A DNA stretch of 41,469 bases from an uncultured Lachnospiraceae bacterium. Its GTDB lineage: Bacteria; Bacillota; Clostridia; Lachnospirales; Lachnospiraceae. The translations under genes and the position numbers were made by a program. Shown here piece by piece: positions 1 to 41,469 of this stretch. Each line of letters opens with the position of its first letter. Position 1 is the first letter of the stretch. Location of the stretch: the NCBI GenBank assembly GCA_947175055.1, contig CAMWLJ010000024.1, positions 1-41,469 on the forward strand. Reading direction: 5' to 3'. The notes beneath the pieces were generated by a model, which saw only the letters and a program-made list of their open reading frames with translations, did not search any database and was not told the origin of the DNA.

Positions 1-1
1 C

Positions 2-70
2 GGACAGCTTATTTTAAGCAACTCTGAAAAGACTGGCGGCGCACAGGTTATAATCAAAATTCCATATTGA
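2..70 (+). CDS. Sensor histidine kinase, C-terminal end only (partial)
   Basis: Reading frame 2 is open from the window edge to a TGA at 68-70 and gives 22 residues ending GGAQVIIKIPY. This matches the last beta strand of the HATPase_c domain of two-component sensor kinases, where the chain typically ends with a GG-x-V-x-I-x-[LI]-P pattern. The rest of the gene lies left of the window. The short length makes the family call tentative. It converges on the minus-strand genes that follow, with no obvious hairpin terminator between. Confidence 0.6.
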   Translation, partial: GQLILSNSEKTGGAQVIIKIPY

Positions 71-110
71 CATTATGGACGGCTCAACCTTCCTATGCTC
101 TTATCTGATC

Positions 111-443
111 CTATTCCTTTATAAATGCCCTGTCCGTTTCCGGAATTCCACTTTCATCGGACACATACCGTTCCACTTTCATATGCAGGTCATATTTTTC
201 CCGGAGCGCAGTAATCTTTTCCATCATGGGTGATGCATGGTGGGCATCAATAGAATGCTGGTCTGCCCAGCTGTCAATTAAAAGCACGGTTTCCTTATCT
301 TCCATTGGGAAAAAATATTCATACCTGAGATTTCCTTCTTCTGCACGGATATCCCTGACCGCCCCGCTTGCCATCATTTCCTCCGCAAATTTTCTTGCAT
401 TTCCATTTGCACCGTTATAATAGATATTTACCGTAATAGCCAT
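111..443 (-). CDS. ABM-domain (putative quinol monooxygenase) protein
   Basis: This 110-residue protein has the layout of single-domain antibiotic biosynthesis monooxygenase (ABM/YgiN-like) proteins. An N-terminal strand (ITVNIYY) is followed by a helix, a central EEGNLRYEYF strand, an LLIDSWADQHSIDAHHAS segment resembling the family's E-x-W-x-[DN]-x-x-x-x-x-x-H motif, and a C-terminal strand (KVERYV). Members of this dimeric ferredoxin-like family are cofactor-free oxygenases or quinol-handling proteins; the substrate here is unknown. An ATG with GGAGGG eight bases upstream sets the start. It lies 22 bases downstream of a reductase remnant on the same strand. Confidence 0.8.
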   Translation of the reverse strand: MAITVNIYYNGANGNARKFAEEMMASGAVRDIRAEEGNLRYEYFFPMEDKETVLLIDSWADQHSIDAHHASPMMEKITALREKYDLHMKVERYVSDESGIPETDRAFIKE

Positions 444-465
444 TCAGTTTCCCTCCATGCTCAAT

Positions 466-753
466 TTATCTGCGTGTATAAACCAAATCCGTAATCCCGT
501 TATATGTCTGTGTGCTGCATAATTTCAGTTTAATTTCCCTTCCCTCATTCCCGAAGAGCCGTATGCCGGAGCCTAAAAGGGTCGGGATAACAGAAATATA
601 GTATTGGTCAATCAGGTCAGCTCCCACCAGCTGCCGGACTGTACTGTCACTGCCCTGTCCATGCAGCAAGCCGACTCCGCCATTGCTGTCCGCAATGAAA
701 CCGATTCTGATATTTGCATTGATGCTGTTCCTTTTAAAACTCCCGCAGTACAA
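466..753 (-). pseudogene. Dihydrofolate reductase/RibD-C family remnant
   Basis: The C-terminal two thirds (VRQLVGADLIDQYYISVIP then LLGSGIRLF) match the end of the RibD C-terminal/dihydrofolate reductase-like family of about 170-180 residues, in which a GG-x-x-[LV] nucleotide loop is followed by LIDEYxISxIPxxLGxGIxLF. Only about 75 recognisable residues remain. The loop upstream (VGLLHGQGSDS) looks degraded and the whole N-terminal half is missing. The ATG at 753 lies inside the 3' end of the Smr gene and has no good ribosome binding site. I read this as a 5'-truncated, non-functional copy joined to the Smr gene by a deletion. Confidence 0.65.
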
Positions 754-985
754 GTTCTGTGATTCCCTGATTGTCTCCCATTGTGATCCGCTTTACTTTC
801 GGCTCCCTGCCATAGCTGAATTCATCCCGGATGCCCTCCCGGATTCTTGTGCCGCCATGATAGCCATGGATGATACGGATTCGATATACGCTTGGCCTGA
901 CATTATTCAGGTGTTTTCTGATTTCTTCAATCGCTGATTCGACATTCTTTCCGTGGACATCAATCTCAATAATTCCATTCAGCAT
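734..985 (-). CDS. Small Smr (MutS-related) domain protein
   Basis: This 83-residue single-domain protein contains the two Smr signatures. The first is a DVHGKN segment at the end of the first strand (family: L-D-x-H-G). The second is IRIIHGYHGG-TRIREGI, matching HGxGxGxLR, which lines the nucleic-acid site. Smr domains bind and often nick DNA or RNA; stand-alone short versions are common in Clostridia and have no assigned role. An AAGGAAG about nine bases before the ATG supports the start. The last 20 bases overlap the open frame of the reductase remnant downstream. Confidence 0.8.
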   Translation of the reverse strand: MLNGIIEIDVHGKNVESAIEEIRKHLNNVRPSVYRIRIIHGYHGGTRIREGIRDEFSYGREPKVKRITMGDNQGITELVLREF

Positions 986-1054
986 ATGTGAGTTTCTTCC
1001 TTGTCTATAGACTGCTTATTTTTTGTTTTGCAGATTTCCATGTGTACACACATG

Positions 1055-1828
1055 TTATAGCGGGCATTGGTATCTTGGCTTGCCCTTACTTTTATTTCCA
1101 TATTCAATAGCTTCTTTCGGACATTTGCAGATACAGGCCATGCAGTGGGTACACTGGTCACCCCAGACAGGCTTCCCATCCTTTAAACTTACATTGTTCA
1201 AAGGGCAGACCTCCGTACACTTGCCGCATCCGATGCAGGCATCCGTCGCATAAAATTTTTTTGCACTTACGCACAAAGGATAAAATAAGGTATTTATCAT
1301 GCCACTGCTGGCTTTTGCAAAAGCGCTGACTTTTTTCTCCGGTATCGTGCCATTATGTTTAATAACATCTACTGTGTTCTTAATAATGATATCAGCATTT
1401 TTGACAATCTTAACCGCCTTCGCTCTTTCCGGGGCATTGAACATGGCGATATAATTCTCCGGCATGATTACTTCGGCACATCCCATATAAGTAAATTCCT
1501 TCTGTCCACAAAGCTGCTTCAAATATTTAGGTGTGTTTCCCATGCTGTCTCCACAGGTTGTTACAAAATAAGTACACTTGCTTCCTGTAAATGAAGTCTT
1601 CAAGATAAAATCCCTGAGAATCCTTGGCATCTGCCATGCATAAGTAGGATAAACAAATACAAAAGGCCTGGCTGAATGTATTTCTGAATAGTCGTTACCC
1701 CTGATATTTTCAAACAGGTTGACGATGTTATCCTCTAACTGCTCTCCAATTTTCTTTGCCACATATTCACTGTTGCCTGTTCCTGTATAGTATAATACCA
1801 AAATGTCTGCCTCCTGTTGGTTAGTCAT
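1055..1828 (-). CDS. EFR1 family flavodoxin-ferredoxin protein
   Basis: The 257-residue protein fuses an N-terminal flavodoxin-like domain (ILVLYYTGTGNSEYVAK, the FMN phosphate loop) to a C-terminal 2[4Fe-4S] ferredoxin with CIGCGKCTEVCP and CTHCMACICKCP clusters. This is the EFR1 architecture, an electron carrier common in gut Clostridia. The partner enzyme is unknown. I start it at the ATG at 1828, immediately before the first flavodoxin strand. The frame stays open to a TTG at 1900, but that 24-residue extension is unlike the family. The ribosome binding site before 1828 is weak. Confidence 0.9.
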   Translation of the reverse strand: MTNQQEADILVLYYTGTGNSEYVAKKIGEQLEDNIVNLFENIRGNDYSEIHSARPFVFVYPTYAWQMPRILRDFILKTSFTGSKCTYFVTTCGDSMGNTPKYLKQLCGQKEFTYMGCAEVIMPENYIAMFNAPERAKAVKIVKNADIIIKNTVDVIKHNGTIPEKKVSAFAKASSGMINTLFYPLCVSAKKFYATDACIGCGKCTEVCPLNNVSLKDGKPVWGDQCTHCMACICKCPKEAIEYGNKSKGKPRYQCPL

Positions 1829-2020
1829 GGGATGATTTTCTTTACTTCTAAAATCTATTTTGCCATAATCATCGTGACAAGTTCCTTTGTCAGCCCACAA
1901 ATCTCTTCCACATATTTATACATCACCAGATATTAATTTTAGAATTTGTGAAATAATAAAGACATAGCATCCGCCATGCCCTGAATCTATCTATCAAATT
2001 CTATCAATAAACGCCGCATC

Positions 2021-2353
2021 TTAATCTTCCATTCCAAATGTCCGATATAACCACGCTCTACTATCCACCAACATATGTAAAATTCTTACAATTATTACCG
2101 AATTGTCCTCTGCCACATAATAAATTTTATAATTCTTATAATAATCCATACGAACACCCAAATCCGCCAATACTGGATCATCATCTAACTCATTACGCTC
2201 TGGAAAATTCTGTAGTTTGTTTATCTGTTTACGGATACCTTGTACTGTGTTGACTGCCGCAGAAGGATTTTTTAAATCAAATGCAATATAGTCAGCAGCA
2301 AACTCCAAATCCTGCTCTGCCAAATCAGATATTTCAATTTTATACTTTTGCAT
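2021..2353 (-). CDS. RelE/ParE family toxin
   Basis: A 110-residue toxin of the RelE/ParE superfamily. It begins YKIEISDLAEQDLEFAADYI, the typical first strand and helical hairpin, and ends with VRILHMLVDSRAW, the conserved terminal strand where [VI]-x-[RI]-x-x-H precedes a basic/aromatic segment. RelE members cleave mRNA at the ribosome and ParE members poison gyrase; sequence alone does not separate them here. The ATG at 2353 starts 14 bases inside the antitoxin gene, a usual translational coupling. Upstream alternative starts would add a non-family extension. Confidence 0.85.
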   Translation of the reverse strand: MQKYKIEISDLAEQDLEFAADYIAFDLKNPSAAVNTVQGIRKQINKLQNFPERNELDDDPVLADLGVRMDYYKNYKIYYVAEDNSVIIVRILHMLVDSRAWLYRTFGMED

Positions 2354-2507
2354 TCGTATACTTTTTCTCCAATCTGTCACAAACTGTGTTAAAATCCTTC
2401 GTCTTTCCTTCTCTTGCCTGCCTTATCCCATCCATCACACTCTGCCTTACTTCTATCTGCTGTTGTTCCAAGGTTTCCGCATAAATTTTCTTAACTGCAA
2501 CTTCCAT
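2340..2507 (-). CDS. Antitoxin of the RelE/ParE pair
   Basis: A 55-residue protein starting at an ATG with a strong GGAGG eight bases upstream, so upstream in-frame codons can be discarded. It carries a VMDGIRQAREGKTKDF segment followed by a charged helix (CDRLEKKY). This resembles short antitoxins that sit before ParE-like toxins in Clostridia. No ribbon-helix-helix or HTH domain is obvious, so it may be a neutralising helix with limited DNA binding. It overlaps the toxin start by 14 bases and forms a two-gene operon. Confidence 0.78.
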   Translation of the reverse strand: MEVAVKKIYAETLEQQQIEVRQSVMDGIRQAREGKTKDFNTVCDRLEKKYTNAKV

Positions 2508-2556
2508 GCAATTTACCTCCTTCCAAATATAAAAACTCTGAATCCATTTCACTATT

Positions 2557-2585
2557 ATTATATCCACTTTTTCATTTATTCACAA
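2557..2585 (-). promoter_or_regulatory. Promoter of the toxin-antitoxin operon
   Basis: On the minus strand TTGTGA (2585-2580) and a perfect TATAAT (2562-2557) are separated by 17 bases. The antitoxin start codon lies about 50 bases downstream. The consensus match and spacing make this a convincing sigma-A type promoter. Confidence 0.65.
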
Positions 2586-3097
2586 CCTTCTTTTATCATT
2601 GGCATCCTATTTATTAATATCTCATCTTTGCACATACTGTTTCTACTGATGCGGTATAAAATAAGTTTTGGACTTACCAATCTTGAATATGACAATGAAG
2701 ACATGAATGATATTATGATGTACTGTTCTATATGCCGCCATCTTGACTGCATATATTCTGTGTTTAGTTACCTGCAACAAGAGAATAAAATTTTCCTGTT
2801 CATGAAAACTCATAATAACGAAAACTCGTGATAAAGAGTATGTTTTTGTAGACATCGAACGGAAGAGATGGTAAAATAAGCCTGGTAACATTCAGACGGA
2901 GAAAAATACAGCATGGCATAGATGAGAGATAAGAATGGGCGGTTATATCTAACCTTCCCATGGCCATGAGGATTGCAAAAACCATACTGTCATTTACAGA
3001 CGGACACAATGATTACTCTTGAATGAATTACATACGCAGCTGATGTTGGGTCAGCCTGCTTTTTGTGAGCAGGAGCATATAGAACCTGTGGAACATC
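2586..3097. other. Gene-free AT-rich interval
   Basis: Between the toxin-antitoxin promoter and the FecR lipoprotein I see only short frames with many stops on both strands and no ribosome binding site that leads into a credible protein. No convincing terminator hairpin or repeat was found. It may be decayed coding sequence, in keeping with the neighbouring remnants. Confidence 0.5.
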
Positions 3098-3133
3098 ATG
3101 CATCCTCAGGTTTTCATATTTTGGAGGTTGATG

Positions 3134-4273
3134 ATGAAATCAAAAAGCACTTTATATAAAGGAGCCATTCTGCTGCTGATATTTCCCATCGCCCTGGCAT
3201 GTTCGTCATGCGGGAAAGAAAATGCGGCAACGACTATGAACCTTATCAAGACAGAAGGTACTGTAGACGTGGATGATGCAAAAGGGAAATCACTTAAACT
3301 GATGGAAAACATGGGGCTATACAGCGGCTACGGTATCGGAACACAGTCAGAAAGCTATGCCTGGATTAACTTTGATGATGTAAAACTGTCAAAACTAAAC
3401 CAGGACAGCAGGGTGTCGATTGAAAAAGACGGACGGAAACTGGAGATAGATGTTCAGTCGGGCAGCATATTCTTTAATATAACAGAGGCTCTTGGAGAAA
3501 ATGAAAGCATGGATATCCGCACATCCACAATGACATGTGGTATCCGTGGCACCTGCGGCTGGGTCATGGCTAACGGGAGCACATCATGCCTGACCTTGCT
3601 TGACGGCACTGTGGAATGCATAATCCTTGTAGATGGCCAGGAAGAAACAGTCACTGTAAATGCGAAAGAATCCCTTATTGTTGACGAAGATGATGGAAAT
3701 ATCACCTATGAAATGGTTCCTCTTACATTTGATGATGTGCCTGAGTTTGTACAGGAAGAAGTGGTTAATGAGCCGCTCGCAATGGAAGAGAACTCAGATA
3801 GCAATGGAGAATCAGAGGAAAGCGGCACACAGACAGAGAATGATATTGAAATGTCATCTGACGATGAAGATTCATCACAGGAAGAACAGGGATCTGAAGC
3901 TGGAACAGATGAAGCAGTTCCTGGCAAAGAAATTGGCTTTTTTGATGCAACAGGTCTGTATGTTCTGGAAAATAATGGAAAGACAGACGAGGTGACATTA
4001 AGTTTGGAAGCCTATACTGATGATATCAATGGAGGGCCTCTCTGCATATACATTGGCCAATCAACCATGGTTTTTGACGGCGAATGGGTGTTAAGCGATG
4101 ATGAAGATTCATTTCGTGACGGTGTGGTCTATAACGCTACAGACAGCAATGGTAATACACTGTCATTCGTATTGGATACCGAAGCCGCAGGAGTAACTAT
4201 CACATCGGCAAATGATGGTTTCAAGAGTATTGAAGGACATTACGTAATTCAGAGCAGGTATGAGGCACCATAA
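3134..4273 (+). CDS. FecR-domain lipoprotein
   Basis: A 379-residue secreted protein. The N-terminus has lysines, a hydrophobic core (AILLLIFPIALA) and a cysteine at residue 23 in an ALAC context, suggesting a lipoprotein signal, although the lipobox is not ideal (Leu is at -2, not -3). Residues about 100-195 form a FecR-type domain, seen in DIRTSTMTCGIRGTCG and the beta-rich stretch after it. A Glu/Ser/Asp-rich linker follows (about 215-265), then a C-terminal beta domain ending GHYVIQSRYE. The second of two adjacent ATGs (3134) is six bases after GGAGG and is chosen. FecR in Proteobacteria senses iron with a sigma factor; no sigma factor is nearby, so the domain is probably a wall-exposed ligand or polymer binder. 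Confidence 0.8.
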   Translation: MKSKSTLYKGAILLLIFPIALACSSCGKENAATTMNLIKTEGTVDVDDAKGKSLKLMENMGLYSGYGIGTQSESYAWINFDDVKLSKLNQDSRVSIEKDGRKLEIDVQSGSIFFNITEALGENESMDIRTSTMTCGIRGTCGWVMANGSTSCLTLLDGTVECIILVDGQEETVTVNAKESLIVDEDDGNITYEMVPLTFDDVPEFVQEEVVNEPLAMEENSDSNGESEESGTQTENDIEMSSDDEDSSQEEQGSEAGTDEAVPGKEIGFFDATGLYVLENNGKTDEVTLSLEAYTDDINGGPLCIYIGQSTMVFDGEWVLSDDEDSFRDGVVYNATDSNGNTLSFVLDTEAAGVTITSANDGFKSIEGHYVIQSRYEAP

Positions 4274-5406
4274 TTCAAAGTTCGAAAGTTCTTCAAGCGT
4301 AAGGATGCAAGCAGAACTATATGGATAAGCCGAAAGGGCCGTTGCAAAAGTAGAATCGCTACTGGCGTTATGGCCCCGTTTGCTCCCTTCTTAATACCCA
4401 AAGTAAGCTGTATATAAGCATCCCTTTTCCGATTAATCCTCCCACTGCAATACAGCGTAAACTGTGTAAACAACAGGATAATATTTATTACCGCCAACAT
4501 GGCATCCAAACTGATAATCAAAATATTATTCTCCCGCTGCATTTTCATAAAATGTTCCTGTCTGCCCGTGATATGAACCGGCTGTATTTTTTCATCCGAG
4601 CTGCCTAGCTCAAGGCTCCCACCCTCCACTAGATTGACGCACAGCTTATATTGCAGTAAACCATGCTGTGCCGCCATCCGGAAATCATCATTATAATCTG
4701 CTTCCTGTATCAGAACCACTTCCCATCCGCCATCTGTAATTCCTTCTAATGATTTCAGAATATGCCTTGCATACATTACATCTTCATTTTGATTCATGAA
4801 CTTTGTCATATCATCATATCTCTGTTCCGCAAATTCCAATACATAATCATAGGGACTATCAGAAAAGGCCATACTTATGTTTTCTTCCCATAACAGCACG
4901 ATAACAACTATTAAAAAGATATTGATCCAGTTCATGATAGCATAAGCAGCCAGGGCCTTTGCATCATTCCTGTAGTAACTTCTTATCTCATTGATCAGCA
5001 GGAGGCTTTTCCTGCTTTTATCCCTATATCCCATAACAGCCGGAAACCAATATCCAAAAGAAAATACAGATAAGTACACACCGCAGACTGTAATAACTGT
5101 TGAAATGAGCGGCACAAGATCGGAGGGCTCCTTTGTCCATATGATCTTGTCGATTAAAAGAATAAGGTTCCCGATAACTACCAAAACCAGACCGACTGCT
5201 GCCATGACCTTCGGTCTGCCACTCCTTTTCATTTTCGCTTCACGCCCATTGACAATATCAAGAATGTCTTTACATTTTAATACCCTGTGATTCCATATGA
5301 TTCCCACATAACAGATAAAAATCATAATCAGAATAACCGCTAACAATAACGGTATGGAAATATCCTGCAAAATAGTTTTTCCTGTATGGATCACACCTTT
5401 CATCAA
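4249..5406 (-). pseudogene. Truncated FtsX-type ABC permease
   Basis: A hydrophobic 385-codon frame with about five membrane segments. The SIPLLLAVILIMIFICYVG segment, the ILDIVNGREAKMKRSG cytoplasmic loop and the large soluble domain resemble the middle of BceB/FtsX-type permeases, which are usually about 600 or more residues with more membrane segments. The frame opens with TTG-ATG without a ribosome binding site. Near the 3' end the familiar R-x-x-x-Y-x-x-L-x-x-LGI-KK pattern breaks into unrelated residues and runs into the converging lipoprotein gene. Both ends therefore look lost, and no partner ATPase is adjacent. Confidence 0.6.
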
Positions 5407-5474
5407 ATAATATCTTACTCTTTACACAAACTATTTTTAATTCTTCTCATTATTACCAAATATTTATGCATTCA

Positions 5475-5483
5475 TGGTATAAT
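5475..5483 (+). promoter_or_regulatory. Extended -10 promoter element
   Basis: TGGTATAAT is a perfect extended -10 (TGnTATAAT) located 28 bases before the start codon of the 340-residue protein. A weak TTACCA lies at 5453-5458, with non-optimal spacing, as usual for extended -10 promoters. The short leader leaves little room for extra control. Confidence 0.6.
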
Positions 5484-5511
5484 CGTCTCATTAAGTTACG
5501 GAGGTATGACC

Positions 5512-6534
5512 ATGAATTTTTCAACCTTATCAGACTGTCATAAACAATTGCAAGATATTCTCGTAATCGGGAAAACTATCGAACGGGATGACCGGAAATA
5601 CCACATTCTCGGTATGACTTTATCTGATGAAGCAAACCTCTATATCATCGAACCATACGATAGGCTAGAACCCATAAACAGAAAAGGCATCCGCAACCAC
5701 AGACGGATATTAAAAGAACACGAGGGAAGAAACTGCTGTTATTTACATTGCAGCGAATTTTATCTTGGCGATGCAAAACTGCAGGTACAGGGCGGCACGA
5801 GCGGTTCCTTAGAATACTCCTTAGAGGATTATGGAACAATCCAGCTCTTTCTTGACATGATGAGTGCCGGATGGACGGTTCCGGAATGGCTTAAAGATAC
5901 TGATTGGACCGACCTGCAGATGGTGACGCTGCATATTGCGAATATAGAAAAGCTGCCTGACTATTCACCAGCCATGCCTATAACTATAACCCACCGCCCG
6001 GATCCCACTCAGCATATACTTGAAAAAACCATCGTTCTGAATGTAGGCAAAAGCCGCTCATTTTCCTTTACGGATGATAATGGAGATAATGTGCAGTGCC
6101 ATATCAATACTATAACGCTAATTGATGTGTGGAAAAATACAGAAGAAGAACTCAGTGATCCCAAACTGTCAGAAAGATTTTCCCCAGAACAGTTAGAACA
6201 GTTACAACAAGTAAGAAAGAAAAGTTACGAAACATTGGAGCAGTGCTGCCCGAAAGGGATGTGCTATATCGGCATAGAATATGAATGCAGCAAAAATTAT
6301 GATCTGGTATTCCACTCCAAACAATATTTGACATCACGCCCGGAAATACACCAAGGAAGTTCCAGTTTTCTTATGATGCGCTTAAAGCCCGATCAGGAAA
6401 CAGGAACGCACGGCCTTCCGTTAAAAGGCTGTGTGATACAGACGCCGTTCTCCCCGGATACTACCAAAATTCCTGCGGAACTATTTCTGTACTACAAAAG
6501 AATAAATGCATGGACAGAAACAGTTCCATCTTAA
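5512..6534 (+). CDS. Uncharacterised 340-residue soluble protein
   Basis: I do not recognise this family. The start is the ATG at 5512, seven bases after GGAGG; an ATG six bases earlier sits too close to that site. The protein is hydrophilic, with no signal peptide or membrane segment. The N-terminal part (DILVIGKTIERDDRKYHILGMTLSDEAN) reads as a beta-rich domain. The middle contains two short acidic stretches, and the C-terminal part has several Cys and aromatic residues (EQCCPKGMCYIGIEYECS). It has its own promoter, lies alone between a decayed permease and yitT-like gene, and is intact, so it is probably expressed cytosolic protein of accessory origin. Confidence 0.7.
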   Translation: MNFSTLSDCHKQLQDILVIGKTIERDDRKYHILGMTLSDEANLYIIEPYDRLEPINRKGIRNHRRILKEHEGRNCCYLHCSEFYLGDAKLQVQGGTSGSLEYSLEDYGTIQLFLDMMSAGWTVPEWLKDTDWTDLQMVTLHIANIEKLPDYSPAMPITITHRPDPTQHILEKTIVLNVGKSRSFSFTDDNGDNVQCHINTITLIDVWKNTEEELSDPKLSERFSPEQLEQLQQVRKKSYETLEQCCPKGMCYIGIEYECSKNYDLVFHSKQYLTSRPEIHQGSSSFLMMRLKPDQETGTHGLPLKGCVIQTPFSPDTTKIPAELFLYYKRINAWTETVPS

Positions 6535-6554
6535 CAGGAAGGCGGCATTCTTAT

Positions 6555-7424
6555 TTATAAATGCTTATCATATTTTCCATATATATGGTTGACATCTTTA
6601 AAAACCATAAATGCTCCCAGATTCCTTTCCGAAATCTCATGTTCTAAGGATCTTGCTTCGTGTTTAGACAATGCAGAATAGATTACGTTTACCCCTTCAT
6701 GGGAATAGCTGCCCTCACCTCTCATGATAGTAGCAGAGCGGTTATATTTTCTGATTATCTCCTCGATCTCTTTTTTTGCCTTTGTGATGACCATTACTTC
6801 TACGTTCACGTTCTGCAAATGAACCCGGTCAGTAACATAAGAAGAAACCGCTACATAAACAAGGGAATATATAACTATTTTGAGATCGTACAGCAATGCA
6901 CATCCCATATATACAGCTACGTTTATCATAAGGGCCAATTTCCCCACACTAAAGGAGTTCTTCTTTTTCATCATGTACAACCCCAGCACATCCTGCCCTC
7001 CTCCTGAACCACCTTCCCTGAGAGTCAGGCCGACTCCATATCCGCAGATCACACCCCCGATCAGTGCCGATGCCAGAGGCTCATCCCCAAGTATCCGGAT
7101 GTCTGTTGGTATAAATGTTAAAAAGATTGTCTGCATAGTGACGCAGATAATCGTAACAACAAAAAATTTCTTCCCAAGTTCCTTCCATGCGATAAAAAAG
7201 ATAGGTACGTTGATCATATAAAAAACAATGCCCGCTATGTCTATCCCCTTTATAGGAAGTCCCAGCAGATCGACCAGCAAAGTCCTTACCAGCTGGCCAA
7301 TTCCCAGAAATCCTCCGCTGTACAAATTAGCCGAAACAATAAATAAGTTCATTCCTCCTGCAAAGAATAAGGTTCCGAGTACTGCCAGAAACAATTTCCT
7401 GCATTCTTCTACTTTACCATTCAC
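6555..7424 (-). CDS. YitT family membrane protein (DUF161/DUF2179)
   Basis: The 289-residue protein has five to six membrane segments in the first 200 residues, with the YitT signatures NLFIVSANLYSGGFLGIGQL and GVICGYGVGLTLREGGSGGGQDVLG. A C-terminal soluble DUF2179 domain follows (VMVITKAKKEIEEIIRKYNRSATIM). The function of the family is unsettled; transport or regulation of small solutes has been proposed. The start is a GTG with AAGGAG twelve bases upstream, and no closer ATG would keep the first membrane segment. It lies 36 bases after the SIS gene and may be the last gene of the PTS operon. Confidence 0.88.
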   Translation of the reverse strand: MNGKVEECRKLFLAVLGTLFFAGGMNLFIVSANLYSGGFLGIGQLVRTLLVDLLGLPIKGIDIAGIVFYMINVPIFFIAWKELGKKFFVVTIICVTMQTIFLTFIPTDIRILGDEPLASALIGGVICGYGVGLTLREGGSGGGQDVLGLYMMKKKNSFSVGKLALMINVAVYMGCALLYDLKIVIYSLVYVAVSSYVTDRVHLQNVNVEVMVITKAKKEIEEIIRKYNRSATIMRGEGSYSHEGVNVIYSALSKHEARSLEHEISERNLGAFMVFKDVNHIYGKYDKHL

Positions 7425-7460
7425 TTTATAACCAGGCTCCTTTCACAGAACATTCCCGTC

Positions 7461-8573
7461 TCAACCAGGCATATCAATCCTCAATGGGCTTTTATCATAA
7501 TTTGCACTCTTAGCCGCAACTTTTTCTTTCATTAAAGTCTGAAGCGGATGCTTCTCCCAGCGATGAAGCTGCTGCGTCACTTCAAAAGATAACATCTGGA
7601 AAAACGGAAGGAAGCAAAGCGGTGTCAAATCTTCCCGCAGCTCAAAAGGAACGCAGAAAACTCCTTCGCCCGCATATTCCTCCCTGTTCGTGACAAGTAT
7701 TGCCCTATCCGTAACAATCCTCGTGTAGTAAAAAATTTCATCCACCCGATCCGATGCGCAGCCACCATCAATAAAGAAAACCGTATAGTTGGGGGTTAAC
7801 TGCAGATTCGGTCCATGTATATATTCTTCCAGTTCATACCAGATTCCCGGCACCTGAACCGTTTCCCCGATCTTTAACGCCCCTTCCATCGCAGTACCAA
7901 TATTGGCGCCGCATGCACATACATAAGCATTCTGCATGGCTGTCAGAACAGCGATATTCTTTTCAAAGAAATCCGGGAAAGCTTCTCTCACCTGCCTATG
8001 GACAACCGGAACCTTTTCCAGCTCTTTTTGAATACTTTTATATTCCTGCTCTGTCAAAATATGCTTTTGCCATGCAGCCTCCAATGAAAATATCATCAGG
8101 AACAGTGCCAGCGCATTCACGCCTTTTGTCACATATCCTACAGTTTCCAATCCAACGCCAAAATCTATCAGCAGATCTGCATCCTTTCTGATATCACTTT
8201 CCAGATCGCCTGTCAGTGCAATTGCCTTGCGCTCCAGTGAATGCATGACCCGCAAAGCTTCCATCGTATTCTTGCTGTATCCGGATTGTGATATGGCGAT
8301 GACCATATCACAATCCGGCACATTATGCTCGGCATGAACAAACTGAAAAGGGGTGATCAGTTTTATCTGACATTTCAAACACTGCTGCATAAACATCCTT
8401 GCACACGCTGCCCCATTATGGGATGACCCGGAAGCAACGATCCAAATATTTTCATAGCTGCCGCCTAAATACTCTCCGACTAACTTTTCTGTCAGTTCTT
8501 TGCCGTTTTTTATGTTTTCTTGCATCATTGCGGTAGTTTCTGTCACATGATCCAACATCGTTTTTCTATCCAT
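7461..8573 (-). CDS. SIS-domain sugar-phosphate deglycase, GlmS/GfrE-like
   Basis: This 370-residue protein has two SIS domains and no glutaminase domain. Visible motifs are the first phosphosugar loop (IVASGSSHNGAA), AISQSGYSKNT in the first domain, and YELEEYIHGP in the second, equivalent to the E-x-x-HGP segment of GlmS that helps open the sugar ring. It follows EIID by 15 bases. In the Salmonella gfr system a mannose-family PTS is followed by two such deglycases acting on glucoselysine- and fructoselysine-6-phosphate. This copy fits the GfrE position and the FrlB-like gene at 13.3 kb fits GfrF. Substrate is inferred, not shown; another amino-sugar phosphate is possible. Confidence 0.82.
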   Translation of the reverse strand: MDRKTMLDHVTETTAMMQENIKNGKELTEKLVGEYLGGSYENIWIVASGSSHNGAACARMFMQQCLKCQIKLITPFQFVHAEHNVPDCDMVIAISQSGYSKNTMEALRVMHSLERKAIALTGDLESDIRKDADLLIDFGVGLETVGYVTKGVNALALFLMIFSLEAAWQKHILTEQEYKSIQKELEKVPVVHRQVREAFPDFFEKNIAVLTAMQNAYVCACGANIGTAMEGALKIGETVQVPGIWYELEEYIHGPNLQLTPNYTVFFIDGGCASDRVDEIFYYTRIVTDRAILVTNREEYAGEGVFCVPFELREDLTPLCFLPFFQMLSFEVTQQLHRWEKHPLQTLMKEKVAAKSANYDKSPLRIDMPG

Positions 8574-8588
8574 ACCGATCCAGCCCTT

Positions 8589-9416
8589 CTATATTCCAAG
8601 TATTCCAGTCAGGCTTCCGATTATCCCAATGACAAGGATCATAAGCAACGCCACCGTAGTCTTCAACTTTTTCTTGGTCACAAGCCAATAGATGAAACCG
8701 GTAAACAGCAGCGGGATGATTCCCGGAATGATCCCGTTCAATATATCCCCGATGATGATCGCACTGTCTCCCTCCCCATAGCTCAACGGTATATTTACCG
8801 TAACCATGGTGGCGATCATGGCTCCTATCGACATCAGACCGACTATTGCCGCCCCATATGTAACTTTATCCATCAAACCGCCCTGCTGCATTTTGGTCAG
8901 GAAGCCCGCCCCAAGCTTATAGCCTCCCATCATACAGATATAACGCAGGATAATATGTGGGATATTGAAAATAAGCAGAAACAGGATCGGGCCGAGTATG
9001 TTCCCCTGCAGCGCCAGTGAAGTGCCGATTCCGGTGGCGATGATCCTGAGCGTGCCCCATAACAGAGAATCCCCGATCCCAGCCAGCGGTCCCATCAATC
9101 CTACTTTTACGTTATTAATGGATGATGTGTCAAAATCCTCCTGCGTAGAATTCTGTTCTTCCATTGCGCTGCTGATGCCAAGGATCAGTGTTGACACGTG
9201 GGGTGTTGTGTTAAAAAACTCCAAATGTCTCTGCAAAGCTTCCGCTTTCTCTTCCGGCTTATCTTTATAAAGCTTTTCAAGGATAGGAACCATCGCAAAT
9301 CCGTATCCTAAATTCGCCTGCCTTTCATAATTCCAAGTCCATTCCATTGTAAAGGAACGCCAGAACACTTTCATCAGATCTCTTTTATTTAAAACTTTTG
9401 TCTCAGAAGTCGTCAT
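8589..9416 (-). CDS. PTS mannose-family EIID component
   Basis: A 275-residue membrane component of a mannose/fructose/sorbose-type phosphotransferase system. The N-terminal LMKVFWRSFTMEWTWNYERQ and G-[FY]-A-x-x-[IM]-[PV]-x-[LI] (GYGFAMVPIL) segments are EIID hallmarks, as are VGLMGPLAGIGDSLLWGT in the middle and several C-terminal membrane helices. It forms the translocation channel with EIIC. The ATG at 9416, eight bases after GGAGG, is preferred over the GTG and ATG just upstream. It overlaps the end of the EIIC gene by 14 bases, indicating coupled translation. Confidence 0.95.
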   Translation of the reverse strand: MTTSETKVLNKRDLMKVFWRSFTMEWTWNYERQANLGYGFAMVPILEKLYKDKPEEKAEALQRHLEFFNTTPHVSTLILGISSAMEEQNSTQEDFDTSSINNVKVGLMGPLAGIGDSLLWGTLRIIATGIGTSLALQGNILGPILFLLIFNIPHIILRYICMMGGYKLGAGFLTKMQQGGLMDKVTYGAAIVGLMSIGAMIATMVTVNIPLSYGEGDSAIIIGDILNGIIPGIIPLLFTGFIYWLVTKKKLKTTVALLMILVIGIIGSLTGILGI

Positions 9417-10173
9417 CTTCATCACCTCCTGCTAACGCCGTTGACACCTGTGCCGGCTGGATCCCTACGATGATCAGCGCAGTCACTACTCCCAATAATG
9501 CAATTCCGGTTACCGGAATATTCAGATAAACCGCCAGAAGGAATCCAAGAAACAAAAATACTGCATTTTTCTTGTTAACGATCATACTCGCCAGTATTGC
9601 AAAACCGAGAGCCGGCATTAATCCGGTCGCAATGGTAAGTCCGTTCTGGACAAATGAGGGGATCGCATTCAACACCGTTGACATTACCGTATTTCCAAGA
9701 TAATATGCGGTTGCCACGAACACACCGAGTGGAAGATTGAAATACAGAAATCCGCCAAGCATATGCATCCTCGATACCCCTTCCCCATTTCCTTCCTTTG
9801 CATATTGGTCTGCCTTATGCACAAAGTAAGGCAGGATAAATATTTTGCAGGCATTTTTTAATATCAATGCCAGTGACGCAACCGGTATGCCGATCGTCAA
9901 AGCTACTTCCGGCGAATTGCCTGACGCCAGCGTCAGTGCCGCCCCCAGGACACCTCCCGAGATCATTTCCGGCGGGATCGCACCGCCTACGGAAAATGCA
10001 CCAATAAAAGCAAGTTCCATCATCGCACCGATAATGATGCCCGACTTTACATCTCCCATGACCAGTCCTGTCAATGTACACATGACAATAGGGCGGTCAA
10101 GAAGACCAGTACCTGCCAAAAATGTCGCATTCCCTATCATTGCTACCAAGCCTAGCAAAATAGCCTGTAACAT
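9403..10173 (-). CDS. PTS mannose-family EIIC component
   Basis: A 256-residue polytopic protein with the EIIC sorbose-family pattern: LDRPIVMCTLTGLVMGDVKSG, then GAMMELAFIGAFSVGGAIPPEMISGGVLG, the conserved sugar-site region, followed by further hydrophobic segments. It carries the sugar across the membrane together with EIID and is phospho-coupled to EIIB. GAGGAGGG precedes the ATG. It is the third gene of the EIIA-B-C-D order and starts 21 bases after EIIB. Confidence 0.95.
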   Translation of the reverse strand: MLQAILLGLVAMIGNATFLAGTGLLDRPIVMCTLTGLVMGDVKSGIIIGAMMELAFIGAFSVGGAIPPEMISGGVLGAALTLASGNSPEVALTIGIPVASLALILKNACKIFILPYFVHKADQYAKEGNGEGVSRMHMLGGFLYFNLPLGVFVATAYYLGNTVMSTVLNAIPSFVQNGLTIATGLMPALGFAILASMIVNKKNAVFLFLGFLLAVYLNIPVTGIALLGVVTALIIVGIQPAQVSTALAGGDEDDDF

Positions 10174-10194
10174 AAGTTTCCCTCCTCTCGTTTG

Positions 10195-10665
10195 TTAAAT
10201 CACATCTTTTGCCATTATCTTTGTATCACTCGGAACCTGTCTGATCTCTACTTCCAAACCAGATTCGATCAATTCTTTTAACTTATTTTTTTCATCCTCT
10301 GTGACAAAAACCGCCTTGGAGATCTGTGTCGTATTCTCTCTTGATTTAACCCCGCCCAGCGTAATGCTCTTGATCATTCCGGTTTCTTTTGCAAGAAAAT
10401 ATACGTCATCCACGGATTCAACAACAATAAACAAATGATATTTGTCCGTGACTCCTGATTTCAGCGCCTTTACCGAATCCTCAAGATTTTTGATCACAAG
10501 TTTTGTATTCTGGGGTTTCGCAAGCTTAATACCCGCCTTCCTTACTTCGTCTCCAGGTACACTGTCATTTGCGATCAAAATACAGTCACTTCCCAGAATC
10601 TGGTTCCACGCCATTGCTACCTGCCCATGCAACAAACGATGATCCACTCTCACATTAACGATCAT
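10195..10665 (-). CDS. PTS mannose-family EIIB component
   Basis: The 156-residue protein starts IVNVRVDHRLLHGQVAMAW. His13 in the R-[IV]-D-x-R-L-x-HGQV motif is the phosphorylated residue of mannose-family EIIB. The length matches a stand-alone EIIB. The ATG at 10665 has GGAGAAGG five bases upstream; an in-frame extension of 20 codons upstream has no support. It is 13 bases after the EIIA gene. EIIA and EIIB are separate chains here, unlike the fused ManX of enterobacteria. Confidence 0.95.
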   Translation of the reverse strand: MIVNVRVDHRLLHGQVAMAWNQILGSDCILIANDSVPGDEVRKAGIKLAKPQNTKLVIKNLEDSVKALKSGVTDKYHLFIVVESVDDVYFLAKETGMIKSITLGGVKSRENTTQISKAVFVTEDEKNKLKELIESGLEVEIRQVPSDTKIMAKDVI

Positions 10666-10678
10666 TACCTTCTCCTTT

Positions 10679-11104
10679 CTAAAACTCCTCGTCTTCTCCC
10701 TGCTGGTTTTCAAGTACAATATCACTGCAAAAATGCACGATATCCGGAATTATTTCTTTTATTTCATTCTCTACATCCACGGCATTATCTGCAGATACCA
10801 TAGCCGCTGCCGCTGTGATGACCAGTGGCAGGCTCATGCCGCTGATCAGTCTCATATTGGGCCTGTCCAGATATTTCATAAACTCATTGTTAATACTTCC
10901 CCCGAACAGATCTGTACAGACGATCCAATTTTCTTCCGGTTTCATTTCATCCATGAAATATTTAACTCTGGGCGCTACGCTATCTTCTCCGTCAACATAG
11001 GCGCAAAGGACTTCCACACATTCCTGCTTCCCCATGATCAGTTCCAGTGAAGAGAGCATACCAGCGGCAAGATTTCCATGGGATGCCAGTAACATTTTAA
11101 CCAT
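10679..11104 (-). CDS. PTS mannose-family EIIA component
   Basis: A 141-residue cytosolic EIIA of the fructose/mannose type. It begins VKMLLASHGNLAAGM; His9 is the residue that accepts phosphate from HPr. The middle DGEDSVAPRVKYFM and VCTDLFGGSINNEF segments are standard for the fold. It is the first gene of the PTS operon and diverges from the first GntR gene with only 70 bases between start codons, so operator sites for that regulator should lie in this gap. A GGAGAG precedes the ATG. Confidence 0.95.
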   Translation of the reverse strand: MVKMLLASHGNLAAGMLSSLELIMGKQECVEVLCAYVDGEDSVAPRVKYFMDEMKPEENWIVCTDLFGGSINNEFMKYLDRPNMRLISGMSLPLVITAAAAMVSADNAVDVENEIKEIIPDIVHFCSDIVLENQQGEDEEF

Positions 11105-11121
11105 TTTCTCTCCTTTCTTTC

Positions 11122-11150
11122 TTGATTATTTTTTTCTATGTTTCTATAAT
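11122..11150 (+). promoter_or_regulatory. Promoter of the tandem GntR genes
   Basis: TTGATT (11122-11127) and a perfect TATAAT (11145-11150) are 17 bases apart, 24 bases before the first GntR start codon. The following bases form an AT-rich partial palindrome (TATAATGTAACTATA) that could serve as an operator facing both this gene and the PTS operon. Confidence 0.7.
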
Positions 11151-11174
11151 GTAACTATATTTCAGGAGGTGCCT

Positions 11175-11873
11175 ATGGTGCAAAATCATTCCGCCAAGTA
11201 TATTTATGACATTATCCGAAGTAGTATTGAAAACGGAATATATGCTTATGGACAGCCAATTCCACCGGAGCGCACACTGGCTGACCTTTATCTGGTCAGC
11301 CGCATGACGATACGAAAGGCAACAGACCTCCTTGTCAACGAGGGGCTTCTCTACCGTAAGCAGGGAAAAGGCACTTTCGTGTCACTCCCCCGGCTTCATG
11401 CATCCAACGCCATTACATCCACCAAAAAGTATCTTGAAGATAATGGTTTGCAGCCTTCCACCAATGTATTTTTCACCGGCATGCGCGAGGCTGGCTACAA
11501 ATACGGCTCCATATTCCAGATAGATGAACACGCCCAGATATATCAGCTTTTCCGCCAGCGCCTTGGGGACGGCGTACCTTATACGATCGAATATACTTAC
11601 CTTCCCTTAAGCTATGTACCAAATATTACAGATTATGATTTTGCCCATGCTTCCCTCTATCAATGCCTGAAAGATAACGGAATCGCTTTAAGCCACAGCC
11701 ACCAGACGCTGGATCTGGTCCTGGTAAACCAGCCTCAATCCACATTGCTGTCTGTTCCTGACGGGACAAGCACATTTATGCGCAAATCCACAATTTATGA
11801 TATAAATGACCGTGCTGTTGAATATACCCTGTCCTATTCGATTGCCGAAAAATACGTATTTAAAATATCCTAA
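11175..11873 (+). CDS. GntR family regulator with UTRA domain (first)
   Basis: The 232-residue protein has an N-terminal winged helix (residues about 8-75; PPERTLADLYLVSRMTIRKA, then GLLYRKQGKGTFV) followed by a UTRA effector domain (HutC/FrlR subfamily), recognised by GDGVPYTIEYTYLPL and the terminal AVEYTLSYSIAEKYVFKI strands. UTRA domains bind phosphorylated sugars or amino acids and release the repressor. AGGAGG five bases before the ATG sets the start. It diverges from the PTS operon and is followed 10 bases later by a second regulator of the same family, so the two may form heterodimers or split two promoters. Confidence 0.93.
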   Translation: MVQNHSAKYIYDIIRSSIENGIYAYGQPIPPERTLADLYLVSRMTIRKATDLLVNEGLLYRKQGKGTFVSLPRLHASNAITSTKKYLEDNGLQPSTNVFFTGMREAGYKYGSIFQIDEHAQIYQLFRQRLGDGVPYTIEYTYLPLSYVPNITDYDFAHASLYQCLKDNGIALSHSHQTLDLVLVNQPQSTLLSVPDGTSTFMRKSTIYDINDRAVEYTLSYSIAEKYVFKIS

Positions 11874-11883
11874 AGGAGTTTAC

Positions 11884-12609
11884 ATGAACCCTTACCTGCA
11901 TCTTGCCGCTGACCGCGCCGCCGAAGAAATTGAAAATTATATCATCACAAACCGGTTGCAGCCTCATGATCGTCTTCCTTCCGAACGGAAATTTTCTGAA
12001 ATGTTAGGCATTAACCGCATCACTTTCCGCGAGGCCATAAAAAGGCTGGAAAACGAACATCTGCTTTATAGCCTTAAGGGCAGTGGGACTTATATAGCCC
12101 CTCACAAGCTCCGAACCAACACCGGGGTTAATTTTTCCTTCCATTCCTACTGTAATGCAAATGGTTACAAAAGTTCAAGCAAGGTTTTAAACATATACCA
12201 AACAATCGGAACCCCATTTATCTGCCAGAAATTAAACATCCCTACGCATTCCTCTATCTACGTTTTAAAGAGGATCCGCTATATAGATTCCAATCCGGCA
12301 ATGCTTGAGACCACCCACATTGCCGAATCGTTATGCCCCGGCCTGAACCGATTTGATTTTGACCAAGGATATCCCTCATTATTTGAGTTATTATCCAATG
12401 AGTACCATATCTATCCGCAGAAAACCAGCTACTCCTTGGGTATGACTTATGCTGACACCGATACATCCCTGCACTTGAATCTTAAAAAGGGAAGCCCCCT
12501 GTTCTATTTCAATGTGACAACATCTACAGAGAACAACCAGGTCATCGAGTACTGCCAGACCTTAAAACGTATGGATTTCTTTGGAATCAACAGCGACTTA
12601 TATCCCTGA
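11884..12609 (+). CDS. GntR family regulator with UTRA domain (second)
   Basis: A 241-residue protein with winged helix LPSERKFSEMLGINRITFREAIKRL at residues about 30-55, wing GSGTYI, and a UTRA domain containing IYVLKRIRYIDSNPAMLETTHI and the last strand VIEYCQTLKRMD. It is clearly diverged from the neighbour upstream, so it is not a recent duplicate. AAAGGAG precedes the ATG; the gene is co-transcribed with the first regulator. Its last codons overlap the converging HAD gene by 12 bases. Best guess is control of the FrlB-like/HAD operon or of the PTS operon. Confidence 0.92.
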   Translation: MNPYLHLAADRAAEEIENYIITNRLQPHDRLPSERKFSEMLGINRITFREAIKRLENEHLLYSLKGSGTYIAPHKLRTNTGVNFSFHSYCNANGYKSSSKVLNIYQTIGTPFICQKLNIPTHSSIYVLKRIRYIDSNPAMLETTHIAESLCPGLNRFDFDQGYPSLFELLSNEYHIYPQKTSYSLGMTYADTDTSLHLNLKKGSPLFYFNVTTSTENNQVIEYCQTLKRMDFFGINSDLYP

Positions 12610-13251
12610 GCTTTCCAGATGACCGATCACCTCAAACAAATCCCTGCAGACGCATTCACACAGCATTTCTATCTCTTCGGATGGTTCTGTAAGATCTGGG
12701 ATCATGATCACCTGGCACCCTGCCGCATAGCCAGCCTTTATTCCATTGACGGAGTCTTCCAATACCACACATTCGGCAGGCTCAACATCTAACATAGCTG
12801 CTGCTTTCCGATAAATTTCAGGATGCGGCTTTCCCAACGTTACTTCATCACCACATATCATACTATGGAAGACATCCCTTATCCCTGCGATATGTAAAAG
12901 TCGTTTGGCCATCTGCCGGTTCGTGCTGGTTGCCAAGCAGTACCTCAGTTTTTTCTTTATAAGGTACTGATGGAGTTCTTTAAAACCGGGCTTTATTCCC
13001 AATCCTTCCTTTTGGAAAATCTCCCATATGATCTCTCTATATCTGTCTCTGAATTTTTCCAGCGGAAAATCCTTTCCAAATTCTCCATAAATCATCTGTG
13101 CAAAAAGCCCGCCGTTCACTCCCCTTGTCTTTTTCAAAAAATTCTCGTCAAGGGCATATCCAAAGGAACTTCCTGACATTACCATTGCCCTGTCATATAC
13201 GCGTTCTGAATCCAGGATCAACCCATCCATATCAAATAAAACCGCTTCCAT
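12598..13251 (-). CDS. HAD family phosphatase/phosphoglucomutase-like
   Basis: A 217-residue HAD hydrolase of the subfamily with a helical cap. Motif I is FDMDGLILDSE (nucleophile Asp7, general acid Asp9), motif II is CLATSTN, and motif III/IV is GKPHPEIYRKAA with VLEDSVNGIKAG. This resembles beta-phosphoglucomutases and sugar phosphatases such as YcjU or YniC. The gene starts three bases after the FrlB-like stop and has no ribosome binding site of its own, which indicates translational coupling. In this setting it may remove phosphate from a dead-end sugar phosphate or isomerise a product; that is inference. Confidence 0.9.
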   Translation of the reverse strand: MEAVLFDMDGLILDSERVYDRAMVMSGSSFGYALDENFLKKTRGVNGGLFAQMIYGEFGKDFPLEKFRDRYREIIWEIFQKEGLGIKPGFKELHQYLIKKKLRYCLATSTNRQMAKRLLHIAGIRDVFHSMICGDEVTLGKPHPEIYRKAAAMLDVEPAECVVLEDSVNGIKAGYAAGCQVIMIPDLTEPSEEIEMLCECVCRDLFEVIGHLESSGI

Positions 13252-13254
13252 ATT

Positions 13255-14265
13255 CTAATATTCAAATTGCCTGTAATAGCGGCGGATGTCCAGATCATGC
13301 CCGGTATTCGCTTCAAAATGCTTCCCAAGCCTTCCGATCAGGAGCGCTGTACTTATGATCGGCGCTACCATAGGCATAAATTTCTCATCCAGCCCCGGCA
13401 TCATATAATCCATAACATCGATCACTACCAGATCGTCCGTATATGTCTCCAAAAACTTCTGCGCCCTGTCATCCAGTTTTCTGCATGCACCTGTCCCCTT
13501 TACAAGGAACACGCAGGTATCCTTTTCTACCAGTTCCAATGTTCCGTGGAAAAACTCGGCACTTGTCACCGACTTTGTCTTCAGCCACTGCATTTCTTCC
13601 AATACACACATCGAGAACAAGTATACCTCTCCCCAAAGTTCTCCGCCGCCTACCCACATCATATAATCCCTTGCGTGGTATTTCTTGGCTATTTCGGATG
13701 CGATCGGATCAAACTTGGTATGCGCCTCTACAAGGGTATCCGGCAGTTTCTTAAGCTGTTCCATAAATTCGTCATACTCATCAAAATCGCCATTGCATTT
13801 GAGCAGCCCATAGAACAGACCGAACATTGACAGATACTCATACTCCACACCCTTGAACACTACCAGCGGCAGGTAATAGTCGCTCAATCTTCCCAAGGGG
13901 GATTCCTTATCGATTACCATGGAGGCAATTCTGATTCCCTGCTCTTTACACCACTTTGCCGCCGCAACAGTCTCCTTTGTATCTCCTGATTTAGAGCCCA
14001 TGATGACCAATGATTCCCTCGTCAACTGACTATGGCCTGTCAGCACGATCTCACCTGCATGCTGCACATAAACCGGAATCTTTGTTTTCTGTTTCGCGAT
14101 CTCTGCAAAATGGAGCATCATTGCCATTGTTCCGCCAACTGCAATAAAGAATATATTGCTATACCCATCCTTGGTAATCTCCTCGGCATAAGCGGCTCCT
14201 TTTTCAATCAAAGCAATCTGACCTGTCAGATTTTTCCTGTAATCAGCTTCATCAAATTTAATCAT
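13255..14265 (-). CDS. FrlB-like fructosamine-6-phosphate deglycase (SIS)
   Basis: The 336-residue SIS protein has FIAVGGTMAMM and IMGSKSGDTKETV loops in the first domain. The second domain has the catalytic-region motif SAEFFHGTLELVE (Glu237, His240) and the ending GHDLDIRRYYRQFEY. FrlB of E. coli shows the same EFxHGxLEIVE motif and a DDRRYY...EY tail. FrlB splits fructoselysine-6-phosphate into glucose-6-phosphate and lysine. The ATG at 14265 is preceded by AAGGAGG. It heads a two-gene operon with a HAD phosphatase and lies next to a PTS operon holding a second SIS deglycase. Confidence 0.85.
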   Translation of the reverse strand: MIKFDEADYRKNLTGQIALIEKGAAYAEEITKDGYSNIFFIAVGGTMAMMLHFAEIAKQKTKIPVYVQHAGEIVLTGHSQLTRESLVIMGSKSGDTKETVAAAKWCKEQGIRIASMVIDKESPLGRLSDYYLPLVVFKGVEYEYLSMFGLFYGLLKCNGDFDEYDEFMEQLKKLPDTLVEAHTKFDPIASEIAKKYHARDYMMWVGGGELWGEVYLFSMCVLEEMQWLKTKSVTSAEFFHGTLELVEKDTCVFLVKGTGACRKLDDRAQKFLETYTDDLVVIDVMDYMMPGLDEKFMPMVAPIISTALLIGRLGKHFEANTGHDLDIRRYYRQFEY

Positions 14266-14324
14266 TTGGAAATCCTCCTTTTGTTTAATAAATTGGTTTG
14301 CTGGTTTATTGTTTGAACACCTTA

Positions 14325-14353
14325 AATATATATGCATTTTGTATAGTTGTCAA
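14325..14353 (-). promoter_or_regulatory. Promoter of the FrlB-like/HAD operon
   Basis: On the minus strand a perfect TTGACA (14353-14348) is followed after 17 bases by TATATT (14330-14325). The start codon is 60 bases downstream of the -10 element. The four TATACCA boxes lie just upstream of this promoter. Confidence 0.72.
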
Positions 14354-14405
14354 CACATATTTTCCATATTTATCGGCACTTAATCCTATTTATTCAAAAT
14401 TATAC

Positions 14406-14510
14406 TATACCAATTTTATCAATATTTCATATCATGTTATACCAATTTTATCTTTCCTCCCATTTCAATTGATTTACCGCTTATACCATTTTTTTCTTGA
14501 ATCTATACCA
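14406..14510. repeat. Four phased TATACCA boxes, likely regulator sites
   Basis: TATACCA occurs at 14406-14412, 14438-14444, 14482-14488 and 14504-14510. The first two share the longer core TATACCAATTTTATC. Start-to-start distances are 32, 44 and 22 bases, close to multiples of 11, so all face roughly the same side of the helix. On the minus strand they read TGGTATA, upstream of the -35 of the FrlB-like operon. TGGTATA resembles half sites reported for UTRA GntR regulators, two of which are encoded nearby. The rest of the interval up to the terminator is AT-rich and empty. Confidence 0.6.
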
Positions 14511-14566
14511 TGTATGCAAATATTTTTCTCAGCAAGCTTAAGCCTCTGGCTCCCATATATACAGAA

Positions 14567-14605
14567 AGACCCGGAAGGGAGTTTTCTGCACTCCCTTCCG
14601 GGTCT
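14567..14605 (-). terminator. Strong hairpin terminator of the TetR-ABC operon
   Basis: A perfect 15-bp stem (AGACCCGGAAGGGAG with its complement) closes a 9-base loop. On the minus strand the hairpin is followed by TTCTG, a weak T tract. It lies about 165 bases downstream of the ABC permease stop codon and is the only hairpin there, so it most likely ends that operon. Confidence 0.6.
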
Positions 14606-14628
14606 GGTGATCGATCCGCCTCTATATT

Positions 14629-14765
14629 TTATTTGTGAACCATACCGGTCGCCTCACCGAGTTCTTCCCCGCCGTGCATCTCTTGCAGCTGTTTCCTGTC
14701 ATTCTCCTTCAGATTGCGGTAGATCTCTAACCCGCCTGCTTCTGTTCAAAATAGTACTGCAGTTC
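14629..14765 (-). pseudogene. 3' remnant of an unrecognised gene
   Basis: Directly after the ABC permease stop codon the minus strand encodes ELQYYFEQKQA in one frame, then a shift of frame, then LEIYRNLKENDRKQLQEM and a Gly/Glu-rich end MVHK before TAA at 14631-14629. The residue composition and the clean join of the two frames look like the C-terminal end of a real protein with one frameshift. No start or N-terminal part remains. I cannot name the family. Confidence 0.4.
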
Positions 14766-14771
14766 CTGTTA

Positions 14772-15560
14772 TTAGACAGCAATGTCTTTCCGGCAGTATT
14801 TCAAATAAGCCGCGGCGATACCAGCCGCCCCCAATGTCAGGCCGAAGGCCACCAACCTGCCGTCCAGGCATCCGTCCGCCACGATATCTGCCCCTTCACA
14901 ATAACCAAAGGGCGTAATATATTTCAAAAACTCCGCCGCTTCCGTAATATTAGCCACCAGGTTCAGGAAATACATCATTGCCGCGATTCCCAGTCCGGCT
15001 CCTGCACTGCCCTTTCTCATAAAGGCGGAGACTCCGAAGCAGATTCCTGCCAGTTCTATCTGCAGCAAGAAATAGGACAGATGAAACAGATTCAATTCTT
15101 TCCAGGGAATCTCCTCCCCGACCGCCGCGATGCACCCCGTTGAGAGCACATAGATGATCAGATTCATGATCACGATCTGTACGAAGACCGCCAGCAGCTT
15201 CTCTGTTACGATCCGCCGACGGCTGACGGGATGGGTCAGCAGGAATTCCCCTGTCCGGTCCTTCTCCTCCTTGCTGAGCATTCCCACCGCACAAAGTGAT
15301 GCAAAAAATGCTCCGCCCAGTCCCAGCACATTTCCGCACTCGATGGCATAGAAACCGATCAACGTGCCGAAGTTCAACCGGTCCATGCCGAATGCTTCCG
15401 TAAACGATCCCATAGAAGCAAACACGTCGCTAACTCCCTCCATCTGCCCCTTCATCTCCGGAAAGAGACAGATACAGATCGCCAGAAGGGCGCCGATCGA
15501 GCCCGTCCAGATTATGAGTGAAAGTTTTCCCTGCCGCAGTTCATGTTTAATCAGTGTCAT
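14772..15560 (-). CDS. ABC-2 type transporter permease
   Basis: A 262-residue protein with six predicted membrane segments. It starts LIKHELRQGKLSLIIW, the usual amphipathic entry helix of ABC-2 permeases, and includes KEEKDRTGEFLLTHPVSRRRIVTEKLLA, the cytoplasmic coupling segment typical of the family. It follows its ATPase by 51 bases and forms a transporter of unknown substrate, probably a drug or lipid exporter under TetR control. The nucleotide stretch behind its stop is a gene remnant and a terminator. Confidence 0.9.
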   Translation of the reverse strand: MTLIKHELRQGKLSLIIWTGSIGALLAICICLFPEMKGQMEGVSDVFASMGSFTEAFGMDRLNFGTLIGFYAIECGNVLGLGGAFFASLCAVGMLSKEEKDRTGEFLLTHPVSRRRIVTEKLLAVFVQIVIMNLIIYVLSTGCIAAVGEEIPWKELNLFHLSYFLLQIELAGICFGVSAFMRKGSAGAGLGIAAMMYFLNLVANITEAAEFLKYITPFGYCEGADIVADGCLDGRLVAFGLTLGAAGIAAAYLKYCRKDIAV

Positions 15561-15611
15561 CGCCTGTCACCGTCCTTTTCTTCAATATATGACTTTCTAA
15601 ACACTCACACC

Positions 15612-16478
15612 CTACTTCTCGTAAAAATGCATGAAGATCTCTTCCAGATCCGGCTCCGACACCGAAAGATCCACGACATCTCCTGCTGCCAGTACCTGCA
15701 GCAGCGCCTTCATCTCGCCGTTGTAAAGGAAGCTCACTACTCCCTCTGCTTCCTTCCTATCCCGTATCCCGGCCAATCCCTCAAGCGCTGCACTGCCGTG
15801 GATGTTCACCCGTCTGGCATTCGTCTGGGAGAGCGCTTCTACACTGTCGCAGACAATGATCCTTCCTGCCCGGATGATGGCAGCGCGGGTACAGTTGCGC
15901 TGGATCTCCGACAAGATATGACTGGACAGGAACACCGTCACGCCTTGCTTATTCCGCTCCCGCAGGATTTCAAAGAACGCCTTCTGCATCAGTGGGTCAA
16001 GACCACTGGTAGGTTCATCCAGGATCAACAGCTGCGGCTCATGCTGTAGCGCACAGACAATAGCCACTTTCTTCCGATTGCCGAAAGAAAGTTCATCCAC
16101 CTTCCGTCCCGTATCCAGCTGCAGCCGCTCACAGAGTCCGGCCGCTACATCCCGGCAATCCTTTTTTCTCAGATCTGCGGAAAACTTCAATACGTCCCGT
16201 ACCCGCATCCCGGAATGGAACATGGCTTCGGAAGGCAGGTAGCCGGTTCTTGCCAGTATCTTTTCTTTCTCCTTCTCGATATCGAATCCCAGCACCGCCG
16301 CGTGGCCGCCCGTAGGGCGGATCAGTCCCAATAACGTCCGGATCGTGGTGGACTTGCCCGCACCGTTCGGCCCGATGAATCCGAAGAACTCCCCTTCCGC
16401 CACCGACAGGCTGATCTGCTCTATGCCGCGGGCTTTTCCATAATATTTCGACAAATTCTCTATCCTGATCGCTTCCAT
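15612..16478 (-). CDS. ABC transporter ATP-binding protein
   Basis: The 288-residue ATPase shows Walker A GPNGAGKST, a signature loop LSFGNRKKVAI (a diverged LSGGQ), Walker B LLILDEPTSGLD and the switch histidine in SSHIL. The C-terminal 80 residues form the accessory beta domain seen in ABC-2 exporters, ending EPDLEEIFMHFYE. The start at 16478 has GGAGGAG upstream. It sits between the TetR regulator (44 bases upstream) and the permease. A TetR-ATPase-permease order is typical of inducible efflux or membrane stress systems. Confidence 0.94.
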   Translation of the reverse strand: MEAIRIENLSKYYGKARGIEQISLSVAEGEFFGFIGPNGAGKSTTIRTLLGLIRPTGGHAAVLGFDIEKEKEKILARTGYLPSEAMFHSGMRVRDVLKFSADLRKKDCRDVAAGLCERLQLDTGRKVDELSFGNRKKVAIVCALQHEPQLLILDEPTSGLDPLMQKAFFEILRERNKQGVTVFLSSHILSEIQRNCTRAAIIRAGRIIVCDSVEALSQTNARRVNIHGSAALEGLAGIRDRKEAEGVVSFLYNGEMKALLQVLAAGDVVDLSVSEPDLEEIFMHFYEK

Positions 16479-16522
16479 ATCTCCTCCATTCCAAAGCGTT
16501 AAACTCCCGATCGTTGATTCTC

Positions 16523-17134
16523 TCACTGCCTGCGCAGATAGATACTCTTCCAGAACTCCAGCAGCTTCCCAAAATCTTTCTTCATCTGATCGATATTCAC
16601 CTCTCCCCGTTGGGTCATCTCCCAGAGATATCCCTCCGATGCCCAGTACATCTCCCGATACATCATCGGGATATCCAGCCCGGGGATAAACTGTGCCGGA
16701 TCAAAATTGATCCGTGCCTTATCTGCCTTCAGGTTAAAATACCTATGGTAACTCTCCTGCACGGCGGCATTGATCTCCGGATCCTTCTCATAGAATGCCC
16801 TGATCGCAAAATTCGCCATATCCGGATACAGACGGATGATCTCCAGTTTCACCTCCATGCCCCGTTCCATGCTCTCAAACAGCCCTTTTTGACTATAACA
16901 GTCATATCTGGTCAGGTATTCAATTGTCAATTTCGCACAATTGTCCCACAGATACAGATACAACTCCTTTTTATTATGAAAATAATGGAACAGTAATGAC
17001 TTGCTGATCCCGGCAGCCTGTGCAATCTCACTCATGGGACTGTTCTTATAAGAATTCTGGGAAAACACCCGGTACCCTGCGTTAAGAATCGCCTTCTGTT
17101 TTTCTTCCGGCAGAGAGAAGAACTTTCCGTTCAT
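16523..17134 (-). CDS. TetR/AcrR family regulator
   Basis: A 203-residue protein. The N-terminal HTH is visible as KQKAILNAGYRVFSQN, then MSEIAQAAGISKSLLFHYF and HNKKELYLYLWD. The remainder is the helical ligand-binding domain with no assigned ligand. GGAGG seven bases before the ATG sets the start. It is the first gene of the operon with the ABC exporter and probably represses its own promoter; a GGTCAA/TTGACC inverted repeat lies just upstream. Confidence 0.93.
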   Translation of the reverse strand: MNGKFFSLPEEKQKAILNAGYRVFSQNSYKNSPMSEIAQAAGISKSLLFHYFHNKKELYLYLWDNCAKLTIEYLTRYDCYSQKGLFESMERGMEVKLEIIRLYPDMANFAIRAFYEKDPEINAAVQESYHRYFNLKADKARINFDPAQFIPGLDIPMMYREMYWASEGYLWEMTQRGEVNIDQMKKDFGKLLEFWKSIYLRRQ

Positions 17135-17157
17135 GCCGTCACCTCCGTTAACTGTCT

Positions 17158-17185
17158 GGTCAATAACAGGATATATCCGTTGACC
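17158..17185. promoter_or_regulatory. Inverted repeat, candidate TetR operator
   Basis: GGTCAA (17158-17163) and TTGACC (17180-17185) form inverted arms around a perfect small palindrome GGATATATCC (17169-17178). The arms are not placed symmetrically about that centre (5 versus 1 base). The site is 24 bases before the TetR start codon, where an autoregulatory operator is expected. Confidence 0.4.
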
Positions 17186-17228
17186 GATTTTGAGAAGACC
17201 CTATCGCCGTCTCTTTCATCCATACTAT

Positions 17229-17966
17229 CTACAGCCCGCCGTACCCATACTTCTCCCGAAACTTTTTCGGCGTCTCCCCGGTATACTCCCGAAACTTCTT
17301 CGTAAAATAGCTCTGGGAAGAAAAAGCAAATGCCGCACTGACATCCGCGCAGGAACAATCGGAATCCAGCAGCATATTCTCCGCCGCCCGCAGTTTATTC
17401 TCCATGATATAGTCCGAGAGCGTCCTCCCTGTCTCCTTCTTAAACAATACCGACAGATAATCCGGATTCCTGTGCACCTGCCCGGCAATCTCCGCCACAC
17501 TGATGGGACGGTTCAGATGGCGGGATATGTAATTCATGCACTGCATTACCGTCTTCGAGTAGACTTTCTCTTTCTTCAGATCCGCCATATAGTTGGTAAA
17601 ATATTCCACGGCTTCCAAGTGCAGATTCCGCACCTCTTCAATCGTCTTACACTTGTCCATCTGCTGGATATAGTAATCGCTGGACGTATAGGCCGTTTCG
17701 CTGTTCATGCCCCCGGTGATGGCAAAGCGGATGATCAGCGTTACGGACGCCACAAACAAGTATTTCATATTTGTCAAAGGATCATCCGACAAGTGTCCCT
17801 GTCCCCCTGCCCTGAACTTTCTGCGTGCCTCCTCCAGAGCCCGCGAGTCTCCGTCTCGCACATACCGGTACACCCGGATCTCTTCCTCATAATCGCTGTG
17901 CCGGAAATCATTCTCCCGGTTCACGAATTCCATATAGGAAACCTGCTCTTTTACTTTTCTCTTCAT
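17229..17966 (-). CDS. AraC family regulator (no cupin domain)
   Basis: A 245-residue protein. The C-terminal 100 residues hold both AraC helix-turn-helix motifs: ISVAEIAGQVHRNPDYLSVLFKKETG and CSCADVSAAFAFSSQSYFTKKFREYTGETPKKFR. The N-terminal half is helical, with no recognisable cupin barrel; similar shortened forms accompany glycosidase genes in Clostridia. The gene diverges from the GH3 beta-glucosidase, 362 bases away, and is its most likely regulator. The ribosome binding site before the ATG is weak, and a start at residue 12 is possible. Confidence 0.88.
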   Translation of the reverse strand: MKRKVKEQVSYMEFVNRENDFRHSDYEEEIRVYRYVRDGDSRALEEARRKFRAGGQGHLSDDPLTNMKYLFVASVTLIIRFAITGGMNSETAYTSSDYYIQQMDKCKTIEEVRNLHLEAVEYFTNYMADLKKEKVYSKTVMQCMNYISRHLNRPISVAEIAGQVHRNPDYLSVLFKKETGRTLSDYIMENKLRAAENMLLDSDCSCADVSAAFAFSSQSYFTKKFREYTGETPKKFREKYGYGGL

Positions 17967-18115
17967 GCCTGTCCCACGTCTTTCCGGACATAAATGCCCT
18001 GATAGATATCTTCCTTATACCTGCCAAAATCCTATATAAGAATAGTATCATTTTTCTCGGAAAATTAATATCACATTTTCCTTTTTTGTCATACCATTTT
18101 CTTAATAAAATATAC

Positions 18116-18302
18116 ATGATGCCAGGGTCAAAAGGTCATGTATGACATGTTTGCATGTCAATACATGACTTTGGGACCCGAAAAAATATGAAAAAGTAGC
18201 CCGATAGGGCGGATTTTGAATGTTTTTAGGATTGCGGGAGCATGAAATGCGGAGCAATCCGTAGGCATCAGGGGGCAAAAAACCTTTTGACCCCAGCATC
18301 AT
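18116..18302. repeat. 187-bp MITE-like element with structured interior
   Basis: Both ends carry a 21-base terminal inverted repeat (18116-18136 and 18282-18302, 19 of 21 positions complementary) built around GGGTCAAAAGG. TATAC stands directly outside or at the border of both ends (18111-18115, 18302-18306), a candidate target duplication. Inside are a hairpin of about 25 bp with a 4-base loop (18125-18149 with 18154-18179), GCCC-GATA-GGGC (18199-18210), and GGATTGC/GCAATCC (18229-18235, 18254-18260) with an inner GCAT-GAA-ATGC stem. The left end can pair either with the nearby arm or with the far end. It has no coding capacity. It fills most of the GH3 leader region. Confidence 0.6.
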
Positions 18303-18328
18303 ATACACAGAAAGGAATGGTACAAGAC

Positions 18329-20854
18329 ATGAACAAGAAACTGAAAGCAACCAGCCTGCCCGGCAGACCTACCCAGGATGCAGCGCCCTATGAAGCCGCT
18401 CACCGCAAGACGGCCAGAATAGCGGCTGAGGAAGGTTTCGTTCTCCTGAAGAACGAACATGGCGTCCTGCCTGTGGCCAAAGGTTCCAAGCTGGCTCTCT
18501 ACGGCGCAGGCGTATCCAATCCCATCAAAGGCGGTACCGGATCCGGCGACGTCAATGAACGCGACGTGGTCAGCATCTACGACGGCCTGAAAGCAGCCGG
18601 TTATGAGATCACCAGCGAAGCATGGGTGGAGAGCTTCCGCAAACAATACGAGCAGTCCCGTATCGACTGGCGTCAAAAGGTCTGGGAACAATTCGACAAG
18701 GCTGGCGGCGATTCCGTGGCACAGTTCCACATCTATGCTGCCTCCCAGTACACCATGCCTGCAGGCGACCTGCCGGAGAAGACCGATGCAGACACGGCCG
18801 TATATGTGATCAGCCGTATCGCAGGCGAAGGTGCCGACCGCTTCGCCAAAGAGAGCGACTACTACCTGAACGATAAGGAGAATGAGATCTTAAAAAGCAT
18901 CTGCGACATGTACAAGGACGTGATCCTGCTGATCAACTCCGGCGGCGTGATCGACCTGTCCTTCCTGGATACTTATACAAATATCTCCGGCGTAATACTG
19001 ATTTCTCAGGCCGGCATGGAGACCGGAAACGCCGTTGCCTCTGTCTTTACCGGTGAGGTGACCCCCAGCGGCAAACTGACCGATACCTGGGCTTACAAGT
19101 ATGAGGATTACCCGAATGCCGAGACTTTCTCGCACAACAACGGCAACGTAAATACCGAGAAGTATGAGGAAGGTATCTATGTGGGCTATCGTTACTTTGA
19201 CACCTTCCAGGTGCCCGTACGCTATCCCTTCGGCTATGGCCTGTCCTACACGGACTTCTCCATCACCGCGCATAAGATCGTCATGTCCACAACCGATATC
19301 GTAACGGTTACCGTCAACGTACAAAACACCGGCAGCAGTTTCAGCGGCAAAGAGGTTGTGCAGGTCTATGTTTCCTGCCCGCAGGACAAGATGGAAAAGG
19401 AATACCGTCGGCTGGCAGGGTTTGCCAAGACGGATCTGCTTGCACCCGGCCAGTCTCAGGAACTGTCCATCGAGATTCCTCTCTACACGCTTGCGTCCTA
19501 CTGCACGAAGACCCCCGGCTGGGTACTGGAAAAGGGCGCTTACGGTCTTTTCACCGGAAACAGCATCGAGAATGCTTCTCTGTCCGGCATCGTAACTCTG
19601 GAGGAAGATGCCCTTCTCGTAAAGACAGAGCACATCTGCCCGCTGCAGGATGCGCTGGAAGAGCTTTCTGCACCCGCAGAAGCCGTAGCAGCACGGCGCC
19701 GGGAATGGCTTGCCAAAGCCGATCAGGTGCCCGCCCTTACCGTAGCAGCATCCGCATTGCAGACCTCCACCGTTGTCTACGGCAAAGAACAGGATAACAT
19801 CGCCCCCGAAGTACGGGAATTCGTAGATTCACTGAGCACAGACCAGCTAGTACTGTTAGCTACCGGCGATCCGGGCAAAAGCCAGAATGCCAGCGACGAG
19901 CAGAAGGAAAGTGCTCTCGGCGCGGCAGGTATCTCCGTTCCCGGCTCTGCCGCCCAGACAAGCAGCTGTGCGCTCGCAGATAAGAATCTGACCCCCATCG
20001 TCCTCGCGGACGGCCCGGCAGGACTGCGTCTGCTGCAGCGTTACCCGGTGGTAAACGGTGAGATCAAACCTGTTCCTTTTGAGATGAGCATCGAACACGG
20101 CTTCCTTGCCAGAAATGTAGATCTGGAAGGTGCGGAATTCTACTATCAGTTCTGTACCGCCTTCCCTATCGGCACACTCCTTGCCCAAACCTGGGACAAA
20201 GAGGTGATGCACGCAGTCGGCAAAGCCGTAGCAGAAGAAATGAACGAGTTCTACGTAACGCTCTGGCTTGCGCCGGGCATGAATATCCACCGCAATCCGC
20301 TGTGCGGACGTAACTTCGAGTATTACTCCGAAGATCCGCTGTTGTCCGGTAAGATGGCCGCTGCCATGACCGACGGCGTACAGTCTGTATACGGCTGCGG
20401 CACCACCATTAAGCATTACGCCTGCAATAATCAGGAAGACAACCGTATGGGTTCCGACTCCGTCATCTCCGAGCGTGCCCTGCGCGAGATCTATCTGAAA
20501 GGCTTCGAGATTGCCGTCAAGGAAAGCCAGCCCATGTCCATCATGACAAGCTACAACCTGATCAACGGCATCCACGCCGCCAACAACTACGACCTGTGCA
20601 CTAAGGCTGCCCGCAACGAGTGGGGCTTCAAGGGCGTGTTCATGACCGACTGGACCACTACCCACAACGGACCGGACTGCACTGCTTCCGGCTGTATGCG
20701 CGCCGGAAACGATCTGGTAATGCCCGGTATCCCCGGCGACCACGCAAATATCCACGCCGCGCTTGCCGACGGCAGTCTGCCCATAGAGCAGCTGAAACTG
20801 AGTATCGCCCATCTGGTAGATATCGTATGGAAGTCCAACAGATACGAGAACTGA
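18329..20854 (+). CDS. Beta-glucosidase, GH3 with permuted domain order
   Basis: The 841-residue enzyme carries the GH3 domains in reversed order. The C-terminal-type alpha/beta sandwich comes first (residues about 30-330; EEGFVLLKNEHGVLPV to PFGYGLSYTDF), then a fibronectin III-like domain (about 345-450), then the TIM-barrel domain (about 520-835). The barrel has IKHYACNNQE and GVFMTDW, where Asp774 is the expected nucleophile. No signal peptide is present, so it acts in the cytosol on imported oligosaccharides. The start is the ATG at 18329, twelve bases after AAAGGA; the ATG at 18317 touches that site. A repeat element fills the leader and an AraC gene diverges. Confidence 0.92.
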   Translation: MNKKLKATSLPGRPTQDAAPYEAAHRKTARIAAEEGFVLLKNEHGVLPVAKGSKLALYGAGVSNPIKGGTGSGDVNERDVVSIYDGLKAAGYEITSEAWVESFRKQYEQSRIDWRQKVWEQFDKAGGDSVAQFHIYAASQYTMPAGDLPEKTDADTAVYVISRIAGEGADRFAKESDYYLNDKENEILKSICDMYKDVILLINSGGVIDLSFLDTYTNISGVILISQAGMETGNAVASVFTGEVTPSGKLTDTWAYKYEDYPNAETFSHNNGNVNTEKYEEGIYVGYRYFDTFQVPVRYPFGYGLSYTDFSITAHKIVMSTTDIVTVTVNVQNTGSSFSGKEVVQVYVSCPQDKMEKEYRRLAGFAKTDLLAPGQSQELSIEIPLYTLASYCTKTPGWVLEKGAYGLFTGNSIENASLSGIVTLEEDALLVKTEHICPLQDALEELSAPAEAVAARRREWLAKADQVPALTVAASALQTSTVVYGKEQDNIAPEVREFVDSLSTDQLVLLATGDPGKSQNASDEQKESALGAAGISVPGSAAQTSSCALADKNLTPIVLADGPAGLRLLQRYPVVNGEIKPVPFEMSIEHGFLARNVDLEGAEFYYQFCTAFPIGTLLAQTWDKEVMHAVGKAVAEEMNEFYVTLWLAPGMNIHRNPLCGRNFEYYSEDPLLSGKMAAAMTDGVQSVYGCGTTIKHYACNNQEDNRMGSDSVISERALREIYLKGFEIAVKESQPMSIMTSYNLINGIHAANNYDLCTKAARNEWGFKGVFMTDWTTTHNGPDCTASGCMRAGNDLVMPGIPGDHANIHAALADGSLPIEQLKLSIAHLVDIVWKSNRYEN

Positions 20855-20876
20855 TCTGTTTCATGAATCCTTTATG

Positions 20877-20918
20877 CAGAACAGCAGCCACCTGATCACT
20901 CAGGCCGCTGCTATTCTG
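20877..20918. terminator. Bidirectional terminator hairpin
   Basis: CAGAACAGCAGC (20877-20888) pairs with GCTGCTATTCTG (20907-20918) with one mismatch. It lies between the GH3 stop and the stop of the converging dehydrogenase. T-rich bases follow on the plus strand (TTTGTAG). It probably ends transcription from both sides. Confidence 0.6.
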
Positions 20919-20950
20919 TTTGTAGTATTTATAGAAATTTAAAAGGGAAT

Positions 20951-21994
20951 CTAGATCCGGATCACTGCTTTCACAACATCCGCCTTATTATTCACACTGT
21001 AATCCATCGCCTTCTGCGCCTCATCCAAATCGAAGATATCCGTCACGATACCCTTCAGGTTCACCTTACCTGCTGCCACCGCCTCGATCGCCATCGGGTA
21101 GATATGCCGGTACCGGAAGATCGTCTTGAAGGTCAGTTCCTTGTCCAGAGCCAGACTCATCGGCAATGTCATCTCACCGCTCTTGCTGTAGCCTACCAGC
21201 ACGATCGTTGCACCCTTCTTGGTCATATGCATGGTCTGCACGGTGGTGATCTGTGTTCCCGCCGTTTCGATCGCCAGATCACATCCCCTGCCCTCCGTCA
21301 GCTTCATGACCTCTGCCACCGCGTCCACGCTGCTGCCGTTGATCACGCCGTCCGCACCCAGCTCCAATGCTTTCTGCAGACGTTTCTCAAGAACATCCAC
21401 CACATACACCTTCGATACACCCATCGCCTTCAGCGCCATCATCGTCACCAGGCCGATGCAGCCCGCACCCATAACGACTGCCGTCTGTCCTGCCCTTGCG
21501 CCTCCCTGCATGGCCGCGTGGAATCCCACTGCCAGCGGCTCGATCAGCGCGCCTTCCATAGTACTCACATTGTCCGGCAGCTTAAAGCATAAATCCGCCT
21601 CATGGGCTACATATTCCTGGAAAACGCCATCCACCGGCGGTGTCGCAAAGAAGACCACATCCGGACACAGATTGTAGCGTCCCGTCTTACAGAATTCACA
21701 GTGGCCACATGTCTTACCCGGCTCCAGCGCAACCCTGTCGCCGACCTTCAAATGCTTCACATCCTTACCGACTTCCACCACTGTACCGCCCGGCTCGTGT
21801 CCCAGCACGAAAGGCGGCTTCACGATAAAGTCACCGATCGCTCCTGACTCATAATAGTGCAGATCACTGCCACAGATTCCAATGTACTCCAGCTTTACCA
21901 GTACCTCGTCGTCCTTCACCTGTGGAATCTCCCGCTCCTCGATGCTGATCTTGCCGATATCATGCATTACCGCAGTTTTCATTGTCCCTTGCAT
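20951..21994 (-). CDS. Zinc-dependent sorbitol/xylitol-type dehydrogenase
   Basis: A 347-residue medium-chain dehydrogenase. The catalytic zinc ligands Cys41 (GICGSDLHYY), His66 and Glu67 (GHEPGG) are present, as are four structural zinc cysteines (96, 99, 102, 110). The NAD-binding motif is GAGCIGLV, followed by VVDVLEKRL. The GSDLHYYE motif is typical of sorbitol and xylitol dehydrogenases, so a polyol-to-ketose reaction is likely. GGAGAG precedes the ATG. A consensus promoter and a 23-bp operator shared with the neighbouring ROK repressor gene lie upstream. Confidence 0.9.
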   Translation of the reverse strand: MQGTMKTAVMHDIGKISIEEREIPQVKDDEVLVKLEYIGICGSDLHYYESGAIGDFIVKPPFVLGHEPGGTVVEVGKDVKHLKVGDRVALEPGKTCGHCEFCKTGRYNLCPDVVFFATPPVDGVFQEYVAHEADLCFKLPDNVSTMEGALIEPLAVGFHAAMQGGARAGQTAVVMGAGCIGLVTMMALKAMGVSKVYVVDVLEKRLQKALELGADGVINGSSVDAVAEVMKLTEGRGCDLAIETAGTQITTVQTMHMTKKGATIVLVGYSKSGEMTLPMSLALDKELTFKTIFRYRHIYPMAIEAVAAGKVNLKGIVTDIFDLDEAQKAMDYSVNNKADVVKAVIRI

Positions 21995-22042
21995 AGCACT
22001 CTCTCCTTTGGATGATTTAATATATTTTTGCTTTTACACACA

Positions 22043-22065
22043 CTTTATTAAATAGTTTTATTATG
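22043..22065 (-). promoter_or_regulatory. Predicted ROK operator of the dehydrogenase gene
   Basis: CTTTATTAAA and TTTTATTATG form imperfect inverted half sites around a 3-base spacer. The same 10-3-10 layout with nearly the same bases occurs before the ROK gene at 23512-23534. The site begins 14 bases downstream of the -10 element, a position suited to repression. Confidence 0.6.
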
Positions 22066-22079
22066 TTGCTAATTTTTAT

Positions 22080-22106
22080 ATTATACCGACTCGTCGCTCC
22101 TGTCAA
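22080..22106 (-). promoter_or_regulatory. Promoter of the dehydrogenase gene
   Basis: On the minus strand a perfect TTGACA (22106-22101) precedes a perfect TATAAT (22085-22080) with a 15-base spacer; a TAATAT two bases further gives 17. The leader is about 80 bases and contains the operator. Confidence 0.65.
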
Positions 22107-22215
22107 TCTTATTTTCAAAAATCCATTATTTCCGTGATATTAGACAACATACCTATTCTGTTTTTGTGAAAAATGCTAATTGAGATCCCGTGTCCCTGCC
22201 GGTCCTGCACCTTTC

Positions 22216-22340
22216 GTAACTATTCAGCCTTCGGCTTCCTAGTTACTGAATCCAGCCTATTCCAGATTTGCCTTCTGCAAAGAGGCCGGATTCTTCTCAA
22301 CCTTTATGCGTTCTCACGGCCTTTGCAGTAAATGCAAAGA
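22216..22340. repeat. Two small hairpins between ROK and dehydrogenase genes
   Basis: GTAACTA (22216-22222) pairs with TAGTTAC (22240-22246), with an inner GCC-TTC-GGC stem, and CTTTGCA (22322-22328) pairs with TGCAAAG (22334-22340). They follow the ROK stop codon on the minus strand and may end its transcript, although neither has a clear T tract. No gene was found in the 374-base gap. Confidence 0.4.
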
Positions 22341-22368
22341 CCTGGGTCGAACTGTTACCACTTTTCTC

Positions 22369-23496
22369 CTATATCTGACTCACAAATGTCTCGATCACTT
22401 TCAACGCTGCGCCCAGTGCGGCCGCTGCCACCTTATAGTCGCACACTTTCACATAAGGCTCCTTTTCTCCAAAGGTATTCCTGTCCACAACTTTATCCCA
22501 CAGTTCCTGAAGATGCGTCCCCATGCAGCTCCCTACATAGCCCCCCAAGACAATATCGCAATCCAGGACCATGTGGATATTATTGACGGCGATAGCTAGA
22601 TAGTCTGTATAGGCATCCCATATATTTGCCGCCTTTACATCTCCCTGATCTAACAGTCTAAAAAACTGTTCCAGCTTTCCGTCCGCCGCCTCAGACAAAC
22701 GCCATGCAGCACAGTAAGCATCCAGGCATCCCTTTTTCCCACAGTAGCATCTTTCCCCGTCGATAACTACTGTCATATGGCCCACTTCTCCGCACCGGAA
22801 ATTCCTGCCCTGTATCAATTCATTATCACTAAAAACGGCTCCGCCTACCGTATTGCTCAAAGACAGATAAAAGAAATGCTCTGCTTCCTCGTTCTGGATT
22901 CCTTCCGCATAGGCTCCCGCATTTGCATCATTCAGGAAGAAACTAGGATAAGCAAAAAACCGGCCCACCGAGGCAAAAGGAATCGCCTCCACACCCAGTA
23001 TATGAGAATACGTTATCAATTCCTTATCCAAATCTATGATCCCGGGAAAAGATATCCCTATGCCTAAAATCTTATCCCTGTCAGCGCCGCTCTCCTCCAG
23101 AAAACTTTCCAGCCTCTCATTGATCTGCTGATAGTACTCGTCTCCTGAAATATAAGGCTTGCAGATGCGCTCATATTTCAGGATCTCTCCCACGATATTC
23201 GTCAACACCAGTGTAATGTGATTCTTGGTGATATCCAGTCCCACCGCCAGCCTGGCATTGACAACTGCAGACAAGGCCTTTGCCCGCCGTCCTCCGGTTG
23301 ACTGCAATTCGCCTTTCTCCTCTACCAGCCCTTCCTCTATCAGTTCTTTCGTCATCTGCGTCGCTGTCGGCAGACTGATCTTCAGCCCATATGCGATGTC
23401 CGGATTTGACACCGTTCCCATCTTACATATATAGCGAAAAACTCTGTTTCTGTTCTTCTTCTTTACTTCCATGTTTGTTATATTTTTTCTGTCCAT
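22369..23496 (-). CDS. ROK family transcriptional repressor (NagC/XylR-like)
   Basis: The 375-residue protein joins an N-terminal winged helix (RVFRYICKMGTVSNPDIAYG, then LPTATQMTKELIEEGLVEE) to a ROK sugar-binding domain. The ROK part has VGLDITKNHITLVL, GISFPGIID and the zinc site CYCGKKGCLDAY after GEVGHMTV. Proteins of this layout are sugar-responsive repressors such as XylR and NagC. GAGGAA precedes the ATG. The gene has its own promoter overlapped by a palindrome that recurs before the neighbouring polyol dehydrogenase gene, so it probably represses both. The inducer may be xylose, xylitol or sorbitol. Confidence 0.92.
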   Translation of the reverse strand: MDRKNITNMEVKKKNRNRVFRYICKMGTVSNPDIAYGLKISLPTATQMTKELIEEGLVEEKGELQSTGGRRAKALSAVVNARLAVGLDITKNHITLVLTNIVGEILKYERICKPYISGDEYYQQINERLESFLEESGADRDKILGIGISFPGIIDLDKELITYSHILGVEAIPFASVGRFFAYPSFFLNDANAGAYAEGIQNEEAEHFFYLSLSNTVGGAVFSDNELIQGRNFRCGEVGHMTVVIDGERCYCGKKGCLDAYCAAWRLSEAADGKLEQFFRLLDQGDVKAANIWDAYTDYLAIAVNNIHMVLDCDIVLGGYVGSCMGTHLQELWDKVVDRNTFGEKEPYVKVCDYKVAAAALGAALKVIETFVSQI

Positions 23497-23511
23497 CCCG
23501 GTTCCTCGCGT

Positions 23512-23534
23512 CTTTATTAAAGTATTTTGTTAAG
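23512..23534 (-). promoter_or_regulatory. Predicted ROK autoregulatory operator
   Basis: CTTTATTAAA and TTTTGTTAAG flank a GTA spacer as inverted half sites. The site overlaps the end of the -10 element and lies before the ROK start codon. It matches the site at 22043-22065 in layout and in 17 of the 20 half-site bases. Confidence 0.62.
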
Positions 23535-23561
23535 TGTATCATCTTTCCCTTGAAAAAGCAA
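23533..23561 (-). promoter_or_regulatory. Promoter of the ROK gene
   Basis: On the minus strand TTGCTT (23561-23556) and TACACT (23538-23533) are separated by 17 bases. The operator begins inside the -10 element, which would block polymerase when bound. Confidence 0.6.
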
Positions 23562-23603
23562 TCGTTATACGATCAGAACCGATCAGAATCAAAAGTTTGC
23601 AGC

Positions 23604-24980
23604 TTAGATCGCCTTCTCCTTCCACTTCCCTCTCCGATAGAAGATGTAAGTGATCAGCGCGCCGATCAACCAGGAAGCCAGCAGCGAGATGAAGATACAC
23701 TCCTGCCGCCCGTTGGGCAGCTCGGCTGTCCTGGTCAGGAAGGATATGCCATAAGCAATGGGCACACGGATCAGGATCGTTGTGGCAATGGATATCCACA
23801 TGGGTGTCATCGTATCGCCTGCACCTCTCATAACACCGGAAAGGCTCTGGGTCACTGCCATCGCCACATAGCCCACCGCAAGGATGCCCATCATATCACG
23901 GCTTAAGTCCACCAGTTCCGGCGTCTTGGTGAAGATTCCCATCAGCGCCTTGCCGAAGATCAGGATCAAGGACGTGATCGCCGCTGATATCACCACCGCG
24001 ATCAGCGTTCCCTGCTTCGCGCCCGTGTCCACCCGGTCATCCCGTCTCGCTCCCACGTTCTGTCCGGCATAAGTAGTCATCGCCGTTCCGAACGAGAAGT
24101 TGGGCATCATGGCAAAGCCATCCACACGCATCACGATCACGTTGGCGGCGATGAACATCTCCCCGAAGCTGTTGGTCAGAGACTGCACCACGATCATCGC
24201 CATGGAGAAGATCGCCTGGGTAATACCGGAAGGAAGCCCCAGCTTGATGATCTTCCTTGTATACTTCCGCTGCAGTTTCAGATAGCAGGGCTTCAATTCA
24301 AACAACTCCTGCATCCTCATCAACCGCAGCAGGCACAAGAGGGCCGAGATTGCCTGTGCGATCACTGTCGCCAGCGCCACGCCGTTCACTCCCATGCCTA
24401 ATTTCGCCACAAACAGCAGATCCAGCACGATATTGACCAGCGTGGAGACCAGCAGATAGATCAGCGCAGACATGGAATCTCCCAGTCCCCGCAGCACACC
24501 GCTCAGTATATTGTAAAAGGCCAGCCCGCCGGATCCGATAAACAGGATCAGCAGATAAGACTGACACCACCCGATGATCGACTCAGGCGTATCCAGAAGT
24601 TCCAGAAGCGGTCTTGCCACCAGGGATGCCACGATCATAACAAATAAAGTAGCAATGCCTGTCAGCGTGATACAGTTGCCGATAGTGGTAGACAATTTCT
24701 CCCGCTCCTTAGCGCCGAAATACTGCGACACCATAATGCCTGCCCCCACACTGATCCCCACGAACAGAACGATCAGCAGGTTCAGGATCGGACCTGCGCT
24801 TCCCACTGCCGCCAGAGCATTATCTCCCACATAGTTTCCCACCACCACGCTGTCCACCGTATTGTAGAGCTGCTGGGCGATATTGCCCACCAGCATCGGC
24901 ACCGCAAACAATACGATCTTCTGCCAGGGTGACCCTTCCGTCATATCCACCGGTTCGATAAATTTCTTCAGTAATCCCAT
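23604..24980 (-). CDS. MATE family efflux transporter
   Basis: A 458-residue protein with twelve predicted membrane segments in two MatE halves. The start MGLLKKFIEPVDMTEGSPWQ followed by VLFAVPMLVGNIAQQLYNTVDSVVVGNYVG is the classic N-terminal half of bacterial MATE proteins. The second half begins ITQAIFSMAMIVVQSLTNSFG. It exports cationic drugs or metabolites using a sodium or proton gradient. AGGAGAAAG precedes the ATG. It lies 70 bases downstream of the radical SAM gene, with no functional link evident. Confidence 0.93.
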   Translation of the reverse strand: MGLLKKFIEPVDMTEGSPWQKIVLFAVPMLVGNIAQQLYNTVDSVVVGNYVGDNALAAVGSAGPILNLLIVLFVGISVGAGIMVSQYFGAKEREKLSTTIGNCITLTGIATLFVMIVASLVARPLLELLDTPESIIGWCQSYLLILFIGSGGLAFYNILSGVLRGLGDSMSALIYLLVSTLVNIVLDLLFVAKLGMGVNGVALATVIAQAISALLCLLRLMRMQELFELKPCYLKLQRKYTRKIIKLGLPSGITQAIFSMAMIVVQSLTNSFGEMFIAANVIVMRVDGFAMMPNFSFGTAMTTYAGQNVGARRDDRVDTGAKQGTLIAVVISAAITSLILIFGKALMGIFTKTPELVDLSRDMMGILAVGYVAMAVTQSLSGVMRGAGDTMTPMWISIATTILIRVPIAYGISFLTRTAELPNGRQECIFISLLASWLIGALITYIFYRRGKWKEKAI

Positions 24981-25050
24981 ATTCTTTCTCCTAACATTTT
25001 ATTCTCGCGTGCAGCAAACCAAGTGTCACCTTCCCCGTCCGTATATCCTG

Positions 25051-25968
25051 TCAGATCCCTTCCCCGTCAAAGGCCGGGATAAAACTCTCTTTCGCCGTAT
25101 CCCCCTCCTGCACAAAGGCATTGCAGACCCCCAGCTGTAACGCATAATCCACCACTGTCTCATATTCCCGCCTGGTCACCTTCCTGCAGATCTCCAGGTA
25201 TTCCGGTCTTTGTCGCAGCCTGTCCAAAGGTGTGTACTGATTCATCAGGCTTATATAGACATCATCGCCGTAAGTCTCATACACATACCGGATCACATCT
25301 TTGGCATTCCGCTTATGCCCGGGCAGAAGCAGATGCCTGACGATCACGCCTTTCTGCATCATGCCGCTTTCGTCAAAGACCGGTGCGCCCACCGCCCTGA
25401 CCATCTCCGCCAGAGCCGCCCTGGCCACCTCCGGGTAATCCGGCGCCGCCGAATAGCGGGCCGCAAGCACCGGATCCATATATTTGAAATCCGTCAGATA
25501 AATATCAACGATCCCTGCCAGGTGCCGGATCACTTCCTGCTTCTCATAGCCGCTGCCATTGTACACCACTGGCAGGATGAGCCCCATCCGTCTGGCCTCC
25601 AGCACGGCTTTAGCCACTTTTGTCACATAATGATCCGGCGTCACCAGATTGATATTGGCCGCTCCCTTTGCCTGCAGCTCTAGGAAGACCTCTGCCAGCC
25701 GCCTGACCGATACCGGCTTTCCTATGCCGCCCGCCGCGATCTCGTAATTCTGACAGTAAACACAGCGCAGATTACAGCCCGTAAAGAATACCGTCCCGGA
25801 ACCCTTCTCCCCGGAAATACACGTCTCTTCCCACCAATGCAGCGCAGCTCTGGCCACCCGGACCACATCGTCCACAAGGCAGAATCCCACCTGCCCTGCC
25901 TCCCTGTCCGCCATGCACGCCCGCGGACACAGATTGCAAGGACTTATACTCAAACCATTCCACTGCAT
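25051..25968 (-). CDS. Radical SAM protein, PflA-like (COG1313 type)
   Basis: The 305-residue protein has the radical SAM cluster motif GCNLRCVYCQNY (Cys65, Cys69, Cys72), preceded by a cysteine-rich N-terminus (Cys11, Cys14, Cys18, Cys30) that may bind another cluster. This layout matches the uncharacterised Fe-S proteins related to pyruvate formate-lyase activating enzyme. Later motifs include VYNGSGYEK and LTDFKYM, part of the SAM-binding barrel. The ATG at 25968 follows AGGAGAG; a longer frame upstream has no support. The target enzyme is unknown, as no glycyl radical enzyme is in the window. Confidence 0.88.
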   Translation of the reverse strand: MQWNGLSISPCNLCPRACMADREAGQVGFCLVDDVVRVARAALHWWEETCISGEKGSGTVFFTGCNLRCVYCQNYEIAAGGIGKPVSVRRLAEVFLELQAKGAANINLVTPDHYVTKVAKAVLEARRMGLILPVVYNGSGYEKQEVIRHLAGIVDIYLTDFKYMDPVLAARYSAAPDYPEVARAALAEMVRAVGAPVFDESGMMQKGVIVRHLLLPGHKRNAKDVIRYVYETYGDDVYISLMNQYTPLDRLRQRPEYLEICRKVTRREYETVVDYALQLGVCNAFVQEGDTAKESFIPAFDGEGI

Positions 25969-26170
25969 AGATATCTTCTCTCCTGCCCTGTATCTTACAG
26001 TCCCCGGACTTGTTCCACACCGACACGGCACGGATACCCATAGCCAGGTGCATCTGACACACAGTCTTGTTCTTAATGACAGTTCCTAAGTTTGTAATGA
26101 ATCACACCGGAATCTACAGCACTCCAAAGAAAATCTTACCTTAAACCACACAGAAGATATGAAAGCCGTG

Positions 26171-26215
26171 CTTCATGCAGCAGCGCACCTGTCCGGCGGA
26201 CACTGCTGCATGAAG
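26171..26215. repeat. Cruciform-forming inverted repeat
   Basis: A perfect 13-bp stem (CTTCATGCAGCAG, 26171-26183 and 26203-26215) encloses an inner GTCCG/CGGAC stem. It lies 105 bases past the stop of the alcohol dehydrogenase on the minus strand and may end that transcript, but no T tract follows on either strand. The rest of the gap from 25969 to 26319 holds no gene. Confidence 0.5.
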
Positions 26216-26319
26216 GCAAAGACCTCACGAAGAAAAATCTCGATCAGGCATCACATAAACCAAATGCCCTGAAATTCAAAAAGCCAAAACCACATCACTC
26301 TCCGAAACCATTCTGCACA

Positions 26320-27462
26320 CTACATGAGTTTGCGGAACAGGTCCTTCAGATCTTCCACACTGGTATCTTTCGGGTTACCCGGGCAGCAGGCATCCGCAAA
26401 TGCAGACTCTGCCAGGAAATCCAGGTCCTCTTCCTTCAGCGCTTCCAACTTGGACGGAATGCCTACATCCTCGGACAGCTGCCGTACTGCCGCCACTGCC
26501 GCCTTACGGTATTCCTCCTGGGACATGCCGGCCGTATCCACACCCATCGCTTCCGCGATATCCCTGAACTTCTCTCCTGTCGTCTCCGCATTGTATTCCA
26601 TAACGATCGGCAGCATCATCGCACATGCCACACCGTGCGGCGTATCGTATACAGCGCCCAGCGTATGCGCCATGGAATGGGCGATACCAAGGCCTACATT
26701 GGAAAAGGCCATGCCGGTCACAAACTGTCCCAGCGCCATGCCTTCGCGGCCTTCCGTCGTATTCTCCACCGCGCCCCGCAGATTCTCGGAAATCAGCCTG
26801 ATCGCTTCTAGATTCAAACAGTCAGCCAGTCTCCAGGCCGCCTTCGTGGTATATCCCTCGATCGCATGAGTCAATGCGTCCATACCGGTCGCTGCCGTCA
26901 GCCCTTTGGGCATGCTGGACATCATATCCGGATCCACAATAGCCACATCCGGGATGTCATTGACGTCAACGCACACGAACTTCCGCTTCTTCTCCACGTC
27001 CGTGATCACGTAATTGATCGTGGCTTCTGCAGCCGTGCCCGCCGTGGTCGGCACCGCGATCGTGTACACGGTCTTATTCTTCGTCGGCGCTACCCCTTCC
27101 AAAGAACGCACATCCTCAAACTCGGGATTGTTGATGATAATGCCGATGGCCTTACCGGTATCCATGGATGAACCGCCGCCGATGGCGATCATATAATCGG
27201 CGCCCGATGCCTTGTAAGCCGCCACACCGGCTTTCACATTCTCAATGGTCGGATTAGGCTTGATATCTGAATACACTTCATAAGCCAGCCCTTCTTCCTC
27301 CAACAGCTTCGTCACCTTCTCCGTCACCCCAAATTTCACCAGATCCGGATCTGATGCCACAAAGGCCTTCTGAAAGCCCTTACTTTTTATGATCCCCGGA
27401 ATTTCTTTGATCGCCCCCGCTCCATGATAAGAAATCCCATTCAAAACAAAACGATTCACCAT
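26320..27462 (-). CDS. Iron-containing alcohol dehydrogenase, FucO-like
   Basis: This 380-residue group III alcohol dehydrogenase has the NAD loop IGGGSSMDTGKA, the PTTAGTAAEAT segment, and the metal-binding region TGMDALTHAIEGY with the later histidines in GIAHSMAHTLGAVYDTPHG. The closest known type is lactaldehyde reductase (FucO), which makes 1,2-propanediol from lactaldehyde in fucose or rhamnose breakdown; other short aldehydes are possible. It is monocistronic with a good promoter. It diverges from the beta-mannosidase gene. Confidence 0.9.
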   Translation of the reverse strand: MVNRFVLNGISYHGAGAIKEIPGIIKSKGFQKAFVASDPDLVKFGVTEKVTKLLEEEGLAYEVYSDIKPNPTIENVKAGVAAYKASGADYMIAIGGGSSMDTGKAIGIIINNPEFEDVRSLEGVAPTKNKTVYTIAVPTTAGTAAEATINYVITDVEKKRKFVCVDVNDIPDVAIVDPDMMSSMPKGLTAATGMDALTHAIEGYTTKAAWRLADCLNLEAIRLISENLRGAVENTTEGREGMALGQFVTGMAFSNVGLGIAHSMAHTLGAVYDTPHGVACAMMLPIVMEYNAETTGEKFRDIAEAMGVDTAGMSQEEYRKAAVAAVRQLSEDVGIPSKLEALKEEDLDFLAESAFADACCPGNPKDTSVEDLKDLFRKLM

Positions 27463-27495
27463 GATAATACCCTCTCTTTCTTTTTGTTAAATTCC

Positions 27496-27525
27496 ATTAT
27501 AGCATCCTCTTGCCCCATACTTCAA
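27496..27525 (-). promoter_or_regulatory. Promoter of the FucO-like gene
   Basis: On the minus strand TTGAAG (27525-27520) and a perfect TATAAT (27501-27496) are 18 bases apart, about 34 bases before the start codon. Confidence 0.62.
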
Positions 27526-27728
27526 TCATTCTTTTCCAAAATATCGCACAAAATGCAATTCAGAGATTCCTCCTATTTTATCAGAGATTTTTCTTACCAC
27601 ATTCCCGCAAACAATACTACAATAACATCATTAGATTTATCAGACATACTGTACACCGGTACGCTGTATCACCCTTTTACAGAATCATAATTGCTGCGTA
27701 CTGGAAAGAATCATCAGGAGGAAATGCC

Positions 27729-30482
27729 ATGAAAACGATCAATCTAAACGACCATTGGACCCTAACCGTTCTCGGTGAAAATGTCTACAACATCCCCGAG
27801 ACCCCCATCGAGACCAAAGTTCCCTCCACCGTATACAGTACCCTGCTGGAGCGGAACATGATCCCGGATCCCTTTTACCGGGACAATGAACTGACGGCCC
27901 TGAAACTGATGGACAATGATTTCGCCTACGAGACGGATTTCACGCTTTGCAGTGAGGACAGGAACGCAGACCGCCTCTTCCTGCGCTTTGAGGGAATCGA
28001 TACACTGGCCGACGTCTATCTGGACGGTAAAAGGCTGGGCGGCGCCAACAACATGAACCGTGTCTGGGAGTATGATATCACCGCCGAGACAGGGGACGAC
28101 GAGGCGGACACCGTTTATCACCTGAAGGTGGTGCTGCACTCTCCCACCCGCTTTATCCATGAGGCAAACGAGAAGTGTCCTGTAGGCGGTTCTTCCGATG
28201 CCATGCCCGGCTTTCCCCATATTCGTAAGGCAGCCTGCATGTTCGGCTGGGACTGGGGCCCGAGGCTCCCTGATGCCGGGCTTTTCCGGCCGGTTTCCAT
28301 CCAGGCCGTAAAGACTGCCCGCATCGCACAGGTCCATCTCACCCAGCAGCATCAGGTGACTGCAACAGGTACCCACGGCAATACCGTTTCCGATGTGCAC
28401 CTGACTGCGGACGCCGAGATCGAATGGATGCCGGAAGCCGGCGCAGACAAAGTCAAATTAGTCCTGCTCGTGACCGCCCCCGACGGCGGTACTACCCTGT
28501 CTGCCGAGAGCGCACCGGTCGATGTCTTTGCAAGTTCCGCTCCTTCCCTGGCGCTGACGGGATTACAGGACGATCTGCGAAGCAGCCATGTCCGCGCAGA
28601 GCTTACCGTCAGTGACCCCCAGCTCTGGTGGCCCAACGGTTACGGAGAACAGCCCCTTTATGAAGTGAAGGCGCTGCTGCTTTCTGAGACAGAGACCACT
28701 TCTAAATCTCCTGCTCCTCTGGATGTGTGGCACAAGCGGATCGGCCTGCGGACCATGACCGTGAACACGGATCCGATGCCCGATGAAGTGTGGGATCCGC
28801 ATCTCACCGATCAGGAAGAAGACTTAGACGACGGCACAAACATCCTTATGAACCACGGCAGCAAGATGATGCTTGTCGCTGACCGCAAGGCCAGTAAACT
28901 GCCCGGTAGGAATTTCGCCTTTGAAGTCAACGGCCTGCAGATCTTCGCCATGGGAGCTGATTACATCCCGGAGGATAACATCCTCACAAGACAGACAAGA
29001 GAGCGTACTGACCTGCTGATGGCCACCGCTCAGGAATCCCATTTTAACTGTATCCGCATCTGGGGCGGCGGGTATTTTATGGATGACTTCTTCTATGACG
29101 TGTGCGATGAACGGGGACTTCTCATCTGGCACGATTTCATGTTTGCCTGCGCCTCCTATGAGCTGGACCATGACTTTGAGGAAAACATATCCGCAGAAAT
29201 CCGCCAGAACATCCGCAGACTCCGCTCCCATCCCTGCATCGGTTTATGGTGCGGCAACAATGAGATGGAGACCCAGTATGAATCGTATGCCTGGCCGAAG
29301 TCCAAGAAACAGTATTACGATTATATCAAACTGTATGAATACATCATCCCGCGGATCGTTGCGGAAGAAGACCCCATGACCTTTTACTGGCCGTCTTCTC
29401 CCAGTTCCGGCGGCAATTACGAGAACAGCAATGCCGAGAATGTGGGCGATGTCCACTATTGGGGTGTTTGGCACGGCAGCGAACCTTTTACGGCCTACAG
29501 AAAACATCACTACCGTTTCCTGTCCGAATTCGGCTTCCAGTCCTTCCCTTCCCTGCAGACGATCCGCCGCTTTACGGCAGAGGGTGACCGGAATATCTAT
29601 TCCCGGGTGATGGAGATGCACCAGCGCAATACCGCTGCCAACGGCAAGATCAGCAATTATCTCGCCCAGACGTATCTGTATCCGAAGAATTTCGACGAAC
29701 TGCTCTACTGCTCCCAGCTCCTGCAGGCGGATGCCATCCGCTACGGGGTAGAGCATTTCAGACGGTTCCGCGGCACCTGCATGGGCGCCGTCGTATGGCA
29801 GTTAAACGACATCTGGCCGGTAGCATCCTGGGCCAGCGTGGACTATTACGGTAACTGGAAAGCACTGCAGTATGCCGAGAAGCGGATGTTCGCGCCGATA
29901 CTCCTCTCCTGCGAGGAACATGGTGAGATCGATCAGAAGCCTTATGCCAACACACTGCCCCGTCCCATCGATATCAGTGCCGACCTGCATGTGGCCAACG
30001 AGACTGACAAGCCGGTGACAGGCATTGTAAAATGGGCGCTGCGGCTGCCCGATTCCTCCGTCGTACAGGAAGGACAGTTCGAGGTGTCCGCGCCTGCCTA
30101 CGGCGGTGCATGGCTGCCTCATCTGGATTTCAACGGCCTAGATCCGCTGAAAGTCCATCTGGAATATGCGCTCTATGTTGACGGCGCCGTTGTGTCTTCC
30201 GGCAGTACCTTGTTCTGTGCTCCAAAACACTATGCGTTCTTAGACCCGCAGCTGCAGGTCAAGGTGGAAGACGATGTGGTGACCGTGACGGCAAAGAACT
30301 ATGCCAAGTCCGTCAGCGTGGAGACGGCAGACGGCGTGCTCCGGCTCGATGACAATTTCGTCGATATGGAAGCGGGCACAAGAACCTTCCGCATCCTTCC
30401 TTGCCGTGACTTTACCGACGACGGCACGACTGTCGGCGGCGCCTATCGGGTCAGAAGCATCTACGAGACCGCGCAACGTTAA
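27729..30482 (+). CDS. Beta-mannosidase, GH2 family
   Basis: A 917-residue enzyme with the GH2 layout: jelly-roll sugar-binding domain first (residues about 1-180), immunoglobulin-like domain, then TIM barrel, then C-terminal beta domains. MFGWDWGPRLPDAGLFRPV and CIRIWGGGYFMDDFFYDVCDE (written here in part) are typical of beta-mannosidases. Glu512 in CGNNEME is the acid/base and Glu600 in LSEFGFQS the nucleophile. No signal peptide is seen, so it acts inside the cell on imported manno-oligosaccharides. AGGAGG six bases before the ATG at 27729 sets the start. The frame is open further upstream without support. Confidence 0.95.
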   Translation: MKTINLNDHWTLTVLGENVYNIPETPIETKVPSTVYSTLLERNMIPDPFYRDNELTALKLMDNDFAYETDFTLCSEDRNADRLFLRFEGIDTLADVYLDGKRLGGANNMNRVWEYDITAETGDDEADTVYHLKVVLHSPTRFIHEANEKCPVGGSSDAMPGFPHIRKAACMFGWDWGPRLPDAGLFRPVSIQAVKTARIAQVHLTQQHQVTATGTHGNTVSDVHLTADAEIEWMPEAGADKVKLVLLVTAPDGGTTLSAESAPVDVFASSAPSLALTGLQDDLRSSHVRAELTVSDPQLWWPNGYGEQPLYEVKALLLSETETTSKSPAPLDVWHKRIGLRTMTVNTDPMPDEVWDPHLTDQEEDLDDGTNILMNHGSKMMLVADRKASKLPGRNFAFEVNGLQIFAMGADYIPEDNILTRQTRERTDLLMATAQESHFNCIRIWGGGYFMDDFFYDVCDERGLLIWHDFMFACASYELDHDFEENISAEIRQNIRRLRSHPCIGLWCGNNEMETQYESYAWPKSKKQYYDYIKLYEYIIPRIVAEEDPMTFYWPSSPSSGGNYENSNAENVGDVHYWGVWHGSEPFTAYRKHHYRFLSEFGFQSFPSLQTIRRFTAEGDRNIYSRVMEMHQRNTAANGKISNYLAQTYLYPKNFDELLYCSQLLQADAIRYGVEHFRRFRGTCMGAVVWQLNDIWPVASWASVDYYGNWKALQYAEKRMFAPILLSCEEHGEIDQKPYANTLPRPIDISADLHVANETDKPVTGIVKWALRLPDSSVVQEGQFEVSAPAYGGAWLPHLDFNGLDPLKVHLEYALYVDGAVVSSGSTLFCAPKHYAFLDPQLQVKVEDDVVTVTAKNYAKSVSVETADGVLRLDDNFVDMEAGTRTFRILPCRDFTDDGTTVGGAYRVRSIYETAQR

Positions 30483-30488
30483 AAGCCG

Positions 30489-30528
30489 CAGGCGCGCATG
30501 GCCGTTATTTCCCGGCTCTGCGCGCCTG
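30489..30528 (+). terminator. Terminator of the beta-mannosidase gene
   Basis: CAGGCGCGC (30489-30497) pairs with GCGCGCCTG (30520-30528), with an inner GCCG/CGGC stem, and is followed by TTT. It starts seven bases after the stop codon and its right arm lies inside the 3' end of the converging AraC gene, so it can end both transcripts. Confidence 0.7.
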
Positions 30529-31374
30529 TTTGGGCGTAATGCCCTTCAGTTTCTTATAACAGCGTATGAAGTAACTGCAGTCGGAATAGCCAACTTCCTG
30601 CGCGATAAATGCCACGTCATGGTCGGAGAACAGAAGCATGTTCTCCGCCACACTGATGCGGGTAGCGTTGATATATTCCCGGCAGGTCATACCATACCGC
30701 CTCCGGAAATGCAGCGAAAAGGTGGAATGCGACATGCCGCACATGGAGGCCAGCTTTTCCACAGTCAGCTCCTCAAAATAATGCTTGTCAATATACTCTG
30801 CGATAAAATCAAACCCCAACTCATAAGAAGGGTGAATGTGCGGCGGCGCCGGCAGACAGCCTTCCTTTTGCCAGAGCCTGATAAATTCCGCCATGATCCG
30901 GCACAAGTCGGCGCTCAAGACCATGGAGTAAGCATAAGCCTTCTCTTCATATTCCTTCACGATCTCCTCGAACAGCAGCCGCAGGTTCCTTTCCGCAATC
31001 CGCTCAGACGGAAAGCAGCATGGACAGGCAGATGTGCTGATACTCCGCAGCGAGGTTTTCAGATCCACCCCGCCCTTGGGGGAATGCGGCAGAATCTCCG
31101 GATCGAATTTCACAACATAATACCGCAGCCGCTCTCTCCTGTCCGAGAAACCGATGGCATGCACGCACCTTGGCGGAAACAGGATCAACGACCCGGGAGC
31201 GTTTTCCGTTACCGTATGATCGATCGTGACACGCACATTCCCTTCCAATATATAAAGAAGTTCCACGTAATAATGCCAGTGTGCCGGAATTGGCAGCCTG
31301 GAGGTGCTGCTGTCGCAGCAGAAGGCTTCGTAGGGGGAGATGATAGGATCGATGTATTCGTACAGGTTATTCAT
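30505..31374 (-). CDS. AraC family regulator with cupin domain
   Basis: The 289-residue protein has an N-terminal cupin sensor (residues about 20-110; HWHYYVELLYILEGNVRVTID, written in part, then GSLILFPPRCVHAIG) and a C-terminal pair of AraC helix-turn-helix motifs (LTVEKLASMCGMSHSTFSLHF and DVAFIAQEVGYSDCSYFIRCY, each in part). Cupin AraC proteins commonly activate glycosidase operons on sugar binding. It converges on the beta-mannosidase gene, a plausible target. GAGGAAG precedes the ATG. Confidence 0.92.
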   Translation of the reverse strand: MNNLYEYIDPIISPYEAFCCDSSTSRLPIPAHWHYYVELLYILEGNVRVTIDHTVTENAPGSLILFPPRCVHAIGFSDRRERLRYYVVKFDPEILPHSPKGGVDLKTSLRSISTSACPCCFPSERIAERNLRLLFEEIVKEYEEKAYAYSMVLSADLCRIMAEFIRLWQKEGCLPAPPHIHPSYELGFDFIAEYIDKHYFEELTVEKLASMCGMSHSTFSLHFRRRYGMTCREYINATRISVAENMLLFSDHDVAFIAQEVGYSDCSYFIRCYKKLKGITPKQARRAGK

Positions 31375-31500
31375 TGCTTCCTCATTCTCTTTTCATTTTC
31401 AGATCTCTTTCATTGTAAAACAGCTCCCTGTTTATTACAACAGACTCTGCAACAAACTTTAGCGTTCAAGGTTACAGGTGGAAAGTTTTGCCCGCAGTCC

Positions 31501-31529
31501 TGTACAACGCGGTTTCAATCATGTATAAT
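31501..31529 (+). promoter_or_regulatory. Promoter of the small membrane protein gene
   Basis: TGTACA (31501-31506) and a perfect TATAAT (31524-31529) are 17 bases apart and lie 39 bases before the start codon. Confidence 0.5.
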
Positions 31530-31568
31530 GCTTGTTAACCCAAAAGTTGATGCAAGGAGTTCCCACAG

Positions 31569-31862
31569 ATGAAAAAGAAAAACCCTAAACAGATCGCAGC
31601 CCTGCTCTGCGTGGTGCTGCTTATCTCCCTGTATGTTGTCACCTTCCTCGTGGCGTGTTTTGGCAGCGTGGATTCGGGGCGGCTCTTCGTCGCGTGCCTG
31701 GGCGCTACCATCGCCCTGCCGGTTCTTCTCTGGATTCTATTATGGTTCTATGATCTGATGAAGAAAAGACAGTCGCAAGTGCTCTCAGATCTGCTTGACA
31801 GCGAGACTACATCAGCCCCCTGCGCCGATACGCGATCCCGAAAAGAACCGCCGCGATCATAA
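31569..31862 (+). CDS. Small two-helix membrane protein
   Basis: A 97-residue protein with two membrane segments (about residues 8-30, AALLCVVLLISLYVVTFLVA, and 40-62, VACLGATIALPVLLWILLWF) and a basic N-terminus (MKKKNPKQ). I do not recognise a named family. AAGGAG ten bases before the ATG and a consensus promoter support expression. The last 18 or so codons (SAPCADTRSRKEPPRS) lie over the 3' end of the converging ABC permease gene and look like read-through of antisense sequence, so the original stop may have been lost. Confidence 0.75.
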   Translation: MKKKNPKQIAALLCVVLLISLYVVTFLVACFGSVDSGRLFVACLGATIALPVLLWILLWFYDLMKKRQSQVLSDLLDSETTSAPCADTRSRKEPPRS

Positions 31863-32502
31863 CATTGGCGGCAATGACGATCACATTCTTCGCTTCCGCC
31901 GGCGTTCCGGCATTAAGACTGTTCAATAGAAGCTGGATATGCTGAGAATACGCGATATCCGCTATCTTTTCTATGGTCTGGTTGAACATGGCTAACATCG
32001 GCAGGAACGCGAAGACCATCATCATCGGTGTCACCACCGCAGTGGCCGCGATCTGGGTCCGGCTCCATACACCGATCGCCGCGCCAAACAGCATGGAAGC
32101 CAAGATGCCTGCTGCCATGATCAGACAAAACAGCAGCAGCTTCTCCCCCATATAGCCTCCAAGAAAGCCGAAGGCCACGCCGCCTGCCATACAAGCTGTA
32201 AACACAAACCCACCGGTCCCACACAGGTACTCCAATGGCTTTACATTGGCAAATCGCAGCATACGCAGCGTGTTCTTCTCCTTTTCCTCCGAAATGATGG
32301 CCGCCGATACCGTAAGCGGCGCCATCCCCACATGCATCACCGTAAACATACCGACGAAGAAATGCTCCGGCATACCTTCCACCCGAATGCTGTTCTCCAT
32401 AATGGCCGCCATGACCGGAAACATTACGAACTGAATCCACAGCGCCATGTTTTTCCCGGTATCCTTCAACTGCTTCCTGTAAATAATGATCGTATTTTTC
32501 AT
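31807..32502 (-). CDS. ABC-2 type transporter permease
   Basis: A 231-residue protein with six membrane segments. It begins MKNTIIIYRKQLKDTGKNM, a basic entry helix, and includes AAIISEEKEKNTLRMLRFANVKPLEYL (in part), the ABC-2 coupling segment. GAGGAAG five bases upstream sets the start at 32502 rather than the GTG-like frame extension. It follows its ATPase by seven bases and is the last gene of the LytTR-DUF3021-ATPase-permease operon. Its 3' end overlaps the converging small membrane gene by 56 bases. Confidence 0.9.
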   Translation of the reverse strand: MKNTIIIYRKQLKDTGKNMALWIQFVMFPVMAAIMENSIRVEGMPEHFFVGMFTVMHVGMAPLTVSAAIISEEKEKNTLRMLRFANVKPLEYLCGTGGFVFTACMAGGVAFGFLGGYMGEKLLLFCLIMAAGILASMLFGAAIGVWSRTQIAATAVVTPMMMVFAFLPMLAMFNQTIEKIADIAYSQHIQLLLNSLNAGTPAEAKNVIVIAANVMIAAVLFGIAYRRRGLM

Positions 32503-32509
32503 GTCTTCC

Positions 32510-33418
32510 TCAATCCGCCTTCCCAAATGACCAGTCCTCTTCGGCGTCCTGCCGCCCCTCCTGCAGACTCCGGCCTGTCAGTTCCAGGAAAACCGATTCC
32601 AGATCAGGTTCCGCAGAATGGATAGTCTCAATCTGCCCACTCTGCAGATATTCAAAGACCGTCTTTGCTGCTTCCTTTGCATTCTGCAGTTCCAGCTCTA
32701 TATCCTCACCGCTGTACAGATGAATTTTTAACCGGTTCCGGTAATTGTATTTCCTGTTGATCGCCTGCGGCTCTCCGTACTCCACAATGCTGCCATCGTG
32801 CAGCAGCGCCACATGTTTACATAACTTTTCTGCCTCCACCATATTGTGGGTTGTCAGGAATATCGTCACCCCGTCCTTCTGCATCTGTCCGATCATCTTG
32901 TGGATCTGCAGCGTCGTAGCCGGATCTAAACCCGCGGTGGGCTCGTCGAGAAACAGAAATGCCGGCCGATGCAGTACCGCCCTGGAAAGGGCAAGCCGGT
33001 TTTTCATCCCCTTAGAAAACTTCTGCACCGGGCTTTTCCTGTACCGATACAGTCCCACCTGTTCCAGCACTTCCCTGACCCTGGCTTCCGGCACGTCGTA
33101 GAAACCTGCAAAGATCTTCAGATTATCATAGCCGGATAATCTCTCATAGAAACCAAGATCATCCATCATCATACCGATATTCCGGTACATTTCCTGCTTC
33201 GCCTCCGCCATATCATGACCGTCCAGCATGACGCTGCCCGCCGATGGGACAAGCTGCCCGGTCATGATCTTGATCAGCGTCGTCTTACCCGCCCCGGAAG
33301 GACCCAGCAGCCCAATGATCTCTCCCTTTTCCACGGACAATGTAATGTCGGCCAGAACTTTTTGCTCCCCGAAATACTGCGTTACCCTTCTTATATCGAT
33401 CGCTGTCTTAATCGCCAT
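32510..33418 (-). CDS. ABC transporter ATP-binding protein
   Basis: The 302-residue ATPase has Walker A GPSGAGKTT, signature FSKGMKNRLAL, Walker B FLFLDEPTAGLD and switch TTHNM. The C-terminal 90 residues form the accessory domain of bacitracin/daunorubicin-type exporters and end with an acidic tail (EEDWSFGKAD). The ATG at 33418 follows AAGGAA by nine bases; upstream in-frame codons read the DUF3021 gene out of frame. The start is four bases past the DUF3021 stop. Together with the permease it forms an exporter controlled by LytTR. Confidence 0.93.
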   Translation of the reverse strand: MAIKTAIDIRRVTQYFGEQKVLADITLSVEKGEIIGLLGPSGAGKTTLIKIMTGQLVPSAGSVMLDGHDMAEAKQEMYRNIGMMMDDLGFYERLSGYDNLKIFAGFYDVPEARVREVLEQVGLYRYRKSPVQKFSKGMKNRLALSRAVLHRPAFLFLDEPTAGLDPATTLQIHKMIGQMQKDGVTIFLTTHNMVEAEKLCKHVALLHDGSIVEYGEPQAINRKYNYRNRLKIHLYSGEDIELELQNAKEAAKTVFEYLQSGQIETIHSAEPDLESVFLELTGRSLQEGRQDAEEDWSFGKAD

Positions 33419-33422
33419 GCAC

Positions 33423-33992
33423 TTATTCCTTCCTCTCCTTGATCCGCCGCAGAGCTTCCTCCATCTTGCGGTTCTCCGCCTTTTCTTTGAGATGCATGAG
33501 CAGAAGACTGCCCACAAAACACAGGAAGAAGGTCAGGAAAAAGGCCGCCCAGGACTCCCACATATCCGTGGGAAACCAGCCAAACAGTACTGTACACAAT
33601 GCGATCACGATCACGATCGCAATCAGCATACATACCGTGCGCATGGTAATGGACATCCGTTTGATAATCCGATCCGTAAAAAAAAGAAAACGCAGAACCG
33701 TGATACAACACGAAACACCCAGGAATTGCATCATGGTGGCCACGGACAGCCCATCTTTGCCCATGGAATAGAGCGTGGAAACTTCCTGCGCCTCTTCCCC
33801 CACAAGCAGGCACAGTGCGTTCATCACCAACACGCTGAAGCCAAAAGTAATCATGACCTGCCCCAGATGATCAAAGATCGTTCTCTGCTCTTCCATTCCG
33901 ATTTCTTGCCTTTCGATTTCTCTCCTTTCAGTCATTTTCCTTTCAGCCTCTTTCCTTCCGATTTCCCTCATCTCCTCTTCCTCTCTTTTCAT
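33423..33992 (-). CDS. DUF3021 membrane protein
   Basis: A 189-residue protein with four membrane segments (from about residue 45). It has the conserved features of DUF3021: TFGFSVLVMNALCLL, RFLFFTDRIIKRMS and FGWFPTDMWESWAAFF. Such proteins occur beside LytTR regulators and are thought to modulate them. The first 32 residues are an unusual run of Glu, Arg and Lys encoded by a GA-rich repeat-like stretch; a shorter start at Met33 is possible. The ATG at 33992 overlaps the LytTR stop by four bases (ATGA), which argues for the long form. Confidence 0.88.
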   Translation of the reverse strand: MKREEEEMREIGRKEAERKMTERREIERQEIGMEEQRTIFDHLGQVMITFGFSVLVMNALCLLVGEEAQEVSTLYSMGKDGLSVATMMQFLGVSCCITVLRFLFFTDRIIKRMSITMRTVCMLIAIVIVIALCTVLFGWFPTDMWESWAAFFLTFFLCFVGSLLLMHLKEKAENRKMEEALRRIKERKE

Positions 33993-34432
33993 TGTAAAAT
34001 ACCCAGCCTCTTTTTCAGTGCTTCCGCATATTGTCTCGACACCATGAGCACTTCCCCGTTCTCCATGGTGACCCGGATCCGCCGATTGATGTCCCGCTTC
34101 AGGGAACGAATGGCACGCAGTTGGATCAGGCTCGCCTTGCTGGCTCGGAAGAAACCGTATTCCTCCAGCTGTTCCTCCAGTTCATACAACCGCAGATCCG
34201 ATTCGTAGATTCCCTTTTCCGTATAGACGAAGGTCTTTCTGTCCACTGCCTCGATGTACAGAATGGCGGAGACATCCAGCAGAAATGTTTCCCCCTCTGC
34301 AGACACGACAAACTTCTTCTCCATGATCCGCAGCATTGTAATGATCCTCTCCAGCTCCGGTGTCAGTCTGCCGCAGGCAATGCTGATACGATCCTCCTCG
34401 ATGCTGCTGTCCACTTTGATTTCTATTTTCAT
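33989..34432 (-). CDS. LytTR-domain DNA-binding regulator
   Basis: A 147-residue protein without receiver domain. The LytTR fold covers about residues 50-147: FLLDVSAILYIEAVDRKTFVYT, GIYESDLRLYELEEQL and GFFRASKASLIQLRAIRSL (each in part), ending with MVSRQYAEALKKRLG. In this subgroup LytTR is paired with DUF3021 and often controls a nearby ABC exporter. I use the ATG at 34432 (MKIEIKVD); a GTG four codons upstream is a possible alternative. A consensus-like promoter lies about 50 bases upstream. Confidence 0.92.
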   Translation of the reverse strand: MKIEIKVDSSIEEDRISIACGRLTPELERIITMLRIMEKKFVVSAEGETFLLDVSAILYIEAVDRKTFVYTEKGIYESDLRLYELEEQLEEYGFFRASKASLIQLRAIRSLKRDINRRIRVTMENGEVLMVSRQYAEALKKRLGILQ

Positions 34433-34480
34433 ATCATCCTGCACCTGTTCCTTCCCGCCGCTTCCCTTTAAGCTTGCCTA

Positions 34481-34509
34481 AAGATAACACATCATCCGGA
34501 TATCCTCAA
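34481..34509 (-). promoter_or_regulatory. Promoter of the LytTR operon
   Basis: On the minus strand TTGAGG (34509-34504) and TATCTT (34486-34481) are 17 bases apart, about 48 bases before the LytTR start codon. No clear LytTR direct repeat was found by eye in the gap. Confidence 0.45.
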
Positions 34510-34585
34510 CCGTCTGCTACATATCCTGCCCGATCTGGGACATAAGATGCTGCTATTCACGGCCCAAGGGCGCACCCTATGATAC

Positions 34586-34619
34586 AAAAAAGAGGAGAAG
34601 ATACGTAATCTCTCCCCTC
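34586..34619 (-). terminator. Rho-independent terminator of the acyltransferase gene
   Basis: On the minus strand GAGGGGAGAGAT pairs with ATCTTCTCCTC around a 5-base loop (34619-34592), followed by six T (34591-34586). It lies about 30 bases past the stop codon and insulates the LytTR operon. Confidence 0.85.
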
Positions 34620-34648
34620 CCTGCCGGTTCAGTTATGCAATGACAGAT

Positions 34649-36055
34649 TTATGATGCTTTCTGCTGCAGCAGCTTATACAGCTCCTCCGTAGCCAGCCTT
34701 GCCTTCGCCACAATGTCCCCGCAATTCTGGGGAAAACAGTAATACTGCGCCCTGACATCACCGATGCAGATAACATCACCGATCTCATACCAGTAGAAAT
34801 CCGAATACAGGCTGTAAGAAGCCTGCGGCTCCTGTCTGTAATCCAGCCTGCCGTCACAACCTGTCAGGTGAAACCCTTCTCTGGTATGCACCAGTGTCCC
34901 CTCTCCCACCTGATAGACACAATCCGTATTGACCAGCATGTAGATCGTTACCGGAACCTCCAGCCGGTAAGTCCCTGCTTCCAGTTCCTGTCTGACGCAC
35001 TCCCGTTCCCACCGGTACCAGTCCGGAATGTGGGTGAACTGCCGCTGCCCGCCTGTTGCCGCTGCCACTTCTGCTGCCAGACCCGTTTCTGCATCTGCTG
35101 TCGTCTCTGTTAATGCCGCACCTGCTTCTGCATCCGCTGACATCTTTGCCACACCTGCTGCCGCTGCCGCTTCCTCGTCCGCGTCCTCAGCCGCCTGCAG
35201 ATACCCGTATTCTGTCAGTTCGTATGTCTCGCCACAGCATCGGCAACCGATCTTCGTGCCCTGTCCTAACATCTGTCCTTCCGTCTTACAACGGGGACAT
35301 TTGTACAGCATCCTGTTCAGGCCATCCGCACGAAAAGGCTCCGCCACGCGGATCTTATTTTCCTGCTGCCACTTAAAATAATCAAAAGTGAACTTTTCTC
35401 GCAGGATATCATTCAGTTCCTGCGGTGACTTTAGCGCGATATCCTCCGGCGAGAGCAGATACTCCACCTCCGCAGATACCCGCACTTTGCGCAGCTGCAG
35501 ATTGTTGTACAAGGGGTCCCTCGCAAAAGCACCCTTTGTCCGTATCATCACTACCGGCACCTTGAGCAGCTTAAGACACTTCCCAAGACTTTCCGGCAGG
35601 GGCGTCTGGGTGCCGTCAAAGCTGTAGCTCGCCTCCGGAAACATCAGGATGGAACTTTTCAGTTCCCTGACCGCGTAGACCATATCCCGCACCAGTGTCA
35701 CGTCCATCATGAACTTCCTGGTGGGGATACAGCCAATCAGCCGCATCAGCCACCGCTTACCCACAAATCCGTCTGATGTACAGATGATATGAAAAGGTCT
35801 TGTGACCAGCAGCCTGGACGCAATCTTCAGATCGATAAAACTGGAATGGTTCATCAAGACCAGGCAGGGCTCGTCTCTGCCCAGCTTCTCCAGTCCATCC
35901 GTCCGGTAAGTAAATCTTGTCATCCACAGATCCCACATGGAAAGCAGCAGCAGGATGATCCGGAAGATCAGCCTCTGTCTGATCGGTTTCTCATGCAGCG
36001 GAACCGGCAGCGCAAGTACATCTTCGTAACCCATTTTGGCAGTCTTTATCTTCAT
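34649..36055 (-). CDS. PlsC-like acyltransferase with zinc ribbon and extra domain
   Basis: A 468-residue protein. A membrane anchor (residues 29-45) precedes a PlsC acyltransferase domain with NHSSFID (His70-x4-Asp75), the GxR-like motif PTRKFM and FPEAS (139-143). Usual PlsC proteins end near residue 250. Here a zinc ribbon follows (CPRC at 253-256, CRCC at 271-274), then an alanine/glutamate-rich low-complexity stretch (about 286-334) and a C-terminal beta domain that starts FTHIPDWYRWERE. Role: acylation of lysophosphatidate or a related lipid at the membrane. GGGGGA precedes the ATG. It is monocistronic. Confidence 0.88.
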   Translation of the reverse strand: MKIKTAKMGYEDVLALPVPLHEKPIRQRLIFRIILLLLSMWDLWMTRFTYRTDGLEKLGRDEPCLVLMNHSSFIDLKIASRLLVTRPFHIICTSDGFVGKRWLMRLIGCIPTRKFMMDVTLVRDMVYAVRELKSSILMFPEASYSFDGTQTPLPESLGKCLKLLKVPVVMIRTKGAFARDPLYNNLQLRKVRVSAEVEYLLSPEDIALKSPQELNDILREKFTFDYFKWQQENKIRVAEPFRADGLNRMLYKCPRCKTEGQMLGQGTKIGCRCCGETYELTEYGYLQAAEDADEEAAAAAGVAKMSADAEAGAALTETTADAETGLAAEVAAATGGQRQFTHIPDWYRWERECVRQELEAGTYRLEVPVTIYMLVNTDCVYQVGEGTLVHTREGFHLTGCDGRLDYRQEPQASYSLYSDFYWYEIGDVICIGDVRAQYYCFPQNCGDIVAKARLATEELYKLLQQKAS

Positions 36056-36152
36056 CTGTAATCCCCCGTTACACAGAACTGTTTCCTGAAGTTTTCTTTA
36101 TCCATATTTCCAGTATACTCTATGGCTCGCAGAACCTCAATCGATATCAGCA

Positions 36153-36911
36153 TTACATCGGTATGATCAGATCCTTCACGACCTCCCCGGCAAGAATCAG
36201 CCCGGCCACGGACGGCACGAAAGCCACACTCCCCGGAACGGCTCTTCTCCTGCCGTTTCTCTTCTCCTGCGCCATGCCCTGCCCGACGTCAGTCTGCTGC
36301 CCTGTCTCTATCTCCTCCTGCGGTACAAGCGGCTCTTCCTCCGAGTATACCACCTTAAGATGCTCCACATGCCTCTTCTTCAATTCCCTGCGCAGCACTC
36401 TTGCCAATGGGCATACCTTCGTCTCATAGATATCCGCCACCCGGAACGCACTGGCGTCGAGCTTGTTGCCCGCCCCCATGCTGCTAATGACCGGCACATG
36501 ATTCTCCCTGGCACGCAGGATCAGCTCGATCTTCGCCGTCACGGTATCCACCGCATCCACCACATAGTCGTATTCCGCGAAAGGAAACTGCCCCGCATTT
36601 TCCGGCAGGAAAAAGCATTGATGCACCCGCACATCAGCCTCCGGATTGATCTCCAGGATCCGTTCCCGCATTACCTCTGTCTTATAGCGTCCGATCGTCC
36701 TGTGCGTGGCGATGATCTGCCGGTTTAAATTCGTTATGCATACCCTATCGTCATCGATCAGGTCAAAAGCCCCCACTCCGCTTCGCGCCAGCGCCTCACA
36801 CACATGGCCGCCCACTCCCCCGATCCCAAACACCGCCACCCGGGCCCGGGCCAGCCTTTCCATCGCCTCATGCCCCAGCAAGATCTTTGTCCGCGCAAAC
36901 TGCTCCGTCAT
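36153..36911 (-). CDS. tcdA: tRNA threonylcarbamoyladenosine dehydratase
   Basis: A 252-residue ThiF/E1-like enzyme. The ATP-binding loop is VFGIGGVGGHVCEAL, the DDDRV and TNLNRQI segments are present, and YDYVVDAVDTVTAK and ISSMGAGNKLD complete the TcdA pattern. It cyclises t6A to ct6A at position 37 of tRNAs that read ANN codons. The ATG at 36911 is six bases after GAGG; the TTG two codons earlier touches that site. The loop between VVYSEEEPLVPQ and GSVAFVPSVAGL carries a Gln/Arg-rich insert. It has its own promoter. Confidence 0.92.
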   Translation of the reverse strand: MTEQFARTKILLGHEAMERLARARVAVFGIGGVGGHVCEALARSGVGAFDLIDDDRVCITNLNRQIIATHRTIGRYKTEVMRERILEINPEADVRVHQCFFLPENAGQFPFAEYDYVVDAVDTVTAKIELILRARENHVPVISSMGAGNKLDASAFRVADIYETKVCPLARVLRRELKKRHVEHLKVVYSEEEPLVPQEEIETGQQTDVGQGMAQEKRNGRRRAVPGSVAFVPSVAGLILAGEVVKDLIIPM

Positions 36912-36977
36912 ATCCAACCTCGTTTCTGCCTATTCCCTCTTGCTCTGTATTTTTCCGCTTTCTGTTATACTTTTTTC

Positions 36978-37006
36978 AGTATACTCTCTTTTACACTGTT
37001 CTGCAA
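36978..37006 (-). promoter_or_regulatory. Promoter of tcdA
   Basis: On the minus strand TTGCAG (37006-37001) and TATACT (36983-36978) are separated by 17 bases, about 66 bases before the ATG. Between this promoter and that of the flavodiiron gene (37007-37307) I see no gene with start signals. Confidence 0.62.
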
Positions 37007-37307
37007 TCTTTTGTGCCATTCCAAATTCCGGTTTTCCCATCCTTTCCATTCCAACGCACTTTTCGCTGAGGGCGCGAACAGATTTCCGATTCTTCTCTGC
37101 GATTAAGAAGATTGTCACCACTCAGGACCAAAGTCATTAAGCCAGCCGGACATATTCAGTTTGTTGAACTAAATTGCGCACCGGAAAATTCAGGCAACCC
37201 TCACACCGTCTCGCAACCCTTTCGGCAAATACAGATCCCCCGGCTGAATCGTCACGTAATTTCCCAGTTGTAGCAGCTGTAGTGTTTTATACTGGCGTAA
37301 AATTACA

Positions 37308-37335
37308 TTGATTTTTTCCTGATTTCGCCTATAAT
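37308..37335 (+). promoter_or_regulatory. Promoter of the flavodiiron gene
   Basis: TTGATT (37308-37313) and a perfect TATAAT (37330-37335) are 16 bases apart, 51 bases before the ATG. Confidence 0.65.
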
Positions 37336-37386
37336 AAAGAAATGAAGCACTATGAAAATATAAATATGCAAAAAGGAGTCTGATCA

Positions 37387-38541
37387 ATGGAAATCACAAA
37401 GGATATTCGATATGTAGGTGTAAACGACCACGAAATAGATCTTTTTGAGGGTCAGTATAAAGTGGAAAACGGTATGGCATACAATTCATATGTCATTGTG
37501 GATGAAAAAATCGCAGTTATGGACACGGTTGACGGTTCTTTTTATGAAGAATGGATGCAGAAGATAAAACAGATCCTCGGTTCCCGTACACCGGATTATC
37601 TCGTTGTACAGCATATGGAACCTGACCATTCTGCCAACATCAGCGCTTTCCTGCAGGCTTTTCCGGATACGGTCATCGTGTCCTCCGCGCCGGCCTTCAA
37701 TATGGTGAAGCAGTTCTTTGGCACAGACTACGCCGACAGACGGCTGATCGTCAAAGAAGGTGATACCCTGTCTCTGGGCGTACATACCCTGCAATTTATC
37801 GGCGCCCCTATGGTACACTGGCCGGAAGTCATCGTGACCTATGACCAGCATGATAAAGTGCTCTTCTCCGCCGACGGCTTCGGCAAGTTCGGCGCCCTGG
37901 ACGTGGAGGAAGACTGGGCATGTGAAGCACGCCGCTACTACTTCGGTATTGTGGGTAAATTCGGTATGCAGGTGCAGAATCTTCTGAAGAAGGCCGCCGC
38001 TCTGGATATTCAGATCATCTGCCCGCTGCACGGCCCGATCCTGAAAGAGAATCTTGGATATTATGTAAACTTGTATCAAACCTGGTCTTCTTACGGCGTA
38101 GAATCCGAAGGTATCATGATCGCCTACACCTCCGTCTACGGCAACACGAAAGCGGCTGCCAAACTGCTGGCCGACAAATTGATTGAGAAAGGCTGCCCCA
38201 AGGTAGTACTGGCTGATCTGGCCCGTGAAGATATGGCCGAGTGTATAGAAGACGCTTTCCGCTACGGTAAGCTTGTCCTGGCTACCACCACTTATAACAC
38301 GGATATGTTCCCCTTCATGCGGGAGTTCATCCATGAGCTGGCAGGTCACAATTACCAGAACCGTACCGTCGCTCTGATGGAGAACGGATCCTGGGCACCT
38401 CTTGCCGCCAAAGCTATGCGGACAAAGCTGGAAGCCTGCAAGGACATCACTTTTGCAGAGCATACGGTGCAGATCCGTTCCGCCTTAAATGAGGACAGCA
38501 TTGCCCAGATTGAAGCGCTGGCAGAAGAATTGTGCAATTAA
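37387..38541 (+). CDS. A-type flavodiiron protein (FprA family)
   Basis: The 384-residue protein has an N-terminal metallo-beta-lactamase-like diiron domain with QHMEPDHSA (His76, Glu78, Asp80, His81), further ligands in GAPMVHWPE and FSADGFGKFG, and CPLHGP. A C-terminal flavodoxin domain follows (IAYTSVYGNTKAAAKLL at about 243). It has no rubredoxin or flavin reductase extension, so it is class A. It reduces oxygen to water, or nitric oxide to nitrous oxide, and protects strict anaerobes. AAGGAG precedes the ATG. It is monocistronic; electrons come from a separate rubredoxin not seen here. Confidence 0.95.
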   Translation: MEITKDIRYVGVNDHEIDLFEGQYKVENGMAYNSYVIVDEKIAVMDTVDGSFYEEWMQKIKQILGSRTPDYLVVQHMEPDHSANISAFLQAFPDTVIVSSAPAFNMVKQFFGTDYADRRLIVKEGDTLSLGVHTLQFIGAPMVHWPEVIVTYDQHDKVLFSADGFGKFGALDVEEDWACEARRYYFGIVGKFGMQVQNLLKKAAALDIQIICPLHGPILKENLGYYVNLYQTWSSYGVESEGIMIAYTSVYGNTKAAAKLLADKLIEKGCPKVVLADLAREDMAECIEDAFRYGKLVLATTTYNTDMFPFMREFIHELAGHNYQNRTVALMENGSWAPLAAKAMRTKLEACKDITFAEHTVQIRSALNEDSIAQIEALAEELCN

Positions 38542-38570
38542 CCGCTGTTTTCCACACTCAGACAGTTTTA

Positions 38571-38606
38571 CGGCACAACCTGCATGCATAGCATCGGGCT
38601 GTGCCG
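38571..38606. terminator. Hairpin between converging genes
   Basis: CGGCACA (38571-38577) pairs with TGTGCCG (38600-38606), extended by an imperfect CC/GG step. It follows the flavodiiron stop by 30 bases. There is no T tract on the plus strand, so termination is likely but not certain. Confidence 0.45.
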
Positions 38607-38636
38607 CTGTTAGATTATGATGACTTTTACCCCTCT

Positions 38637-38705
38637 TTACCCCATTACCCCACATCTTGGGCATCTTAACTGTTCCATCGGGTATTCATCTTTTTCAGGA
38701 ATCAT
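38637..38705 (-). CDS. Candidate 22-residue protein with CPRCG motif
   Basis: A short frame with ATG at 38705 is preceded by an excellent ribosome binding site (GGAGGAGGG, six bases away) and stops with TAA at 38637. The peptide holds CPRCG near its end, half of a zinc ribbon. It lies 85 bases downstream of the sugar kinase gene on the same strand, so it could be the last gene of that operon. It could equally be the 5' stub of a zinc-ribbon gene cut short. Confidence 0.35.
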   Translation of the reverse strand: MIPEKDEYPMEQLRCPRCGVMG

Positions 38706-38790
38706 TTTCCACCCTCCTCCGCTGACTGTTGATAATGAAGGGGAGCCGGATAAAATCCCGCTTTATTCTTACAACATTGGCAACTATCTT

Positions 38791-39999
38791 TTATTGATGC
38801 AAATATCTTTCAATAACTGCCGCATACTCTTCTTTCCAGTTCTCAATTTCAAGCCGCAATGGTTTTGACAACTCTAAACTGAAAATTCCCATAATCGATT
38901 TTGCATCAATCACATACTTCCCAACACAAAGGAATACATCCCCTTCTATTTTGCTCATATCATTGACAAATGCTTTTACCTTATCTACAGAACCAAGCAG
39001 GATTTCAAAGGATTTTACAGTTTTCAGTCCCCCCTGTTCCTGCCCATAGTTTGCAAGCAGGAGACCTACTTCTTCCCTGTCCGGCATGGAACGGATTGCT
39101 CCCTTTCTGGTTGTCACAATGGATGCTGCTGCATTTGCAAAAGAAAGCATTCTTTCCAAATCCGCCTCCGCCAGACCGTCCAGCCCATGCTCTAACAGAA
39201 AGCTGATCACACAGGCGCAAAAGGTATCCCCTGCTCCTGTCGTATCAATCGTCCTGTCACTCAGGAATGGTTTCCCATAAACTTTCTGCCCCATATAGTA
39301 TGCAAGGCTTCCTTCGTTACCCAAAGTTACATTGACCAGCTTAACATTTGACCGTTCTTTGATCATCTGCACGCCTTCATCATAATCTTCTATTCCGGTC
39401 AGCCACTTTATCTCATTATGCGCAATCTTTAAGACATCACATTCCCCGATTCCATACCAGATTGCCTTTTTCGCATCCTCTTCGCTCTCCCATAAAGGCT
39501 CCCGCAAATTGGGATCAAAAGAGATCAGTTTACCTTCACTCTTTGCATATTCTACAGCCGCTTTTGTTGCTATAGCAGCCGGTTCATTTGTGAGCGAAAG
39601 GGAACCGAAATGGAATACCCTGCATGCATCAATCAGTTTTCTGTTAATTTCCTTCTCCGTCAACATGATATCCGCTCCCGGTTTTCTGTAAAATGAAAAA
39701 TCCCTGTCACCGCCCGGCAGTGTATGTACCAAAGCCAGTGTTGTGTTCACATTCCGGTCATAAAGCAGCCCTTCATCGGAAATTCCGGTCTCCCTGATCG
39801 TTTTCCCCAGCATCCGTCCGAAATAATCATCTCCTACTTTGCCAATGAATGCGGTCGAATATCCCAGACGCGAAAGCATTGCCAGTACATTGCATGGCGC
39901 TCCGCCCGGATTTGCCTCAAATAGCGGGTTTCCTGCTGTACTGCTGCCACTTTGGATAAAATCAATCAGCAGTTCTCCCAACGCAACAACATCAAACAT
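38791..39999 (-). CDS. PfkB sugar kinase fused to an HPr-like domain
   Basis: The 402-residue protein has a complete PfkB/fructokinase domain (1 to about 318): FDVVALGELLIDF, GGAPCNVLAMLSRLG and the ATP/catalytic motif DTTGAGDTF with base Asp258. Kinases of this type end near residue 320. Residues about 325-402 form an HPr-like domain: VDKVKAFVNDMSK, then DAKSIMGIFSLELSKP. KSIMG equals the Ser46 site of Firmicute HPr (Ser368 here), but the HTRPA motif with phospho-His15 is replaced by VDKVKA. The ATG at 39999 lies eight bases after GGAGAG and overlaps the symporter stop by eight bases. Fructose released from sucrose or fructans is a likely substrate. Confidence 0.85.
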   Translation of the reverse strand: MFDVVALGELLIDFIQSGSSTAGNPLFEANPGGAPCNVLAMLSRLGYSTAFIGKVGDDYFGRMLGKTIRETGISDEGLLYDRNVNTTLALVHTLPGGDRDFSFYRKPGADIMLTEKEINRKLIDACRVFHFGSLSLTNEPAAIATKAAVEYAKSEGKLISFDPNLREPLWESEEDAKKAIWYGIGECDVLKIAHNEIKWLTGIEDYDEGVQMIKERSNVKLVNVTLGNEGSLAYYMGQKVYGKPFLSDRTIDTTGAGDTFCACVISFLLEHGLDGLAEADLERMLSFANAAASIVTTRKGAIRSMPDREEVGLLLANYGQEQGGLKTVKSFEILLGSVDKVKAFVNDMSKIEGDVFLCVGKYVIDAKSIMGIFSLELSKPLRLEIENWKEEYAAVIERYLHQ

Positions 40000-41368
40000 G
40001 CCTGCCACTCTCCTTTCTTTCCTGAATCTCCTGCACGATCTTGTTATAGGCTTTTTTGTTCAGGCGGTAAAAATATAAGACTGCCGCTGTTATGATCCAT
40101 AACACGCCGGGAACAGTAGTGAACGAATGCTTGATCACAGCCAGCACTGCCGGATTCTGCTGCTGATTCGCCACATATCCGAAACTGCCCAAAACGCCTG
40201 CCAGTACAGAAGTTCCGATTGCCATTCCAATCTTATTCCCCAAAGAAATGAATGCGTACTGAAAACCGTCATTACGGAGCCCTGTCTTCCATTCACCATA
40301 TTCTACGCAATCCGGCACAATCGCATAAATCGCTGTGTTAAATCCTGAGAAGAAGAATTGTGCCAGACATGAAAACAGGTAAAACGGAACCGGTGATCTC
40401 CCGACCGTAAAAAAGTACATACAAAACATGCTGATCCCTGTTAGCAACGCAAATATGGAAGCGGAACGCCCTTTATTGTTTGTCAGCCTGAATACCAGAG
40501 GGAAACAGGCTGCGCCAATAATGGAAGGTATAATGATAAAAAGGGAATAGGTACTGAATAATGTCTGGTTTCCCTCCACATATGTAAAATAGTAAAGTGC
40601 ATCCGCATTTCTTCCATAAAGCGTTACCCCGAACAAGAACTGCCCTGCCACCGCGATCATATACGGTCTGTTTTTTGCAACAGCAGATAGCTGTACTTTC
40701 AGAGGTGTTTTTTCTTTTTCCGGCACTTCTACAACTTCTTTTGTTTTTGCAAAACAGAAAATATGGCATGCTGCAAAAATACATCCATAGATAACAGCGA
40801 TCAAAAGATAGCCTCTCCTGTCATTTCCCCTGCCAAGTGCAGCGATCAAGGGTACTGTTATGATATTGATAATGCCAATGGCAATCATCGCACTGACGGA
40901 ACGGAATGTATTGATCTTCGCCCGCTCCTCTATATTCTGCGTCATGGCACCGCACAAAGTTCCGTAAGGGATGTTGACACAGGTATAGCCTAATACCAGA
41001 ATGCAGTAGGTAACTGCCATATACACGATCTTTGCAGTCGATGACCAGTCCGGATGCGCCCAGAAAGTCAGCATCAATACAAGGGCGGTCAGCGGCGCAG
41101 CGATCAAAAGCCAGGGGCGGTATCTTCCCCACCTCGTATGCGTCTTGTCACTCAACCCGCCGATCACAGGATCATTGATCGCATCCCAAAATCTTGAGAA
41201 CAGCATCAGCCCTGCAACCGCGCTCATCCCTATCCCAAAAACATCCGTATAGAATATCATCAGGAAGTTCCCCACAAACATCCAACTGAAATTACACCCC
41301 ACATCTCCCATGCCATAGGCAATCTTACTGATCAATGGTACTTTGACATCTGTATTCTTCTGCTCCAT
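39992..41368 (-). CDS. GPH family sugar:cation symporter (MFS)
   Basis: A 458-residue protein with twelve membrane segments. The first half shows GMGDVGCNFSWMFVGNFLMIFYTDVFG (in part) and RFWDAINDPVIGGLSDKTHTRWGRYRPWLL (in part), where the Asp residues correspond to the cation site of MelB-like glycoside-pentoside-hexuronide transporters. It imports a sugar or glycoside with Na+ or H+. GGAGG precedes the ATG, which lies 18 bases after the stop of a VOC-type gene entering from the right edge. The kinase gene overlaps its end, so uptake and phosphorylation are coupled. Confidence 0.93.
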   Translation of the reverse strand: MEQKNTDVKVPLISKIAYGMGDVGCNFSWMFVGNFLMIFYTDVFGIGMSAVAGLMLFSRFWDAINDPVIGGLSDKTHTRWGRYRPWLLIAAPLTALVLMLTFWAHPDWSSTAKIVYMAVTYCILVLGYTCVNIPYGTLCGAMTQNIEERAKINTFRSVSAMIAIGIINIITVPLIAALGRGNDRRGYLLIAVIYGCIFAACHIFCFAKTKEVVEVPEKEKTPLKVQLSAVAKNRPYMIAVAGQFLFGVTLYGRNADALYYFTYVEGNQTLFSTYSLFIIIPSIIGAACFPLVFRLTNNKGRSASIFALLTGISMFCMYFFTVGRSPVPFYLFSCLAQFFFSGFNTAIYAIVPDCVEYGEWKTGLRNDGFQYAFISLGNKIGMAIGTSVLAGVLGSFGYVANQQQNPAVLAVIKHSFTTVPGVLWIITAAVLYFYRLNKKAYNKIVQEIQERKESGRHV

Positions 41369-41386
41369 TACAATCCTCCTCTCCTG

Positions 41387-41467
41387 TTATAAATACTGGC
41401 TGAATTCGATTTTCTCTTTATTCGGTCCCAACAGTGTAAAAAACCTTACCCCATTTTCCCAAAAAGG
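41387..41467 (-). CDS. VOC (glyoxalase) family protein, C-terminal end only
   Basis: A minus-strand frame enters from the right edge and ends TAA at 41389-41387. Its 26 residues include NGVRFFTLLGPN and IEFSQYL, the last two strands of vicinal oxygen chelate domains (typically G-x-x-x-F-x-x-x-D/GPNG-x-x-IEF), where the Glu is a metal ligand. The stop lies 18 bases before the symporter start, so it belongs to the same operon. The N-terminal part is outside the window. Confidence 0.6.
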   Translation of the reverse strand, partial: PFWENGVRFFTLLGPNKEKIEFSQYL

Positions 41468-41469
41468 AA

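Follow-up and report, generated by a model that had tools for sequence, protein, structure and literature searches.

A gene in an uncultured Lachnospiraceae bacterium encodes, in a single reading frame, a putative PfkB-family fructokinase followed by a domain that appears to be an HPr without its phosphotransfer histidine. We propose, with a probability of roughly 0.45, that the protein combines a fructokinase with an integral serine-only (Crh-like) HPr domain, which would act as a brake on the entry steps of its own operon. Under this proposal, a polyol or sugar would be taken up by the GPH symporter and not by the phosphotransferase system (PTS), a sorbitol-dehydrogenase-like enzyme would probably yield fructose, and the kinase would convert it to fructose-6-phosphate. 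At high levels of glycolytic intermediates, HPr kinase (HprK) would phosphorylate Ser368 of the fused domain, and the charged domain might then damp the symporter, the kinase, or both, in a manner resembling inducer exclusion. Such a brake would serve a sugar route that otherwise lies beyond PTS sensing. The features discussed below are collected in Table 1; the window is the whole 41,469-nt stretch of DNA that was analysed.

Table 1. Positions of the fusion gene, its protein parts and associated genes in the window
Feature	Position	Strand	Support
PfkB fructokinase / HPr-like fusion gene (putative), 402 aa	38791..39999	-	105 homologues of fused region
PfkB (ribokinase-family) domain, probable fructokinase, residues 1-310, DTTGAGDTF intact	39070..39999	-	PDB and Foldseek matches
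Linker, residues about 318-327, length varies among relatives	39019..39048	-	pLDDT < 50 at 321-326
Predicted HPr-fold domain, residues about 328-402, His15 absent, active-site loop shortened	38794..39018	-	
Ser368 codon, HPr/Crh Ser46 equivalent, within DAKSIMGIFSL	38896..38898	-	alignment to Crh Ser46
GPH-family sugar:cation symporter, directly upstream of fusion gene	39992..41368	-	TIGR00792, 377.7 bits (cut-off 231.35)
Sorbitol-dehydrogenase-like zinc dehydrogenase	20951..21994	-	PDB 5vm2, ketose reductase 1e3j, sorbitol dehydrogenase 1pl6
ROK-family regulator	22369..23496	-	

The fusion is a conserved protein family

The fusion gene comprises 402 codons, and its start codon lies within the 8-nt overlap with the end of the symporter gene. 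An earlier note, made from the letters of this DNA, had described an in-frame PfkB and HPr-like fusion with the domain beginning at about residue 320 and a candidate phosphorylation site at Ser368. Our analysis agrees on the single 402-aa protein, its coordinates and the residue numbers, and adds that the gene lies on the minus strand, which the note left unstated.

The C-terminal region was used as a query against proteins of similar total length, yielding 105 matches among 135 candidates. PF00294 is carried by 102 of them, 95 are PfkB fusions between 395 and 410 aa long, and the length is exactly 402 aa in 59 and 401 aa in 18. The exact motif DTTGAGD[TA]F is missing in nine matches, including three odd proteins (P0043, P0105 and P0106) that were set aside as extra fusions because each is found on one contig of 1.4-3.6 kb. 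One of these, P0043, has a ROK regulator in frame with the HPr-like domain on a single 1.8-kb metagenomic contig, and may have arisen through a large in-frame deletion within this operon or as a chimera made in assembly.

Among 80 loci from named genomes, eight hold the full-length fusion at 72-89% identity, while the remaining 72 are essentially kinase only (55-63% identity). In one of the eight (L069) there is a stop near kinase codon 21 (about 6022-6136) with the domain intact; here too the domain may have outlived the enzyme. Two genera have intact fusions: the source genus, with three out of 77 genomes and a shortened form in a fourth, and the genus of Lachnospiraceae bacterium A2, with three out of 29. 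No further intact fusion was found among the matches listed for a sample of 397 family genomes, where the closest kinase-only genes, with 74% and 69% identity, stop near codon 320. One genome with an intact fusion (G474) also has a second, decayed domain copy with an in-frame stop (L207:1632-1817, contig C59).

The search for the same fusion in relatives, suggested in the earlier note, thus revealed a conserved family with 95 near-full-length members, most of the data coming from draft assemblies or assemblies derived from metagenomes. The same note had allowed that the join might be a sequencing frameshift, or that the kinase normally ends near codon 320. The latter holds for related kinases outside the fusion group, but not for the fusion proteins. 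That two genes were joined by a frameshift, by read-through or in assembly could be imagined from those shorter kinases and from known two-gene versions (L138 and L145, see below), yet the 401-402-aa frame recurs in 77 of the 105 matches, which come from several sources, as well as in records of named genomes, and dN/dS of the domain is 0.06-0.23 across the 12 intact pairs reported. Given this conserved reading frame we reject an artefact, whose probability we regard as negligible.

Kinase half

The fusion protein matches PF00294 with 189.3 bits (gathering cut-off 25.8) and contains DTTGAGDTF, which together place it in the PfkB/ribokinase family. PfkB/ribokinase-family kinases also fill the best 50 Foldseek matches listed for the full model. 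With fructokinases as its best PDB sequences (first 5ey7, E 1.8e-44), the kinase half is probably a fructokinase, although the fructokinase equivalog NF006957, its top-scoring NCBIfam model, reaches only 199.5 of the 450 bits needed.

The HPr-like domain lacks His15 and retains the regulatory serine

Profile searches and the predicted structure place the C-terminal domain with HPr/Crh. Its predicted order of elements is beta-alpha-beta-beta-alpha-beta-alpha, the profile match is significant, and Crh and the CcpA-Crh complex 1zvv are among its closest PDB sequences. PF00381 gives the fusion protein 18.4 of the 23 bits of its gathering cut-off, the NCBIfam HPr cut-off is likewise missed, and Foldseek with the domain alone returns HPr with an E value of 0.0011 at best, none falling below 0.001. 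The HPr fold claimed in the earlier note, which an unlike prediction would have contradicted, is therefore backed by both homology and the model.

The loss of the phospho-His15 motif and the intact Ser46-type region, both pointed out in that note, hold across the family. No conserved histidine is present at the His15 position in the 104 matches aligned on DAKSIMG, and the surrounding loop is shortened by a three-residue gap relative to HPr/Crh, as placed by the aligner. Serine occupies the Ser368 position in all 105 matches, within a segment (DAKSIMGIFSL) that is nearly invariant over its whole length and matches the HPr/Crh regulatory segment. The domain thus resembles Crh in having His15 replaced and the Ser46 segment kept, but departs from it in loop length and on the CcpA-binding face: the residue aligned with Arg17, through which HPr/Crh contact CcpA, is a nearly invariant Asp.

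An HPr-folded module without a phospho-switch, serving to stabilise the protein or to bind others and keeping its serine for helix capping, has to be weighed here. Ser368 does lie immediately N-terminal to the short second helix in both predicted models, and one relative (L110) has Ala at this position. Helix capping, however, would leave the near invariance of the whole segment unaccounted for, along with the association with HprK described below, and we think this reading unlikely.

HPr kinase, HPr paralogues and CcpA

The source genome encodes HprK (contig C41). The Pfam HPr model gives four strong matches in this genome and, more weakly, finds four separate small proteins as well as the fusion. 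Apart from the fusion, the genome holds four separate His-less HPr-like proteins. The HPr homologue on the hprK contig itself (G000:C41; L022, L023) has Glu for His15 and a perfect NAKSIMG, while two of the three His-bearing HPrs (G000:C14, C37 and C13; L024-L026) are without Ser46. Judging from these residues, phosphotransfer and serine signalling look divided among the HPr paralogues of the genome.

HprK is present in 28 of 159 genomes of the phylum, the source genome included. HPr-like matches of more than 80 bits were found in five genomes, again including the source, and all five are HprK-positive, compared with 23 of the other 154 (Fisher test, P-value 1.2e-4, with the threshold chosen after the list was seen and shared ancestry ignored, which tempers this support for our proposal). 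Matches of any strength number 16 out of 159, of which 11 score a weak 35-41 bits and could represent ordinary HPr; one of the weak ones is in a genome without HprK (G514).

The earlier note had also suggested that the domain could bind CcpA and so take part in catabolite control. This is the least supported part of its reading, and is weakened by the Asp aligned with Arg17 and by the result that no gene attains the CcpA cut-off of 442 bits, the best match scoring 206, in an assembly that is 81% complete. As a Crh-like co-repressor, the domain would, once phosphorylated, bind CcpA or a different LacI-family protein and repress genes. This would be in keeping with Crh and 1zvv being among the closest PDB sequences and with the 22 LacI-family matches to the CcpA model in the genome. 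The same Asp, the shortening of the adjoining loop (subject to the gap placement) and the lack of a CcpA match above cut-off in this incomplete assembly nevertheless make such a role very doubtful.

The fusion gene lies in a sugar operon with a GPH symporter

In all eight named fusion loci the sorbitol-dehydrogenase-like gene and the GPH symporter gene are upstream of the fusion (the symporter gene is split in L066), and in six of them a ROK regulator precedes the dehydrogenase, whose gene in other fusion loci lies immediately before that of the symporter. The window differs: its ROK and dehydrogenase genes (20951-23496) are 15-18 kb away from the symporter and the fusion gene (38791-41368), which adjoin the contig end, the dehydrogenase gene being about 18 kb from the symporter gene; this distant placement may be due to either a rearrangement or a contig artefact. 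PDB relatives of the dehydrogenase are an alcohol dehydrogenase, a ketose reductase and a sorbitol dehydrogenase. The likely route would begin with polyol uptake and lead through oxidation to fructose, which is then phosphorylated, with no part for the PTS. Gene order in the operon varies within the genus: in L162 (G062), which has no fusion gene, a dehydrogenase gene is downstream of the GPH symporter and none was seen just upstream. Elsewhere in the window (7461-14337), two SIS-domain isomerase genes and GntR-type regulators were recognised by eye beside PTS genes, which we take to encode a mannose-family PTS (EIIB, EIIC, EIID), possibly for a glycated amino acid.

The domain is sometimes retained after kinase loss

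The genome G074 carries, behind the same symporter, an 88-codon gene consisting of ten residues of the kinase start and the whole domain, and DNA on both sides of the junction matches intact loci. The same type of junction is found in P0111, P0112, P0115, P0116 and P0121 (5, 11, 2, 56 and 1 contigs, respectively), and P0110 (1 contig) resembles it. Other in-frame forms resume at about intact residue 291 (P0117, 2 contigs), 302 (P0123, 4), 323 (P0129, 4) and 316 (P0141, 9). P0113 (6 contigs) does not fit a single deletion; by eye it has two, and resumes in the linker. In total, the kinase has been deleted and the domain kept at no fewer than five distinct in-frame junctions, with P0129 grouped with the G074 type and P0131, whose N-terminus could not be placed, left out. 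The metagenomic forms are known as proteins and not as loci, G074 being the sole such locus available as DNA in the genus, and they were found via the domain, which skews their number in favour of domain retention; it is discounted accordingly as support for our proposal. In comparisons of the kinase-deleted copy with intact genes, dN/dS was 0.11-0.27 in eight of ten pairs, the other two being saturated; since this range is not clearly distinct from that of the 12 intact pairs, it was rejected as a means of dating the deletion. In another genus (L204), a 90%-identical symporter is directly followed by a separate HPr-like gene, with no kinase and with a mere fragment of the dehydrogenase.

A GPH orthologue with at least 91% identity is present in 11 of the 77 genomes of the genus; more distant GPH loci (G012, G014 and G019; 75-76%) were excluded. 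In the stretches seen downstream of the symporter (only about 400 nt in G076), three of the 11 have the fusion, one has the domain only, one a decayed domain remnant, six have nothing, and none has the kinase only. Seven genomes have thus lost the whole gene, one of them keeping a decayed piece, so the domain is not essential, a point that counts against our proposal.

These data bear on whether the domain tunes its own kinase, as the earlier note had supposed. In the purely intramolecular form of this idea, phosphorylation of Ser368 would alter the activity or oligomerisation of the attached fructokinase, giving fructose-1,6-bisphosphate feedback via HprK. The covalent bond retained in 95 near-full-length proteins speaks for it, as do HPr-like genes that overlap or closely follow a fructokinase gene in two GH32 operons. 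Control of enzymes by HPr-type proteins also has precedent: published reports describe binding of PfkB by E. coli HPr (PMC8167557) and inhibition of MgsA by unphosphorylated Crh, which controls this enzyme according to the state of its serine (PMC9631020). Kinase-less forms of the domain, however, disfavour the kinase as the only target: the domain persists without it behind the same symporter in G074 and L204, other kinase-deleted proteins exist, and among the 11 genomes chosen by their symporter the domain without the kinase occurs once and the kinase without the domain never. We therefore find a purely intramolecular regulator rather unlikely.

Separate HPr-like genes in other sugar operons

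Separate HPr-like genes accompany a fructokinase gene at two loci. In L138, ABC transporter genes (assigned by eye), a GH32 gene and a fructokinase gene are followed by an HPr-like gene that overlaps the kinase stop; in L145, a GH32 gene and a fructokinase gene are followed by an HPr-like gene about 57 nt behind the latter, and a LacI-type regulator is further on. No GPH symporter was found in the stretch seen at either locus, and one fixed target is therefore insufficient, which complicates our proposal. A separate HPr-like ORF was seen in the stretch covered at two of the 72 kinase-only named loci; the one at L110 was discounted as fructokinase-linked, with Ala for Ser and a distance of more than 160 nt, and a copy of this kind behind another fructokinase also tells against our proposal. 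In G480 (L205:4277-8310), an HPr-like gene is located between rhaA and rhaD, in the order rhamnulokinase, rhamnose isomerase, HPr-like gene, rhamnulose-1-phosphate aldolase.

Around 29 separate HPr-like loci (L175-L203), which scored best among 100 matched genomes, no PfkB-like ORF was found within about 1.5 kb. Most of the HPr-like family is thus untied to PfkB-like kinases, a further point against our proposal. Some stand-alone His-less HPr-like proteins are kinase-deleted derivatives, and others occupy sites such as the thiI neighbourhood (labelled by eye).

Both the separate HPr-like genes in other sugar operons and the junctions that delete the kinase and keep the domain lead us to favour an operon-dedicated serine-only switch, here welded to a fructokinase, over a purely intramolecular regulator. 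More broadly, and tentatively, with the odds somewhat against so wide a statement, Lachnospiraceae may have evolved operon-dedicated serine-only HPr domains that relay the HprK signal to non-PTS operons (polyol, fructan/sucrose, rhamnose) by direct action on a transporter or kinase; the domain would have been welded to a fructokinase in at least two genera, and the receiver sometimes kept over the enzyme. If so, HprK would control metabolism directly at enzymes and transporters through dedicated receivers, in addition to its action by way of HPr, Crh and CcpA. Little is known about carbon catabolite control in gut Clostridia, and the conserved fructokinase pairing together with the separate copies in sugar operons provides a concrete list of targets, with Ser368 as a single-residue focus.

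Comparison with known systems

No description of a sugar kinase/HPr fusion was found in the literature titles and abstracts searched, a coverage outside which most subscription journals fall. Among the closest known systems is Crh (catabolite repression HPr) of Bacillus, which shares with the fused domain the HPr fold, the absence of His15, the Ser46-type site and the best PDB sequence matches. Crh has Arg17, whereas the fused domain has an aligned Asp, a shortened loop and an attached kinase. Crh is, in addition, a small protein on its own, and in Parageobacillus its residue 15 is Gln (PMC9631020). HPr, the PTS phosphocarrier, has the fold and the Ser46 segment in common with the domain, which is without the phosphotransfer histidine and misses the HPr cut-offs.

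Nearer at hand are the stand-alone His-less proteins of Lachnospiraceae (69-90 aa) named 'HPr family phosphocarrier', which are unfused, up to 94% identical to the domain and have the same DAKSIMG. The common stand-alone type beside thiI (L002, L011, L176 and L178, by eye) differs at its C-terminus, and the copy in this genome shows 54% identity. FPr and multiphosphoryl transfer proteins also carry an HPr domain within a larger polypeptide, often near fructose genes (PMC2405797), but are part of PTS phosphate transfer.

The arrangement proposed here has a counterpart in LacS-type GPH symporters. In LacS, the IIA domain is phosphorylated by HPr on His. There it is fused to the transporter, whereas here a serine-only HPr domain is fused to the adjoining kinase. 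One report, together with its reference list, describes binding of HPr(Ser-P) to a lactose/H+ permease and control by HPr of LacS, itself a GPH symporter (PMC10710835). As portrayed there, LacS-type symporters with fused IIA likewise bear a PTS-derived domain on a non-PTS sugar module, through which signals of the PTS state are received.
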